From NCBI GenBank assembly GCA_020444505.1, contig JAHLKU010000011.1, positions 1-59,310 on the forward strand: 59,310 nucleotides of DNA, given 5' to 3'. Of the stretch, positions 1 to 59,310 are shown one piece after another. The notes under the pieces were generated by a model. The model did not search any database and was not told where the DNA came from. It saw only the letters and a list, made by a program, of their open reading frames with translations. This DNA is from Actinomycetota bacterium (lineage in GTDB: Bacteria > Actinomycetota > Acidimicrobiia > Spongiisociales > UBA11373). The first letter of the stretch is position 1. Every line of letters begins with the position of its first letter. Both the position numbers and the translations under genes were made by a program.

Positions 1-76
1 CTCCAAACGAAGGCGCCCCCGGCGCCTGAGCCGGAGTTCGCCCCGCGAACTCCAAACGAAGGCGCCCCCGGCGCCT
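1..76. repeat. Direct repeat made of two hairpin units
   Basis: A 27-bp sequence at 1-27 recurs exactly at 50-76. Each copy holds the inverted repeat AGGCGCC-CCC-GGCGCCT, extended to a 9-bp stem in the second copy. Between them lies a different perfect hairpin, GGAGTTCGC-CCC-GCGAACTCC (33-53). All hairpins have a CCC loop. The array ends just before the stop codon of the leftward ppk2 gene and may continue beyond the window edge. It could act as terminators or as a REP-like intergenic repeat. Confidence 0.6.
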
Positions 77-80
77 TCGC

Positions 81-938
81 CTAATCAAGCGGCTGCTGCA
101 CACCGCCCAGGATGTCGGGGACGAAGGTCTGGTCGCTCATCGGCGGGCGGATGTAGCCCTCCTGCGACGGCCGCTGCGGGAGCTCGATCTCGGGCCGGGT
201 GACGTCGTCGTAGGGGATCCGGCTCAGCAGGTGGCTGATCGTGTTGAGCCGGGCCCGCTTCTTGTCGTCGGCCGGCACCACGTACCAGGGGGCCTGCTTG
301 ATGTCGGTGTAGGCCATCATCCGGTCCTTGGCCTTGGAGTACTCCTCCCACATCATGCGGGACTCCAGGTCCATGTCGCTCAGCTTCCACCGCTTCTTCG
401 GGTCCTTCATGCGGTCCTGGAAGCGGCGCTCCTGCTCGTCACGGCTCACCGAGAACCAGTACTTCAGCAGGATGATGCCCGAGCGCACCAGCATCCGCTC
501 GAACTCGGGGCACGACCGCAGGAACTCCTCGTACTCCTCCTCGGTGCAGAACCCCATCACGCGCTCGACGCCGGCCCGGTTGTACCAACTGCGGTCGAAG
601 AGCACGATCTCGCCGGCGGCGGGCAGGCGCTCCACGTACCGCTGGAAGTACCACTGCGTCTTCTGGCGGTCGGTCGGCGTGCCCAGCGCCTCCACCCGGA
701 CGACCCGGGGGTTGAGCCGCTCGGTGATCCGCTTGATGACGCCGCCCTTTCCGGCGGCATCCCTGCCCTCGAAGATCACCACCACCTTGAGGCCCTGCTG
801 CTTCACCCACGACTGCAGCTTGGCGAGCTCCATCTGCAGGCGCGCCAGTTCCTGCTCGTAGAACCTGGACTTCAGCTTCCCCTTCGTGGTGAAGAACTCC
901 GCAGGCTCGGCGGCGGCGGCCTCGGCGAGATCGGTCAC
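81..938 (-). CDS. ppk2: Polyphosphate kinase 2 (PPK2 family)
   Basis: This 285-aa protein belongs to the PPK2 family, which transfers phosphate between polyphosphate and nucleotides in the cytoplasm, usually making GTP or ATP from the diphosphate. The Walker A motif GRDAAGKGG is at residues 58-66, and the Walker B/lid segment LFDRSWYNR follows at 113-121, as in one-domain class I enzymes. The length is normal for a single-domain PPK2. The start is a GTG at 938. A TACGCT box at 969-974 on the same strand could be its -10 element. It is transcribed away from the divergent metal transporter gene. The family assignment is secure; the nucleotide preference cannot be read from sequence. Confidence 0.95.
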   Translation of the reverse strand: MTDLAEAAAAEPAEFFTTKGKLKSRFYEQELARLQMELAKLQSWVKQQGLKVVVIFEGRDAAGKGGVIKRITERLNPRVVRVEALGTPTDRQKTQWYFQRYVERLPAAGEIVLFDRSWYNRAGVERVMGFCTEEEYEEFLRSCPEFERMLVRSGIILLKYWFSVSRDEQERRFQDRMKDPKKRWKLSDMDLESRMMWEEYSKAKDRMMAYTDIKQAPWYVVPADDKKRARLNTISHLLSRIPYDDVTRPEIELPQRPSQEGYIRPPMSDQTFVPDILGGVQQPLD

Positions 939-1017
939 GTCGTCGGCTCCCGTGTCGGCAACGTTCCGAGCGTACCCGCGCGGCGCAGGGGCCTGCCGGG
1001 GGCCCTCCGGGCGTTCC

Positions 1018-1023
1018 TAGACT
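1018..1023 (+). promoter_or_regulatory. -10 box TAGACT, leaderless start
   Basis: TAGACT lies 7 nt before the ATG at 1031, and there is no Shine-Dalgarno between them. Transcription would begin at or next to the start codon. Confidence 0.55.
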
Positions 1024-1030
1024 CTCCGTC

Positions 1031-1756
1031 ATGATCGGACGGAACAAGGTGGATCCCGCCGAGACGTACCGCCCCCACGTGGGCCCGACCCGCCAGTACA
1101 TGCGGGACATCATCCTGGGCGTCAACGACGGGCTCGTGTCGATCTTCCTCCTGGTGGTGGGTGTGGTCGGCGGCGGCCTCACCAGCAAGCAGGTGCTGCT
1201 GGCCGGGGTGGCGGCCTCCATCGCGGGCGCGGTGTCGATGGCCGCCGGGGAGTACATGGCCACCAAGAGCCAGGAGCAGGTGTTCGACCGCGAGATGGCG
1301 CTCGAACGGGAGCACCTCCGCTACCACCGCGGCGTCGAACTGCAGGAGATCCGCGACATGTTCGGCGACCTCGGCTTCCCGGAGGCCGACATCGAACGGG
1401 TGGTGGAGATCGTCGACGCCGACGACGAGTCCTTCCTGAAGGTGATGATGGCCCTCGAGTTCGGCGTGGTCGAGGAGGAGCGCCGCTCCCCCTCCCTGGC
1501 GATGGTGATGTCGGGCGTCCTGTTCCTGACCGGGTCGCTGCCGTCGATCCTGCCGTTCGTGTTCGTCTCGGATCCCCTCACGGCGCTCTGGATCGCCGCC
1601 GCGGGCAGCGGCGTCGGGTTGTTCGTGGTGGGGGCGGTGAAGTCGATGGTCACCTTCACCAACCCCTGGGTCAGCGGCCTCGAGAACGTCGGCGTCGCCG
1701 CGGTCGGCGCCGGGGTCTCCTACCTGGTCGGCTCGCTCTTCGACGCCGCCGTCTGA
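1031..1756 (+). CDS. VIT1/CCC1 family Fe2+/Mn2+ transporter
   Basis: This 241-aa integral membrane protein resembles the VIT1/CCC1 (DUF125) family, which moves Fe2+ or Mn2+ across membranes. The family hallmark is present near the N-terminus: an amphipathic RQYMRDIILGVNDGLVS segment leading into the first membrane helix, followed by AAGEYMATKSQEQ. A charged cytoplasmic loop rich in Glu (about residues 75-150), the proposed metal-binding domain, separates this from three C-terminal hydrophobic helices. It is a single gene, divergent from ppk2, and followed by a GGGCCC-C-GGGCCC hairpin. The family is clear; the metal and direction of transport are inferred. Confidence 0.9.
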   Translation: MIGRNKVDPAETYRPHVGPTRQYMRDIILGVNDGLVSIFLLVVGVVGGGLTSKQVLLAGVAASIAGAVSMAAGEYMATKSQEQVFDREMALEREHLRYHRGVELQEIRDMFGDLGFPEADIERVVEIVDADDESFLKVMMALEFGVVEEERRSPSLAMVMSGVLFLTGSLPSILPFVFVSDPLTALWIAAAGSGVGLFVVGAVKSMVTFTNPWVSGLENVGVAAVGAGVSYLVGSLFDAAV

Positions 1757-1762
1757 CCGACC

Positions 1763-1775
1763 GGGCCCCGGGCCC
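1763..1775. terminator. Short GC hairpin between convergent genes
   Basis: GGGCCC-C-GGGCCC sits just after the transporter stop codon and just before the stop of the convergent ATPase gene. It has no T-tract, so it may be a stalling hairpin rather than a classic terminator. Confidence 0.35.
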
Positions 1776-1778
1776 CCC

Positions 1779-2573
1779 TCACGGGGTGCGCCGTCGCCCC
1801 GGGCGGACCGGCACCACGACCGGGTCGCCGTCGGGCCCGGCGATCACCGTCGCCGTGGCACCCGAGAACAGCTCCAGCGCCTCGGGCCGCAGCACGGTGG
1901 CCGGCGACCCGTCGGCGATCACCTCGCCACCCACCAGCAGCACCATCCGCTCGGCGTACCGGGCGGCGAGGGTGAGGTCGTGGAACGCTCCCAGCACGGC
2001 GATGCCCCGCTCCCGGCGCAGGCCGTCCACCAGTTCGAGGGCGGTCTGCTGATGGCCGATGTCGAGGGCGGTGGTCGGTTCGTCGAGCAGCAGCGCGGCG
2101 GCGTCCTGGGCCAGCGCCCTGGCCAGCACCACCCGCTGCCGCTCGCCGCCCGAGAGGCGCTCCAGCGGGCGGTCGACGAGGTCCCCCGCCCCCAGCCGTT
2201 CGAGCGCCTCCGCAGCATGCCTGCGGTCCTCCGCCGACTCGGTGCCGAGGTACCCGATGTAGGGGGTGCGGCCCAGCAGCACGTACTCGAAGCACGTCAT
2301 GCCGCGCGGGCTCGCCGGCACCTGGGGCACCATGGCGATGAGCCGGGCTGCCTCCCGGCGCTTGAGGCCGGCGGTGTCCCGCCCGTCCACCCTGGCCCAC
2401 CCCGACCTCACCGGGATCGAGCCGGCGATCGCCCGCAGCAGCGTGGTCTTGCCGGAGCCGTTCGGCCCGATGACGGCCACCATCTCGCCCGGCCCCACCA
2501 CCAGGTCCACGCCGCGCAGCACCGGGGTGCCGTTGTAGGCGGCGGTCAGGTCGCGCACCGCGATGCCGCTCAC
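1779..2573 (-). CDS. btuD: Cobalamin ABC transporter ATP-binding protein
   Basis: This is a 264-aa ATPase subunit of the BtuD/FecE type. It shows Walker A GPNGSGKTT, the signature LSGGERQRV, Walker B LLLDEPTTALD and the family-typical VPQVPASPRGMT Q-loop region. The GTG start at 2573 overlaps the permease stop by 4 nt (GTGA), so the two are translationally coupled. The BtuF and BtuC homologues lie directly upstream behind a cobalamin riboswitch, which fixes the likely substrate as vitamin B12 or a cobinamide rather than an iron siderophore. The general function is certain, and the substrate is a strong inference from the riboswitch. Confidence 0.93.
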   Translation of the reverse strand: MSGIAVRDLTAAYNGTPVLRGVDLVVGPGEMVAVIGPNGSGKTTLLRAIAGSIPVRSGWARVDGRDTAGLKRREAARLIAMVPQVPASPRGMTCFEYVLLGRTPYIGYLGTESAEDRRHAAEALERLGAGDLVDRPLERLSGGERQRVVLARALAQDAAALLLDEPTTALDIGHQQTALELVDGLRRERGIAVLGAFHDLTLAARYAERMVLLVGGEVIADGSPATVLRPEALELFSGATATVIAGPDGDPVVVPVRPGRRRTP

Positions 2574-3601
2574 GACACCCCCCTCCGCGACGTCTGCAGC
2601 ACGAGGGCGAAGAACGGGGCCCCCACGAAGGCGGTGACCACGCCGATGGGGATCTCTGCGGGCGACAGCACGGTGCGGGCCGCCAGGTCGGCCACCACCA
2701 GGAAGGCGGCGCCGCCGACCACCGCCAGCGGCAGGATCGAGCGGTACGACGCCCCCACCATCAGCCGCAGCGTGTGGGGCACGATGATGCCGACGAACCC
2801 GATGAGGCCGCTCACGGCCACGGCGGCGGCCGTCGACAGGGTCGCGGCCGCCACCACCGTCACCCGGACCCGGGCCGGGTCCACGCCGAGCGTGGCGGCC
2901 TCCTCCTCGCCCACCGCCAGCACATCGAGCAGGCGGCGGTGCAGCAGGATCACCACGATCCCGACGATCGTGTACGGGGCCAGCACCGCCACCTCGCTCC
3001 ACCCCGAGGTGGTGAGCCGGCCCAGGATCCACGTGAACACCTCCCGGATGGTGTCGGCGTGCTGCTGCTGCACGAACGTCTGCGCCGCCGTGAAGAACGC
3101 CGCGACCGCGACCCCGGCGAGGATCAGCGTGGCCCCGGAGCGGGGGGCGCCGCCGAGCGACCCGAGGGCGTAGGCCACCACGACCGCGGTGACGGCCCCG
3201 ATGAAGGCGGCCACCGGGATGAGCCCGGTGGCGGCGCCGCTCACGATGACGATCGTCGCCCCCAGCCCCGCCCCGGCGGCCACCCCGAGCAGGTAGGGGT
3301 CGGCGAGCGGGTTGCGGAACACGCCCTGGTAGGCGGCACCCGACACCGACAGGGCCGCCCCCACCAGCGCCCCGAGCACGACCCGCGGGAACCGCAACTC
3401 CCACACGATGGCCGCCTGGCGGGCGTCGAGGCCGGAGTCCACCGACACGAACGGCAGCCGGTCGAGGATCTCCCGCAGGGCCCCGCCGGGAGGAACCGAC
3501 GCCGGGCCGATCAGCAGGCCGGCCAGCATCGCTGCGGCCAGCACCGCCAGGGCGATCACCAGCGCCCGGACGCCGAGCCGCGGAGCGGGGGGGAGCCTCA
3601 C
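2570..3601 (-). CDS. btuC: Cobalamin ABC transporter permease, FecCD family
   Basis: A 343-aa membrane protein of the FecCD/BtuC family, normal length for a permease with about ten helices. Family motifs include the region PLADPYLLGVAAGAGLGA, the segment GLIGFVGIIVPHTLRLMVG and the C-terminal EIPIGVVTAFVGAPFF, which forms the ATPase contact loop and last helices. The GTG start at 3601 lies 1 nt past the stop of the binding protein gene, so the three genes form a tight operon. It would form a dimer with two BtuD subunits in the inner membrane and import corrinoid delivered by BtuF. Confidence 0.93.
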   Translation of the reverse strand: MRLPPAPRLGVRALVIALAVLAAAMLAGLLIGPASVPPGGALREILDRLPFVSVDSGLDARQAAIVWELRFPRVVLGALVGAALSVSGAAYQGVFRNPLADPYLLGVAAGAGLGATIVIVSGAATGLIPVAAFIGAVTAVVVAYALGSLGGAPRSGATLILAGVAVAAFFTAAQTFVQQQHADTIREVFTWILGRLTTSGWSEVAVLAPYTIVGIVVILLHRRLLDVLAVGEEEAATLGVDPARVRVTVVAAATLSTAAAVAVSGLIGFVGIIVPHTLRLMVGASYRSILPLAVVGGAAFLVVADLAARTVLSPAEIPIGVVTAFVGAPFFALVLQTSRRGVS

Positions 3602-3602
3602 G

Positions 3603-4547
3603 TCATCCGGCCGGGGCGTAGACGGCGGCGACCACGGTCTCGAGGAACTCCACGATGCGCGGCCCCCAGCGCGAGGCCACGTCGTCGTCGAGGGCGACCA
3701 CCCTGCCGTTGCGGACGGCGCCCAGGGTGTCCCACCCCGGCCGCTCCGCCACCGTGGCGGCGTCCTGCCCGCAGCAGACCGAGTCGGCCAGGAAGACGAA
3801 GTCCGGGTCGGCCTCCAGCAGGTACTCGGCGGAGAGCTGGGGGTACCCGAATCCCGCGTCGTCGGCGGGGTCGGCGATGTTGGTCATCCCCGCCAGGGCG
3901 TAGATGGAGCCGATGAACGTGGAGGACGTGATCGAGTACAGCTCCGGCCCCAGCTCGTGGTAGTAGGTGGGCGGGGCTCCCCCGGCGGGGATCCCGGCCA
4001 GTGCGGCGTCCACGTCGGCCCGCGCCTCGTCGACGAGCGCAGCGGCCTCGTCGTCGGCGCCGACCGCCGCCCCGACGGCGGCCCACTCGGCGTAGGCGCC
4101 CTCCAGCGTCGCCGGCGCCGTCGGGAACAGCAGGGCGGGGATGCCGAGGGCGGCCAGGCCGTCGACGGCCCCGCCGGGGTCGAACGACAGGATCACCAGG
4201 TCGGGGTCGAAGGCGGCGACCGCCTCGACGTTCAGGTTGAACGAGTCGATCCGGTCCTTGTCGGCCGTCGCTGCGGGGTAGTTGGAGAAGAGGTCCACCG
4301 CCACGATCCGCTCGCCCGCCCCCAGGGCGTAGAGGATCTCGGTGTGGGTGGCCGACGCCGACACGATCCGCTCCGGCGAGGCGGGGATGGTCACCCCCAT
4401 CACCTCCCGGGGGAAGGCGCCGGCTGCCGCGCTCTGGGGCGGCGAGGTGGTCGACGGCGCCGTCGTCGACGACACCGTGCCGCCTCCACAGGCGGCGGCG
4501 AGCATGGCGAGCGCGAGCGCACCCGCGAGCAGGGTCCTGCGTGACAT
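3603..4547 (-). CDS. btuF: Cobalamin-binding lipoprotein
   Basis: A 314-aa extracytoplasmic substrate-binding protein of the BtuF/FecB clan. I start it at the ATG at 4547 because an AGGGGAG Shine-Dalgarno precedes it and the product begins with a classical lipoprotein signal (MSRRTLLAGALALAMLAAAC), with Cys near residue 20 as the lipid anchor. The mature part holds the periplasmic-binding segments ERIVSASATHTEILYALG and DLVILSFDPGG and ends with GPRIVEFLETVVAAVY. It is the first gene of the btuFCD operon and lies directly downstream of the cobalamin riboswitch, whose expression platform covers its ribosome binding site. Confidence 0.92.
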   Translation of the reverse strand: MSRRTLLAGALALAMLAAACGGGTVSSTTAPSTTSPPQSAAAGAFPREVMGVTIPASPERIVSASATHTEILYALGAGERIVAVDLFSNYPAATADKDRIDSFNLNVEAVAAFDPDLVILSFDPGGAVDGLAALGIPALLFPTAPATLEGAYAEWAAVGAAVGADDEAAALVDEARADVDAALAGIPAGGAPPTYYHELGPELYSITSSTFIGSIYALAGMTNIADPADDAGFGYPQLSAEYLLEADPDFVFLADSVCCGQDAATVAERPGWDTLGAVRNGRVVALDDDVASRWGPRIVEFLETVVAAVYAPAG

Positions 4548-4551
4548 GGGT

Positions 4552-4569
4552 CTCCCCTGGTTCGGGGAG
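4552..4569 (-). promoter_or_regulatory. Hairpin sequestering the btuF ribosome binding site
   Basis: On the minus strand CTCCCC-GAACCA-GGGGAG forms a 6-bp hairpin whose 3' arm is the btuF Shine-Dalgarno, ending a few nt before the ATG. Together with the riboswitch upstream it suggests translational control: cobalamin binding would favour this hairpin and shut off uptake. Confidence 0.6.
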
Positions 4570-4621
4570 GAGGGGGCCGGGACGGTCCTGTTCACCCTTC
4601 CTCCGAAGGCGTCAGCACGGA

Positions 4622-4745
4622 CCGGTGGCAGGCGACCTGGCTCGCCCCCGGAGGGGCATCACAGTTGCGGGACAGCGCCGGGATCTCACCGGACTTCGCT
4701 CTCACGTCCCCGAAGGGAACCACCGACCCATCCGGCCCTCTGTGA
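4622..4745 (-). ncRNA. Cobalamin (B12) riboswitch
   Basis: The minus strand carries the conserved cobalamin riboswitch elements in order: GTGAGAGCGAAGTCCGGTG near 4686-4706, then CCCGGCGCTGTCCCGCAACTG, then the B12 box AGCCAGGTCGCCTGCC at 4626-4641. These match the family pattern TGAGAGGGAA..CCGGTG, CCGC.ACTG and AGCCAGGAGACCTGCC. It lies in the leader of btuFCD and ends about 80 nt before the btuF start. Known members bind adenosylcobalamin or related corrinoids and repress uptake genes. Confidence 0.9.
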
Positions 4746-4780
4746 CCGGACCCGCCGAGTGTACCCCTCCGGGTGCGACC

Positions 4781-4786
4781 TACACT
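4781..4786 (+). promoter_or_regulatory. -10 box TACACT, leaderless start
   Basis: TACACT ends 8 nt before the ATG at 4795 with no Shine-Dalgarno. It points away from the btuF riboswitch leader, making this a divergent promoter region. Confidence 0.5.
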
Positions 4787-4794
4787 CAGCGTCC

Positions 4795-4917
4795 ATGACC
4801 CCCCAGATCCGCCGCCTGCTGCTGACGCTGCTCGCCCTCGCCGGGGTCGCAGCCATCCGGCGGCGGCCCGTCAAGGGCCCGGAGCCGACCGGCGACTGGC
4901 GCCCGGCCGACCGGTAG
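4795..4917 (+). CDS. Small basic hydrophobic protein, 40 aa
   Basis: A short reading frame encodes 40 residues: a hydrophobic stretch (LLLTLLALAGVAAI, residues 8-21) follows a short basic N-terminus and is followed by a basic, Pro-rich tail ending in DWRPADR. The TACACT box 8 nt upstream and the directly abutting downstream gene (its ATG begins at the next base after this stop) argue that it is translated. A single-helix membrane peptide is the simplest reading. I do not recognise a family. Confidence 0.5.
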   Translation: MTPQIRRLLLTLLALAGVAAIRRRPVKGPEPTGDWRPADR

Positions 4918-5703
4918 ATGCGGATCGCCCTCCACGCCGACGGCGAGGTCGGACGACGCACCGGGCGCATCCTCCTCGCCGAGGCCGGCCTCACCGCCCT
5001 GGGGATGTACGGCCAGGCGAAGGGTGCCGAGGACCGCCGCACCACCGGCATCCGCACCCTCGCCGGGTACGACCCCCTGGCCACCGACGCCCCCGACGCC
5101 AGGTCGTTCGCCCTCATCGCCGCCGAGGAGGGCGTGTCGTGCGTGCTCGCCGCGCTGCCCCGGGTGGACCGCCGCCTCCGCAACGCCTTCCTCGACCGGG
5201 GCCTCACCCTGCTGGTGGGCGCCGACCTGGCCGGCGGCATCGCCGAGACGCTGGCCGCCCACGAGATGGCCGTCACCGAGCACGACACCGAGGTGACCAT
5301 CGCCTGGACCGTGCCCGGCCGCCCGGTGCGCCGCGGCGAGGCGATCCCCTTCCCCGACCCCGTCGGCCCCCGCTGGGCGGCGCGCGTCGGCAAGGCCCCC
5401 CGTCGCCGCACACGGCGGGCCTCCACGGTGATCCGCCGCTTCGAGGCCCCCGTCTCCGGCGACTGGGCCGGCGCCCTCGCCAGGGTGCGGGGCGAGCGCC
5501 GCGGCACCCGGGTCGAGCAGGTCGTCGGTGTCGCCGACCAGGCCGCCCACCTCGGTGCCATCGCCCTGGCGGCCGGGGCACTGGCCGTCGCCGCCGGGGC
5601 CTACCCGCCCGGCGTCCACGCCCCCGCCGTCAACGCAGGCGCCTACCTCGACACGGCGCTCCGCATCGGCCTCGGGGTCGCCAGCCACACCCGGCAGCAG
5701 TGA
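4918..5703 (+). CDS. Hypothetical protein with possible Rossmann-like N-terminus
   Basis: A 261-aa protein that I cannot place in a named family. The N-terminus MRIALHADGEVGRRTGRILL resembles a beta-alpha-beta nucleotide-binding turn, and CVLAALPRVDRRLRNAFLDRGLTLLVGA resembles the second half of an NAD(P)-binding fold as in saccharopine-reductase-like proteins. The C-terminal half is Ala- and Gly-rich (HLGAIALAAGALAVAAGAY). It abuts the 40-aa gene upstream without spacer, and its stop overlaps the GTG of the acetyltransferase, so the three are probably one operon. A dehydrogenase-like role is only a guess. Confidence 0.7.
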   Translation: MRIALHADGEVGRRTGRILLAEAGLTALGMYGQAKGAEDRRTTGIRTLAGYDPLATDAPDARSFALIAAEEGVSCVLAALPRVDRRLRNAFLDRGLTLLVGADLAGGIAETLAAHEMAVTEHDTEVTIAWTVPGRPVRRGEAIPFPDPVGPRWAARVGKAPRRRTRRASTVIRRFEAPVSGDWAGALARVRGERRGTRVEQVVGVADQAAHLGAIALAAGALAVAAGAYPPGVHAPAVNAGAYLDTALRIGLGVASHTRQQ

Positions 5704-6257
5704 GCCGGACCGTGGCCCCCGTGGAGATCCGCCGCCTCACCGCCGACGGCCTCGATGCGATCGGGGAGATCGACCGCTCCGAGCGGATCGAGGTCTCCTA
5801 TGCGATGGAGGACGGGGTGCTGGTCGCCACCGAGGTCGATCGGGTCGTGCCGCCCTGGCGCACCGACGGCAGCGGCGAGCACACCGTCGGGGAGAAGGTC
5901 GGGTTCTGCAGGCCCATCGTGGAGCGAGGCGGCGTCCTGCTCGGGGCCTTCGACGGCAGGACGGTGATGGGGGTCGCCGTCGTGGAACCGTCGTTCGAAC
6001 CGGGTCTCGCCTGGCTCGCCTTCCTGCACGTGGGCAGGCCCCACCGCCGCAAGGGAGCGGCGAGCGTGCTGTGGGAGGAAGCCGAGCGCATCGCACGCGA
6101 GGCTGGCGCCCGCACGATGTACGTGTCGGCGACCCCGTCGGGGTCCGCCGTCGGCTTCTACCTCAGCAGGGGCTGCGTCCCGGCCCCCGACCCGCACCCC
6201 GTGCTCCACGCCATGGAACCGGAGGACATCCACCTGGTCCGTCCGCTCGGCGAGTAG
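5700..6257 (+). CDS. GNAT family N-acetyltransferase
   Basis: A 185-aa GCN5-related acetyltransferase. The acetyl-CoA-binding core is visible as LHVGRPHRRKGAASVLWEEA, a variant of the RxxGxG/A loop and following helix, then TMYVSATPSGSAVGFYLSRG, the typical beta5-alpha4 end. I take the GTG at 5700 because it overlaps the previous stop by 4 nt (GTGA). GTGs at 5712 and 5721 are possible alternatives. The substrate is not predictable. It is the last gene of a likely three-gene operon starting at 4795. Confidence 0.82.
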   Translation: MSRTVAPVEIRRLTADGLDAIGEIDRSERIEVSYAMEDGVLVATEVDRVVPPWRTDGSGEHTVGEKVGFCRPIVERGGVLLGAFDGRTVMGVAVVEPSFEPGLAWLAFLHVGRPHRRKGAASVLWEEAERIAREAGARTMYVSATPSGSAVGFYLSRGCVPAPDPHPVLHAMEPEDIHLVRPLGE

Positions 6258-6264
6258 CCCCCGG

Positions 6265-6270
6265 TAGGGT
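6265..6270 (+). promoter_or_regulatory. Possible -10 box TAGGGT
   Basis: TAGGGT just after the acetyltransferase stop could drive the 50-aa gene at 6326, giving a leader of about 50 nt. Confidence 0.3.
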
Positions 6271-6325
6271 GTGCCGCCGGCCGCTGGGGCCGGCGACCAT
6301 CCGGGCCGGCGATCGAGGAGGAACC

Positions 6326-6478
6326 GTGGACGAGAACGACATCCGACAGGAGAGCAGCCCGGCACAACAGCCGTGGCACGGCTGGGGCTCCCCGGTCGGC
6401 CTGGGCGTGGGGCTGCTCTGTGTGGGCGGCTTCTTCACGCTCCTGGCGCTCGGCCTCTCGATCCTGTCGTCGATCTAG
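6326..6478 (+). CDS. Small membrane protein, 50 aa
   Basis: A 50-aa reading frame with a strong Shine-Dalgarno (GAGGAGGAA) spaced well before its GTG. The first 25 residues are polar and Gln/Ser-rich; the rest is one hydrophobic helix (GLGVGLLCVGGFFTLLALGL). Its TAG stop shares the sequence CTAG with the stop of the convergent lipoprotein gene. No family is recognised; it is probably a single-span membrane peptide. Confidence 0.6.
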   Translation: MDENDIRQESSPAQQPWHGWGSPVGLGVGLLCVGGFFTLLALGLSILSSI

Positions 6479-7896
6479 CCCCCGCTCCAGACGAACTCGC
6501 CGCTCTCGTAGCCGTAGGAGGCCCCGCCGGTCAGGATCAGCCTCCCGGCGTGGGTGCCCAGGGCGGCACCACCGGCGCGTTCGGCGCCCTCGACGGTCAG
6601 GGCCGGGCTCGTGTCCCGGTACCAGTGGACGCCGTCGCCCGACAGCAGGACCAGCGGGACCGCGCTGCCGGACTCGACCCCGGCAGCGACGAACCCCGAC
6701 TCCATCGCGACCACCGATCTCAGTTCCCCCAGGATCGGGTCGCCGAGGACGCCGACCCGATCCCAGGTCACCCCATCGGGCGAGGAGAAGATCACCGCTT
6801 CCCGCTCGCCGGATCCCCACGAGTTCCCGACGGCCACGAACCCGAGGTCCGACATCGCAGCGTCCGCCACATACAGGTAGCTGTCCGCGCTCGTGGTCCC
6901 CGTCACTTCGATGCGGGACCACTCGGTCCCGTCGGGGGACGACCAGACCGCCAGCCGGTCCCGGCTCCCCGACTCGACCCCGAGCACGAACACGGTCGTG
7001 CCGTCGGTGACCGCGGCGTCGAAGGACACGTCGAGCCACTGCCCTGAGAAGGTCCCTTCGGGATCCTCCACCCGGGCCCACTCGTGTCCGTCGTCGGAGA
7101 TCCACACGGCGCCGTCGTGCACGGGCAGCTCCATCACCCCGAACGCCGGAAGGCGGTCTGCCGCCCCGACGGCGACCAGCCGGCCGCCGAGGACCGCCAC
7201 GTCGATGATCTCCTCCTCGACGTCGCCGGCCAGTGCCGGGTGATCGACCGCCTCCCACACCGCCCCGGTCCGCATCCAGACCGCGGCGTCGGTGTCGTCC
7301 GTGGGGAACGTCCACGCACCCCCCACCTGGGTGGGGGTGGAGCCGGACCGCCGGGTCGATCCCACCGCCACCACCGCATCCCCGAACGGCACCGCCGCGG
7401 CCACCACGTCGTCTGCCGTCCCGGGAGAACGGGGCGCGGCGGCTTCGGCCCACTCGCTCCCATCGAGCGAGGTCCAGGCAGCCACGTCTTGGTAGGTGTC
7501 GGCCGAATCGAACGCCCCGACGTGGTGGATGAAGCCGACGAACCTGGTGGTGGCGAGGACGACGGCGTCGCCCCCTGCGTCGACGATCACGCCGGCGTCG
7601 ACGTCGGTGACCTGCCCGACCCCGGCGAATGCCGGGTCGGCGATCGCCGCGAGTTGCTGCGGCTCCCCCCACTCCACCACCGGCGGCGGGAGTGTGGTCG
7701 TGGTGGTGGTCGTGGTGGTCGTCGTCGGCGGGTTCGTGGTCGTGCTGCTCACCGCGGTGGCGGCCGTGCTGCCGGGCAGCGGCGGCACGGTCGTGCTGGC
7801 CGGCATCGTGGTCGCGTCGTCGTCGCCGCAAGCCGCGACGGAGAGGACGAGTGCGAGTGCAGCGACGATCGCTGATGAAGGTCTCGGCCGGGTCAT
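6475..7896 (-). CDS. Secreted lipoprotein with Thr-rich linker and beta-propeller-like repeats
   Basis: A 473-aa lipoprotein. The ATG at 7896 follows a GGGAGG Shine-Dalgarno and opens a signal peptide ending in the lipobox AAC (MTRPRPSSAIVAALALVLSV, then AAC). A Thr/Pro tether (PPTTTTTTTTTTTLPP) separates the anchor from a domain with repeated units of the type AVWSSPDGTEWSRI, VIFSSPDGVTWDRV and VWISDDGHEWARV. Such SPDG-W blades are seen in sialidase/BNR-like propellers of secreted proteins. No catalytic residues can be assigned. A TAGACT box at 7944-7949 may be its promoter. Confidence 0.75.
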   Translation of the reverse strand: MTRPRPSSAIVAALALVLSVAACGDDDATTMPASTTVPPLPGSTAATAVSSTTTNPPTTTTTTTTTTTLPPPVVEWGEPQQLAAIADPAFAGVGQVTDVDAGVIVDAGGDAVVLATTRFVGFIHHVGAFDSADTYQDVAAWTSLDGSEWAEAAAPRSPGTADDVVAAAVPFGDAVVAVGSTRRSGSTPTQVGGAWTFPTDDTDAAVWMRTGAVWEAVDHPALAGDVEEEIIDVAVLGGRLVAVGAADRLPAFGVMELPVHDGAVWISDDGHEWARVEDPEGTFSGQWLDVSFDAAVTDGTTVFVLGVESGSRDRLAVWSSPDGTEWSRIEVTGTTSADSYLYVADAAMSDLGFVAVGNSWGSGEREAVIFSSPDGVTWDRVGVLGDPILGELRSVVAMESGFVAAGVESGSAVPLVLLSGDGVHWYRDTSPALTVEGAERAGGAALGTHAGRLILTGGASYGYESGEFVWSGG

Positions 7897-7943
7897 CGGG
7901 CGCCTCCCAGCGTCACACCCCCCGCCTGCGGCGCCCGCGGTGC

Positions 7944-7949
7944 AGTCTA
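7944..7949 (-). promoter_or_regulatory. Possible -10 box TAGACT
   Basis: TAGACT about 50 nt before the lipoprotein start; the leader carries a GGGAGG ribosome binding site. Confidence 0.4.
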
Positions 7950-7969
7950 CGGAGCGGAGCGCTCCCCGT

Positions 7970-8851
7970 TCACAGCTCGGACCGCTTCCTGGGCTGCTCC
8001 TCGGGCGGCGCCTGGCTGTAGTCGCCGAACGGCCCATCCCGCTGCTCGACGGCGGCCTTGACGCCCTGCTCCATCGCGGTGCGGACGAACGCCCTGCCCT
8101 CCGGGGTGTTGCGCATCGCCCCGTCCAGGATGGGCCCGAGGGTCTGGGTGCTCTGCAGGCCCATGTTGTCGTACGCCTGGTTGACGATGAGCTTCATCGC
8201 CATCAACTGCGTCGAGGGGATGGCCGCCAGCCTGCCCGCCAGCGCCGCCACCTCGTCGTCGAGGTCCTCGAGGGGGTGGGCGAAGTTGATGAGCCCGATG
8301 TCGGCCGCCTCCCGGCCGCTCACCCACTCCCCCGTCAGGGCGTAGTACTTGGCCTTCGCCAGACCCAGGCGGTACACCCACATGCCGGTGAGGTGTGCTC
8401 CCCACACCCGGGCGTACGGGGTGCCGAACCGGGCGTCCTCCGACGCCACCACCAGGTCGGCGCACAGCGCCAGTTCGCTGCCCCCGCCGACGCAGTAGCC
8501 GTGCACCTTGGCGATCGTGGGCTTCAGTCCCCGCCACAGCCCCATGAACCGGGGGACGTAGGAGCGATACACGTTGGTCACCAGGTCGATGTCCTCGCCG
8601 GGGTCGTAGCCGTCCTCGGTGATGCCCGGGAAGTGCTCCAGGCCGCCGGAGAAGTCGAACCCGGCGCAGAAGGAGTCCCCCGCCCCCTCCAGGACGATCA
8701 CCTTCACCCCGGAGTCGCGGTTGGCCTCCCCCAGTGCCCGGTCCATCTCGTCGATCATCTCGAACCGCAGGGTGTTGTACTTGTCTGGACGGTCGAGCCG
8801 CACGGTTGCGACGGGGCCGTCGGTCTCGTAGCGGATCATCTCGTAGGGCAT
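7970..8851 (-). CDS. Enoyl-CoA hydratase/isomerase family protein
   Basis: A 293-aa crotonase-fold enzyme acting on acyl-CoA thioesters. The oxyanion-hole segments are present: SFCAGFDFSG (CoA-binding loop) and KVHGYCVGGGSELALCADLV, the crotonase signature, which keeps the first catalytic Glu position (SEL). The second Glu usually found in a QPE-type segment is replaced in ARFGTPYARVWG, so hydratase activity is not guaranteed; isomerase, hydrolase or other crotonase chemistry is possible. The ATG at 8851 follows GAGGAGGT. It stands alone between the lipoprotein and the DUF3566 gene. Confidence 0.88.
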   Translation of the reverse strand: MPYEMIRYETDGPVATVRLDRPDKYNTLRFEMIDEMDRALGEANRDSGVKVIVLEGAGDSFCAGFDFSGGLEHFPGITEDGYDPGEDIDLVTNVYRSYVPRFMGLWRGLKPTIAKVHGYCVGGGSELALCADLVVASEDARFGTPYARVWGAHLTGMWVYRLGLAKAKYYALTGEWVSGREAADIGLINFAHPLEDLDDEVAALAGRLAAIPSTQLMAMKLIVNQAYDNMGLQSTQTLGPILDGAMRNTPEGRAFVRTAMEQGVKAAVEQRDGPFGDYSQAPPEEQPRKRSEL

Positions 8852-9016
8852 GGCGACCTCCTCTGAGGTGAACCTACGCGGAGACGATCATCGATCGCGT
8901 CGCACTCCGACGCGGCCCCGAACTCGCTCGCCGGAGCCCTTCACGGACTCCTCACACCCCGCCACGGCCCTCGCACACGGCGGTGGTGCCATGGGACCGT
9001 CGAGAGGGGAGCACGC

Positions 9017-9100
9017 ATGCTCGGGTTCGTGGTCCACGGTTCCTGGTTCCGGGTCGGGCCGACCTGGCAGGACGCACCGATGCCTGAGGCGCCGGCCTAG
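9017..9100 (+). CDS. Possible 27-aa small protein
   Basis: An ATG follows a good ribosome binding site (GAGGGGAG, 5 nt spacing) and opens a 27-codon frame with three Trp residues (GSWFRVGPTWQDAPMP). Its TAG overlaps the stop of the convergent DUF3566 gene within CTAG, the same arrangement as at 6475 and 24127. It may be a chance frame; the ribosome binding site and the CTAG junction are the only support. Confidence 0.3.
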   Translation: MLGFVVHGSWFRVGPTWQDAPMPEAPA

Positions 9101-9603
9101 GTGCCGGTCTTCTCCTCGACCGGCGCCGGTGGAGCCTCGTCGCCGTCCTTGCTGCCCTTGCTGCGGATCATGGGCTTCACGCTGGGCAGCGGGCGGATGG
9201 GGGCGGTGCGGGCCCCCTTGGGAGTGGCGGGGCGGGTGACCGCCGGCAGCGCCGTCTCCTCCAGCACGATCACCTCGAGGCCGCCGACCAGGTCGGAGAT
9301 CAGGTTGTAGATGACGGCGGCCAGCGTGAAGAAGCCGGTCATCAGGATGGTGCCGATGACCGCGACCAGCAGGATCACCTTGAAGTACACCTGCCCGTCC
9401 ATCAGGAAGCCGTTCTCCAACCCGATGAGGAGCGCGGTCTCGTTGATCTTCTCCGGGATGCCGGCGTTGACGAAGATCGACCAGAAGATGATCGTGCCCA
9501 GCACGAAGATCAACGCCAGGATCGCGTTGAACACGAAGCTCACCTTGAGGACGGTCCACGGGTCGATCTTGCGGATGACCCTCCGGACCCGCTGAACGGG
9601 CAC
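9097..9603 (-). CDS. DUF3566 transmembrane protein
   Basis: A 168-aa membrane protein of the DUF3566 family, which in actinobacteria typically sits directly downstream of gyrA, as here. It starts with RVRRVIRKIDPWTVLKVSFVF, the family opening, followed by a first helix (ILALIFVLGTIIFWSIF) and a second hydrophobic region (VILLVAVIGTILMTGFFTLAAVIYNL). The C-terminal 55 residues are basic, Pro-rich and probably disordered in the cytoplasm. The GTG start at 9603 follows a GGGAGA ribosome binding site. Molecular function is unknown. Confidence 0.87.
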   Translation of the reverse strand: MPVQRVRRVIRKIDPWTVLKVSFVFNAILALIFVLGTIIFWSIFVNAGIPEKINETALLIGLENGFLMDGQVYFKVILLVAVIGTILMTGFFTLAAVIYNLISDLVGGLEVIVLEETALPAVTRPATPKGARTAPIRPLPSVKPMIRSKGSKDGDEAPPAPVEEKTGT

Positions 9604-9632
9604 GTCGTCTCTCCCGTGCTGGGACGATCGGC

Positions 9633-9638
9633 AGTGTA
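9633..9638 (-). promoter_or_regulatory. Possible -10 box TACACT
   Basis: TACACT about 30 nt before the DUF3566 start could give this gene its own promoter in addition to readthrough from gyrA. Confidence 0.35.
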
Positions 9639-9689
9639 CCGGGGGACCCCTGATTCGGGTTGCGTTTCCGCCGCCCCCGGGGGACGCCG

Positions 9690-12134
9690 TCAGTCCTCGT
9701 CGGCGCCGTTCTCGACCGGGACCAGGTCGAACGCCGACACGTGCGCGCTCTCGCCCAGGTTCATGACCTTGACCCCCGTCGCGTCGCGCTTCTGGCGGCT
9801 GATGGTGCCCGGATCGGTGCGGATCACGATGCCGTCGCTGCTGGTGACCAGCATCTCGGCGCCCTCCGGCAGGCCCCTGGCTGCCACCAGCGAGCCCCGC
9901 ACCCGGGTGAGCTTGATGGCCCGCACCCCGATGCCGCCGCGCTTCTGCGCCGGGAACTCGCTCATCCTGGTCCGCTTGCCGTAGCCCCCGGAGGTGAGCA
10001 GCAGCACCTGGTCCGCCTCGTCGGAGACGGCCGCCGACACCACCTCGTCGCCCTCGCGGAGCTTGATGCCCCTGACCCCCATGGTGTCGCGGCCCATGCT
10101 GCGGATCTCGTCCTCGGAGAAGCGGATGCCCATGCCGTTGGCGGTGAACAGCAGCACATCGCTCTCGCCGGGCGTGGTGCGCACCGCCACCACCTCGTCG
10201 TCGCCCTGCAACTTGATGGCGATGAGCGACGACTGGCGGCTGTCGTAGTCCGACAACCGGGACTTCTTCACCTTCCCCGAGCGCGTGGCGAGCAGCAGGA
10301 AGTTGGCGGCCTCGTAGTCGCGGGTGTCGATGATCGCCTCGATGCGCTCGTCGGGCTGCAGCGGCAGCACCGAGTGGGCGAGCACGCCCTTGGCGGTGCG
10401 GTCCTTGCGGGGCAACTGGTGCGCCTTGACGCGATGCACCTTGCCCCGGTTGGTGAAGAACAGCAGGTAGGAGTGGGCGGTGGTGTGCACCACCCGGGTG
10501 ATGACGTCGTCCTCGCGCAACGCGGCGCCCTTCACCCCCCGGCCCCCGCGCCCCTGGCGGCGGTACGACGAGGCGTTCACGGCCTTCACATAGCCGTTGG
10601 CGGTGACGGTGACCACGATCTCCTCGTCGGCGATCAGGTCCTCCAGCGACATGTCGCCGTCGTCGGGGATGATGCGGCTGCGCCGCTCGTCGCCGAACCG
10701 CTCCTTCACCTCGCCCAGTTCGGTGGCGATCAGCTTGCGCCGCTTGGCCGGGCTCTTCAGCAGGCCCGTGAGGTACTTGATGAGCTTCTCGAGCTCGGCC
10801 ATCTCCTCGCGGAGCTTGGAGGTCTCCAGCGCGGTGAGGCGCCGCAGCGGCATGTCCAGGATGTGCTGCGCCTGGATCTCGCTGAGGTCGAAGGTCTCCA
10901 TGAGGGCGGTGCGAGCCGCCTCGGTGTCGGCCGAGCCGCGGATGATGGCGACCACCTCGTCGATGTTGTCGAGGGCGATCAGCAGGCCGGCGACGATGTG
11001 CGCCCGCGCCTCGGCCTTGTCGAGCCGGAACTTGGTGCGCCGCTCGATGACCTCCATCTGGTGGTCGATGTAGTACGACAGCATCTGGGCGACGTTGAGC
11101 GTGTGCGGGACGCCGTCCACCAGCGCCACGGTGTTGACGCTGAAGTTCTCCTGCAGCTGGGTCAGCTTGAACAGCTGGTTCAGCACGATGTTGGGGACCG
11201 CATCCCGCTTCAGTTCGATGACCAGCCGGGTGCCGTCGCGGTCGGTCTCGTCCCGCAGTTCGGCGATGCCGGTGATCTTCTTGTCCTTGACCAGCGAGGC
11301 GATCTTCTCCATCACCCGGTCCCGCGACACCTGGTAGGGGATCTCGGTGACCACGATGCCGGTGCGCCCCTTGCGCAACTCGACGATCTCGGTGACGGCC
11401 CGCATCTTCACCGAGCCGCGCCCGGTCAGCAGGGCGTCCTTGACCCCCCGGTTGCCCAGGATGTAGGCCCCGGTGGGGAAGTCGGGCCCCTTGATGAACT
11501 GCAGCAGGTCGTCGGCGGTGGCGTCGGGGTGCTCGAGCACGTGGAGCGCGGCATCGATGACCTCGCCCAGGTTGTGGGGCGGGATGTTGGTGGCCATGCC
11601 GACCGCGATGCCGGTGGACCCGTTGACCAGCAGGTTGGGGAAGCGGGCAGGCAGCACCACCGGCTCCGTCCGCTCACCCGAGTAGTTGTCGATGAAGTCG
11701 ACCGTGTCCTCGTCGATGCCCTCCAGCAGGCTCATCGCCAGGTGCTCCAGGCGGCACTCGGTGTAGCGCATCGCCGCCGGCGGGTCGTCCACCGTGCCGA
11801 AGTTGCCCTGCGGGGTGACCAGCGGGTACCGGCTGGCGAAGTCCTGGCCGAGGCGGACCATGGCGTCGTAGATGGCGTCGTTGCTGTGGGGGTGGAACCA
11901 ACCCATCACCTCACCGACCACCCGGGCGCTCTTGCGGAACGGCGAGGTGGGCCGGATGCCCGAGTCGTACATCGAGAAGAGGATGCGGCGGTGCACCGGC
12001 TTCAGGCCGTCCCGCACGTCGGGCAGCGCCCGGGACACGATGACCGACATGGCGTACTCGAGGAACGAGCTCTTGACCTCCGACTCGATGTCGATGGTCT
12101 CGATACGGCCGGCGTTGTCGGGTCGGTCGGTCAT
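9690..12134 (-). CDS. gyrA: DNA gyrase subunit A
   Basis: This 814-aa protein is the breakage-reunion subunit of DNA gyrase. The catalytic Tyr is in AAMRYTE (about residue 124). The C-terminal beta-pinwheel carries a GyrA box, QGRGGRG (527-533), which marks it as gyrase A rather than ParC. The quinolone-resistance-determining region reads [10 protein letters not shown] (81-90) instead of the usual HPHGD-S/A-IYD, so the positions matching M. tuberculosis Gly88, Asp89, Ala90 and Ser91 are Ser, Asn, Asp and Ala. It starts 10 nt after gyrB with AGGGGG as ribosome binding site, so gyrBA is an operon. No intein is present. Confidence 0.98.
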
Positions 12135-12144
12135 CGTGCCCCCT

Positions 12145-14181
<2,037 letters not shown>

Positions 14182-14490
14182 TCAGAGGCCTTTTCTGGAT
14201 CGGGCGACACGAATCCGCACCGAGGTGACGACCCGTGCCCCGAGGCGCTGTTCGAGCCGCTCGACCAGGGCGCTCCGCTGGTAGGACAGCAGGGTCGCGA
14301 TCGACCCGTCGGGCACCTCGACCAGCAGCTCCCCGCCCTTCAGTCCTCCGGGCCGGGAGCGGCTCCCCCACGGCTCCCCCGCCAGGTCGGCCCACTCCCC
14401 CACGATCCGCTCCAGGTCGACCGGGTCGGGGAGGCCGAGGCCCCGGAGCACCCGGTCGAGGAAGCCGCCGACCGGCTCGAGACGGCTCAT
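14182..14490 (-). CDS. DUF721 protein (DciA-like)
   Basis: A 102-aa DUF721 protein. In actinobacteria this gene conventionally sits between recF and gyrB, and its relatives include DciA, a loader or regulator of the replicative helicase in bacteria without DnaC. The characteristic core is visible: RIVGEWADLAGEPWGSRSRP followed by LLVEVPDGSIATLLSYQRSALVERL. Its ATG overlaps the recF stop by 4 nt (ATGA). It is short, corresponding to the bare domain. Helicase-loading function is known for the DciA branch and is inferred here. Confidence 0.82.
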   Translation of the reverse strand: MSRLEPVGGFLDRVLRGLGLPDPVDLERIVGEWADLAGEPWGSRSRPGGLKGGELLVEVPDGSIATLLSYQRSALVERLEQRLGARVVTSVRIRVARSRKGL

Positions 14491-15596
14491 TCGCCCTCCC
14501 GCACCGTCACCCGCCCCCCGGCCACCGACCACCGGGTGCCGACCAGGGGGACCTCTTCCTCGCGGGCCGTGCTGACGAAGACCTGCCCTCCCGGCAGCTT
14601 CTCCACCAGGCGCCTGCTCCGCCCCGGGTCCAGTTCGGAGAACACGTCGTCGAGCACCAGCACCGGGGTGGCGCCCTTCTCCTCCCGCAGCATCTCGTAG
14701 GCGGCCACCCGCAGCCCGAGCGCCACGGTGCGCTGCTCGCCCTGGCTGGCGCGGGTGCGGAGATCGCGATCGCCGATGATGGCCACCACCTCGTCGCGGT
14801 GCGGGCCCACCGTGGTCACCCTGCGCTCGAGGTCGGCACCCCTGGCCGCCCCCAGCGCGTCCAGGAGCCTCTCCCGCAGCCCGGGGACGTCGGACAGGCT
14901 CAGCGGGCCCAGGGGGGCGCCCTCGTAGCGGGTGGTGAACACCTCCGGCCGCTCCCCCAATTCGGCATAGAGAGCAGACAGGCGTGGTTCCAGGCGCTCC
15001 AGCAACTCCAGCCTCCTCCTGATCACCATGGCACCCAGGTGCGACAGACGGTCGTCCCACACGTCGAGCGTCGCCCGGTCGGCGCGGCGTCCCTCCTTGC
15101 GGAGCAGGGTGTTGCGCTGCCGCAGCGCCCTCTCGTAGTCGGTCCGCTCGGCGCCCGCCGAGGGCCACAGGCCGGCGGCCAGGTCGTCCAGGTAGTCCCG
15201 CCGCTGCGAGGGTCCCCGCTTCACCAGGTCGAGGTCGTCGGGCAGGAACGCCACCAGCGGCACCGCCGACACCACTTCGGCACGGCTCGACGGGCGCTTG
15301 CCGTTCACCAGCACCCGCCGCCGCCCCTCCACGGGGATCTCCACCTCCACCCGCAGGCTGCGCTCGCCGGCCACGAACTCGCCCCGCACCAGCGCCGCCT
15401 CGTCGCCGGTGCGCACCAGTGCGGCATCGGGGGCGCCGCGGAACGAACGGAGCGACGACAGGTACCCGATCGCCTCCAGGAGGCTGGTCTTGCCGCTGCC
15501 GTTGTCGCCGACGAACACGTTCACGCCGGGTGCCGGCTCCACCCTGATCTCCGGGTAGCACCGGTAGCCGGACAGCTCGATCCAGCCGAGCTCCAC
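14487..15596 (-). CDS. recF: DNA replication and repair protein RecF
   Basis: A 369-aa SMC-like ATPase that binds single/double-strand DNA junctions and helps load RecA at gaps. Walker A is GDNGSGKTS (30-38), the ABC-type signature is in SQGEQRTVALGL, and Walker B is VLVLDDVFSELD. The length is typical. The GTG start at 15596 has an AGGAGG ribosome binding site that overlaps the dnaN stop region 10 nt upstream, so dnaN and recF are co-expressed. The next gene downstream (DUF721) overlaps by 4 nt. Confidence 0.97.
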   Translation of the reverse strand: MELGWIELSGYRCYPEIRVEPAPGVNVFVGDNGSGKTSLLEAIGYLSSLRSFRGAPDAALVRTGDEAALVRGEFVAGERSLRVEVEIPVEGRRRVLVNGKRPSSRAEVVSAVPLVAFLPDDLDLVKRGPSQRRDYLDDLAAGLWPSAGAERTDYERALRQRNTLLRKEGRRADRATLDVWDDRLSHLGAMVIRRRLELLERLEPRLSALYAELGERPEVFTTRYEGAPLGPLSLSDVPGLRERLLDALGAARGADLERRVTTVGPHRDEVVAIIGDRDLRTRASQGEQRTVALGLRVAAYEMLREEKGATPVLVLDDVFSELDPGRSRRLVEKLPGGQVFVSTAREEEVPLVGTRWSVAGGRVTVREGE

Positions 15597-15606
15597 GCCT
15601 CGCCTC

Positions 15607-16686
15607 CTACAGGCGGACCGGCATCAGCAGGTAGAGGAAGTCGTCCGAGCCCGTGCCCCGCAGGACACCCGGCTTGAGCGGGTCCATCAGGTCGAGCACG
15701 ACCTCGTCGCCGTCCACCACCGAGAGCCCGTCGTTGAGATACCGCGAGTTGAAGGCGATCGTCATCTCCTGGCCGGCGTAGTCGGCCGGGACGTGTTCGG
15801 TCTCTCCCCCCACGTCCTGGCGGATCACGCTCAACTCGACGCCGCCCTCCTGCAGCATCAGCCGCACCGGGATGTGGTCCTCGGCCACCAGCGATGCCCG
15901 GTCGACGGCGTCGAGGAGGGCATCACGATCCAAGGTCACCCGGTTGGGGTACGACTCGGGGATCAGCTGGCGGTAGTTGGGGAACGTCCCCTCGATGAGC
16001 CTGGCCGTCAGCGTGCCCCGGTCGGAGGCGAACGTCGCCTCCCGCGCCCCGATCGCCACGCGGAGCGTGGATGCCCCCACGGTGCGCTTCAGCTCCCGCA
16101 GCGCCCGCACCGGCACCAGGCCGGAGAGCTCTGCTTCCATGGAGGGCAGGTCCCGCACCGCCAGGCGGTACGAGTCGGTGGCGACCATCCGCAACGAGCC
16201 GCCCTCCGACTCGAAGAACACGCCGGTCAGGATCGGGCGGGCGTCGTCGTTGGACGCCGCCACCGCCACCTGCGAGAGCGCCGAGGCGAAGGCGTTGCCG
16301 TCCACCTCGACCGCCCCGGTCAGGTCGGGCTCTGCGATCTTGGGGAAGTCGTCCGCCGGCAGCTCGCGGAACCGGAACTGCGGCCCGCCGCCGGTGATCT
16401 CGACCTCCCCGTCGGCGGCCTGCAACACCACCGCACCGGGTGGGAGCTTCCGGACGGCCTCGCTGGCCAGGCGCGCCGGGATGACCGTGGTCCCCTCCTC
16501 GAGCACCTCCACCTCGAGGTCGGTCCTGATGGTGACCTCGAGGTCGGTGCCGGTGACCCGCATCGTCTTGCCGGTGACCTCGATGAGGACGCCCTGCAGG
16601 ATCGGGAGGGGGGATCGGGTGCCGATCGCCCGCGTCGCTCGGCTCAGCACGTCGGCGAGGTCGTCTCGTTCTGCTCTTATCCGCAC
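15607..16686 (-). CDS. dnaN: DNA polymerase III beta subunit (sliding clamp)
   Basis: A 359-aa processivity clamp with the three-domain beta-clamp pattern: N-terminal MRIRAERDDLADVLSRATRAI, central EGGSLRMVATDSYRLAVRDL and the C-terminal PLKPGVLRGTGSDDFLYLLMPVRL. The last motif forms the hydrophobic protein-binding pocket. It starts with GTG at 16686; a GAGGG site lies 9 nt upstream. The gene lies directly downstream of dnaA with a 181-bp origin-like spacer between them. Its start codon region overlaps a DnaA-box-like TTATCCGCA (16677-16685). Confidence 0.98.
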   Translation of the reverse strand: MRIRAERDDLADVLSRATRAIGTRSPLPILQGVLIEVTGKTMRVTGTDLEVTIRTDLEVEVLEEGTTVIPARLASEAVRKLPPGAVVLQAADGEVEITGGGPQFRFRELPADDFPKIAEPDLTGAVEVDGNAFASALSQVAVAASNDDARPILTGVFFESEGGSLRMVATDSYRLAVRDLPSMEAELSGLVPVRALRELKRTVGASTLRVAIGAREATFASDRGTLTARLIEGTFPNYRQLIPESYPNRVTLDRDALLDAVDRASLVAEDHIPVRLMLQEGGVELSVIRQDVGGETEHVPADYAGQEMTIAFNSRYLNDGLSVVDGDEVVLDLMDPLKPGVLRGTGSDDFLYLLMPVRL

Positions 16687-16867
16687 AGGTCGGTCCCTCT
16701 TCTGTGATGGATTGATTCTCTTGATATTGAAGCAGTGGTAGTAGGGGGTGTGGATTGTGGGGAAGTCCCCGAAACCCCAGCGTAGAGGGCATGGGTGACT
16801 CCACAGCGCATGGGGAGGACCGGCGGGTTGTCCACGGGGACGGAGGAGCGCTGGGGACGGGTGGGGA
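16687..16867. other. dnaA-dnaN spacer, probable part of oriC
   Basis: The spacer contains TTGTCCACG (16828-16836, 8 of 9 matches to the DnaA box TTRTCCACA), the weaker boxes TGTGGATTG (16749-16757) and TGTGGGGAA (16757-16765), and an unusually AT-rich stretch at about 16700-16740 next to dnaN. In a GC-rich genome this is a good candidate for the unwinding element. TTATCCGCA at 16677-16685 adds one more near-match. Confidence 0.65.
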
Positions 16868-18241
16868 TCATCGCGTACTTGTCCTCAGGCTTTGCAACAG
16901 GGCCGTGACCTGCTCGAAGGTCTCCTCGTCGGTGGTCATCAGGTCCCGGATCTTGTTGATGCCGTGGAGTGCCGTCGTGTGGTCGCGCCCCCCGAAGAGG
17001 GCCCCGATCTTGGGCAGCGACAGGTCGGTCAGCTCGCGGCAGAGGTACATGGCGATCTGGCGGCCCCTGGCGAGGGGCTGGCGCCGGCTGGGGCCCTCCA
17101 TGTCGGTGACGGTGACGCCGTAGGCCTCGGCGGTCAGCGACAGGATGCGGCCGGTGCTGATGGGGGCGGCGATCTTCTGCTCGTCGAGATCCTGGAGGAC
17201 GTCGGTGGCCATGTCCAGGTCGATCGGCTGGTGCGTGAGCGCCGCATAGGCGGTGACCCGGGTGAGGGCACCCTCCAGCTCGCGGATGTTGTCCACCACG
17301 CGTTCGGCGATGAACTCGAGCACCGGCTCGGGCACCGGCTGCGGGGCGAAGGTGGCGTTGCGCCGCAGGATGGCGAGCCGGGTCTCGATGTCGGGCGGCT
17401 GGATGTCGGTGGTCAGGCCCCACTCGAACCGGCTGCGGATGCGGTCCTCGAGCGTGGTGAGGCTGCGGGGCGGGCGGTCCGACGAGAACACCAGTTGCTT
17501 GCCGGCCTCGTACAGCGCGTTGAACGTGTGGAAGAACTCCTCGAGGATCTGCTCCTTGCCCTCGAGGAACTGCACGTCGTCGAGGAGCAGCATGTCGACG
17601 GTCCGGTAGTGGCCTTTGAACTCGGCCATGCGCTTGGACCGGATGCCGTCGATGAAGTCGTTGAAGAACTGCTCCGAGGTGACGTACTTGGCGGTGAGGC
17701 CGGGCCGCAGGTCGCGGGCGTGCAGGGCGATCGCCTGCAGGAGGTGGGTCTTGCCGAGGCCGGCGGCGCCGTACACGAAGAGGGGGTTGTAGTACCCGCC
17801 GGGCTGCTCGGCGATGGCCATGGCTGCGGCGTGGGCGAAGCGGTTGGACGGCCCCACCACGAAGTTCTCGAACGTGTACTTGGTGACCAGTTGCTCGCCG
17901 GGGACCGGGACGGGGGTGGCGGCGGGCTGCTCGGCGGTGATGATGTCGACGTCGTCCTCACCGTCGTCGTCGATGTCGAAGATGGGCTCCGGTCGGGCGT
18001 CCATTTGCAGGCTGGCGCGCGGGCCGAAGACCTCGCTGACGGCGTGCTCGACGACGGGGCGGTACTTGTCGTTGACCCAGCGGAGGTGGAACTCGCTGGG
18101 CGCGACGAGGCGGACCACGTCGTCCTCGATGACATCGGGTTGAAGCGCTTCGAGCCACGTCTGCCAGGTGATCGGAGTCACCTGATCGCGCAACGTGCGG
18201 CGAAACGCCTCCCAGTTCTCGGCGGCGGACTGTGCCTCCAC
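16868..18241 (-). CDS. dnaA: Chromosomal replication initiator DnaA
   Basis: A 457-aa AAA+ initiator that melts oriC. Domain I begins at AAENWEAFRRTLRDQVTPI, followed by an acidic linker (domain II, about 86-115) that is short. Walker A GAAGLGKTH is at 158-166 and Walker B LLLDD at 218-222. Domain IV carries the DNA-binding signature ALFGGRDHTTALHGINKI. I chose the GTG at 18241 because GAGGG lies 5 nt upstream and the domain I core starts at once; the open frame extends to 18406 but would absorb three DnaA boxes. Transcription probably starts near 18414 from the TTGCAC/TACACT promoter. Confidence 0.97.
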   Translation of the reverse strand: MEAQSAAENWEAFRRTLRDQVTPITWQTWLEALQPDVIEDDVVRLVAPSEFHLRWVNDKYRPVVEHAVSEVFGPRASLQMDARPEPIFDIDDDGEDDVDIITAEQPAATPVPVPGEQLVTKYTFENFVVGPSNRFAHAAAMAIAEQPGGYYNPLFVYGAAGLGKTHLLQAIALHARDLRPGLTAKYVTSEQFFNDFIDGIRSKRMAEFKGHYRTVDMLLLDDVQFLEGKEQILEEFFHTFNALYEAGKQLVFSSDRPPRSLTTLEDRIRSRFEWGLTTDIQPPDIETRLAILRRNATFAPQPVPEPVLEFIAERVVDNIRELEGALTRVTAYAALTHQPIDLDMATDVLQDLDEQKIAAPISTGRILSLTAEAYGVTVTDMEGPSRRQPLARGRQIAMYLCRELTDLSLPKIGALFGGRDHTTALHGINKIRDLMTTDEETFEQVTALLQSLRTSTR

Positions 18242-18560
18242 TCCTGCCCTCGCGCTCCCGCTCGTGTGCCCGTCCCCTTCTCCACAGAGGTATCCACATC
18301 TGTGGAGAACGCCATCGGGTGGGTCGCCGCCGCCTCGACGTCCGGCCACGCCACTTGTCGCTACCTGTGGGAAGCTGCGCCGGACTGCTCCGGCCTGCCG
18401 GATCACTCCAACAGGGGGCGAGTGTATGGGAAGCCGGAGACGGGGTGCAAGAGCGCCAAAATCGTCCTTAGAGCGACGCGTGGCGATGTCCTCGATCGCC
18501 GGATCCCCTTGTGGACAAAGGGAATCGCGGGGGGCCGGGCGCCGGGCCGGGAGGCCGTGC
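18242..18560. other. oriC: oriC region upstream of dnaA (DnaA-box cluster)
   Basis: Three DnaA boxes cluster within 32 bp: TTCTCCACA (18278-18286), GTATCCACA (18290-18298) and TGTGGAGAA (18301-18309, reverse orientation), each 8 of 9. A perfect box, TGTGGACAA, lies at 18510-18518. The stretch holds no credible gene. With the dnaA-dnaN spacer it suggests boxes on both sides of dnaA; the 18278-18309 cluster lies inside the dnaA leader and could also autoregulate dnaA. Confidence 0.75.
18421..18450 (-). promoter_or_regulatory. dnaA promoter
   Basis: On the minus strand TTGCAC (18445-18450) and TACACT (18421-18426) are separated by 18 bp, a good sigma-70-type promoter. The start would be near 18414, giving a leader of about 170 nt that contains three DnaA boxes. 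Confidence 0.6.
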
Positions 18561-18673
18561 CCCGCGCGAGTCGCGCTCTAACGCCTTGATCCTTTTTTCG
18601 CGTCTCAGTGGGAGTTCTCGCGACCCGGGGGTTGGAAGGGCCTGGAGGGCCGGTCGGAGGGCGTCCCGTACCT

Positions 18674-18702
18674 TTGACATTGCCCCGGACCGTTCGTAAC
18701 CT
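18674..18702 (+). promoter_or_regulatory. rpmH promoter
   Basis: TTGACA (18674-18679) and TAACCT (18697-18702) are separated by exactly 17 bp, the best promoter match in the window. It drives rpmH-rnpA and possibly the whole rightward cluster. Confidence 0.75.
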
Positions 18703-18741
18703 GACCGCCGCAGCGTACCTCCCCCATCCTCGGGACCTCTC

Positions 18742-18876
18742 ATGAAGCGCACGTACCAACCGAATGTTCGCCGTCGCAAGCGCAAGCACGGGTTCCGTGC
18801 CCGCATGCGCACGCGCGCCGGGCGCCAGATCCTCAAGCGCCGGCGTAGCAAGGGCCGTGACCGGCTCTCGGCGTAA
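18742..18876 (+). CDS. rpmH: 50S ribosomal protein L34
   Basis: A 44-aa highly basic ribosomal protein: [20 protein letters not shown] is the canonical L34 opening and [13 protein letters not shown] the end. It is a component of the large ribosomal subunit. The last 20 nt overlap the start of rnpA, a known arrangement. A strong promoter lies about 40 nt upstream. Confidence 0.98.
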
Positions 18877-19201
18877 CGGTCGTCCGTACGCCTCACTCCG
18901 CAATCTCGAGATCCGGGAGGTGCGACGCACCGGGTCGAAGCGCCGTGTGGGCGGCATCGTGCTCTTCGATGCCCCTGCCGAGCCCGGGCCGCCGCGGGTC
19001 GCCGTGACCGCCGGCCGCCCGGTCGGGAAGGCCGTCGATCGCAACCGGGCGAAGCGCCGGATGCGGGAGGCGATCGCGCGGGCGCCGATCCGTCACGGCC
19101 GTGCATACGTGCTGGTCGCCACGCCGGCGGTCCTGGACGCAGCGTTCCAGGATTTGGTTGGCTGGGTGCGATCGGCCGTCGAGGTGGAGGACGACAGGTG
19201 A
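18857..19201 (+). CDS. rnpA: Ribonuclease P protein component
   Basis: A 114-aa basic protein that binds RNase P RNA and helps cleave tRNA leaders. The RNR signature is present as [13 protein letters not shown], preceded by the conserved [13 protein letters not shown] strand. I place the start at the GTG at 18857, inside the end of rpmH, where AAGGG lies upstream and the product has normal length; earlier in-frame starts would lie mostly inside rpmH. Its TGA overlaps the yidD GTG. Confidence 0.93.
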
Positions 19202-19446
19202 AGACGACGCTCCGGCCCTACCAGCCCGGCTGGTGGCTGCAGAGGACGATCCTCCTGTATCGACGCCTCCTCTCTCCCGTGATGGGGAGGAACTGCCGGT
19301 ACCTCCCCACCTGTTCCGAATACGCCTACGACGCCATCGGTGAGCACGGGGCCCTGAAGGGCACCTGGCTCGCCGTGCGGCGCGTCGGGCGCTGCCACCC
19401 CTGGCACGAGGGTGGATACGACCCCGTCCCGAGGAAGGTGGAGTAG
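19198..19446 (+). CDS. yidD: Membrane protein insertion efficiency factor YidD
   Basis: An 82-aa YidD protein with the family motif [19 protein letters not shown], followed by [18 protein letters not shown]. YidD is a small membrane-associated protein that assists YidC-dependent insertion. The GTG overlaps the rnpA stop by 4 nt. The length is typical. Confidence 0.96.
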
Positions 19447-19450
19447 CCGC

Positions 19451-20392
19451 ATGTGGGATGCGATCAGGAATGCGTTGGGGTGGTTGATCTCGTTCTTCTA
19501 CGACCTCGTCCCCAACGTCGGTGTGGCGATCATCCTGCTGACCATCGCGGTCGGGTTGTTGATGTTCCCGCTGACCCTCAAGCAGACGCGCTCGATGAAG
19601 GCGATGCAGGAGATCCAACCGGAGCTGAAACGGCTGCAGAAGGATCTCAAGCACGACAAGCAGGCGCTGCAGGAAGCCACGATGGCGCTCTACAAGGAGA
19701 AGGGCGTCAACCCGGCCGCCGGGTGCCTGCCCCTGCTCCTGCAGATGCCGGTGTGGTTCGCACTGTTCCAGGTGCTGCGGCAGTTCGCCGTGGACATCTA
19801 CCACCTGCGCTACAACCTGGGCAACATCCCCGGGGTCGGCACCCGGACGCTCGAGTTCACCGTCGGCGACCCCGACAAGTTCCTGCCGGCCGGCAGCAAA
19901 CTGGCGTCGGCGGCGACCGCCGGAGACCCGCTCAGTTTCCTGTGGATGGACATGCGGGTGACGCCGGCAGAGGTGTTCCAGAACGGGTTCGTGAAGGCGC
20001 TCCCGTACCTGATCACGATCTTCGTGGTGATGGGGACCGCCTACTGGCAGCAGCGGCAGACGATGGCCAAGTCGCAGCGCGACGGCAACGAGCAGCAACC
20101 CGGCCAGGCCATCATGAAGATTTTCCCAGTCTTCTTCGGCTTCATCTCCTTCTCCCTCCCCGCGGGCCTGGTGGTCTACTTCGCCGCCAGCCAGATCTTC
20201 CGGATCGGGCAGCAGTCCTTCATCCTCAGGATGGACGAGGGCAAGGAGGACGGAGGCACACCGAAGCCGAAGACGACCTCGACCACACCCAAGCCGGTCG
20301 AGAAGCCACGCCCTGCCACGCCGCGCCAGGCGGCGCAGCGTCGGCCCCAGGGCTCGAAGAAGAAGCGCGGCAAGAAGCGCAGGAGAAGGTGA
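19451..20392 (+). CDS. yidC: Membrane protein insertase YidC
   Basis: A 313-aa YidC/Oxa1 insertase of the short Gram-positive type, without the large periplasmic domain of proteobacteria. Hallmarks: an N-terminal helix, FPLTLKQTRSMKAMQEIQP (the conserved coiled cytoplasmic loop), GCLPLLLQMPVWFALFQVL, and later helices ending with FSLPAGLVVYFAASQIFRIGQQ. The C-terminus is a Lys/Arg-rich tail (KKKRGKKRRRR) likely to contact the ribosome. The ATG at 19451 lies 4 nt after the yidD stop. Confidence 0.97.
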   Translation: MWDAIRNALGWLISFFYDLVPNVGVAIILLTIAVGLLMFPLTLKQTRSMKAMQEIQPELKRLQKDLKHDKQALQEATMALYKEKGVNPAAGCLPLLLQMPVWFALFQVLRQFAVDIYHLRYNLGNIPGVGTRTLEFTVGDPDKFLPAGSKLASAATAGDPLSFLWMDMRVTPAEVFQNGFVKALPYLITIFVVMGTAYWQQRQTMAKSQRDGNEQQPGQAIMKIFPVFFGFISFSLPAGLVVYFAASQIFRIGQQSFILRMDEGKEDGGTPKPKTTSTTPKPVEKPRPATPRQAAQRRPQGSKKKRGKKRRRR

Positions 20393-20396
20393 CGTC

Positions 20397-21341
20397 GTGA
20401 GCGAAGAGTGGTTGGAGATTCGGGCCCGATCCCGTGAGGACGCCGTTGCGGCGGCTGTGGCCGAACTCGGGTTGGATTCGGCGAAGCAGGTGAACGTCGA
20501 GGTCGTCGAGGAGCCGCAGAAGGGGCTGCTCGGGTTCGGCGGGAAGGACGGCCTGTTCCGGGTGTCGAAGGCACGGTCGAGTTCGCGCCGCCGCCGCCGT
20601 GGCGGCGGGTCGTCGAGTGGCTCGTCGAAGGGCGGTTCGTCGGGCGGCAAGGGTGGCGGCAAGCAGTCGCGGGACGGATCGTCGGAGTCGCAGGGGCGAC
20701 GGGACGGCAACCGCAACGGCAACCGCTCCGGCAACCGCAACGGTGACCGGCAGCAGCGTGGCTCGCGCCAGGACGGCCGGTCTCGCTCCGGCGGGAGTGG
20801 GAAGACGAAGGCGGAGTCCTCGAGGCAGGCGCCGAAACCCAAGGAACCAAGGAAAGAGGAGGAGGCCGACATGCCGGACCTCAGCGAACAGGCGACCGTC
20901 GTCAACGACTTCCTGGTCGGCCTCCTCGAGGCATTCGGACTCGAGGGCGACGTGGAGACGAGCGTCAAGGACGACGACATCATCATCGCCAACGTGACCG
21001 GCGAGCAGGCGGAGGCCCTGATCGGCCCGAAAGGCCAGATCCTGCAGGCGATCCTGGAGCTGACGAGGACGGTGGTCCAGCGCAAGACCCAGGCCGGTGC
21101 CCGGATCCGCCTGGACATCGGGGGCTACACCGAGCGCCGGCGCGAGGCGCTGCGGATCTACGCCGGGCGCCTGGCCGAGCAGGTGGTCGAGGACGGCGAG
21201 GAAGTGATGCTGGAGCCGATGAACCCGGCCGACCGCAAGGTGGTCCACGACGTGGTCGCCGAGATCGACGGGGTCCGCTCCTACTCAGAGGGAGAGGAAC
21301 CGCGTCGATCGGTGGTGATCTCCCCCTCCCCGACCGACTGA
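20397..21341 (+). CDS. jag: Jag/KhpB family RNA-binding protein
   Basis: A 314-aa protein with a Jag_N domain (about 1-57, EWLEIRARSREDAVAAAVAE and KGLLGFG), a long low-complexity linker rich in Ser, Gly, Arg and Asn (about 60-150), then a KH domain containing LIGPKGQILQAI and an R3H domain with RRREALRIYAGRLAEQV. The family (SpoIIIJ-associated Jag, KhpB) binds RNA and affects cell division and envelope growth. The GTG at 20397 follows yidC by 4 nt. The linker is longer than usual for the family, with GNRNGNR-type repeats. Confidence 0.93.
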   Translation: MSEEWLEIRARSREDAVAAAVAELGLDSAKQVNVEVVEEPQKGLLGFGGKDGLFRVSKARSSSRRRRRGGGSSSGSSKGGSSGGKGGGKQSRDGSSESQGRRDGNRNGNRSGNRNGDRQQRGSRQDGRSRSGGSGKTKAESSRQAPKPKEPRKEEEADMPDLSEQATVVNDFLVGLLEAFGLEGDVETSVKDDDIIIANVTGEQAEALIGPKGQILQAILELTRTVVQRKTQAGARIRLDIGGYTERRREALRIYAGRLAEQVVEDGEEVMLEPMNPADRKVVHDVVAEIDGVRSYSEGEEPRRSVVISPSPTD

Positions 21342-21361
21342 CGTCACCGCGACGTCGAGGG

Positions 21362-21778
21362 TCAAGGGACCGGCCGTTCGGCCGGTCCCTCGCTCGTGGA
21401 ACCCACCCGGTACTTCTCCTTCATGGACTGGTAGCGCTCCCAGGCGTACTCGTCCACATCGGGCGTGAGGTGGCGGTCCAGCACGGGGACGAGGACGTCG
21501 CGGAGGAACGCCCCGCGGGCCATCCACTGGTAGTAGGAGCGACCTCCGTGGTGGTAGGGCCCGTAGAGGCGCCCACCCGGGAACGTGTCCGTCAGCCAGG
21601 TGAAGAGCGCCCGATGACGGATGTGCATGCGCAGCGTCACCTGGGGTTGGCGGCCATCGCCGCCGAAGGATCCCTCCCCCACCAGGACGCCGACGAGGAC
21701 GCCGATCTCGAACGGCGGGAACGTCGGCCCCGGGTAGCCGCCTTCGGGGGTAGCAGTTGTTTCACCGTCGGTCGTCAC
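21362..21778 (-). CDS. Freestanding LAGLIDADG-like protein
   Basis: A small protein (138 aa from the GTG at 21778) with one LAGLIDADG-like helix and active-site turn: IGVLVGVLVGEGSFGG (about 25-40), then TLRMHIRHRALFTWLTDTFPGG and GRSYYQWMARGAFL. Members with one motif normally dimerise and bind or cut DNA. It is not inside an intein or intron: it is a lone gene between jag and rsmG, read against both. The GTG at 21778 has TACTGT 7 nt upstream, fitting a leaderless start; the frame stays open to an ATG at 21847, which would add the 12-residue repeat FHVTTDGETT(T/A). Its 3' end lies in a terminator hairpin. Function is unknown: endonuclease or DNA-binding regulator. Confidence 0.7.
   Translation of the reverse strand: MTTDGETTATPEGGYPGPTFPPFEIGVLVGVLVGEGSFGGDGRQPQVTLRMHIRHRALFTWLTDTFPGGRLYGPYHHGGRSYYQWMARGAFLRDVLVPVLDRHLTPDVDEYAWERYQSMKEKYRVGSTSEGPAERPVP
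21365..21390. terminator. Bidirectional hairpin terminator after jag
   Basis: AGGGACCGGCC-GTTC-GGCCGGTCCCT is a perfect 11-bp stem with a 4-nt loop, 23 nt after the jag stop. It also encodes the last codons of the leftward LAGLIDADG-like gene, so one hairpin can serve both directions. Confidence 0.7.
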
Positions 21779-21822
21779 GTGGAACACAGTAGTTGTTTCA
21801 CCGTCGGTTGTCACGTGGAACG
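21756..21822. repeat. 36-bp tandem repeat resembling split parS sites
   Basis: Two 33-bp copies (21753-21785 and 21789-21821) differ at only two positions and repeat with a 36-bp period. Each has TGTTTCAC, then 13 bp (CGTCGGTYGTCAC), then GTGGAAC. Deleting the 13 bp from copy 1 gives TGTTTCACGTGGAACA, a parS sequence. Read on the minus strand, copy 1 begins TGTTCCACGTGA, 12 of 16 parS bases in a row. The repeats lie between the divergent LAGLIDADG-like gene and the rsmG-parA-parB operon. Confidence 0.7.
21786..21791 (-). promoter_or_regulatory. -10 box TACTGT between the two repeats
   Basis: TACTGT on the minus strand lies 7 nt before the GTG at 21778, the spacing seen at other leaderless genes here. 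Confidence 0.4.
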
Positions 21823-21832
21823 GGAGGACATC

Positions 21833-21838
21833 TACAAT
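21833..21838 (+). promoter_or_regulatory. -10 box TACAAT at rsmG
   Basis: TACAAT is a near-consensus -10 box and lies 7 nt before the in-frame ATG at 21846. If used, rsmG is leaderless and starts there; TTGTCA at 21808-21813, inside the second repeat, is a possible -35 with a long 19-bp spacer. Confidence 0.5.
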
Positions 21839-22514
21839 GGACGCCATGGAGACGGACCCGCCTGCCGGCAGCATCGACCTGGTGCGACGCGTAGCCGCGT
21901 GGGCCGGTCATCCCCTGCTCCCCGACCAGGAGGACCGACTCGCGGCGTATGCCGCCTGGTTGGAGGAGGAGGCCATCCCCGCCGGAGGCCTTGGGCCTCG
22001 GGAAGGGCCCCGCCTCTGGGGACGCCATCTGGCCGACTCCCTCGCCTTCGCCGCCGGCTGGAGGGATCGAGAGCCCCCGGCGGAGATCCTCGACGTGGGC
22101 AGCGGGGTCGGGTTGCCGGGGATCCCCCTGGCGATCCTCTGGCCCGAGACGGTCGTCACGACCCTGGATCGCGGCGGGCGGCGCATCCGACTCCTGCGAC
22201 GGGCCACCCGCGTCGCGGGCCTGGTCAACGTAGAGGTGGCGCAGGGCGACGTGTTCTCGGTGGCCGACGAGTGGGAGAGCGTCGTGTTCCGCGGGGCGGT
22301 CAAGGCGCCGGAGGCCGTGGGGTTGACGGCTCGCTTGCTCGATGTGGGGGGCACCGCCGTGCTCGGATTGAGTCGCCGCTCCGAGGTTCCGGCCGACGCC
22401 CGGGACCTGACCAACCTGGCGGAGGCACTCGGCCTCGCGGCGGAGGTCGTCGAGGTCCCCTCCGGGGTCCTTGACGCCACCGCGTGGCTGCTTATCATGC
22501 GTCTCGGTGAGTAA
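21837..22514 (+). CDS. rsmG: 16S rRNA (guanine-N7) methyltransferase RsmG
   Basis: A 225-aa SAM-dependent methyltransferase (GidB) that modifies a guanine of 16S rRNA (G527 in E. coli numbering); its loss gives low-level streptomycin resistance in several bacteria. The SAM-binding motif EILDVGSGVGLPGIPLAI and the upstream RLWGRHLADSLAF are family hallmarks. Two starts are possible: ATG 21837 with GGGAGG 9 nt upstream, used here, or ATG 21846, which fits a leaderless transcript from TACAAT. The gene overlaps parA by 8 nt, forming rsmG-parA-parB. Confidence 0.96.
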   Translation: MDAMETDPPAGSIDLVRRVAAWAGHPLLPDQEDRLAAYAAWLEEEAIPAGGLGPREGPRLWGRHLADSLAFAAGWRDREPPAEILDVGSGVGLPGIPLAILWPETVVTTLDRGGRRIRLLRRATRVAGLVNVEVAQGDVFSVADEWESVVFRGAVKAPEAVGLTARLLDVGGTAVLGLSRRSEVPADARDLTNLAEALGLAAEVVEVPSGVLDATAWLLIMRLGE

Positions 22515-23292
22515 GCCCTCTTCGCCGACGATCGTCGCCATCGCCAACCAGAAGGGCGGTGTCGGCAAATCGACCACCGCCATCAACCTGTCGGCGGCAC
22601 TGGCGTTCGCCGGTGAACGCGTGCTGATCGTCGACGCCGATCCCCAGGCCAACGCCACCTCCGGGGTGGGGATCGCCCATGCCACGGTGACCGCCTCGCT
22701 GTACGACGTGCTGCTGGGCGAGGCCGAGATCGATGACGCGGTGGAACCCACCAGCGTCAAGAACCTCTTCACGATCCCCTCTTCGATCGACCTGGCCGGC
22801 GCCGAGATCGAACTGGTGAGCCAGTTCTCCCGGGAGCGGCAACTGAGCAGAGCACTCGAATCCCTCTCCATGCCGTTCGACATGGTCTTCGTGGATTGCC
22901 CTCCGTCGCTGGGGTTGATCACGGTCAATGCCCTGACCGCGGCGGACGAGGTGCTGATCCCCATCCAGTGCGAGTACTACGCCCTGGAGGGCCTCAGCCA
23001 GCTGCTGCGGAACATCTCGCTGATCCAGCAGAACCTTAATCCTCAACTCGAAATCGAGGGCGTCGTCCTCACCATGTACGACCGGCGCACCACGCTCGCT
23101 GCCGATGTCGCCGCCCAGGTACGGGAGCACTTCGGGGAGAAGGCCTACCGCACGGTGATCCCGAGGACGGTCCGCCTGGCCGAGGCGCCTTCGTACGGCG
23201 AACCGATCGAGTCGTTCGACGCCACGAGTCGGGGAGCCATCGCCTACCGGGCCCTGGCCGAGGAGTTCAGGAGGAGACATGGCCGCACGTAA
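22507..23292 (+). CDS. parA: Chromosome partitioning ATPase ParA/Soj
   Basis: A 261-aa ParA/Soj ATPase that moves ParB-parS complexes over the nucleoid. The deviant Walker A KGGVGKST is at about 16-23, with VLIVDADPQANATSG and FDMVFVDCPPSLGLITVNAL as switch and Walker B regions. It lacks an N-terminal HTH domain, as expected for chromosomal type Soj. The GTG at 22507 lies inside the end of rsmG, and the gene end overlaps the parB start by 14 nt. Confidence 0.97.
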   Translation: MSKPSSPTIVAIANQKGGVGKSTTAINLSAALAFAGERVLIVDADPQANATSGVGIAHATVTASLYDVLLGEAEIDDAVEPTSVKNLFTIPSSIDLAGAEIELVSQFSRERQLSRALESLSMPFDMVFVDCPPSLGLITVNALTAADEVLIPIQCEYYALEGLSQLLRNISLIQQNLNPQLEIEGVVLTMYDRRTTLAADVAAQVREHFGEKAYRTVIPRTVRLAEAPSYGEPIESFDATSRGAIAYRALAEEFRRRHGRT

Positions 23293-24130
23293 GACCGGGC
23301 TCGGGAGGGGCCTGGAAGCTCTCCTGCCCACCGGGGACGGCGACGAGGGATTCGCGCTGCTCCCGATCGACGCCATCAGCACCAACCCGCAGCAACCCCG
23401 GTCGCGTTTCGACGACGAGGCGCTGGAGAGCCTGGCCGCCTCGATCCGCGAGGTCGGCGTGCTGCAACCGATCGTGGTGCGCCAGACCGCCGAGGACGAG
23501 TACCAGTTGGTGGCGGGGGAGCGACGGTGGCGCGCGGCCGAGAAGGTGGGCCTGGGGGTGATCCCGGCGATCATCCGCGACGGCGACGACGTCTCCGGTC
23601 TCACCGAAGCGCTGATCGAGAACCTGCAGCGTGAGGATCTCACACCACTGGAGGAAGCCGCCGCCTACCGTCAACTCATGGAAGATTTTGGGTTGACGCA
23701 CGAAGACGTCGCACTGCGTGTCGGCAAGAGCAGGAGCGCGGTGAGCAACACGCTGCGACTGCTCAACCTGCCGGCCGTGATCCAGGGGTTGCTGGAGGCC
23801 GGGGAACTGAGCGCCGGCCATGCCCGGGCGCTCCTGGCGGTGGACGACGTCCGCTACGCCGAGCACCTGGCCCGGCGCGCCGCCGAGGAAGGGTGGCCGG
23901 TGCGGCGGGTGGAGGAAGCGGTCCGGGCCCGGACGGAGCCAGCCCAGCCCAGGGCGGCCCGGCAGGCGCCGACGGCCCGTCCGGCGGAGATCCTCGAACT
24001 GGAGGAACGCCTCACCGATCGCCTGGGGAGCACCGTGCGGATCGACTACGGCGCCAAGGGGGGCAAGGTCGTCATTCGCTTCGGGTCGCTCGACGACCTC
24101 GAGCGCGTCTACCGGGCGCTGCTGGGCTAG
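23279..24130 (+). CDS. parB: Chromosome partitioning protein ParB
   Basis: A 283-aa ParB/Spo0J CTPase that loads at parS and slides on DNA. The order is an N-terminal ParA-stimulating peptide (KTGLGRGLEALLP), the CTP-binding motif GERRWRAA (80-87), the ENLQRE segment, the HTH LTHEDVALRVGKSRSAVSNT (about 139-158) and a C-terminal dimerisation segment. The length is normal. Its TAG stop shares CTAG with the convergent cwlM gene. Candidate binding sites are the split-parS repeats at 21756-21822. Confidence 0.97.
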   Translation: MAARKTGLGRGLEALLPTGDGDEGFALLPIDAISTNPQQPRSRFDDEALESLAASIREVGVLQPIVVRQTAEDEYQLVAGERRWRAAEKVGLGVIPAIIRDGDDVSGLTEALIENLQREDLTPLEEAAAYRQLMEDFGLTHEDVALRVGKSRSAVSNTLRLLNLPAVIQGLLEAGELSAGHARALLAVDDVRYAEHLARRAAEEGWPVRRVEEAVRARTEPAQPRAARQAPTARPAEILELEERLTDRLGSTVRIDYGAKGGKVVIRFGSLDDLERVYRALLG

Positions 24131-25101
24131 CCGCCGTCCTGCTCTGCCCGGGATCGCAGCCACGCCTGGATGCCGCGTGCCACCGCCGCCCCGAGCGTTG
24201 CGTCGAGCGTCGGCACCGTGACCACCACCGCCGTGGCCCGCGTCTCGCGCAGCATCGGTGAGACCCTGCCGATGGCCTCCAACCCGAGCCGTGCCGCGAT
24301 GGCGGCGGCGAGCGCCTCGCCCGACTCGCTGCGGCTGAGGGGTGAGGCGAAGTAGAACACGCCGGGGCAGTCGGTGCGGGGGAGGGCGAATCCGACGACC
24401 ATCTCGGCTCCGGCGGCATTGGCCTGGCGGGCGCGGCTGCGCTCGGCGGGGCGGGTGTCGATGGCGCGCGAGAGGGTGGGCAGCGCGCCCATCTCCCGGA
24501 GGGCGGCGGCGGCGGCGGATCCCGCCTCCCAGGCGACGCCGGCCTCCAGGTCGTCGCGGCAGAACGGGTCCACGAAGATGCGCTGCCCGGCCACGCTCGG
24601 CGGAAGGGCGCGCAGCCAGACCCGTTCCCTGACGACCTCGCGTCCCATTTTCTGGGTTGCGCGGGTCATGAGGGCGAGCTCTTCGATGACCTCCGGCCCG
24701 GCAATGCCATCTTCTGCCATACCGCGGTTCTGCTGGAAGTCCAGCACCGCTCGCAGCGTGTCGGCCCCGAAGATGCCGTCGACGATGCCGGCATCGAAGC
24801 CGAGGGCGTTCAGGTCGTGCTGCAGTGTGGCGACGTCGTCGCCGTGGAGCATCGGGAAGCGGTTGTAGAGCAGGCGGTCGCCGAGACGGAAGCCGGCGTC
24901 GACCATGGTGCGCCAGGTCTCCCTGCCCACCAGTCCGTCGGGGGTGAGGCTCCGGGCCCGTTGGAACGCCTCGACGGCGGCGTGGGTGCCGTCCCCGAAC
25001 TCGCCCTCCGGATCGTCGCCGATCGGGAAGCCGAGCAAGGTGAGGCGTTCCTGGATGTCCCGGACCGCCTCACCCGAATCACCAGTCCGATAGAGCGCCA
25101 C
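24127..25101 (-). CDS. cwlM: CwlM-like peptidoglycan-binding protein with degenerate amidase domain
   Basis: A 324-aa protein with two peptidoglycan-binding (PG_binding_1) modules (about 1-65, GDSGEAVRDIQERLTLLGFP; and 75-145, DDVATLQHDLNALGFDAG) and a C-terminal region with the outline of an N-acetylmuramoyl-L-alanine amidase. The zinc ligands are not there: the DPGHGG-type strand reads VDPFCRDD and the SIHxN-type strand reads VVGFALPR. There is no signal peptide. In mycobacteria CwlM sits at this place next to trxC and parB and acts in the cytoplasm as a regulator of MurA, not a hydrolase. That role is inferred here from synteny and lost ligands. Confidence 0.85.
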   Translation of the reverse strand: MALYRTGDSGEAVRDIQERLTLLGFPIGDDPEGEFGDGTHAAVEAFQRARSLTPDGLVGRETWRTMVDAGFRLGDRLLYNRFPMLHGDDVATLQHDLNALGFDAGIVDGIFGADTLRAVLDFQQNRGMAEDGIAGPEVIEELALMTRATQKMGREVVRERVWLRALPPSVAGQRIFVDPFCRDDLEAGVAWEAGSAAAAALREMGALPTLSRAIDTRPAERSRARQANAAGAEMVVGFALPRTDCPGVFYFASPLSRSESGEALAAAIAARLGLEAIGRVSPMLRETRATAVVVTVPTLDATLGAAVARGIQAWLRSRAEQDGG

Positions 25102-25143
25102 GTCGCCCCATCGTCCCAGATTCCGCGTCGAACCGGCCGGTGA

Positions 25144-25470
25144 TCAGCCGAGGAACTCCTGCAGGTCCTGCAACATCGCGATCTTGGGGCGAGCGCCCAC
25201 GATGCGCTTCGCCTCGGCGCCGTCCTTGTAGACGATCATCGTCGGGATGCTCATCACGTCGAAACTCATCGCGGTCTGCGGGTTCTCGTCCACGTTGAGC
25301 TTGGCGATGGTGATCTTCTCGGCGTACTCGCCGGCGATCTCCTCGAGGATCGGAGCGATCATCTTGCAGGGCCCGCACCACTCCGCCCAGAAGTCCACCA
25401 GGACGGGCTTGGGGCCTGCGATCACCTCGCTGAAGGTCTGGTCGGTCGCGATGACCATGTTCTCTGCCAT
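25144..25470 (-). CDS. trxA: Thioredoxin
   Basis: A 108-aa thioredoxin with the redox motif WCGPC (Cys32 and Cys35), the [15 protein letters not shown] strand and the cis-Pro segment [11 protein letters not shown]. It reduces cytoplasmic disulfides using electrons from the reductase encoded just upstream. The ATG at 25470 gives the normal family N-terminus. A GTG at 25497 with GAGGAG directly before it is an alternative; between the two lies an 11-bp tandem duplication that separates the ribosome binding site from the ATG. Operon order is membrane protein, trxB, trxA, cwlM. Confidence 0.96.
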
Positions 25471-25539
25471 GTCGTGCGGCCGTCGTGCGGCCTTCACCTC
25501 CTCGGTGTGTTCGGCGGGGGATCGGACGATACCCGGGTC

Positions 25540-26457
25540 CTACTCCTGGTTGTCCAACCAGCGCTCGGCGTCGATGGCGGCCTGGGCGCCGGTGCCGGCG
25601 GCCGTGATCGCCTGACGGTAGGTGAAGTCCACGACGTCGCCGGCGGCGAACACGCCGGGCACCGAGGTGGACGTGTTCCCGAACGTCTCCACGTATCCCT
25701 TGTCGTTCAACTCCAACTGCCCCTTGAAGAGGGCGGTGGTGGGGTCGTGGCCGATCGCCATGAAGACGCCCTCGGTGGCGAGGTCCTCGACGGCGTCGGT
25801 CTTCACGTTGCGCACCCGCACGCCGGTGACGGTGTCCTCGCCGAGGATCTCCTCCACGACGCTGTCCCACATCACCTCGATCTTCGGGTGGTCGAGGGCG
25901 CGCTCGGCCATGATCTTGCTGGCCCGGAACTCGTCGCGGCGGTGGATGATCGTCACCTTGGAGGCGAACTTGGTGAGGAAGAGCGCCTCCTCCATGGCGG
26001 AGTCGCCGCCGCCGACCACCACGATCTCACGGTCGCGGAAGAAGAAGCCGTCGCAGGTGGCACACGCCGACACGCCGTGGCCGCGCAGTTTCTCCTCGCC
26101 GGGCACCTCGAGCCAGCGGGCGGTGGCGCCGGTGGAGATGATCAGCGTCTCGGCGCGGATCTCCTGGTCGCCCACCCAGACGCCGAAGGGGCGCTCGGAG
26201 AGATCGACCCGGGTGACGTCCGAGGTGATGAAGCGGGTCTCGAAGCGCTCGGCCTGGTTCCGGAACAGCTGCATCATCTCCGGGCCCATGACCCCGTCGG
26301 GGAAGCCCGGGTAGTTCTCGACCTCGGTGGTCAGCATCAACTGGCCGCCCGCCTGCGACCCTTCGATCATCAGCGGCGAGAGCCCGGCGCGTGCCGCATA
26401 GATCGCGGCCGTGAGCCCGGCAGGCCCCGATCCGATGATCACCACTCGTTCGGTCAT
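25540..26457 (-). CDS. trxB: Thioredoxin reductase
   Basis: A 305-aa NADPH-dependent flavoprotein of the low-molecular-weight type. The FAD-binding [18 protein letters not shown] is at about 9-26, the active-site CATC at 132-135, the NADPH fold [16 protein letters not shown] after it, and the second FAD motif [10 protein letters not shown] near the end. It regenerates the neighbouring thioredoxin. Its ATG overlaps the stop of the upstream membrane protein gene by 4 nt, giving translational coupling. Confidence 0.97.
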
Positions 26458-26750
26458 GACGTCGTCTCCTCGGTGTCCTTGGCGGTACGTCGCGACCAGA
26501 GCAACAACCCGAGGAGCAGAAATAGTCCTCCGACGATCGCATAGGCCAGCTCCATGCTGTCCACCAAGTCACCGAGGATGCGGAAGAGACCCACGAAGAA
26601 GTAGACCAGCGCGAAGATCACCAGGATGCCGGCCACCATGGACGCGGCGAGGATCGTGAGCACCTTGGCCGCCGGCTCGACGGTGATCGAGCGGATCTTG
26701 GCGGTCAGGCGCTCCAGCAGGTCGGGGATGCGTTGTGTGAAGTCCTCCAC
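26454..26750 (-). CDS. Small two-helix membrane protein
   Basis: A 98-aa protein starting at a GTG (26750; no strong ribosome binding site). An amphipathic N-terminus ([18 protein letters not shown]) leads to two hydrophobic helices ([26 protein letters not shown] and [15 protein letters not shown]) and a short charged tail. Its stop overlaps trxB. In this gene order it sits where mycobacteria keep small genes between the sigma factor region and trxB. No family is recognised. Confidence 0.65.
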
Positions 26751-26885
26751 GACGCGCGAGGTTAGTCGGCCGGTGATCGGGTGACTCCGCCGAGCACGCC
26801 GGTCGGGGGGAGGCAGGCCCTGTGGAGGGTCCCGGTGCTCGCTCCGTCCCTCCCGCGAACCACCCGCGCGCGGGCCCTCCCGGCG

Positions 26886-26891
26886 TACCCT
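26886..26891 (+). promoter_or_regulatory. -10 box TACCCT, leaderless start
   Basis: TACCCT lies 7 nt before the ATG at 26899 without a Shine-Dalgarno. Confidence 0.5.
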
Positions 26892-26898
26892 CCCGGTG

Positions 26899-27843
26899 AT
26901 GGAGAGGACCAGATGGGTGCTCGTCTCGGTGATGGTGCTGGGGCTCCTCGCGGCTTCCTGCTCCTCCACGACGCCGGCACCCGCGGCATCGTCGACGACG
27001 GCGCTCCCCGCACCCACACCCTCCGCCACGACGGTCCCCGTCGCAACCACCGCAGACGCCGTCCCCGCCCCGACGACGGCCGCCCCTGCGACGGCCACGA
27101 CCACCATGCCTCGGTCGGCGGCCCTCGTGGCCGACCACACCGCCGACCTCACGGCGATCCCCGACGACTGGTTGGCCGCGGCGGCCGGGAGCGTGGTGTG
27201 GGCCTACGGCTCGACCAGCCACGGGACCCAGCTCTGGGCGGGGGCGCAGCGTATGGCCGAGCTGCGGCCCGATCTGCCGTTTGCCGCAGGGTGGCGTCTC
27301 GTCCCGGCGCAGGGCGGCCTGTCGATGGCCTACGACGACGGCTGGTCGTGGGACCCCGGGTCGTTCGCCGACGAGGTGCGCTCGCTGCTGGCCGACGTGC
27401 CGGAGGCGACGGCGTTCATGTGGTCGTGGTGTGGTGAGTTGTCCGATCCCGGCACCGATGTCGACGCCTACCTGGAAGCGATGGCGGACCTGCAGGCCGA
27501 GTACCCCGGCGTGACGTTTGTCGTCATGACCGGCCACACGGACGGGGGGAGCGCCGCACTGGAGGCGGCGAACGGACGGATTCGCCGATGGGTCGACGCC
27601 ACCGGAGGGGTGCTGTTCGACTTCGCCGACATCGAGTCGTTCGACCCCGGCGGGACCGCCCACCCCGGCACCGACGACTCGTGCCCGTGGTGCGGGCCGT
27701 GGTGTGCCGGGCACCCGGAGGACTGTGCCGGGTGGGACGGCCTCGACTGCGCGCACACCCACCCGTTCAACTGCAGCCGGAAGGCGGAGGCGCTGTGGTG
27801 GCTGTCGGCCCGGCTGGCCGGATGGGACGGATCGGTTCCGTAG
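26899..27843 (+). CDS. Secreted lipoprotein, possible SGNH-type hydrolase
   Basis: A 314-aa lipoprotein. The signal ends in the lipobox LAASC, followed by an Ala/Thr/Pro-rich tether of about 50 residues. The globular part has [18 protein letters not shown] near its start, [11 protein letters not shown] in the middle and [19 protein letters not shown] at the end. These could be an SGNH-like Ser (block I), an Asn/Gly block and an Asp/His block V, but the fit is loose. Cys residues ([10 protein letters not shown]) suggest disulfides or a metal site. It is transcribed against its neighbours and shares a terminator with the anti-sigma gene. Confidence 0.65.
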
Positions 27844-27859
27844 CGGACGGCCGCTACGG
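27838..27859. terminator. Palindromic terminator containing both stop codons
   Basis: CCGTAGCGG-ACGG-CCGCTACGG is a perfect 9-bp stem. The TAG at 27841-27843 ends the rightward lipoprotein gene and the complementary TAG at 27854-27856 ends the leftward anti-sigma gene. Confidence 0.65.
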
Positions 27860-28729
27860 CAGGGTGATGACGACCGAGCAGTCCTCGGGGTCGAACGCCA
27901 CGAGGACGGTCCATGCCGCGTCCACGTACACGACCACGGCGAGGCCGTCGTCGATGGTCGCCGACACCTCGACGTACCCGGCACCCTCGCCGAGTGCCTT
28001 CTCGGCCTCGGCGCTGCAGTCGGCGGCGGCACGCACCGCCGGCTCGCCGTAGGCCTGGGCGGTCGCCTCCGGGCCCTGCTCGAACAGCGCACGCAGGCCC
28101 TCCTCGCCCTTCACCTCGGTGGCCGCGTCCTCTCCCTCCTCGGCGGTCGTGGTGGTGTCGGCGGCCGTGGTGGTGGTCATGGCCTCGGCCGAGCCGGCAA
28201 CCGGGGGGATGGTGCCGACGGTCGACTCCTCGGTGGGGGCGGGGGGCGTCTCCAGCATCTCCGTGGTGGCTTCACCGCCGTCGGTGGCGGTCGCCGAAGT
28301 GTCGGTGCCCTGCCGGCCCGCCTCGTCTTCGAAGACGGCGGCGACCGCGGAGGTGGTGCCGGCGGCGTCGTCGCTGCCGTCGGCGAGCATCAACCCCAGC
28401 ACCGGCACCGCCATGACGACCCCGGCGAGGCCGGCGGCGAACGCCAGCGCCGCCCACCGGGTGGGACGGCGGGAGGCGGGTGCCGCCGGGGAGGGAACCG
28501 CAGGCAGCGACAGGGCCCCGGCGACGGAGGCACGGAGGCCGGCGGACTCCTCGGCGGTCAGCGCCGCTGCGGGGAGGCCGGCGAGTGCGCCGAGGGCGGC
28601 ACGCTGGGAGGCCAGGTCGGCCGAGCACTCGGGGCATGCCGCGATCTCCGCCTCGGCGGAGGCGGCGAGGCCCTCGGCGAGAATCCCCTCGGCGAGGGCG
28701 GCGATGAGGTCGTGATCGTGGCTATGCAT
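27854..28729 (-). CDS. Membrane-anchored anti-sigma factor
   Basis: A 291-aa protein overlapping the ECF sigma gene by 8 nt. The N-terminal about 60 residues resemble an anti-sigma zinc-finger region with CPECSADL, but the His of the usual HxxxCxxC is Glu; His residues nearer the N-terminus (MHSHDHD) could substitute. A membrane helix follows (WAALAFAAGLAGVVMAVPVLGLML, about 113-136). The extracellular half is Thr/Ala/Glu-rich, then a small folded end containing CSAEAEKAL and DPEDCSVVITLP, with two Cys that may pair. It would hold the sigma factor at the membrane until an envelope or redox signal. A GTG at 28738 is an alternative start. Confidence 0.75.
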   Translation of the reverse strand: MHSHDHDLIAALAEGILAEGLAASAEAEIAACPECSADLASQRAALGALAGLPAAALTAEESAGLRASVAGALSLPAVPSPAAPASRRPTRWAALAFAAGLAGVVMAVPVLGLMLADGSDDAAGTTSAVAAVFEDEAGRQGTDTSATATDGGEATTEMLETPPAPTEESTVGTIPPVAGSAEAMTTTTAADTTTTAEEGEDAATEVKGEEGLRALFEQGPEATAQAYGEPAVRAAADCSAEAEKALGEGAGYVEVSATIDDGLAVVVYVDAAWTVLVAFDPEDCSVVITLP

Positions 28730-29303
28730 GTCGCTCACTGCTTCGATGCTCCGGACCGGCGCCCAGGTTCCCGAGAATCCCGGCCAGCAGCTTCCGGCCG
28801 CGGAAGACACGGCTCTTCACGGTGCCGACCGGGACCTCGAGGATATCGGCGACGGTCTGCAGCGCGAGGCCCTCGACGTCGGACAGCACCACCGCCGAGC
28901 GGAACTCGTCGGGGAGGCTGGCGAGCGCCGCCTCGAGGTCGGGCCGCAACTCGACGGCGGCGAGATGGTCGTCGGCCGTGCGGTCCGGCGGGTCGGTGGT
29001 CTCCGGCAGCGGGTCGGTGCGATGGCGCTTGGCGCGCCGGGCTGCGTCGTAGCAGGTGTTCACCGCCACCCGGTACAGCCAGGTGCTGAAGGCGGCGGTG
29101 CCGGAGAAGCGGTCGGCCTTGCGGAAGACGGTGACGAACGTCTCCTGGGTGGCGTCGAGGGCGGCGTCCCGGTCGCGCAGCATGCGCAGGCACACGCCGA
29201 ACACACGATCTTGGTGTGCTCTCATCAACTCGTCGAAGGCGGCGGTATCGCCCGTGAGGTACCGCTCGACGAGCGCCGCGTCCTGCTGGGCCCGATGCGT
29301 CAT
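28722..29303 (-). CDS. ECF sigma factor, SigM-like
   Basis: A 193-aa extracytoplasmic-function sigma factor. Region 2 shows FDELMRAHQDRVFGVCLRML and DATQETFVTVFRKADRF with STWLYRVAVNTCYDAARR; region 4 shows LPDEFRSAVVLSDVEGLALQ and VPVGTVKSRVFRGRKLL. Position next to trxB-trxA matches mycobacterial sigM, so a SigM-like role in envelope or oxidative stress is plausible but inferred. I start at the ATG at 29303, where TAACTT sits 7 nt upstream, indicating a leaderless transcript. The anti-sigma gene overlaps its end. Confidence 0.93.
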   Translation of the reverse strand: MTHRAQQDAALVERYLTGDTAAFDELMRAHQDRVFGVCLRMLRDRDAALDATQETFVTVFRKADRFSGTAAFSTWLYRVAVNTCYDAARRAKRHRTDPLPETTDPPDRTADDHLAAVELRPDLEAALASLPDEFRSAVVLSDVEGLALQTVADILEVPVGTVKSRVFRGRKLLAGILGNLGAGPEHRSSERHA

Positions 29304-29310
29304 CCGGGTC

Positions 29311-29316
29311 AAGTTA
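29311..29316 (-). promoter_or_regulatory. -10 box TAACTT, leaderless start
   Basis: TAACTT on the minus strand lies 7 nt before the sigma factor ATG at 29303. It may be recognised by the housekeeping sigma factor; no ECF-type -35 GGAAC is obvious. Confidence 0.45.
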
Positions 29317-29346
29317 CACCGGCTGGGATGCCGGGGCGCCGGCCCC

Positions 29347-30177
29347 TCAGGCCATCCGGTACACGACGCCGAGGGCGCCCGGGCCGGCATGGGTCCCGAC
29401 GATGGGCCCGATGCGCATCACCAGGGGCTCGGAACCGTGGACGGCCGCGACGTCGGCGAGGAACCCATCCAGATCGGCCGCCTCGCTGTGGATGACCCCG
29501 AGGCGGGCGACGGTGCCCTCCAACCCCTTCAGGTGGTCGAGCACGTCGTCGACGGCGCGCTTGCGGGTGCGCACCCGCCCCGCTGCGGTGACGGCACCTC
29601 CCTCGAAGGAGATGATCGGCTTCACGTCGAGGAGCCCGCCTACGAAGGCGGCGGCGGTGCCGATCCGGCCGCCCCGCTTGAGGAACTCCAGGGTGTCGAG
29701 GGTGGCGTACAGCGAGGTCGCCGCGCATGCCGCCCCTGCGACCTCGGCGACACCGTCGATGTCGCCGCCGGCCTCCGCGGCCTCGGCGGCCTCCAGCACG
29801 GCCAGCCCGAGCGCCCCGGAGACGAGCCGGCTGTCGATGACCCGCACCGGGATGCCATCCCACGCCTCGGCGGCGAGGGTGGCCGACTGGTGCGTGGCGC
29901 TGATGGCCGACGACATGCAGAGCACCACGATGCCGTCGGCGCCCTCGGCCTGCAGGCGCTCGTAGGCGTCGGTGAACTGGCCCACCGACGGGGCGGCCGT
30001 CTGCGGCGTGACGTCGCCGCCGAGCAGCTTCTCCCAGAACTCGTCGATGGTCAGGTCGGTGCGGTCCAGATAGTCGGTGTCGCCGAAGCGGACGGTGAGG
30101 CCGACGATGTGGATGCGGTGCCGGTCGAGGAGCGCCTCGGCCAGGTCGCAGCCGGAGTCGGTGATGATGCGGATCAT
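29347..30177 (-). CDS. DegV family fatty-acid-binding protein
   Basis: A 276-aa DegV protein. Family features are the opening IRIITDSGCDLAEALL, the PSVGQFTDAYERL segment, LCMSSAISATHQSA and LKRGGRIG followed by VKPIISFEGG. Characterised homologues bind a fatty acid and, as FakB, present it to a kinase for phospholipid synthesis; no FakA partner is seen in this window. The ATG at 30177 follows GGGAGG. It stands alone behind the sigma factor promoter. Confidence 0.93.
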   Translation of the reverse strand: MIRIITDSGCDLAEALLDRHRIHIVGLTVRFGDTDYLDRTDLTIDEFWEKLLGGDVTPQTAAPSVGQFTDAYERLQAEGADGIVVLCMSSAISATHQSATLAAEAWDGIPVRVIDSRLVSGALGLAVLEAAEAAEAGGDIDGVAEVAGAACAATSLYATLDTLEFLKRGGRIGTAAAFVGGLLDVKPIISFEGGAVTAAGRVRTRKRAVDDVLDHLKGLEGTVARLGVIHSEAADLDGFLADVAAVHGSEPLVMRIGPIVGTHAGPGALGVVYRMA

Positions 30178-30225
30178 TGATCCCTCCCAGATCGGCTCCA
30201 CTCTCGCAGCAGCGTCGCCGTCCTG

Positions 30226-30936
30226 CTACCCGGCCTTCAGCACCGCCAGCGGTTCGGAGAGCACCTCGAAGCCCTCGGTCTCGTACAGGCCGATGGCAGG
30301 CACGTTGTCGCGTTGCGTGTTCAGCATCAACGAGCGGGCGCCCTCCCGGGCCGCCCATCGCGCCGCGGCCCGGACCAGCGACCGGCCCACCCCCTTGCCC
30401 TGGGAGGCGGGGTCGACGGCGAGGCGCTGCAGGTACGCGATCGTCACGCCCACCCCGGTGACGGCGAACCCGGACAGGCCGCCTCCGGCCTTGCGGACCA
30501 CGTGGATGGCGGCGCGGCGGGTGGACGACACGGCTTCGTCCATGGCGTGACGGTCGAATCGCCAGAACTCGTCGAAGGCGGCCGCGTCGATGCGCAACGC
30601 CTCGCGGAGGTCGGCCGGGCCGCCGGCGACCACCAGGCGGTCGGGGGCGCGGGCGGCGCCCAGGTCGAGGCGCAGCAGGGCGAGTTGCGCATGGGGCCGG
30701 AAGCCGGCCTCCCTCCAGATGCGCTGGGCCGATTCGGGCAGGGGCGGGGACAGCACCCCCGGCGCCCCGAGCTCGGCCACGGCCTCGACGCACTCGGCGA
30801 TGAAGGCGGCGTTGCCGCGCTGCAGGCGGAGGTGGGCGAGGGGGACCGCGTCGTTCCATGGGCGCGCATCGGCGCGCGCCCAGCCCTTGCGGAGTGCGAC
30901 GGGCGCCGGCCAATCCCCGGTGACGCGGACCTTCAT
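30226..30936 (-). CDS. GNAT family N-acetyltransferase with two-domain layout
   Basis: A 236-aa acetyltransferase whose C-terminal half carries the acetyl-CoA loop in YLQRLAVDPASQGKGVGRSL and the end motif LNTQRDNVPAIGLYETEGF. The N-terminal half (about 1-95) looks like a degenerate GNAT-type strand/helix region ending in HAQLALLRLDL. The layout recalls RimI- or mycothiol-synthase-like proteins but is too short for MshD. The ATG at 30936 has TACCAT 8 nt upstream, so it is probably leaderless. Confidence 0.85.
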   Translation of the reverse strand: MKVRVTGDWPAPVALRKGWARADARPWNDAVPLAHLRLQRGNAAFIAECVEAVAELGAPGVLSPPLPESAQRIWREAGFRPHAQLALLRLDLGAARAPDRLVVAGGPADLREALRIDAAAFDEFWRFDRHAMDEAVSSTRRAAIHVVRKAGGGLSGFAVTGVGVTIAYLQRLAVDPASQGKGVGRSLVRAAARWAAREGARSLMLNTQRDNVPAIGLYETEGFEVLSEPLAVLKAG

Positions 30937-30944
30937 GGAGCGCG

Positions 30945-30950
30945 ATGGTA
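30945..30950 (-). promoter_or_regulatory. -10 box TACCAT, leaderless start
   Basis: TACCAT on the minus strand lies 8 nt before the ATG at 30936. Confidence 0.5.
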
Positions 30951-31017
30951 GGCCCGCGCGAGAGGGCCCCCGCCGGGTGGCGGGAGGGCTCCCGTGCCCC
31001 GGTAGGGTTCGGACGGA

Positions 31018-32031
31018 ATGCGGGTGCTCCTCTACCACCACGATGTCTTCGCCCACCACGACACCGGGCCCTGGCACCCCGAGCGTCCCGAGCGTCTTCC
31101 CGCGCTGATCGCCGGCGTCGAGGGGTCGGGACTGGAGGTGATCCGCAGGGAGCCTCCGCTCGCCACCTTCGATCAGTTGTCGGTGATCCACTCGCTCGAC
31201 TACATCCGCAAGGTGGAGGCGTTCTGCCTCACCGGGGGAGGGGCGCTCGACGCCGACACGGTGGTCAGCGAGGACTCGTGGGAGGCGGCGCTGCGTTCGG
31301 CAGGCGCCGGCCCGGCCGCCACGAGGGCGCTCCGGGACGGGGATGCCGAGTGCGCCTTCCTGGCGGTACGGCCGCCCGGCCACCACGCCCGCACCGCCCA
31401 GGCGATGGGGTTCTGCCTGTTCAACAACATCGCCGTCACCGCCGCCGTTCTGGCGGCCGAGGGTGAGCGGGTGGCGATCGTCGACTGGGACGTCCACCAC
31501 GGCAACGGCACCCAGGAGACCTTCTACGAGTCCGGCGACGTGATCTACCTGTCGCTGCACGAATTCCCGTTCTACCCCGGCACCGGGTGGCTGGACGAGG
31601 ACGGCGATCAGGACGGGGCCGGGCACATCGTCAACCTGCCGTTCCCCCCGCAGACCGGCGGCGACGTGTACGCCGATGCCTTCGAGCAGGTGATCGTGCC
31701 GGTGCTGCGGGAGTTCGATCCGCACTGGGTGCTGGTCAGCAGCGGCTTCGACGCCCACCGCGACGACCCGCTGGCCGACCAGATGCTGGTGTCGGCCGAC
31801 TACGGCCGGATGGCGGCGGCCGTCGCCTCGGTGGCGCCGGCGTCGCGGACGGTGTTCTTCCTCGAGGGCGGCTACGACCTGGCGGCGATCGAGGCCTCGT
31901 CGGCCGCGGCGCTGCAGGGGACGGCGGGCCTGCCGTACACGGACGAGGAGCCGCTCCGCTCGCCGGTGCGATCCCACCAGATCCTCAGGCTGATGGCGGC
32001 CAAGGTGGCCCGCGACTGGGGCCTCTCCTAG
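31018..32031 (+). CDS. Histone deacetylase family protein
   Basis: A 337-aa member of the arginase/deacetylase superfamily (AcuC/HdaH/acetylpolyamine amidohydrolase). The active-site His pair is in RPPGHH (118-123), and the zinc ligands in DWDVHHGNG (Asp158, His160) and in SSGFDAHRDDP (Asp245). The N-terminal HPERPERLPALI is typical of class II-like bacterial enzymes. It deacetylates lysine or polyamine substrates; which one is unknown. TAGGGT at 31003-31008 lies 9 nt before the ATG, nearly leaderless spacing. PilT follows 49 nt downstream. Confidence 0.93.
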   Translation: MRVLLYHHDVFAHHDTGPWHPERPERLPALIAGVEGSGLEVIRREPPLATFDQLSVIHSLDYIRKVEAFCLTGGGALDADTVVSEDSWEAALRSAGAGPAATRALRDGDAECAFLAVRPPGHHARTAQAMGFCLFNNIAVTAAVLAAEGERVAIVDWDVHHGNGTQETFYESGDVIYLSLHEFPFYPGTGWLDEDGDQDGAGHIVNLPFPPQTGGDVYADAFEQVIVPVLREFDPHWVLVSSGFDAHRDDPLADQMLVSADYGRMAAAVASVAPASRTVFFLEGGYDLAAIEASSAAALQGTAGLPYTDEEPLRSPVRSHQILRLMAAKVARDWGLS

Positions 32032-32080
32032 GCGCGTCGTCCCATCAAGGCGCGGGCAGAACCGGCCGATACCACTCGGC

Positions 32081-33169
32081 GTGACCGGATCGAACGACCT
32101 CGACGCATTGCTGGAGTGGGCGCGCAAGGCCGGCGCCTCCGACCTGCACCTCCGCGGCGGACGGCCGCCCATCGTGCGCGTCGACGGCCGCCTGGCCGCC
32201 GGCGACGGCGCCGCGCTCACCGATGAGGCGATCGACCGGATGGTGGACGCGATCATGCCGGACCACCTCCGGGTCCCCTACAAGGAGGAGCACGAGGCCG
32301 ACTTCGGGTTCGGCGGCGCCGGGCAGGGCCGCTTCCGCGTGAACGTCTTCCGCCAGCGGGGCCGCACCACGGTGGCCGTCCGCGCCCTGCGGGAGCCGAG
32401 CGGCAGCATGGCCGCGCTCGGGCTGCCCCCGGTGCTGGAGCGCCTGGCTGCCGAGCCGCGCGGGCTGATCCTGGTGACCGGCCCGACCGGCGCCGGCAAG
32501 ACCACCACGCTCGCCGCGCTCATCGACCTGATCAACCGCACCCGGCCGTGCAACATCATCACCATCGAGGATCCCATCGAGATCGTCCATCAGGACAAGC
32601 TGGCCATGGTCAGCCAGCGCGAGGTGGGGGTGGACACTGCCGGGTTCGCCGAGGCGCTCCGCCGGGTGCTGCGGCAGGACCCCGACGTGATCCTGGTGGG
32701 GGAGATGCGCGACATGGAGACGGTGGACGCCGCCCTCACCGCGGCAGAGACCGGCCACCTGGTGCTCTCCACCCTCCACACCCTGGACGCCGTCGAGACG
32801 GTCAACCGGGTGCTCGACTTCTTCCCCAGCGAACTGCAGCGGCAGGTGCGCTTGCTGCTGGCCGGGTCGCTGCGGGCCGTGATCAGCCAGCGCCTCCTCA
32901 CCCGCAAGGACGGCGGGGGCATGGTGCCGGCGGTGGAGGTGCTCATCAACACCGACCGCGCCGCGGAGCGCATCAGCGATCCCGCCACCACGTCGCAGTT
33001 GTACGACGTGATCGCAGAGGGCGATTTCTACGGCATGGTGACGTTCGACGAGTCGATCCTCACCCTGCTGGCCGACGGGGTCATCACGTTCGAAGAGGCG
33101 ATGCGCCACGCCACCAAGCCGTCCGACCTCAAGGTGACCGCGCACCGCCGGGGCCTGATCCCCACCTAG
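32081..33169 (+). CDS. pilT: PilT family retraction ATPase
   Basis: A 362-aa hexameric secretion ATPase. The N-terminal PAS-like region starts ASDLHLRGGRPPIVRVDGRL; Walker A GPTGAGKTT is at about 134-142, the Asp and His boxes follow, and Walker B is QDPDVILVGEMRD. The AIRNLIRE-type C-terminal motif of canonical PilT is not seen. PilT powers retraction of type IV pili, but no pilin, PilB or PilC gene is nearby, so it is either distant from its partners or serves another machine. The GTG at 32081 has no clear ribosome binding site. Confidence 0.93.
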   Translation: MTGSNDLDALLEWARKAGASDLHLRGGRPPIVRVDGRLAAGDGAALTDEAIDRMVDAIMPDHLRVPYKEEHEADFGFGGAGQGRFRVNVFRQRGRTTVAVRALREPSGSMAALGLPPVLERLAAEPRGLILVTGPTGAGKTTTLAALIDLINRTRPCNIITIEDPIEIVHQDKLAMVSQREVGVDTAGFAEALRRVLRQDPDVILVGEMRDMETVDAALTAAETGHLVLSTLHTLDAVETVNRVLDFFPSELQRQVRLLLAGSLRAVISQRLLTRKDGGGMVPAVEVLINTDRAAERISDPATTSQLYDVIAEGDFYGMVTFDESILTLLADGVITFEEAMRHATKPSDLKVTAHRRGLIPT

Positions 33170-33199
33170 GCGCGGCTCGGACCCCTCCCTGCCTCCCGG

Positions 33200-33205
33200 T
33201 ACGAT
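33200..33205 (+). promoter_or_regulatory. -10 box TACGAT, leaderless start
   Basis: TACGAT lies 6 nt before the ATG at 33212. Confidence 0.55.
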
Positions 33206-33211
33206 CCGGGC

Positions 33212-34609
33212 ATGATCCCCGCCCGCATCGAGCACCTCGTGCGCGCCGGGTCGCCGGCGGCCACGCTGGCGGATCGGTTCGCCGACGCCGGCCACGACCT
33301 TTACCTGGTGGGCGGCAGCGTGCGCGACGCGCTGCTGGACCGGATGTCGCCCGACCTGGACTACGCCACCGACGCCCGCCCCGACGAGATCGAGGCGATC
33401 GTGCGGGGCTGGGCGGACACGGTGTTCACCGTCGGCGCCCGGTTCGGGACCGTGGGGGCGGTGACGGACGGCGTCACCCATGAGATCACCACGTTCCGCA
33501 GCGAGGTGTACCGGGACGAGAGCCGCAAGCCGGTCGTCACGTTCGGCGACGACCTCGACACCGACCTGTCGCGGCGCGACTTCGCGGTGAACGCGATGGC
33601 GCTGCGGCTGCGGCCGGAGCCGGAGATGATCGACCCCCACGGCGGCCTCGCCGACCTGGCGGCTGGCGTGCTGCGCACGCCGCTCGACCCGGGCGTGTCG
33701 TTCGGCGACGACCCGTTGCGGATGCTGCGCCTGTTCCGGTTCGTGTCGGTGCTCGGCTTCACCCCCGACCCGGAAGCGGTCGCCGCCGTCATGGCGATGC
33801 GGGAGCGCCTCGCCATCGTCAGCCCGGAGCGCATCCGGGACGAGTTCGTGCGGCTGATGGTGGGCGACCACGTCACCGAGGCCCTCGAGGGGCTCGCCCG
33901 GTCGGGGCTCAACGAGGAGTTCCTGCCCGAACTGGCCGGCCTCGCCACCCTCGGCGACCCGCTGCACCGGCACAAGGACGTGCTGGCGCACACCATCGCC
34001 GTCGTCGCCAAGACGCCGCCCGAGCCCATCGTGCGCCTGGCGGCCCTGTTCCACGACGTCGGCAAGCCCGACACCCGCGAGTTCGGCCGGGGCACGGTGA
34101 CGTTCCACCACCACGAGGTGGTGGGGGCGCGGATGACCAGGGCCCGGATGAAGGCGCTGCGGTTCAGCAACGACGAGATCGACGACGTCGCGCGTCTCGT
34201 CTACCTCCACATGCGTCCCCACACCTTCAAGATGGGATGGACCGATCGGGCGGTCCGCCGCTACGTGCGCGACGCCGGGCCGCTGCTGGACCGCCTCAAC
34301 ACCCTGGTGCGCTGCGACGTCACCACCCGCAACCCGAAGCGGGAGCGGGCCATCCTGCGCCGCATCGACGAACTGGAGGAGCGCATCGCCGATCTCCGGG
34401 AGCGCGAGGAACTCGACGCGATCCGCCCGCCCATCGACGGCAACCGGGTGATGGCGTTCCTGGGCATCGGCCCCGGCCCTCTGGTCGGCGAGGCCATGCG
34501 GATGCTGCTGGAGCACCGGCTCGACGAGGGGCCGTACTCCGAGGACGAGGCGCTCGGCCTGCTGAGGTCCTGGGCCGGGGAGCGGGGCATCGAGGTGAGC
34601 GGCGAGTGA
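33212..34609 (+). CDS. cca: CCA tRNA nucleotidyltransferase
   Basis: A 465-aa class II nucleotidyltransferase with HD domain, like mycobacterial PcnA, which lies in the same chromosomal neighbourhood. The head domain shows YLVGGSVRDALLDRMSPDLD, with RRDFAVNAMAL and a nucleotide-selecting segment after it. The HD phosphohydrolase part shows HTIAVVAKTPPEP and ALFHDVGKPDTRE. It adds CCA to tRNA 3' ends. Apparently leaderless. Its TGA overlaps the start of the aminotransferase gene. Confidence 0.95.
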   Translation: MIPARIEHLVRAGSPAATLADRFADAGHDLYLVGGSVRDALLDRMSPDLDYATDARPDEIEAIVRGWADTVFTVGARFGTVGAVTDGVTHEITTFRSEVYRDESRKPVVTFGDDLDTDLSRRDFAVNAMALRLRPEPEMIDPHGGLADLAAGVLRTPLDPGVSFGDDPLRMLRLFRFVSVLGFTPDPEAVAAVMAMRERLAIVSPERIRDEFVRLMVGDHVTEALEGLARSGLNEEFLPELAGLATLGDPLHRHKDVLAHTIAVVAKTPPEPIVRLAALFHDVGKPDTREFGRGTVTFHHHEVVGARMTRARMKALRFSNDEIDDVARLVYLHMRPHTFKMGWTDRAVRRYVRDAGPLLDRLNTLVRCDVTTRNPKRERAILRRIDELEERIADLREREELDAIRPPIDGNRVMAFLGIGPGPLVGEAMRMLLEHRLDEGPYSEDEALGLLRSWAGERGIEVSGE

Positions 34610-35781
34610 CGGCTGCCTTCGACGTGGCCGCGGCCCGCGCCGCCACCCCCGGCTGCGCCGCCGGCGTGTACCTGGACAACGCCGGGGCGGCGCTGATGAC
34701 CCGGCGGGTGCTCGATGCCCAGGTGGAGCATCTGGAACTGGAGGGGCGGATCGGCGGCTACGCCGCCGCCCGGGAGCGGCACGCAGAGGTGGCCGCCGTG
34801 TACGAGTCACTGGGCGGGGTGGTCGGTGCCCCCGCCGCATCCATCGCCCTGGTGGAGAACGCCACCGCCGCCTGGCATCAGGCGTTCGGGTCGATCCCGC
34901 TGCAGCGGGGGGACGCCGTCATCACCTGCGAGGCCGAGTACGGCGCCAACTACGTGTCGCTGCTGAAGGCCCGCGACGAGCGGGGCATCGAGATCCTGGT
35001 GGCGCCGCCGGACGGCAGCGGGCAGGTGGATGTGGAGGCCCTCGCCGGCCTGGTGGACGGTCGCACCAGGTTGATCGCCGTCTCCCACGTCCCCACCAAC
35101 GGCGGCTTGGTGAACCCGGCGGAGGGCATCGGCGCCGTCGCCCGCCGCACCGGGGTGCCGTTCCTGCTGGACGCCGCCCAATCGGTGGGCCAGATTGACC
35201 TCGACGTGGGGCGCCTCGGGTGCGACTTCCTGGTGGGGACGGGACGCAAGTTCCTGCGCGGCCCCCGCGGCACCGGGTTCCTGTACGCGAGCCCCCGAGT
35301 GCTGGCCGAGACGGTGCCGCCCGCCGTGGACCACTTCGGGGCGCGCTGGGTGGCGCCCGACCGCTATGAGATGCGTCCCGATGCCCGCCGCTACGAGAAC
35401 TGGGAGTTCAACCACGCCGCCGTCCTCGGCCTCGGCGCCGCCGTGGACGAGGCGCTCGCCATCGGCATCCCGGTGGTGGAGCAGCGGGTGACGGCCCTGG
35501 CTGCATCGCTGCGGGAGCGCCTGGCTGCGGCCGGCCTCGAGACCTTCGACCTGGGGGAGCGGCGCTGCGGCATCGTCACCACCCGCGTCCCGGGCCGGGA
35601 GGCGGCGGATGTGCAGGAGGCGCTCGCCGGGCAGGGCATCACCGTGGGGGTCACCACCCCCGGCTCCACCCTCCTCGACGCCGGGCGACGCGGCCTCGGC
35701 GACCTGCTGCGTCTGTCGGTGCACGTCTTCACCACCGACGACGACCTCGACGCCGCGGTGGAGGCCCTGGGCCGTTCGTAG
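34606..35781 (+). CDS. Class V aminotransferase, cysteine desulfurase-like
   Basis: A 391-aa PLP enzyme. It opens with the family segment GVYLDNAGAALMTRRVLDA and has the cofactor pocket HVPTNGGLVNPAEGI, the PLP-binding Asp in LLDAAQSVGQIDLDV, and the Schiff-base Lys in GTGRKFLRGPRGTGFLY. The closest groups are the isopenicillin-N-epimerase/EgtE-like and SufS-like branches. The GTG at 34606 overlaps the cca stop by 4 nt. The substrate cannot be fixed; no obvious persulfide-loop Cys of SufS type is seen. Confidence 0.88.
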   Translation: MTAAFDVAAARAATPGCAAGVYLDNAGAALMTRRVLDAQVEHLELEGRIGGYAAARERHAEVAAVYESLGGVVGAPAASIALVENATAAWHQAFGSIPLQRGDAVITCEAEYGANYVSLLKARDERGIEILVAPPDGSGQVDVEALAGLVDGRTRLIAVSHVPTNGGLVNPAEGIGAVARRTGVPFLLDAAQSVGQIDLDVGRLGCDFLVGTGRKFLRGPRGTGFLYASPRVLAETVPPAVDHFGARWVAPDRYEMRPDARRYENWEFNHAAVLGLGAAVDEALAIGIPVVEQRVTALAASLRERLAAAGLETFDLGERRCGIVTTRVPGREAADVQEALAGQGITVGVTTPGSTLLDAGRRGLGDLLRLSVHVFTTDDDLDAAVEALGRS

Positions 35782-35790
35782 GCCCCGCGT

Positions 35791-36291
35791 TCACCGCACC
35801 TCGTAGCGGAGTTCGCACACCTCCACCTGCGTGCCTTCGACGTCCTCGGTGAAGGTGCGGGTGCGGGTGAAGCCGTGGTGCTCGTAGAAGCCGAGGGCGC
35901 GGTCGTTGGCGGCCTCGGTCTTCACCACGACCACGGCGGCGCCCCGCTCGGCCACCGCCTCGACGGCGGCCTCCAGCAGCGGACCGCCCAGGCCCCGGCC
36001 GGTGCGGTCCTCGCGCACCACGATGCCGGCCAGTTCGGCCTCGCCGCCGTCGGCCCGGGTGGCGGAGAAGCCGACCACCTCCTGCCCGTCCCAGGCCAGG
36101 AACATGCGGCGCGACGGCCCGCCGACCCGTTCCCGCAGGGCATCGGGGTCGGTGATCGCCCGCATCGTCTCCTCGGAGGCGCCTGCCCACCCCGGGGCCT
36201 CCGGACCGGTCATCGCCCAGGCGGCCCAGAAGAAGGCGGCGATCGCCTCGACGTCGCCCTCACCGGCCTCGGTGACGTGCGGTCTGCCCAT
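35791..36291 (-). CDS. GNAT family N-acetyltransferase
   Basis: A 166-aa single-domain acetyltransferase. Acetyl-CoA motif: LAGIVVREDRTGRGLGGPLL (VxxxxRxxGxG), followed by VVVKTEAANDRALGFYEHHG. The ATG at 36291 lies 6 nt after TAGCGT, a leaderless arrangement. The substrate is unknown. Convergent with the aminotransferase gene, with only 9 nt between stops. Confidence 0.85.
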   Translation of the reverse strand: MGRPHVTEAGEGDVEAIAAFFWAAWAMTGPEAPGWAGASEETMRAITDPDALRERVGGPSRRMFLAWDGQEVVGFSATRADGGEAELAGIVVREDRTGRGLGGPLLEAAVEAVAERGAAVVVVKTEAANDRALGFYEHHGFTRTRTFTEDVEGTQVEVCELRYEVR

Positions 36292-36297
36292 GGGGCG

Positions 36298-36303
36298 ACG
36301 CTA
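36298..36303 (-). promoter_or_regulatory. -10 box TAGCGT, leaderless start
   Basis: TAGCGT on the minus strand lies 6 nt before the ATG at 36291. Confidence 0.5.
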
Positions 36304-36399
36304 CGCGCCGCTCCCGGCGCCCGTGGCGGCGATCCGTCGGATCGCCGGCGGAGAGGGGGACCGTGGAACCGGGAGCGGGCGCCTGCCCCCGGCCCTCCG

Positions 36400-38826
36400 T
36401 CAGTCCCCGACGACGAAGAACAGCCAGGTGCCGTCGGCGTCGATGCCGACCCGGTAGCCGATGAAGGCGCCGAACCCGGCATAGCCGTCCAGGTCTCCCT
36501 GGTCGTAGATCTCCGCCAGGGCCTGCCGATCGGCGTCGGAGACGGCGTCCCAGGAGTCGGCGGCGAAGGCCGCCGGCCACACCCACGGGGGTTCGGCACC
36601 GGGGGCCACTTCCTCGGCCCGTGCCGGGGAGGCGGGCAGGCGCAGGGTCTGCGCCAGCCACCACATCGGCCCGCGCTCCAGCTCCAGGGGCAGGTCGGAG
36701 CGGCGTTCCTCGGCGTCCCGCAGCCAGGCGATCGGGTCGTTCACCGGGTCGCCGAAGGAGACGGCGACCGATTGCTCGCCCACCATCGCCGACAGGGCCT
36801 CCCAGTCGCACGCCCTGGCGGCGGCGAACAGCGACTCGCGAGCCTCGGCCACGGCCTCGGGGAGGTCCTGGGGCGGCAGGTCGGCGGGAACGTCTGCGCC
36901 GGAGCAGGCCGGCGCGGCCGCCTCCGACGTCGCCGCCAGCCACACCGGGTGCTCCCGCACGTTGGTCTGGCTGCCGTCGCGAGCCGACGCCTCCCACACG
37001 ATCAGCGATCCCCTCTGGTCCTCGTCCACCTGGTAGGGGATCTCCACGGTCCAGTCGCCGCGGCACCCGGTGCCGCAGGTGGCGGTGGCGAACCCCTCCC
37101 AGAGGATGAGGCCGTCGGCGTCGGTGAGCGCCATCGAGACGGTGGCCTCGAACACGTCGGCCGTGCCGGAGGCCGTGAACGGGACGTTGCGGGCGACCGA
37201 CCAGTACGGCGGCGACTCGATCATGATCGGCGGCAGCAGGTCGTCGAAGTCGGCACGGGTGGCCGTGTCGCCGCCCCCGAAGGCGTAGTCGCCGTAGTCG
37301 CCGGCGCTGCCGTCCACGTGCAGGCGCACGGCGTCGATTCCGTCGAAGCGGGTGAGGGTGAAGACCACCTGGGCGAGGCGGGTGCGCATCGAGGCCGCAT
37401 CGCCGTCGGACAGGAACTCGCCGGACAGGTCGACGTCGGCGGTGCCGTCGCCTGCGATCGACAGGTCGAGCAGGCGGGTGCCCTCGGGGATGGCGGTGGT
37501 GATGGCAGGGACCGACGCCTGCTGGCCGGGGGTCGGGCCCTGCAGCAGCCACTGCAGCGCCTGGTACGGCTGGTCGGTCAGCGGATAGGAGAGGATCGCC
37601 GTCGGCCACGCCACCGGGACCAGGTGCGGTCCGGGGGTGAGGTGGGTGGCGTCGGCATCCATCAGCAGGTAGACGGCCAGTTCGGCGGGCACGTCGGCGG
37701 GCCCGGGGACCGTGGTGGCGGTTGCGCCGGCCGATGTGACCACGACCGGCGTGGTCCGGGTGTCGATCACCTCGACCCCGCTGCCGAACGCCTCGGCGAT
37801 CAGGTTGGCGCGGCCGGTGTACCCGAGGTCGGGGATCGTGACCTGCCAGACCCCCCAGTCCCACTCGCCGCGGCACTCGCTCCACGGCGTCCCGCAGGTG
37901 GCGGTGACGGTCTCCTGCCACAGCGTCTGCTCGTCGACCTCCAGCGTGAGGCGGACCTGGTTCCCCACCGAGTTGGCGACCCCGGAGGCGGTGAAGGGGA
38001 GGTCGATCGCGGCCCCGAACGACGGCGAGTCGACGAAGGCGAGGGACTGGTACCCCTCGAACGTGAGCCGGGTGACCTTCTCGTCCACGAAGGGGTGGTC
38101 GCCGAACTCGCTCTCGGGGATCAGGTCCAGGGACCCGGCCACCACGCCGCCGGTGAAGCGGCTGTCGTCGAGCAGGAACGCCACCGCATCGATGCCGTCG
38201 ATGCGGGTGAGCGTGAAGACGATCTGCGCCAGGCCGTCGGCGTCGGGGTACCCGAAGGCCGCCCACTGGTGCGGCACGAACACGGTGGCGACCGTGCGCG
38301 GGTCGTCGCCGGCACGGGTCAACTTGCTCACCGACAGGGGCGGGCCGTCGATGCCCCCGGGGATGGCGTTCCACAGCCCGGCGGACGCCTCGTCGGCGGT
38401 GGGCGTCTGGAGCAGCGCGGCGAGGGTGGCCTCAGCCTCTGCGAAGAGGCCGCCCTCCGGGTCGTCCGAGGGGGCCTCGAACGCCACCGTGCGGGGCACG
38501 GGCACCACCACGGCGCCCGTGTCGGTGCTCGAGAGCAGGTAGACCGCCGCGGCCCGTTCCACGGGTGCAACGACGGAGGCCGCGGTGGTGCTCGACGGGT
38601 CGGCGGCCTCGACGGTCCCGCCGTCGCGGCCCAGCCACAGCAGCCACCCGCCGCCCACCACGGTGACGGCGAGGGCGGCGGCGGCGGCGACGGCCCACGA
38701 CGGCCAGTGTCCCCGGGAGCGGCGTCCGGCCACGATGCGGTCGGCGGCGCCCATCGGGGCGGAGGGCAGGGCGTCGTCGGGGACGGGGTTGGCGTCCCGC
38801 AGGCGGTCGAACGGGTCGTGACTCAT
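36400..38826 (-). CDS. Anti-sigma-like membrane protein with duplicated GerMN and Gmad2 domains
   Basis: An 808-aa protein overlapping the upstream ECF sigma gene by 4 nt (ATGA). A short cytoplasmic N-terminus (DPFDRLRDANPVPDDAL, about 1-43) resembles the start of membrane anti-sigma factors and is followed by one helix (AVAAAAALAVTVVGGGWLLWL). Outside are two rounds of a GerMN-like domain (GLAQIVFTLTRIDGIDAVAF about 200; RLAQVVFTLTRFDGIDAVRL about 500) and a Gmad2-like immunoglobulin domain (PFTASGVAN, then PFTASGTADVFEATVSM, each with a Cys-containing TATCGT). The last 150 residues look NTF2-like. GerMN and Gmad2 are known from spore-germination and envelope proteins. A sensor controlling the sigma factor is the inference. 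Confidence 0.8.
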   Translation of the reverse strand: MSHDPFDRLRDANPVPDDALPSAPMGAADRIVAGRRSRGHWPSWAVAAAAALAVTVVGGGWLLWLGRDGGTVEAADPSSTTAASVVAPVERAAAVYLLSSTDTGAVVVPVPRTVAFEAPSDDPEGGLFAEAEATLAALLQTPTADEASAGLWNAIPGGIDGPPLSVSKLTRAGDDPRTVATVFVPHQWAAFGYPDADGLAQIVFTLTRIDGIDAVAFLLDDSRFTGGVVAGSLDLIPESEFGDHPFVDEKVTRLTFEGYQSLAFVDSPSFGAAIDLPFTASGVANSVGNQVRLTLEVDEQTLWQETVTATCGTPWSECRGEWDWGVWQVTIPDLGYTGRANLIAEAFGSGVEVIDTRTTPVVVTSAGATATTVPGPADVPAELAVYLLMDADATHLTPGPHLVPVAWPTAILSYPLTDQPYQALQWLLQGPTPGQQASVPAITTAIPEGTRLLDLSIAGDGTADVDLSGEFLSDGDAASMRTRLAQVVFTLTRFDGIDAVRLHVDGSAGDYGDYAFGGGDTATRADFDDLLPPIMIESPPYWSVARNVPFTASGTADVFEATVSMALTDADGLILWEGFATATCGTGCRGDWTVEIPYQVDEDQRGSLIVWEASARDGSQTNVREHPVWLAATSEAAAPACSGADVPADLPPQDLPEAVAEARESLFAAARACDWEALSAMVGEQSVAVSFGDPVNDPIAWLRDAEERRSDLPLELERGPMWWLAQTLRLPASPARAEEVAPGAEPPWVWPAAFAADSWDAVSDADRQALAEIYDQGDLDGYAGFGAFIGYRVGIDADGTWLFFVVGD

Positions 38827-39341
38827 GGGGCGTCCCCTTCCATCGACGAGGCGAGCCGGGCGCGCGCCCGATGGAGGCGCACCGCGGCGGCATTGGCGGA
38901 GATGCCGAGGACGGCGCCGATCCGGTCGGGGCCGAGCCCCTCCCAGGCGGCCAGGAGCAGGATCTCCCGGTCGTCGTCCCGCAGCCCGTCGAGGGCGGCG
39001 ACCACGTCGGGCGCCGGCTCGACGGCGGGGCGGGCGAGCGTCTCCTCGGCGACCCTGGCGGCCAGCCTGCCGGCCCGGCGGCGGGACCGCTGCAGGTTGG
39101 CGGTGACGTTGCGGGCCACCCCGTACAGCCACGGCAGGGTGCCGGGCTCGTCGGGGACGCGGCGCAGCCGCCGCCATGCGACGGTGAACGTCTCGGCGGC
39201 GACGTCGGCGGCGTCGTCCCGCCCCACCCGCCGGGCGGCGTAGCCGTACACGGCGGGGTAGTGGCGGGCGAACACCTCGCGGAACCGCTGCTCGGCCTGT
39301 GGCGCCGCGCCGGCATGGGACGCCGTCATCGTGCTCTCCAT
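38823..39341 (-). CDS. ECF-type RNA polymerase sigma factor
   Basis: A 172-aa sigma-70 family protein. Region 2 is ARHYPAVYGYAARRVGRDDA and AETFTVAWRRLRRV with WLYGVARNVTANLQRSRRR; region 4 is DDREILLLAAWEGLGPDRIG and SANAAAVRLHRARARL. The ATG at 39341 is used; an ATG at 39329 with GGAGAG 4 nt upstream is equally possible. A TATCGT box at 39378-39383 may be the promoter. It is coupled to the GerMN protein gene, which is presumably its membrane regulator. Confidence 0.92.
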   Translation of the reverse strand: MESTMTASHAGAAPQAEQRFREVFARHYPAVYGYAARRVGRDDAADVAAETFTVAWRRLRRVPDEPGTLPWLYGVARNVTANLQRSRRRAGRLAARVAEETLARPAVEPAPDVVAALDGLRDDDREILLLAAWEGLGPDRIGAVLGISANAAAVRLHRARARLASSMEGDAP

Positions 39342-39412
39342 ACCGGCTTCATGTCCGGCACCTCGTCGGGATTACCGACGATACGGCCGTCCCGGCACTT
39401 CGGGCGGGCTCC

Positions 39413-39898
39413 TCAACCCTCCAGGGCGTCGGCGATCTCCCCGGCCCAGGCGGCGATCGCCTCCCAGTCCCGGGCGTCGCCGCCCTTGCCGCTCTGCACC
39501 ATCTTCCTGGCGATGAACCCGGTGGCGTGCTCGTCGAGGACGCCACCGAAGGTGGCGCGGTCCCGCACGTCGAGGTGCTCTTCCAGGGAGGCCAGCCACT
39601 TGGGGAACGGCTGCGGCTCGTCTGCGGTGTCGCCGAGCGGCCCGCTGTGGAACAGCCACAGCGGGGTGTCGGGTGCCGTGCGCAGCACCCTGCCCATCAG
39701 CCGCTTGACGGGGCGCCGCCACATGCCGGCGTAGATGGCGCTCCCCACCACCAGGGCGTCGTAGCCGCCGGGCCTGGCCTTGCCGGCCTCGAGCACGTCC
39801 ACCTCGTGGCCGCGCCCGGAGAGGGTCTCACCGATCTTCTCGGCGATGGGCGTGGTGCCGCCGTTCTTGGTGCCGTAGGCCACCAGGACCCGTGCCAT
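39413..39898 (-). CDS. Flavodoxin domain protein
   Basis: A 161-aa FMN-binding protein of the Flavodoxin_5 type, related to HemG-like protoporphyrinogen oxidases. The phosphate loop is VAYGTKNGGTTPIAE near the N-terminus, with YDALVVGSAIYAGMWRRPV and WLFHSGPLGD contacting the flavin. The ATG at 39898 follows GAGGAG. No haem genes are adjacent, so the redox partner is unknown. Confidence 0.9.
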   Translation of the reverse strand: MARVLVAYGTKNGGTTPIAEKIGETLSGRGHEVDVLEAGKARPGGYDALVVGSAIYAGMWRRPVKRLMGRVLRTAPDTPLWLFHSGPLGDTADEPQPFPKWLASLEEHLDVRDRATFGGVLDEHATGFIARKMVQSGKGGDARDWEAIAAWAGEIADALEG

Positions 39899-40030
39899 GT
39901 CGTGCTCCTCTGCTCGCGCTCCTGCGGGGTGAGATGTACCGCGTTCGGGCGGCCCCGGGAAGAGGCCAAGGTCCCTGGGACGAACGGCATTGGCGCAGGT
40001 GCGCCGATCCCCCTTGAATGGGTGGTCGCG

Positions 40031-40918
40031 ATGCTCGACGTGCACGGCCTGCAGAAGCGGTTCGGCGACGTGGTGGCCCTCGACGGGTGCACCCTGTCGG
40101 TGCAGCGCGGCCAGATGCTCGGGTTCCTGGGGCCCAACGGGGCGGGGAAGACCACCACCATGCGCTCGGTCTTCGGCCTGGTCGCCCCCGACGCCGGCGA
40201 GGTCACCTGGGACGGGCGTCCCATCGACGCCGCCGCCAGGCTCCGCTTCGGGTACATGCCCGAGGAGCGGGGCCTGTACCCGCGCATGACCGCCGTCGAC
40301 CAGATCGCCTACTTCGGACGCCTCCACGGCATGTCCAAGGCCGATGCCGTCGCCGCAGGCACCGTGCTGCTGCGCGAGTTCGGCCTGGCCGACCGGGCAG
40401 GCGCCCGTCTCGACGAACTGTCCCACGGCAACCAGCAGCGGGTGCAGCTGGCGGTGGCGATGGTCCACCGGCCCGACCTGCTGGTCCTGGACGAGCCGTT
40501 CGCCGGGCTCGACCCGGTGGCGGCGGGCGTGCTGGCGGCGGCGTTGGAGCGCCGGGCGTCGGAGGGCGCCGCGGTGCTGTTCTCCAGCCATCAGCTGGAC
40601 GTGGTGGAGGACCTCTGTGAGGACGTGGTCATCGTCAACCGGGGCCGCGTGGTGGCCGAGGGGTCGGTGCAGGACCTGCGCGCCGCGCTGCCCCGCCGCT
40701 ACCTGGACGTGACGGTGCGGGGGGCCGGGGCCGGCTGGGAGCAGACCCTTCCCGGCGGCGAGGTGGTGTCCCGCAGCGGCGACCGGGTCCGCCTGCTGCT
40801 CTCCGACGGCTTCGACCTGGCTGCGCTGGCGGTCGCCGCCGAGGCGGCGGGCGAGGTGGTGGAGTTCGCCCTCCGCCCGCCCGACCTGTCCGAGGTGTTC
40901 GCGGAGGTGGCGCGATGA
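40031..40918 (+). CDS. ABC-2 exporter ATP-binding protein
   Basis: A 295-aa ATPase with Walker A GPNGAGKTT, signature LSHGNQQRV and Walker B LLVLDEPFAGLDPVA, plus a C-terminal extension of about 80 residues seen in NatA/DUF4162-type exporters. The pairing with a downstream NatB-like permease (overlap ATGA) suggests export of a small molecule, ion or drug. The ATG at 40031 is used; an in-frame GTG at 40022 is an alternative. Confidence 0.92.
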   Translation: MLDVHGLQKRFGDVVALDGCTLSVQRGQMLGFLGPNGAGKTTTMRSVFGLVAPDAGEVTWDGRPIDAAARLRFGYMPEERGLYPRMTAVDQIAYFGRLHGMSKADAVAAGTVLLREFGLADRAGARLDELSHGNQQRVQLAVAMVHRPDLLVLDEPFAGLDPVAAGVLAAALERRASEGAAVLFSSHQLDVVEDLCEDVVIVNRGRVVAEGSVQDLRAALPRRYLDVTVRGAGAGWEQTLPGGEVVSRSGDRVRLLLSDGFDLAALAVAAEAAGEVVEFALRPPDLSEVFAEVAR

Positions 40919-41757
40919 CCTGGTGGCAGACCGTGAGCCTGGTGGCGCAGAGGGAGTTCGCCGCTCGCAAGCGGGCGACGATGATCATCACGCTGATCCT
41001 GGTGCTGGTGGGCGTCGGGGTCGTCATGCTGGCCGGGGTCGCCTCCGGCGACGGGCAGGCCGCCGCGCTCGACCCTGCGGACGCCGACGAGGTGCTCGGG
41101 TTCATCGGCGTGGTCGTCATGTTCATGGCCATCGTCATGACCGGCCAGGTGCTGCTGATGGGCGTGGCCGAGGAGAAGAACAGCCGCGTCGCCGAGGTGG
41201 TGCTGGGGGCGATGCGGCCCCGGTTGCTGCTGGGCGGCAAGGTGATCGCCATCGGGTTGATCGGCCTGTTCGAGGTGCTGCTGACCGGCACGCTGGTGCT
41301 GTGGGCCGGCAGCGCCGTGGACAAGGTGCAGTTGCCGGACGCCACCGGCGGTGCCATCGCCATCGTCGTGCTGTGGTTCCTGCTGGGGTTCGGGTTCTAC
41401 GCCACCATCTACGCCGCCGCCGGATCGCTGGTGGCCCGGCACCAGAACGCCGCCAACGCGGCGGGGCCCATCAACCTCATGGTGATGGCCGGCTACTTCA
41501 TCGGCGTGGTCTCGTCGAGCGCCGGGGCGAACCCGGTGCTGAAGGTGGCGTCCCTGACGCCGCCGTTGGCGCCCACCACCATGCCGCTGCGAATGATCCA
41601 GGGCACCGCCGACGTCTGGGAGATCGTCGTGTCGATCTCGCTGCTGGTGGTGACGTCCTACCTGATGATCCTGCTGGCCGAGCGCGTCTACTCGGGCGGC
41701 CTGCTGTCGTCCGGCAAGACCCGCTTCAAGGACGCACTCCGCAACGCGGTGCGGTGA
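40915..41757 (+). CDS. ABC-2 exporter permease, NatB-like
   Basis: A 280-aa membrane protein. The N-terminal VAQREFAARKRATMIITLIL is typical of ABC-2 permeases, followed by several helices; GVAEEKNSRVAEVVLGAMRP is the NatB-type coupling loop. About six membrane spans are visible. Translationally coupled to the ATPase. The substrate is unknown. Confidence 0.9.
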   Translation: MTWWQTVSLVAQREFAARKRATMIITLILVLVGVGVVMLAGVASGDGQAAALDPADADEVLGFIGVVVMFMAIVMTGQVLLMGVAEEKNSRVAEVVLGAMRPRLLLGGKVIAIGLIGLFEVLLTGTLVLWAGSAVDKVQLPDATGGAIAIVVLWFLLGFGFYATIYAAAGSLVARHQNAANAAGPINLMVMAGYFIGVVSSSAGANPVLKVASLTPPLAPTTMPLRMIQGTADVWEIVVSISLLVVTSYLMILLAERVYSGGLLSSGKTRFKDALRNAVR

Positions 41758-41786
41758 GACCGGGGGATCTCCCTCCGGGACGACCC

Positions 41787-41839
41787 GACGGCCGGGCGGT
41801 CCGGGGCGGTGTCCGCCTCCTCCGGCCTGCCCGGCCGTC
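41787..41839. terminator. Long inverted repeat between convergent genes
   Basis: GACGGCCGGGC (41787-41797) and GCCCGGCCGTC (41829-41839) are a perfect 11-bp inverted repeat with a 31-nt loop. It lies in the 129-bp gap between a permease gene and the convergent surface-protein gene, so it could end both transcripts. Confidence 0.45.
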
Positions 41840-41886
41840 GAGTCCCCGTCCCCGCCGCTCCCTGCGGCGGAGCGCCCAGCGTCTCC

Positions 41887-44541
41887 CTACTGCCCGAAGT
41901 AGTGGACCGGGTCGGTGGCCTCGGTCCGTCTCCCGTCGTTGTCCCAGGCGAACACCTCGACCTCGGCGGCGTACTGGCCGGATTGCGCAGGCACGATCGC
42001 CATGCAGACCAGGGTCTGGCCGGCGTTGAGCACGTCGTCGCCGGTGCACTGGATGTCGGACGGCGACAGGCCGGGGTGCTCGATGGTGATGTCGTTCTCC
42101 CACGTGTTGCCGGCGTTGACGATGGAGTACCGGAAGGTCACGTAGTTCCCGGCCCTCACGGTCGGCCCCGGCGGGGTGTCGGCGTTGTCGCGGTTCACCG
42201 ACACCTCGACCCGGAGGTCGTGGATGCGGGGTTCGTCGCGGGTGTGCCAGTGGTACGGGTCGGAGTCGCTCACGCCCGTGCCGGCGGCGTCGGCGGTCAC
42301 CGTGCCGGTGCCGGCGTGGTTGCCCCAGCGGGTGACGTCGGTGTCGTAGCAGGTCATCGCCTCGCCGACGGCGAGGGTGTCCTGCGGGCAGTCCACGGCG
42401 CCGCGCCGGCTGTCGTCGACGGCGACGCCGGTGAGCGGGGTCTGGCCGGTGTTGGTGACCACGTAGGAGAAGTGGATGGTGTCGCCGGGGGTCAGCAGGC
42501 GCGGGCCCGGCGCGTGGTCGGCGTCCCAGCCCTCTACGTAGGCCTGGATGCTCACGTCGGGGGCGACGGCCGTGCCGAAGAAGTGGTACCCGGCCACGTC
42601 CTCGATCTCGGCGCCGTCGCCGTCCCACGTCCTGGCCAGGGCCTCCCCGGTGTTGTACGAGGCGGCGACGACGGCCGTGCGGGTGCAGGTGATGGAGGCG
42701 CCGACGGGGAGGGCGCGCTCGGGGCAGTCCACCCGGCCGATCGCCGGATCCCACATCCACAGTGCCCACAGGTCGGTGCCGCCGGTGTTGGTGGCGACGT
42801 AATCGATGGTCACGGTGCCGCCCATCACCGCAGCGGGGCCGGGCGGGACGCCGGCCGGCGTGCCGTCCACCAGGATCTCGAGCGAGAGGCCGGGCACCGG
42901 CGGGAGGGTGGTGGTCGTGGTGGTGGTGCCGCCGGGGAGGGTGGTGGTCGTCGTGGTCGTCACCGGGACGGTGGCGTAGTTCGCCGTGCCGAGGGCCGCC
43001 GCCTCGGCGCCGTCGCCCGCCCAGGCGGTGGCGTCCACGCCGGCCTGGTAGACGTCCCGGTCGGCGGTGGCGGTGACGGTGCAGGTGACGGCCTCGCCCA
43101 CCCGGATGGTGCGGGTGGGACAGTCCGCCCTGCCGCGGCCGTTGTGCCAGACGATCAGCGAGTAGAGGTCGCGGGTGCCGGTGTTGGTGACGGTGTGGGC
43201 CCAGGTGATCGCCTCGCCGGGGGAGAGTTGCGGGCCGGGGGCGGTGCCGGCGTCCATGCCGTTCACCGCGGTGGCCATGTCGAGGCCGACCACCGGTGCG
43301 GGAGGGGAGGTGGTCGTGGTCGTGGAGCCCGGGAGCGTCGTCGTCGTCACCGGGGGCACGGTGGTGGTCGTGCCCGTGTCGATGGTGGTGTAGCCGGCGG
43401 TGCCCTCGTCGGCGGCCTCGGTGCCGTCCCCGGCGTAGGCGAAGGCGCTGACGTCGGCGTCGTACCGATCGAGGTCGGCGGTCCCGGTGACGGTGCACGT
43501 GACGGAGTCGCCGATCCGCAGGGTGCGGGTGGGGCAGTCGGCCCTGCCGTGACCCTCGTGCCACACGATCAGCGACCACAGGTCCTGGTCGCCGGTGTTG
43601 GTGACGGTGTGGGCCCAGGTCACCGCCTCGCCGGGGGTGAGCAGCGGCCCGGGAGGCGTGCCGGCGTCCTGCCCGTTGGCCGCGGTGGCCAGGCCGATGG
43701 CCGGCCCGGTGGCGGGGGTCGTGGTGGTGGTCGCCGGCACCGTCGTGGTCGTGGTGCTGGTGGTGGGTGCCGGGGCCGTGGTGGACGTCGTGGCGGCCGG
43801 CACCGTCGTGGTCGTGGTCGTCGGTGCGGTCGTGGTGGTGGTCGTGGCCGGGAGCGTCGTGGTGGTGGCGGGAGGAGCCGTGGTCGTGGTGGTGGGTGCC
43901 GGAGCGGAGGCCACGGTGAGGCGCAGGTCGTCCACGGCCCCGGCGCCGCCCAGGTCCACGGTCAACTCGACCACCCCGTCGATGCCCAGGTCCACCCGGC
44001 GCCAGCGGTTGTCGCCGGTGGGCCAGGCGCGGGCCGCGCCGGTGGCGCCCGTGGTGTCCACCCAGGCGATCCGGGCGCTGCGGAGGTCGGTGTCGGCGAC
44101 CACGATCGACTCCACCCGGACGCTGCCCGCGTCGAGGGTGGTGAAGTCGAAGGTGATGAGGCCGTCCTCGGCGTCGTCGGGGTCGGCGGCGTCGCCGTCC
44201 TCGGAGACGATCAACAGGTTGCCGCGATCGGGGAAGAACAGGTCCGAGTCGCCGCCGGTGCAGTCGCGGCGGGTGCCGCCGGGCTCGCAGGCGCCGTCGA
44301 ACACCATGGCCGCCGGGGTGGTGGGGGCGGCGCGACGGCGGCCGAACACGGCGATGGACCCGTCGACGGGGCCGGAGATGCCGGCGCCCGTGGAGACGGC
44401 GGTCACGGTGGAGCCCTCGGGGAGGCTCTCGAAATCCACCGTCACCGTGGTCCCGGAGCTCTCGGCTCCGGCGGTGAGGCCCCCGACGACGAGGGAAGCG
44501 CCCAGGAGCAGGGCGGCGATCGTCCTGGCATACGTGCGCAC
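41887..44541 (-). CDS. Secreted surface protein with Thr-rich linkers and five Ig-like repeats
   Basis: An 884-aa exported protein. The GTG at 44541 follows GGAGGG and opens a signal peptide (ARTIAALLLGASLVVGGLTA). A first domain (about 27-205, FDFTTLDAGSVRVESIVVAD) resembles a carbohydrate-binding or PEP-CTERM-type beta-sandwich. After a Thr/Pro linker come five related units of roughly 100 residues, each with PPGP-L, a TVTNTG-like strand and a Cys pair (DCPTRT..VTCT). More TTTT linkers separate the first three. These resemble DUF11/DUF7507-type stalk domains. No sortase motif or C-terminal anchor is seen. Probably an envelope stalk or adhesin. Confidence 0.8.
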   Translation of the reverse strand: MRTYARTIAALLLGASLVVGGLTAGAESSGTTVTVDFESLPEGSTVTAVSTGAGISGPVDGSIAVFGRRRAAPTTPAAMVFDGACEPGGTRRDCTGGDSDLFFPDRGNLLIVSEDGDAADPDDAEDGLITFDFTTLDAGSVRVESIVVADTDLRSARIAWVDTTGATGAARAWPTGDNRWRRVDLGIDGVVELTVDLGGAGAVDDLRLTVASAPAPTTTTTAPPATTTTLPATTTTTTAPTTTTTTVPAATTSTTAPAPTTSTTTTTVPATTTTTPATGPAIGLATAANGQDAGTPPGPLLTPGEAVTWAHTVTNTGDQDLWSLIVWHEGHGRADCPTRTLRIGDSVTCTVTGTADLDRYDADVSAFAYAGDGTEAADEGTAGYTTIDTGTTTTVPPVTTTTLPGSTTTTTSPPAPVVGLDMATAVNGMDAGTAPGPQLSPGEAITWAHTVTNTGTRDLYSLIVWHNGRGRADCPTRTIRVGEAVTCTVTATADRDVYQAGVDATAWAGDGAEAAALGTANYATVPVTTTTTTTLPGGTTTTTTTLPPVPGLSLEILVDGTPAGVPPGPAAVMGGTVTIDYVATNTGGTDLWALWMWDPAIGRVDCPERALPVGASITCTRTAVVAASYNTGEALARTWDGDGAEIEDVAGYHFFGTAVAPDVSIQAYVEGWDADHAPGPRLLTPGDTIHFSYVVTNTGQTPLTGVAVDDSRRGAVDCPQDTLAVGEAMTCYDTDVTRWGNHAGTGTVTADAAGTGVSDSDPYHWHTRDEPRIHDLRVEVSVNRDNADTPPGPTVRAGNYVTFRYSIVNAGNTWENDITIEHPGLSPSDIQCTGDDVLNAGQTLVCMAIVPAQSGQYAAEVEVFAWDNDGRRTEATDPVHYFGQ

Positions 44542-44668
44542 GGGGTCCCTCCGTGTCGGCAACACAACTACTTTGCGTGGTCACGATACTGCTGAGAGCG
44601 CGAGCCGCAAGGGTCAACTGCGTCCCGGAGGAGTGACTAGTCCCGGGTCCGGCCCCGTCCGCCGGCTC

Positions 44669-44674
44669 TAACCT
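44669..44674 (+). promoter_or_regulatory. -10 box TAACCT, leaderless start
   Basis: TAACCT lies 6 nt before the GTG at 44681. Confidence 0.5.
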
Positions 44675-44680
44675 GGCCGG

Positions 44681-45580
44681 GTGGACGCCGCCGTCGCCGC
44701 CGAGGGGCTGACCAAGTCGTACGGGCCCCATCGCGGGGTGGCCGACCTCGACCTGGAGGTCGGGCCGGGGGAGGTGTTCGGCTACCTGGGCCCCAACGGG
44801 TCGGGCAAGACCACCACCATCCGCCTCCTCCTCGACCTGCTCCGCCCCACCAGCGGCTCGGTGAGGGTGCTGGGCCGCGATCCGCGCCGCGACGGCCCGG
44901 CGCTGCGGCGCGAGATCGGCTACCTGCCCGGCGACCTGGCCTTCTACGACCGGATGACCGGCGCCGAGGTGCTCGCCTACCTGGGGCACCTGCGGGGCAT
45001 CGACGGCCCCGCCGCTGCGGCGCCGATCGCAGGCCGCCTCGACCTCGACCTGTCGCGTCCGGTCCGGGACCTCAGCACCGGCAACCGCCAGAAGCTCGGG
45101 ATCGCCCAGGCGCTGATGCACCGCCCCCGGCTGCTGATCCTCGACGAGCCGACGGCCGGGCTCGACCCGCTGGTGCAACGCGCCTTCTACGACATGGTCC
45201 GCGCCGCCCGCGACGAGGGGGCGACCGTGTTCCTGTCGTCCCACGTGCTCGGTGAGGTGGAGCGCATCGCCGACCGCGTCGGCATCATCCGCGAGGGCCG
45301 CATGGTCGTGGTGGAGAGCCTGGAGGGGCTCCGGGCCAAGGCGTTGCGGACCTTCGAGGTGCGGTTCGCCGCCCCGGTGGAGGCGGCCGGGTTCGCAGGC
45401 ATCCCCGGCGTGGACGACGTGACCGTGGACGGCACCGTGCTGCACTGCACGGTGGCCGGCCCGGCGGGGCCGCTGATGCGGGCCGCCGCCCGCCACGAGA
45501 TCGTCAACGTGGTGAGCCGCGACGCCGACCTGGAGGATCTCTTCCTCCGCACCTACGAGGGGGCCGGCGATGCTGCGTGA
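44681..45580 (+). CDS. ABC-2 exporter ATP-binding protein
   Basis: A 299-aa ATPase with Walker A GPNGSGKTT, signature LSTGNRQKLG, Walker B LLILDEPTAGLDPL and a DUF4162-like C-terminal region (about 215-299). The GTG start is placed 6 nt after TAACCT and looks leaderless. Its end overlaps the permease gene by 11 nt, so the two are one exporter. The substrate is unknown. Confidence 0.92.
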   Translation: MDAAVAAEGLTKSYGPHRGVADLDLEVGPGEVFGYLGPNGSGKTTTIRLLLDLLRPTSGSVRVLGRDPRRDGPALRREIGYLPGDLAFYDRMTGAEVLAYLGHLRGIDGPAAAAPIAGRLDLDLSRPVRDLSTGNRQKLGIAQALMHRPRLLILDEPTAGLDPLVQRAFYDMVRAARDEGATVFLSSHVLGEVERIADRVGIIREGRMVVVESLEGLRAKALRTFEVRFAAPVEAAGFAGIPGVDDVTVDGTVLHCTVAGPAGPLMRAAARHEIVNVVSRDADLEDLFLRTYEGAGDAA

Positions 45581-46379
45581 CGTCTTCCGGGCCGAGATCT
45601 GGCAGCGGCGGCGCGCCACCGCGTGGTGGCTGTTGGGGGGGTTCTGCTATCTGGTGTTCATCGGGGCGGTGTACCCCACCATCCGCAGCAGCGCCGGCCA
45701 GATCGACGCCCTGCTCGAGGGCTACCCCGACATCTTCAAGGCGGTGTTCGGCGTGGGCGACGGCCTCTCCTACGCCAGCCCGGAGGGATTCCTCCACCTG
45801 CAGGTGTTCTCGCTGGTGCTTCCCCTCGTGCTGCTGTCGTACGCCATCGGGTTGGGCGCCAAGGCGATCGCCGGCGAGGAGGAGTCCGGTCAACTGGACC
45901 TGGTGCTCGCCACCCCGATCACCCGCCGCTCTGTGGTCGTGCAGAAGGCGGCGGCCGTCGCCGTGCACGTCGCCGCCCTGGCGGCGGTGATGACGCTGGC
46001 GCTGCTGGCCGACGGCGCCCTGTTCTTCGACGGCGGCGTGCCGGTGTCCCGCCTCGCCGGGGCCATGCTGAGTGCGGTGCTGCTGGCCGTGCTGTTCGGC
46101 ACGGCGGCGCTGGCCGTCGGAGCCGGGACCGGGCGGCGCTCGGTGGCGGTGGGAGCCACGTCGGGCGCCGCGCTGGCGGCGTACCTGGTGTTCACCCTCT
46201 CCGCCCTGGTGCCCTGGCTGCGGGGGGCGGCGCGCTGGTCGCCGTTCCACTACTACAACCGTGCCCAGCCGATCCGGTTCGGCATCGACTGGACGGACGC
46301 CGCCGTCCTGGCCGGACTGGCCTGCCTCGCCCTCGTGGCCGCGGTGATCCTCTTCGACCGCAGGGACGTCGGGACGTGA
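45570..46379 (+). CDS. ABC-2 exporter permease
   Basis: A 269-aa membrane protein of the ABC-2 type. EEESGQLDLVLATPITRRSV is the typical cytoplasmic coupling segment after the second helix; further helices follow, ending in the aromatic RWSPFHYYNRAQPIRFGIDW loop common to this group. Overlaps the ATPase gene. Convergent with rsgA. Confidence 0.9.
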   Translation: MLRDVFRAEIWQRRRATAWWLLGGFCYLVFIGAVYPTIRSSAGQIDALLEGYPDIFKAVFGVGDGLSYASPEGFLHLQVFSLVLPLVLLSYAIGLGAKAIAGEEESGQLDLVLATPITRRSVVVQKAAAVAVHVAALAAVMTLALLADGALFFDGGVPVSRLAGAMLSAVLLAVLFGTAALAVGAGTGRRSVAVGATSGAALAAYLVFTLSALVPWLRGAARWSPFHYYNRAQPIRFGIDWTDAAVLAGLACLALVAAVILFDRRDVGT

Positions 46380-46396
46380 GGGGCGGGGCACCTCAC
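46376..46396. terminator. Palindrome containing both stop codons
   Basis: GTGAGG-GGCGGGGCA-CCTCAC holds the TGA of the permease gene in one arm and the complementary TGA of rsgA in the other. The stem is only 6 bp, so terminator strength is uncertain. Confidence 0.45.
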
Positions 46397-47502
46397 CAGT
46401 CCTCCTCCGGTACCCCGGAGCGCCGGTAGCGGCGCTTGGAGGTGCGGGTCTCGGTGCGGCGTGCCCGGACGTCGGCGCGCCTCATCTCGTGTTCGACCTC
46501 CCGCTCCAGCTTCCGGTAGCTCTGAAGGCGGCGGGGACTGAGGTCGCCCCGCTCGACCGCGGCGGCGACGGCGCAGCCCGGCTCGCAGCGGTGGCCGCAG
46601 TCCCGGAACCGGCAGCCCGCAGCGAGGGCGTCGATGTCGGGGAACGCGAGGTCGATGCCGGCGCCGCCGTCCGCCAACCCGACGGCCCGCAGGCCCGGGG
46701 TGTCGATGAGGATGGCCCCCGAGGGGGTCACCACCAGTTCGCGCGCCGTCGTCGTGTGCCGGCCCTTGGCGTCCCCTCGACGGGTGGGCCCGGTGTCGAG
46801 CCTGGGCGATCCGAGCAGGCGGTTGGCGAGGGTGGACTTGCCGGCGCCGGACTCGCCCACCAGGGCCGCCGTCGTCCCGGGGGCCAGGAGGCCGGCGAGC
46901 CGGTCCACGCCCTCGCCGGTCGCCCCGCTGAGCGGCACCACCTCGACCCCCGGGGCCGCCGCGGCCACTCCGGTCGTGAAGTCCGTGACGTCGGCGAAGC
47001 CGTCCGCAGCCAGGTCGGTCTTGGTGATCGCGACCACGGGGATCGCGCCGCTCTCCCATGCGATCACCAGCAGCCGCTCGACCCTGCCGGCGCGCAGCGG
47101 CCGGTCGATGCCGACCACGACCAGCACGATGTCCACGTTGGCGGCGAGCACCTGGTACCCGCTCCCGTCGGGATCACCGCGGCGGATGGCCGTGCGCCGG
47201 GGGACGATGGCGGCCAGGCCGAGCCGGCCGTCGGGCCAAGGCTCCAGCGCCGCCCAGTCCCCGGTGGCCGCCGGGGGCGGTTCGGAGCCGGGGGCGCGCG
47301 CGGGCCCGCCCGCCTCACACGGCCGGAGGCCGTGGTCGGTGGCGACGGTGCACCCTCCGCGATCGACCCTGACCACGCGGCCGGGGATGAGCGATGGGCT
47401 CTGGAATGGGTGGTAGGCGGAGGCGACGTCGTCGCTCCAGCCGTAGGGGATGAGGCCGGCGCCGCCCGTGTCGCGGCGCGGCGGGATGGTCGATGGATGC
47501 AA
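46393..47502 (-). CDS. rsgA: Ribosome small subunit-dependent GTPase A
   Basis: A 369-aa circularly permuted GTPase that checks 30S subunit maturation. The motif order is the family's: G4 TKTDL (160-164) before G1 GESGAGKST (216-224) and G3 DTPGL (267-271). An OB-fold precedes (IPGRVVRVDRGGCTV), and the C-terminal zinc site has Cys297, Cys302, His304 and Cys310 (GCRFRDCGHRCEPGC). The start is a TTG at 47502 with GAGGAG 10 nt upstream; no better start is visible without losing N-terminal sequence. The leader (47503-47748) holds no gene, only a CTCCGTC-A-GACGGAG palindrome. Confidence 0.95.
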   Translation of the reverse strand: MHPSTIPPRRDTGGAGLIPYGWSDDVASAYHPFQSPSLIPGRVVRVDRGGCTVATDHGLRPCEAGGPARAPGSEPPPAATGDWAALEPWPDGRLGLAAIVPRRTAIRRGDPDGSGYQVLAANVDIVLVVVGIDRPLRAGRVERLLVIAWESGAIPVVAITKTDLAADGFADVTDFTTGVAAAAPGVEVVPLSGATGEGVDRLAGLLAPGTTAALVGESGAGKSTLANRLLGSPRLDTGPTRRGDAKGRHTTTARELVVTPSGAILIDTPGLRAVGLADGGAGIDLAFPDIDALAAGCRFRDCGHRCEPGCAVAAAVERGDLSPRRLQSYRKLEREVEHEMRRADVRARRTETRTSKRRYRRSGVPEEDW

Positions 47503-47748
47503 CTTCTGAGCACTCCTCGGTGCAGGGGTGCCCGGAACGAGCCTCCGTCAGACGGAGAGAGGACGGCTTCGGAGCACCCGGGATGGCTTGCCGGTGCGCG
47601 AGCGAATCGCTTCGGCGGTCTGGATTGCCACGGGCCCTCCTTTCGAGGTGGTCCCGTCACGGTATCAGGTCCGTCTGTCCCCACCGTCCGGGAATGGCGC
47701 CGCCGCCGCCGAGGTTCCAGTGATCGATCAGTCAACGGAGGTCGGATC

Positions 47749-47955
47749 GTGAAGTTCATCAACGAGGCCGGTTGGGACCGCATCGCCAGGGTCGTCATCG
47801 GCGCCGTGCTCATCTGGCTCGGGTTCGGGGTGGTCGATGGCGGCCTGGGCATCACGCTCGGGATCATCGGGTTCGTCCCGCTGCTGACCGGGCTGGTCGG
47901 CTACTGCCCCCTGTACTCCCTGTTCGAGTTCCGCACCAACAAGGACGCCGCCTGA
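47749..47955 (+). CDS. YgaP-like DUF2892 membrane protein
   Basis: A 68-aa protein with the DUF2892 (YgaP transmembrane) pattern: an amphipathic start (NEAGWDRIARVVIGAVLIWL) and a second helix (GIIGFVPLLTGLVGYCPLYSLFEF), including the conserved GYCPLY Cys. The GTG follows GGAGG. In other bacteria the domain is fused to or near rhodanese proteins and binds sulfur species. Here the next gene, 2 nt away, encodes a thioredoxin-like protein. Confidence 0.88.
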   Translation: MKFINEAGWDRIARVVIGAVLIWLGFGVVDGGLGITLGIIGFVPLLTGLVGYCPLYSLFEFRTNKDAA

Positions 47956-47957
47956 TC

Positions 47958-48434
47958 GTGGCGGCGACGACGGCCGGGCGCGACGGCTCGCGTCCGGCCG
48001 ACCCGCGCCTGGTGGTGGCCGAGTCGCCGTCGTGCGCCGAGTGCCGCCGCCTGGCGCCCGTCGTCGAACGGGTCTCGAGCGGCTACCCCGACGTGACGGT
48101 GGAGCGGTTCGATGTGACCGCCGACCCGCAGCGGGCGCGCAACCTCGGGGTCCGTGCGACGCCCACGCTGATCGGCTACGACGGCGCCGACGAGACCGTC
48201 CGGGTGACCGGCGGCCGCAGCCGCGCCGAGATGGAGTCGCTGTTCGACGCGCTGCGCGCCGGCAGCCCCGCCGCCTCCGGTCCCTCCGGGCTCGACGTCC
48301 GGCTGCGGCTGCTCGCCGGCATCGCCCTGCTCGGTGCCGGGGTGGCGGCGGGGCCGTCGTGGATCCTGATCGGCATCGGCGCCGTGGCGACGGTGCTCGG
48401 CGGCGCCGGGGCCCTGCAGCGCAGACGGCGCTGA
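47958..48434 (+). CDS. Thioredoxin-like protein with C-terminal membrane segment
   Basis: A 158-aa protein. The first about 105 residues form a thioredoxin-like fold: VVAESPSCAECRRLAPVVER holds a CAEC redox site, and VRATPTLIGYDG the cis-Pro. The C-terminus has two hydrophobic helices (LLAGIALLGAGVAAGPSWIL and IGIGAVATVLGGAGAL), so the redox domain is tethered to the membrane on the cytoplasmic side. There is no signal peptide. Operon with the YgaP-like gene suggests a sulfur or redox pair. Confidence 0.75.
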   Translation: MAATTAGRDGSRPADPRLVVAESPSCAECRRLAPVVERVSSGYPDVTVERFDVTADPQRARNLGVRATPTLIGYDGADETVRVTGGRSRAEMESLFDALRAGSPAASGPSGLDVRLRLLAGIALLGAGVAAGPSWILIGIGAVATVLGGAGALQRRRR

Positions 48435-48441
48435 CCGGCGG

Positions 48442-49224
48442 CTACTCCGCCTTCGGCTTCCAGGGGAAGAAGGCGCTGGTGCGGCGGACGTACTCGGCGT
48501 AGCCGGGGCGCCGCTCGCTGATCGTCCGCTCCAGCATCGCCACGCCCGACACCCGCAGCAGCAGGAACGACATCGCCGCCGGCCCGACCGCCGTCCACCA
48601 GGCGCCGCTCTCGGCGGCGATCAGCCAGATGCCCCACCACACCAGGAAGTCGCCGAAGTAGTTGGGGTGGCGGGTGTAGCGCCACAATCCGGCATCCATC
48701 ACCTTGCCGGCGTTGCCGGGATCGGCCTTGAAGCGGGCGAGTTGCAGGTCGCCGATGCCCTCGAACAGCAGGCCAACCAGCCACACCGCCGTCCCTGCCG
48801 CGGCCATCCACCCCAGGGGCGGGCCGTCCGGCACCTGCCCGGCCTGCACCGGCAGGCTCACCACCCAGGCCAGCACCGCCTGGAGCCCGAACACCTGGAT
48901 CAGGCTCCACCACCACCACTTGGCGCCCCAGCGCTCCCGCATGGCCACGTAGCGGTAGTCCTCGCCCTTGCCCAGGTTGCGCCACGCCAGGTAGGCGGCG
49001 AGGCGGCTCCCCCACACGCTCACCAGCACCACCAGCAGCAGGCGCCGGGAGGCCAGCCCGTCGGCGGTCAGGAACGCCGTCCACGCCACGAGCACGAAGA
49101 AGAGCCCCCAGAAGATGTCGACGATGCTGGCGTCGCGCAGCGCCAGCGATGCCAGCCACAGCAGCACGGCGGCGGCGGCGAGCGCCACCCCCGACGCCAC
49201 CAGCACGGTTCCCAGATCGGTCAT
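48442..49224 (-). CDS. DUF1295 membrane protein (steroid-5-alpha-reductase/methyltransferase-like)
   Basis: A 260-aa polytopic membrane protein of DUF1295, related to steroid 5-alpha-reductases and isoprenylcysteine methyltransferases. The cofactor-binding C-terminal motif is complete: GLWRYTRHPNYFGDFLVWWG, then SERRPGYAEYVRRTSAFFPW. At least six hydrophobic segments precede it. It ends 10 nt after the SDR gene begins its own stop region, and the two may be co-transcribed. The substrate is a hydrophobic lipid, not identifiable. Confidence 0.9.
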   Translation of the reverse strand: MTDLGTVLVASGVALAAAAVLLWLASLALRDASIVDIFWGLFFVLVAWTAFLTADGLASRRLLLVVLVSVWGSRLAAYLAWRNLGKGEDYRYVAMRERWGAKWWWWSLIQVFGLQAVLAWVVSLPVQAGQVPDGPPLGWMAAAGTAVWLVGLLFEGIGDLQLARFKADPGNAGKVMDAGLWRYTRHPNYFGDFLVWWGIWLIAAESGAWWTAVGPAAMSFLLLRVSGVAMLERTISERRPGYAEYVRRTSAFFPWKPKAE

Positions 49225-49233
49225 GCCCCTGTT

Positions 49234-50679
49234 CTACTCCCCACAGGCGTACCCGCGCTCCTCTGCCGCCGCCGCCATGCGCGCCGCCATCCTGGGGAAG
49301 ATCATCGAATGGAACGGCGCCATCCCGTACCAGTAGAGCCGCCCGAGCAGGCCCCGCGGTTGGAAGCGGGCGATCTGCACCAGGTCGGACCCGTCGCCGG
49401 TGGGGATGATCCGCCACTCCAGCCACGCCTCGCCGGGCAGACGCATCTCGGCGTGCAGGCGGAGCATCTGGTTCGGGACGATCCGGTCCACCCGCCAGAA
49501 GTCCACCGCCTCACCGGAGCGGAGGTGCTCGGGATGGCGGCGCCCCCGGCGCAGGCCGACGCCGCCGACCAACTGGTCCATCACGCCCCGAACCCGCCAC
49601 GCCCAGCTCATGCCGTAGTAGCCGACGTCGCCGCCGATGCGGGTGCAGGCCCAGAACATGTGGCGGGGGAGGGCCTCGGTGGGGATGACCCGTTCGTCCT
49701 CGTAGACGGTGCCGCCGGACCACTCGGGATCGGCCGGCCCGGGGTGGGCGGGGATGGATTCGGCGTCCGACCAGCGGGTCTCGGTGCCGGCCGGCAGTGC
49801 CTCGAGTGCCCTGCGCACCGCCTCCCGGTACGGGGTGACGCCGAGGCGCGCTCCCTCGGCTCCACCGACCACCACCTCGTGGCGGAGGCTGCGGACCAGG
49901 GGACGCGCCACCTTGGGCGGCAGCGGCGTCACCAGCCCGACCCACAGCGACGACAGGCGCGGCGTCAGCAACGGGACCGGGACGATCCACCGCCGCCGCA
50001 GGCCGGCTTCCTCCGCGTACACCCGCATCATCTCGGTGTAGGTGAGGACGTCGGGGCCGCCCACTTCGATCACGCGGTCCTCGTCGTCGCCGCCGTCCAC
50101 GCACTGCACCAGTATGTCGAGGACGTCGCCGACGGCGATCGGCTGGCACCGGGTGCGCACCCAGCGGGGCGCCACCATCACCGGGAGCACCTCGGTGAGG
50201 TAGCGGAGCATCTCGAACGACAGCGACCCGGATCCGATGATCACCGCCGCCCGCACCTCGGTGACGGGCACCTCGCCTGCGGCCAGCACCCGGCCCACCT
50301 CGTGCCGGCTCGCCAGGTGGGGGGAGAGGCGCTCGTCGTCGGGCCCGAGGCCGCCCAGGTACACGATCCGCCGCAGTCCGGCCCCTGCGGCGGCGCCGGC
50401 GAAGTGCTCGGCGGCGGCGCGGTCGTCGTCGGCGAACGCCTTGCCGGCCGCCATGGAGTGGACCAGGTAGTAGGCGGCGTCGTGCCCGGCGCACGCCTCC
50501 CGCAGGGATGCGGGGTCGAGTGCGTCGCCGCGGGCCACGGCCACCTCGTCGCGCCAGGGGAGGCCGTCGAGTTTCTCGGGATGGCGCGCCAGGCACGTCA
50601 CCTCGTGCCCTGCGGCCAGGAGCCTGGGGACGAGGCGCCCTCCGATGTATCCGGTGGACCCGGTGACGAGGATGCGCAT
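49234..50679 (-). CDS. SDR-family NAD(P)-binding protein with DUF2867 domain
   Basis: A 481-aa protein with an atypical SDR/NmrA N-terminal half (ILVTGSTGYIGGRLVPRLLA, 3-22; dinucleotide-binding GxTGxxG) and a C-terminal DUF2867 half (about 330-481, containing SGEAVDFWRVDRIVPNQMLR and MPGEAWLEW-like LPGEAWLEWRI). Such proteins are widespread in actinobacteria and of unknown reaction. The ATG at 50679 lies 10 nt after a TACGCT box with no ribosome binding site, so the transcript may be nearly leaderless. Confidence 0.9.
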   Translation of the reverse strand: MRILVTGSTGYIGGRLVPRLLAAGHEVTCLARHPEKLDGLPWRDEVAVARGDALDPASLREACAGHDAAYYLVHSMAAGKAFADDDRAAAEHFAGAAAGAGLRRIVYLGGLGPDDERLSPHLASRHEVGRVLAAGEVPVTEVRAAVIIGSGSLSFEMLRYLTEVLPVMVAPRWVRTRCQPIAVGDVLDILVQCVDGGDDEDRVIEVGGPDVLTYTEMMRVYAEEAGLRRRWIVPVPLLTPRLSSLWVGLVTPLPPKVARPLVRSLRHEVVVGGAEGARLGVTPYREAVRRALEALPAGTETRWSDAESIPAHPGPADPEWSGGTVYEDERVIPTEALPRHMFWACTRIGGDVGYYGMSWAWRVRGVMDQLVGGVGLRRGRRHPEHLRSGEAVDFWRVDRIVPNQMLRLHAEMRLPGEAWLEWRIIPTGDGSDLVQIARFQPRGLLGRLYWYGMAPFHSMIFPRMAARMAAAAEERGYACGE

Positions 50680-50750
50680 CGCGCGCGAGAGCGTAGGCCC
50701 GCTCCGAGTGTTACGCCGCGGGGCTACAGCGCGCCCCGGAGTGTTCCGAT

Positions 50751-51902
50751 GTGGGCTGGGAGCACGCCACGAAAGCGAACCGTGTGAGGGTCTGCCACGT
50801 CATCCACGACCTGCGCCGGGGCGGCGCCGAGCACCTGCTGGTCGATCTGGCGGGCGCGGCGGCGGGCGCCGGCCTGGAGATGTCGGTCGTCAGCCTGATG
50901 CCCACCGGCGGGCACGGCTACGCCGACGACCTGCGGCGCGCCGGCGTCGACGTGCGGTCGCTGGACCTCCGCACCCGCTGGGACCCCCTCGCCGGGCGCC
51001 GCCTCGCCGCGCTGCTGGCGGACCGCACGCCCGATCTGCTCCACACCCACCTCAAGCACGCAGACCTGGTGGGGGCGCGGGCGGCGCGGGCGCTCGGCAT
51101 CCCGATGGTGTCGTCGCTGCACGTGGTGGAGGACGCCGTGGGCGCCGTCGGCCGCCTCAAGCGGAGGCTCGCGATGCGCGCCCGGGACCGCGCCGCCGCC
51201 CGGATCGTGGCGGTGTCGTCCGCGCTGCGGGACTGGTACCTGAGCCTGTCGGGGCGCGACCCGTCGTCGGTGGTGGTGCTCCGCAACGGGGTGCCCGCCC
51301 ATCCCCCGGTCTCCCCCGGGGACCGCGCCGCCGGCAGGGAGGCGCTCGGCGTGCCGCCGGAGGCGGTGCTGGCGGCGACGGTGGTGATCCTCCGCCCCGG
51401 CAAGGGGGTGGACGACCTGCTGGCGGCTGCGGCCTCGTTGCCCGCCGGGCCCGACGTCCGCTTCGTGGTAGCCGGCAGCGGTCCCGAGGAGCAGCGCCTG
51501 CGGGACCGCGCCGCCGCACTCGGCCTCGGCGGCAGGGTCACGTTCATCGGCTTCGTCGAGGACGTGGCCGGCCTGCTGGCCGCGGCCGACCTGCTGGTGC
51601 ACCCCAGCCACGCAGATGCACTGGCGACCGCCCTCATCCACGGGATGGCGGCCGGGTTGCCTGCGGTGGCCACCGCGGTGGGCGGGACCCCCGAGTTGAT
51701 CGGCCCCGGGCACGGGATCCTGGTGCCGGCGGCCGACCCGGACGCCCTCGCGGCCGCCGTGGCCGCCCTGGCGTCCGACCCGGAGCGGCGGGCCTCCATG
51801 GGCCGCGCCGCCCGGGAGCGGTTCGACGAGGAGTTCGAGATCGGCGTCTGGGCGTCCCGCCTGGCGGAGATCTACCGCGAGGTGGCGGCCCCCGGGCACT
51901 GA
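50751..51902 (+). CDS. Glycosyltransferase family 4 protein
   Basis: A 383-aa GT-B glycosyltransferase. The acceptor domain starts VCHVIHDLRRGGAEHLLVDL; the donor domain contains VVILRPGKGVDDLLAAAASL, the FVVAGSGPEEQRLRDRAAAL strand, and the family EX7E region in HPSHADALATALIHGMAAGL, where the first Glu is Asp or Ala-like and therefore weak. It would transfer a sugar from a nucleotide donor to a lipid or glycan. The GTG at 50751 has CGGAG upstream; GTG 50784 is an alternative. Confidence 0.88.
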   Translation: MGWEHATKANRVRVCHVIHDLRRGGAEHLLVDLAGAAAGAGLEMSVVSLMPTGGHGYADDLRRAGVDVRSLDLRTRWDPLAGRRLAALLADRTPDLLHTHLKHADLVGARAARALGIPMVSSLHVVEDAVGAVGRLKRRLAMRARDRAAARIVAVSSALRDWYLSLSGRDPSSVVVLRNGVPAHPPVSPGDRAAGREALGVPPEAVLAATVVILRPGKGVDDLLAAAASLPAGPDVRFVVAGSGPEEQRLRDRAAALGLGGRVTFIGFVEDVAGLLAAADLLVHPSHADALATALIHGMAAGLPAVATAVGGTPELIGPGHGILVPAADPDALAAAVAALASDPERRASMGRAARERFDEEFEIGVWASRLAEIYREVAAPGH

Positions 51903-51949
51903 TCGGGGCCGCCGCTATGGTGGCCGGGCCCGTCGGAAGGCTCCCCATC

Positions 51950-52327
51950 GTGCCCGCCTCCATCGTCCTCGCCCCCATCGCCGAAGGCCGCCTCGACGAG
52001 TGGCGCGCCTTCCACGAGGAGCTGACGGGCGCGCGCCGCGGCGAGTGGGCCGAGTCGCAGCGCCGTCGCGGCGTGGCCCGGGAGGCCGTGTTCCTGTGGT
52101 CCGGCCCCGACGGCCCGGTGGCCGTGTACCTGGTGGAGGGCACCGAAGCGGGGGAGGCGCTCGGGGCGCTCGCCGGCAGCACCCATCCCTTCGACGAGTG
52201 GCTGCGGGAGCGGTTCGACGGCCTGCACGCCTCCCTCGACTTCCCGGTTGCGATGAGCGACACGCGGCCGAGGCCCGAGTCGTGGCGCGGGTGGCGCGGC
52301 CTGAGGCGGGGGAGCGGCGGCGGGTGA
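51950..52327 (+). CDS. Small DUF6176-like hypothetical protein
   Basis: A 125-aa protein with repeated charged, Trp-containing segments (EGRLDEWRAFHEELT, EAVFLWSGPDGPVAVYLVEG, HPFDEWLRERFDGLHA). The pattern resembles small ferredoxin-fold monooxygenase-like proteins (DUF6176). It starts at a GTG with GGAAGG upstream; an in-frame ATG at 51917 overlaps a TATGGT box and is less likely. Its stop overlaps the metallopeptidase start by 4 nt. Confidence 0.65.
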   Translation: MPASIVLAPIAEGRLDEWRAFHEELTGARRGEWAESQRRRGVAREAVFLWSGPDGPVAVYLVEGTEAGEALGALAGSTHPFDEWLRERFDGLHASLDFPVAMSDTRPRPESWRGWRGLRRGSGGG

Positions 52328-53742
52328 GGCGCGTCGCCGTGCTGGTGGCGCTGGCCATGGCCGCTGCGGCCTGCAGCGCCGAGGGCAGCGTCCTCGCCGG
52401 GCCCGGTTCCAGCGCCCGGGGCGGCACCGGGAGCGCGGCGGAGGCGACGGATCCGCCGGCTGCGTCGACCACCACCACGACCGTCCCGCCGGCTCCGGCG
52501 ACGCTGCGTGAGACCACCGACCTCACCATCGCCGCCGTCGAGGCGTTCTGGGAATCGGAACTGCCGGAGGCGTACGGCGTGGCGTACCGGACCGTGTCGG
52601 CCACCGTTCCCTACCTCCCCTCGAGCGGCGACCTCCCCGAGTGCGGGCCCGAGGAGCTCCCGCCCGGCCTCTACGAGGACAACGCCTTCTACTGCCACCC
52701 CGGGGACTTCGTGGCGTGGGACGCCGAGGGCCTGATGCCGGGGTTGTACACCGAGTTCGGCGACTTCGCCGTGTCGCTCGTGCTGGCGCACGAGTGGGGG
52801 CACGTCGTGCAGGCGAGGGTGGGGGTGGAAGGGCCCGGCATCATGCTGGAGCTGCAGGCCGACTGCTTCGCAGGCGCCTGGGCCGCCGACGTCGACGGGG
52901 GCGGCAGCGAGGTGCTGGCGCTGCGCCCGGGCGACCTGGACGAGGCGGTGGCCGGCTACCTGCTGTTCCGCGACCCGCCCGGCACCTCGCCGGGCGCCCC
53001 CGACGCCCACGGCAGCGCCTTCGACCGGGTCAACGCGTTCCAGGAGGGCTTCTTCGGCGGTGCCGCCACGTGTGCCGGGTACCCCGGCGGCGGCTTCTCG
53101 GTGGTGGACATCCCGCTGACGCAGCAGGACCTCGTCACGGGCGGCGACCTGCCGTTCGCCCAGACCGCCCCGCTGCTGGCGGCCACGCTGGAGGCGTACT
53201 GGACGTCGGCCTACCCGGCGGTGTTCGGCGGGGACTACGCGCCGATCGGCGGCTTCGGCCCCTACTACCCGTCCACCGGCGACCTGCCGGCGTGCGACGG
53301 CCTCGGCCCCGGCGACTACGCGGGCAACGCCTTCTACTGCCCCGACGGCGACTACGTGGCCTGGGACGACGAGGGGCTGTTCCCGGCCCTCTGGCAGGAG
53401 ATCGGCGACCTGGCGGTCGGCATGGTGCTGGCCCACGAGTGGGCCGCCGGGGTGCAAGCCAGGGCCGGCCTCCCCTCGACCGGCCTCGCCGCCAGCCTGC
53501 AGGCCGACTGCCTCGCCGGGTCGTGGACCCGGGCGATGGCGGCCGGCATCCCGATCACGGTGGACGGCGGGGAGCAGACCATCGTGCTGTCGGCAGGAGA
53601 CCTGGATGAGGCGGTGGCCGGCTTCCTCGCCTTCGGCGGCCCGGAGCTCTCCCGGGAGTCGGGCACCGCCTTCGAGCGCTTCGACGCCTTCCAGGACGGG
53701 TTCTTCGGCGGCGCCGCCGCCTGCCTGGCGTACTCGGGATGA
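52324..53742 (+). CDS. Lipoprotein with two neutral zinc metallopeptidase domains, second inactive
   Basis: A 472-aa lipoprotein: signal with lipobox AAAC, a Thr/Pro linker, then two homologous domains of the YpfJ-like zinc peptidase family. Domain 1 (about 60-260) has HEWGH at 156-160 and the third-ligand region ELQADCFAGAWA. Domain 2 (about 280-472) repeats the same layout but reads HEWAA at 371-375 and SLQADCLAGSW, so the second His and the Glu ligand are both lost. Both end with FDAFQDGFFGGAAAC-like segments. The GTG overlaps the upstream stop. Domain 1 may be an active protease and domain 2 a binding module. Confidence 0.85.
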   Translation: MRRVAVLVALAMAAAACSAEGSVLAGPGSSARGGTGSAAEATDPPAASTTTTTVPPAPATLRETTDLTIAAVEAFWESELPEAYGVAYRTVSATVPYLPSSGDLPECGPEELPPGLYEDNAFYCHPGDFVAWDAEGLMPGLYTEFGDFAVSLVLAHEWGHVVQARVGVEGPGIMLELQADCFAGAWAADVDGGGSEVLALRPGDLDEAVAGYLLFRDPPGTSPGAPDAHGSAFDRVNAFQEGFFGGAATCAGYPGGGFSVVDIPLTQQDLVTGGDLPFAQTAPLLAATLEAYWTSAYPAVFGGDYAPIGGFGPYYPSTGDLPACDGLGPGDYAGNAFYCPDGDYVAWDDEGLFPALWQEIGDLAVGMVLAHEWAAGVQARAGLPSTGLAASLQADCLAGSWTRAMAAGIPITVDGGEQTIVLSAGDLDEAVAGFLAFGGPELSRESGTAFERFDAFQDGFFGGAAACLAYSG

Positions 53743-53779
53743 GCGGGCCGGCGGCGTCGTATCATCGTCCGGCGACACC

Positions 53780-54562
53780 ATGAGCCTCCGCGACGTCCTC
53801 ACCCGCCCCCTGTACCGCGCCTACGAGCGGCGGCTGCTGGCCGGGCTCGACCGTGAGCGGCTCCCGCAGCACATCGGGGTGATCCACGACGGACACCGCC
53901 GATTCAGCCGGGCGCACGGACTGCCCGACTACACGGCCGGGTACCGGGCGGGCATGGACAAGTTCGTGGAGTTCATCGACTGGTGCGGCGAACTGGATGT
54001 GCCGGCGGTGACCTGCTGGCTGCTTTCCAAGGAGAACCTGAGCCGGCCCGCATCCGAGCTCGTGCCCTACTTCGACGTGCTGGGGGGCCTGTTCGACCGC
54101 CTGCCCGACGCCCCCGGCGCCGCCGGGGTGCGCATCAAGGCCATCGGCAGCCTCGACCTGCTGCCCGACGACCTGCAGGCGTCGGTGGAGCGGATGGTGG
54201 AGCGCAGCAACGGGGGCGGGCGGCGCCTCACCATCGCGGTGGCGTACGCCGGGCGCCAGGAGATCGTGGACGCCTGCCGGGACCTGGTCGGGGATCTGGC
54301 CGAACGGGGCGTGCCGGCCGGGGAGATGGCCGGGCACATCGACGCCGACGCCCTGGCGGCGCACCTGTACACCGCAGACCTCCCCGACCCCGACCTGGTC
54401 ATCCGCACCAGCGGCGAGTCCCGGCTGTCCGGCTTCCTGCTGTGGCAGGCGGCCTACGCCGAGTACTCGTTCGCCGACGTCTACTGGCCGGCGTTCCGCC
54501 GGGTGGACTTCCTGCGGGCACTGCGCGACTTCACGCACCGTCAGCGCAGGTTCGGGCAGTAG
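53780..54562 (+). CDS. Cis-prenyltransferase (UppS family) with altered active-site motif
   Basis: A 260-aa Z-type prenyl diphosphate synthase. Conserved parts are present: SKENLSRPASEL (the SxENWxRP region), the RTSGESRLSGFLLWQAAYAE stretch and SFADVYWPAFR. The first motif, normally MDGNxRWA, reads HDGHRRFSR (36-44): Asp37 stays but Asn becomes His and Trp becomes Phe. The family makes undecaprenyl or shorter lipid carriers. Because of the change and the accessory location, this is probably a paralogue, not the housekeeping UppS. TATCAT near 53760 may be the -10 box. Confidence 0.85.
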   Translation: MSLRDVLTRPLYRAYERRLLAGLDRERLPQHIGVIHDGHRRFSRAHGLPDYTAGYRAGMDKFVEFIDWCGELDVPAVTCWLLSKENLSRPASELVPYFDVLGGLFDRLPDAPGAAGVRIKAIGSLDLLPDDLQASVERMVERSNGGGRRLTIAVAYAGRQEIVDACRDLVGDLAERGVPAGEMAGHIDADALAAHLYTADLPDPDLVIRTSGESRLSGFLLWQAAYAEYSFADVYWPAFRRVDFLRALRDFTHRQRRFGQ

Positions 54563-54730
54563 CGAAGCCCGGAGGTGCCCGCCGCCGGCGCATCCTCCCC
54601 TCTCGGCCGCCCCGGCCGCCCCGCAGCGCCCTGACCAGGGGGAATCCGCCCGGGGACTAGCGCGAACGGACCATGGAGATGGCTCCACCGAATGCTTCAG
54701 GAGCCCCCGGAAACCGCCGAAGACACGGGC

Positions 54731-57700
54731 ATGTACCGTCGATTCTCGAGGCTTCCCCATGCGGGGTCGCGGCGTCTGCGCCGTTCGCGCGCCTTCCACG
54801 CCGTGCTGGCGATCCTGCTGCTGATGGGCGTGATCACGGGGCTCAGCGATCTGAGCACCCGGTTCGCCCGCGCCTCGATGTCGATCGCCCAGACCTACTA
54901 CACGCCGTTCGAGGCACAGCAGTTCGTGGATGTGCTGCGCGGCATCTCCGGCGACCCGGGATGCTGCTCCACATCGGTGCAGTCCACGGTGTCGGTGACC
55001 TCGGGGGCCGGCGGCAACATCGTGGTGTACGACCACTTCGAGGACGGCTACGAGGAGGACCCGTTCGACCCGGTGCAGGGCTCCACCGTGACCCTGTCGC
55101 TGGACGCCGGCGACGTCTGGACCCAGACCAGCACCGTCCCCATCGACCAGCCCGGGCGGGGGGCCGGCAACTACTACGACGGCCGGGACAGGATCGTCGC
55201 CACTGCGCCCATCGCCGTCACCCAGAGCGGATTCGCCACCGACCCGGGCACCGTCCACGCCGGCGCGGTCCAGGTGCTCGACGTGGACAAGTCCGGGCTC
55301 CGCTTCGACATCCCGATCGGCGTGGACGCCAACTTCAACGAACTGTTCGACTACGTGGGGGCGGTCGTCGTCGCCACCCACGACGGCACCACCCTGCAGA
55401 TCGACGCCGACGCCGACGGGTCGTACGAGACCACGGCATCCATCGACGAGGGCGAGGTCTACGTCGTCGACGGCGGCATCGACCTGGGGGGCGTGGTGCT
55501 CGCAGACCTGCCGGTGGCCGTCTATTTGGCCAGCGGCGACATCGGCGCCACCTACGAGGGCCGGTTCGTGGAGTTGTACCCGACAGCCATCTGGTCCGAC
55601 GCCATGGTGAGCCCCGTCGGTTCGCACGATTTCGGCGACGGCCGCACCCGGGCGTTCTTCTTCAACCCGAGCGGCGGCAACATCACCATCGACGTGGTCA
55701 CCGGATCGGGCAGCACCGCCACGCTCACGGTCGGGCCGGGGGGCCAGGGTTCGTTCGTCCTGCCCATGAACCAGGGCGCCCGCTTCTCCAGCCGCAACGG
55801 CGAGCCGTTCTACGGCATGCAGATGATCACGTCGGAGGGCACCAGCACCTCGGCGTGGGACTGGGGCTTCACCCTCATCCCGGACGACGCGGTGACCCCG
55901 TCGGTCATCGTGCCGTACGGCATCGGCAGCAATGGAGGCACCCACAACTACAGCCCGGTCTGGTTCGCCGCCGACGCCGACACCCGCGTGTACGTGGACC
56001 TGGACGGCGACGACACCACCGGCCCGCGCACCGACCCCGAGGGCGGCCGGTACGACTACCACTGCGACGTGAACGCCTTCGAGTCGTGGAACGCCTACGA
56101 CGACGGCCAGTACCGGTGCTACCGCCCCAGCGAAGACGCCAACGCCACGGGCGGCGGCCGCGACATGACGGGCGCCCGTCTCTACTCGCTCACCGGCGCC
56201 CGCCTCTCCTCGGCGTGGGGCCAGCGGCCGGACTACGTGCCGGCCGATCCTGCGCTCGACATGGGCACCACGATCCTGCCGTTCCCCACCATCACCATCG
56301 CCAAGACCTCGGTGCTGGCGGTGGACGTCGACGAGGACGGCGTGGCCGACGCCGGCGACGTCATCAGGTACACGATGTCCATGGAGAACCTGGGCATCGT
56401 GGACGTGGGCTCGGTGGTGCTGACCGACGAGACCCCCGACCACACCACCTACGTGGCCGGCAGCACCACCCTCGACGCGGTCCCGCAGTCCGACGACGGC
56501 CTGCCGTACTCGGCGTCGCCCCTCGACGCAGACTCGCCCGCCGGCGGCCTGGCCGTGGGCACCCTCCCCGCCGGCTCCACCCGGGTCGCCGTGTTCGACG
56601 TCATGGTGGACGACCCGGTGCCGCTCGGGGTGTCGGAGATCGAGAACGTGGCCGTGATGACCACCAACTACGGCCCGTCTACGGCCTCGGTCACCGACCC
56701 GGTGGACGTGCCGCCGCTGCAGATCGACAAGTCCTCGGCACCGTCGGAGACCCCGGTGGGCGCGGGCGACACGGTGGACTACACCATCCGGGTGTACGCC
56801 GTGGACGCCGCCCCGCAGACGGGTGTGGCCGTCACCGACGGCCTGCCGCCCGGGCTCTCCTACGTGGCGGGGACCATCGCCGCCGACGTGGACGGCACGC
56901 CGGTGGCCGTCTCCGCCCCGCCGGCGATGATCTCGGGCCTCACGATGACGCAGGGCCAGTTGCTCACCATCACCTTCACCGCAGAGGCGGCCGCCCCGCT
57001 CCCGGCCGGGATCACCGAGTTCGCCAACATCGCGTCGGCGGCCAGCGATCAGGCGCCGACCCCGATCTCCGCCGACGCCACCGATCCGGCCGACCCGCAG
57101 GCCGACCTGTGGGTGCTGAAGGACGACAACACGGCCGTGCCGCTGGACTCGGGCGATCTGCTCACGTACACGCTGACGGTGGGCAACGACGGGCCGGACG
57201 ACGCGTCCGCGGTGACCGTGGTGGACACCCTGCCCCCCGACGTGACCTTCGACGGCGGCCTGTCCGACCCGGCGTGCGCCGAAGCGCCCGCCGGCACCGT
57301 CACCTGCTCGCTGGGCGACCTGGCCGCCGGTGCGTCCACCTCGTTCGACGTCGTGGTGGACGTGGACGGCGGGTTCGTCGGGTCGCTCACCAACGTGGCC
57401 GTCGTGTCCTCGCCGACGCCCGATCCGAACCCGGCCAACGACGACGACACCGAGGTGACTCCGGTCGAGGCGGAGCCGTCGCTGACCGTGGCCAAGACGC
57501 CGTCGACGGGGTCCGTGCCCGAGCCCGGTGGCACGGTCACGTTCTCGGTGGACGTCGCCAACCCCTCCGCCGAGGCGCTGACCCTCACGTCGCTCGTCGA
57601 CGACGTGTTCGGCGACCTGCTGGACGGCGCCAACCCGGCCGTGTCGAACAACACCTGCGACGACCAGGCGACGGCGATCCCCGCTGGCGGGACGTTCTCC

Positions 57701-59310
57701 TGTTCGTTCGACGCCGCGCTGGCCGGCCATGCGAACGACCCGGACCATGTGGACACGGTCACCGCTGCGGCCACCGACGGCGAGGGCAACACGCCCACCG
57801 ACCACGACTCCGCCACGGTGGCGTTCGGCGACGTGCCGCCCACCGTGTCGGTGTCCAAGACGCCGTCGGCGGGCTCGGTGCCGGAGACGGGTGCCACGGT
57901 GACGTTCGCGGTGGAGGTGGCCAACACGTCGGTGGAGGCGGTGACGCTGACGTCGCTCGGCGACGACGTGTTCGGCGACCTGCTGGACGGCGCCAACCCG
58001 GCGGTCTCCGCCAACACCTGTGACGACCAGGCCACGGCGATCCCCACCGGGGGCACATTCTCCTGTTCGTTCGATGCCGCCGTCACCGGCTTCTCCGCCG
58101 GGCCGGATCACGTGGACACCGTCACCGCCGTTGCAGAGGACGACGAGGGCAACGCGGCCTCCGACGATGGCTCGGCCACCGTCGCCTTCACCGACGTGGC
58201 ACCCACCATCTCGACCACCAAGACCCCGTCCGCCGGTTCGGTGCCCGAGCCGGGCGGCACGGTGACGTTCACGGTGGAGGTGGCCAACACGTCCGGCGAG
58301 CCGGTGACGCTGACGTCGTTGTCGGATGACGTGTTCGGCGACCTGCTGGACGGCGCCAACCCGGCGGTCTCCGCCAACACCTGTGACGACCAGGCCACGG
58401 CGATCCCCACCGGGGGCACATTCTCCTGTTCGTTCGATGCCGCCGTCACCGGCTTCTCCGCCGGGCCGGATCACGTGGACACCGTCACCGCCGTTGCAGA
58501 GGACGACGAGGGCAACGCGGCCTCCGACGATGGCTCGGCCACCGTCGCCTTCACCGACGTGGCACCCACCATCTCGACCACCAAGACCCCGTCCGCCGGT
58601 TCGGTGCCCGAGCCGGGCGGCACGGTGACGTTCACGGTGGAGGTGGCCAACACCTCGGTGGAGGCGGTGACGCTGACGTCGTTGTCGGACGATGTGTTCG
58701 GCGATCTGCTGGACGGCGCCAACCCGGCCGTGTCCGCCAACACCTGTGACGACCAGCCGGTGTCGATCGCCGTGGGCGGGACGTTCTCCTGCTCGTTCGA
58801 CGCCGCCTTGAGCGGCCTGGCCGGCGACCCCGACCACGTGAACACCGTCACCGCTGCCGCAGAAGACGGCGACGGCAACACCGCCACCGACGACGGGTCG
58901 GCGACGGTCGCCTTCGGCGACAGCCTCCCCTCGATCACGGTCGCAAAGACGCCTTCGGTGGGCTCGGTGCCCGAAACCGGCGGCACCGTGACCTTCTCGG
59001 TGGAGGTGGCCAACACCTCGGCCGAGCCGCTCACGCTGGCGTCGTTGTCGGACGACGTGTTCGGCGATCTGCTCGACGGCGCCAACCCGGCCGTCACCGC
59101 CAACACCTGCGACGACCAGGGCACGGTGATCGGGGTGGGCGGCACCTTCGCGTGCTCGTTCGACGCCGCGCTGTCCGGCGATGCCGGAGGGCCGGACCAC
59201 GTGGACACCGTCACCGCCGGAGCCGGCGACGGTGAGGGCAACACCGCCACGGGCTTCGACTCGGCGACGGTGTCGTTCTCCGACGTGGCCCCCTCGATCT
59301 CCACCACCAA
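54731..59310 (+). CDS. Giant DUF11-repeat surface protein, 3' end beyond window
   Basis: An open frame of at least 1,526 codons with no stop before the window end. It begins with an Arg-rich segment (MYRRFSRLPHAGSRRLRRSR) and one hydrophobic helix (about 23-38), a signal anchor or long signal peptide. Residues about 50-510 form an extracellular region with VYLASGDIGATYEGRFVELY and TRAFFFNPSGGNITIDVVTG, faintly like the IgGFc-binding N-terminal domain. From about 515 come DUF11-type units (ITIAKTSVLAVDVDEDGV, DGLPPGLSYVAGT, DTLPPDVTFDGG), then at least five 121-aa repeats. Start is ATG 54731; an in-frame ATG at 54692 is possible. Probably a cell-surface stalk or adhesin. Confidence 0.85.
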   Translation, partial: MYRRFSRLPHAGSRRLRRSRAFHAVLAILLLMGVITGLSDLSTRFARASMSIAQTYYTPFEAQQFVDVLRGISGDPGCCSTSVQSTVSVTSGAGGNIVVYDHFEDGYEEDPFDPVQGSTVTLSLDAGDVWTQTSTVPIDQPGRGAGNYYDGRDRIVATAPIAVTQSGFATDPGTVHAGAVQVLDVDKSGLRFDIPIGVDANFNELFDYVGAVVVATHDGTTLQIDADADGSYETTASIDEGEVYVVDGGIDLGGVVLADLPVAVYLASGDIGATYEGRFVELYPTAIWSDAMVSPVGSHDFGDGRTRAFFFNPSGGNITIDVVTGSGSTATLTVGPGGQGSFVLPMNQGARFSSRNGEPFYGMQMITSEGTSTSAWDWGFTLIPDDAVTPSVIVPYGIGSNGGTHNYSPVWFAADADTRVYVDLDGDDTTGPRTDPEGGRYDYHCDVNAFESWNAYDDGQYRCYRPSEDANATGGGRDMTGARLYSLTGARLSSAWGQRPDYVPADPALDMGTTILPFPTITIAKTSVLAVDVDEDGVADAGDVIRYTMSMENLGIVDVGSVVLTDETPDHTTYVAGSTTLDAVPQSDDGLPYSASPLDADSPAGGLAVGTLPAGSTRVAVFDVMVDDPVPLGVSEIENVAVMTTNYGPSTASVTDPVDVPPLQIDKSSAPSETPVGAGDTVDYTIRVYAVDAAPQTGVAVTDGLPPGLSYVAGTIAADVDGTPVAVSAPPAMISGLTMTQGQLLTITFTAEAAAPLPAGITEFANIASAASDQAPTPISADATDPADPQADLWVLKDDNTAVPLDSGDLLTYTLTVGNDGPDDASAVTVVDTLPPDVTFDGGLSDPACAEAPAGTVTCSLGDLAAGASTSFDVVVDVDGGFVGSLTNVAVVSSPTPDPNPANDDDTEVTPVEAEPSLTVAKTPSTGSVPEPGGTVTFSVDVANPSAEALTLTSLVDDVFGDLLDGANPAVSNNTCDDQATAIPAGGTFSCSFDAALAGHANDPDHVDTVTAAATDGEGNTPTDHDSATVAFGDVPPTVSVSKTPSAGSVPETGATVTFAVEVANTSVEAVTLTSLGDDVFGDLLDGANPAVSANTCDDQATAIPTGGTFSCSFDAAVTGFSAGPDHVDTVTAVAEDDEGNAASDDGSATVAFTDVAPTISTTKTPSAGSVPEPGGTVTFTVEVANTSGEPVTLTSLSDDVFGDLLDGANPAVSANTCDDQATAIPTGGTFSCSFDAAVTGFSAGPDHVDTVTAVAEDDEGNAASDDGSATVAFTDVAPTISTTKTPSAGSVPEPGGTVTFTVEVANTSVEAVTLTSLSDDVFGDLLDGANPAVSANTCDDQPVSIAVGGTFSCSFDAALSGLAGDPDHVNTVTAAAEDGDGNTATDDGSATVAFGDSLPSITVAKTPSVGSVPETGGTVTFSVEVANTSAEPLTLASLSDDVFGDLLDGANPAVTANTCDDQGTVIGVGGTFACSFDAALSGDAGGPDHVDTVTAGAGDGEGNTATGFDSATVSFSDVAPSISTT
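57482..59310 (+). repeat. Tandem 363-bp coding repeats
   Basis: Five full units start at 57482, 57845, 58208, 58571 and 58934, with a sixth beginning at 59297; every step is exactly 363 bp (121 codons). Each unit reads SKTPSAGSVPE.., DDVFGDLLDGANPAVSA, NTCDDQ.. and GTFSCSFDAA.. with one Cys pair. Bases 57965-58290 are identical to 58328-58653 (326 bp), a sign of recent duplication or gene conversion. Confidence 0.95.

Follow-up and report, generated by a model that had tools for sequence, protein, structure and literature searches.

A predicted autoregulated ECF sigma/anti-sigma module with a GerMN-Gmad2 exterior in a family of Actinomycetota

Genes and domains at the locus

We describe an ECF sigma factor gene and its membrane-protein partner in a 59,310-nucleotide stretch of DNA from an Actinomycetota bacterium (contig JAHLKU010000011.1); this whole stretch is called the window here. 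The pair follows a flavodoxin gene, and both genes lie on the minus strand, as do all features given below. The sigma gene (38823..39341) encodes 172 amino acids and the partner gene (36400..38826) 808, and their stop and start codons overlap in the sequence ATGA (38823..38826). This overlap, which predicts translational coupling, had been named in an original prediction made from the letters of the DNA and was confirmed. The sigma factor was assigned with Pfam and NCBIfam and by its adjacent homologues; it matches Sigma70_r2 (E 4e-10) and Sigma70_r4_2 (E 9e-11), and regions 2 and 4 (PF04542, PF08281) stand alone, with no further promoter-binding domain, as in ECF sigma factors. Its homologues adjoin the partner gene in 12 relatives (identity 54-72%).

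The partner, predicted to be a membrane anti-sigma factor, begins with a cytoplasmic tail of 42 residues (residues 1-42; 38701..38826), followed by a transmembrane helix (residues 43-66; 38629..38700) and a Ser/Thr linker (residues 67-92; 38551..38628). The helix is the single hydrophobic segment of the protein (residues 45-63, KD 2.0) and was modelled as a helix over residues 43-66 by AF2, so that about 742 residues lie outside, in agreement with the single helix and the roughly 740 external residues predicted at the outset. The exterior consists of two GerMN-Gmad2 pairs and, at the end, a domain of some 170 residues. The first pair comprises a divergent GerMN copy (38161..38544; PF10646, 31 bits) and a Gmad2 domain with approximate bounds (37735..38034), placed by two PF10648 stretches and by beta strands in the AF2 model; the second comprises a GerMN domain (37297..37689; PF10646, 79.5 bits at 37306-37608) and a Gmad2 domain (36937..37227; best PF10648 stretch at residues 547-619). 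The predicted duplication thus holds, as PF10646 and PF10648 each match twice, both passing the curated cut-offs (whole-protein E values of 3e-29 and 9e-24). The GerMN part has a relative of solved structure in GerM (6gzb; sequence E 6.6e-15, Foldseek E 1e-6), and the protein is the sole GerMN protein found by Pfam search in the source genome (2.54 Mb, 103 contigs).

The C-terminal exported domain (36403..36906) had been described as NTF2-like. It is indeed a compact domain, modelled with confidence (pLDDT 90.8), and two cysteines are invariant in an alignment of 22 members. The NTF2 label is weak: the best Foldseek matches are ketosteroid-isomerase/NTF2-like folds with E 0.26 or worse and TM at most 0.46, DUF4440 was matched in 4 of 22 relatives (best E 0.0013), and the window's own copy has no Pfam match. 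The domain set (36403-36906 of the window and L040-L052) belongs to no Pfam family; the domain recurs in ECF-linked membrane proteins (L045, L046, L047, L049), several of the ECF-linked carriers being unrelated, and in lipoproteins of the order.

The tail was modelled by AF2 at low confidence as two short helices (residues 7-12 and 25-32), with pLDDT below 50 over residues 19-43. Neither the tail nor the whole partner matched an anti-sigma family in Pfam or NCBIfam. In particular, there was no match to an HMM of the class I anti-sigma domain (ASDI), which has four helices and is of zinc-binding or RskA/RseA type, the tail being 42 residues long and free of cysteine, and no Pfam match to an RsgI domain. 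The LpqB equivalog model scored 19.9 bits against a cut-off of 802, and the neighbouring gene encodes an ECF sigma factor, so the partner is not an LpqB.

Two other parts of the window may be mentioned. Near the sigma operon, a gene at 41887-44565 (-) encodes a large protein that looks exported and is likely a surface protein, in which DUF7507 domains are repeated and long linkers are rich in Thr. A second ECF sigma gene (28725-29390, -) is overlapped by an open reading frame without a Pfam match (27857-28810, -), and these two are possibly another sigma/partner pair.

Conservation of the pair and its promoter

A survey of co-occurrence, proposed with the original prediction, found the pair in single copy in 13 of the 14 family genomes and adjacent every time. 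The four-nucleotide overlap is kept in 12 of the 13 pairs and is reduced to one nucleotide in the sister species G001. A model of the tail gave one full match in each of these 13 genomes (102-123 bits); outside the family, its best score among 138 genomes of the order was 36 bits. In the alignment of the 13 sequences, the tail residues M1, D4, F6, N13, P14, P21, P24, A28, R30 and I31 are invariant, and mean identity is 56% in the tail vs 27% in the poorly conserved linker. The tail, called anti-sigma-like in the original prediction, is thus conserved together with the sigma factor, and it matches no anti-sigma model.

The exterior varies. Compared with the other members, the proteins of G002 and G010 are 54.7% identical in the tail, 56.5% in the sigma factor, 31% over the Gmad2 part and 25% in the C-terminal domain, and neither of these two partner proteins has a Gmad2 match in Pfam. 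As judged from these alignments, the exterior was replaced in G002 and G010, with sigma factor, tail and promoter left in place. The G006 partner carries additional outer sequence, and in another family G085 encodes a sister sigma factor with a protein made of tail, transmembrane segment and C-terminal domain, without GerMN. In a tree of the pairs, the divergent first GerMN-Gmad2 pair of G000 and G001 forms its own branch and those of G005 both group with the single pairs; a second pair seems to have arisen twice. A constant inner part joined to an exchanged outer part is the pattern expected of a putative anti-sigma sensor.

When the neighbourhoods of the window, of G002/G010 and of other genera were compared, at least three distinct arrangements were found, with the sigma gene and its partner alone in common. 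General synteny therefore does not account for the conservation of promoter and tail. A Tad/Flp pilus-type cluster (T2SSE, T2SSF, TadE) lies directly upstream of the pair in at least six genera (L035, L036, L037, L038, L039 and L054, from G005, G004, G011, G008, G009 and G007), and TadE of the source genome is encoded on contigs other than the window's; a functional tie of the pair to surface pili is possible.

A predicted autoregulatory promoter (39350..39375) precedes the sigma gene, with a -35 element GTAATC (39375-39370), a 12-nucleotide spacer and a -10 element CGGACAT (39357-39351) that ends 9 nucleotides before the start codon. A search for a promoter motif of the sigma factor had also been proposed, and it succeeded: all 13 sigma starts in the family are preceded by GTAATC-N12/13-CGGACAT at about 9-10 nucleotides from the ATG or GTG, with the -35 variant GTAAGC in G002 and G010. 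By eye, the DNA further upstream is not comparably conserved. The two elements differ from the AAC and CGT boxes usual for ECF sigma factors (PMC8103513). From this arrangement we infer a self-activating operon, autoregulation being common but not obligatory among ECF sigma factors, and probably a leaderless start: transcription beginning about 7 nucleotides after the -10 box would give an mRNA whose 5' end lies at the start codon or immediately ahead of it.

Regulon members were looked for with pattern searches alone. The exact motif occurs once in the source genome, at the sigma start; the sigma promoter was found in all nine pair-bearing family genomes of a multi-genome pattern search, and the same search found no motif in G003, the family genome that lacks the pair. 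Sites with up to two mismatches in the source genome were rejected as regulon members (3 extra sites vs 1 in a reversed control), as were matches in G017 and a second match in G018, which are not convincingly placed at a gene start and whose number agrees with the control rate. The regulon of the source genome may therefore be its own operon alone. In G001, the motif also stands 40-41 nucleotides upstream of two further start codons, each preceded by a sequence resembling a ribosome-binding site; these genes encode an exported protein of 398 residues that combines GerMN-Gmad2 with RTX repeats, and a 450-residue lipoprotein. A larger regulon reached through homologues of this lipoprotein was rejected, since contig C72, which carries the source-genome homologue (32% identity), showed no motif. 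Two loci, L065 (G001:C190) and L067 (G001:C245), were noted for the GerMN-Gmad2 protein with RTX calcium-binding repeats under the shared motif; at the second contig end the promoter region is present again, perhaps as a repeat or through duplication in the assembly. In G018, the motif precedes another gene, confirmed as an ECF sigma gene; its partner protein has one helix and differs in its exterior.

GerMN-Gmad2 proteins beyond the family

Relatives were found in many Actinomycetota and Chloroflexota by an alignment query of the genome contigs; a query with the single protein returned none. At most of 80 GerMN-Gmad2 loci from GTDB genomes, the product is a short exported protein and no sigma gene accompanies it. 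Three ECF types other than that of the family (L152/L168; L170; L172/L173/L195 with L031) are directly followed by a GerMN-Gmad2 protein that has one helix and a different tail. In a sigma tree, the GerMN-Gmad2-coupled types lie apart, with ECF factors lacking GerMN between them, in positions that long branches make unsure in detail. The coupled factors thus belong to four separate sigma types, and repeated recruitment of the ectodomain is probable. At 11 further loci in Chloroflexota and Actinomycetota (L134, L135, L136, L139, L140, L141, L144, L153, L180, L184 and L187), a histidine kinase gene (HisKA and HATPase, with HAMP in 10) lies upstream of the GerMN-Gmad2 gene. Outside ECF pairs the two domains occur in lipoproteins, some of them encoded next to histidine kinases. 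Long open reading frames ahead of some GerMN loci were considered as fusions and rejected, as they looked like shadow frames.

The original prediction treated it as a surprise that spore-germination domains occur in a lineage not expected to sporulate. This point falls, since the same Pfam search found GerMN in Thermus, Deinobacterium, Thermotoga and Corynebacterium, and GerMN is thus no marker of spores. With GerMN present in these search controls and in many Actinomycetota and Chloroflexota, sporulation was rejected as the topic of the locus.

A predicted envelope-sensing module

The locus is, we consider likely on the comparative sequence evidence, an autoregulated ECF sigma/anti-sigma module in which the tail holds the sigma factor, the exterior binds a component of the envelope, and release frees the sigma factor. 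The 42-residue tail would sequester the sigma factor at the membrane, probably in the manner of the short two-helix tails of class II anti-sigma factors such as CnrY of Cupriavidus metallidurans, whose cytoplasmic tail wraps its sigma factor (PMC7406223). The GerMN-Gmad2 pairs and the C-terminal domain would bind the wall, a surface polymer or a partner protein, and a change in this binding would free the sigma factor, most likely by proteolysis of the membrane anchor. Such release would probably be intramembrane proteolysis, the commonest release route of membrane anti-sigma factors (PMC8999054); an S2P-type protease is present in the source genome, as it is universally, and so lends weak support. 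The freed sigma factor would then initiate transcription at GTAATC-N12/13-CGGACAT, turning on its own operon and, in some species, also genes whose products are exported. We infer here the binding by the tail, the direction of control, the ligand and the proteolysis, as we do the leaderless start.

The signal-sensing anti-sigma factor of the original prediction thus stands as the best reading of linkage, coupling, conserved tail and variable exterior, even though no known anti-sigma domain was recognised. That last point, together with the low confidence of the tail model and the usual export of GerMN-Gmad2 proteins without a sigma factor, would also suit an envelope protein that is co-transcribed with the sigma gene without being its inhibitor; control of the sigma factor would then lie in its own level or in a different protein, and the tail would serve membrane insertion or another cytoplasmic contact. 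We regard this as improbable: the tail is conserved as well as the sigma factor and survives exchange of the exterior, membrane insertion would demand less than the invariant residues D4, F6, N13, P14, P21, P24, A28, R30 and I31, and an envelope role could be met by a lipoprotein anchor. Chance adjacency is harder still to uphold. Neutral hitch-hiking of neighbouring genes would be favoured by small genomes and short intergenic distances, yet it is contradicted by the conserved linkage: at least three different neighbourhoods hold this pair, the ATGA overlap occurs in 12 of 13 cases, and membrane-anchored GerMN-Gmad2 proteins accompany each of four sigma types. We give it next to no weight.

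Closer to the preferred reading is an anti-sigma factor of dual action, in which sigma activity also requires the tail that proteolysis has freed; RskA is reported to have such a dual role (PMC7509140). An invariant tail motif and strict coupling would be equally expected here, and no observation separates dual action from simple inhibition; we see only a slim chance that it applies.

The module of sigma factor and predicted inhibitory partner resembles the canonical pairs of ECF sigma factor and membrane anti-sigma factor (RpoE-RseA, SigW-RsiW and SigK-RskA) in its two-domain sigma factor, its co-transcribed one-helix membrane partner and its predicted positive autoregulation. It differs from them in a tail of about 42 residues without a zinc-binding or other recognised class I domain, and in its GerMN-Gmad2 exterior. 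Any likeness to CnrY lies in tail length and in the two short helices of a low-confidence model; exterior and lineage differ. The RsgI anti-sigma-I factors of Clostridium thermocellum (PMC12203970, PMC4711584) likewise join a cytoplasmic part and a membrane helix to exchangeable outer sensor domains, but the sigma factor here is ECF and not SigI, the outer domains are GerMN-Gmad2 and not carbohydrate-binding modules, and the partner has no RsgI domain match. In the MtrAB-LpqB three-component system, LpqB interacts with MtrB and reduces its activity; it is, as the partner is predicted to be, an exported GerMN protein with a modulating effect on its signalling neighbour (PMC5845573), and the several GerMN-Gmad2 genes that follow histidine kinases are parallel to LpqB-MtrB. 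Unlike the partner, LpqB is a lipoprotein, and its target is a kinase. GerM of Bacillus subtilis shares the tandem GerMN domains (6gzb), but is a sporulation protein without tail, Gmad2 domains or sigma partner. A literature search found no paper that joins GerMN with an anti-sigma factor and an ECF sigma factor; the main ECF re-classification paper lay outside its coverage, and the group tables of that paper may describe the pair.

GerMN and Gmad2 occur widely in organisms that form no spores, and what they do there is largely unexplained. This locus links them to a signalling output whose promoter is sharply defined and would provide a reporter for what the domains sense. A wider reading, offered tentatively and as rather doubtful, takes GerMN-Gmad2 as a general input module for reading the envelope, which several ECF types would have taken up independently of one another and which was also recruited next to histidine kinases. 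The domain is common to this group's sensor and to an apparently sigma-controlled gene (that for the GerMN-Gmad2-RTX protein of the sister species); on this reading, the exported product could compete with the sensor for one ligand and so close a feedback loop. The probable repeated recruitment by unrelated ECF types suggests that one-helix anti-sigma proteins may swap their outer sensors without losing tail or promoter, as RsgI swaps its sugar-binding modules.
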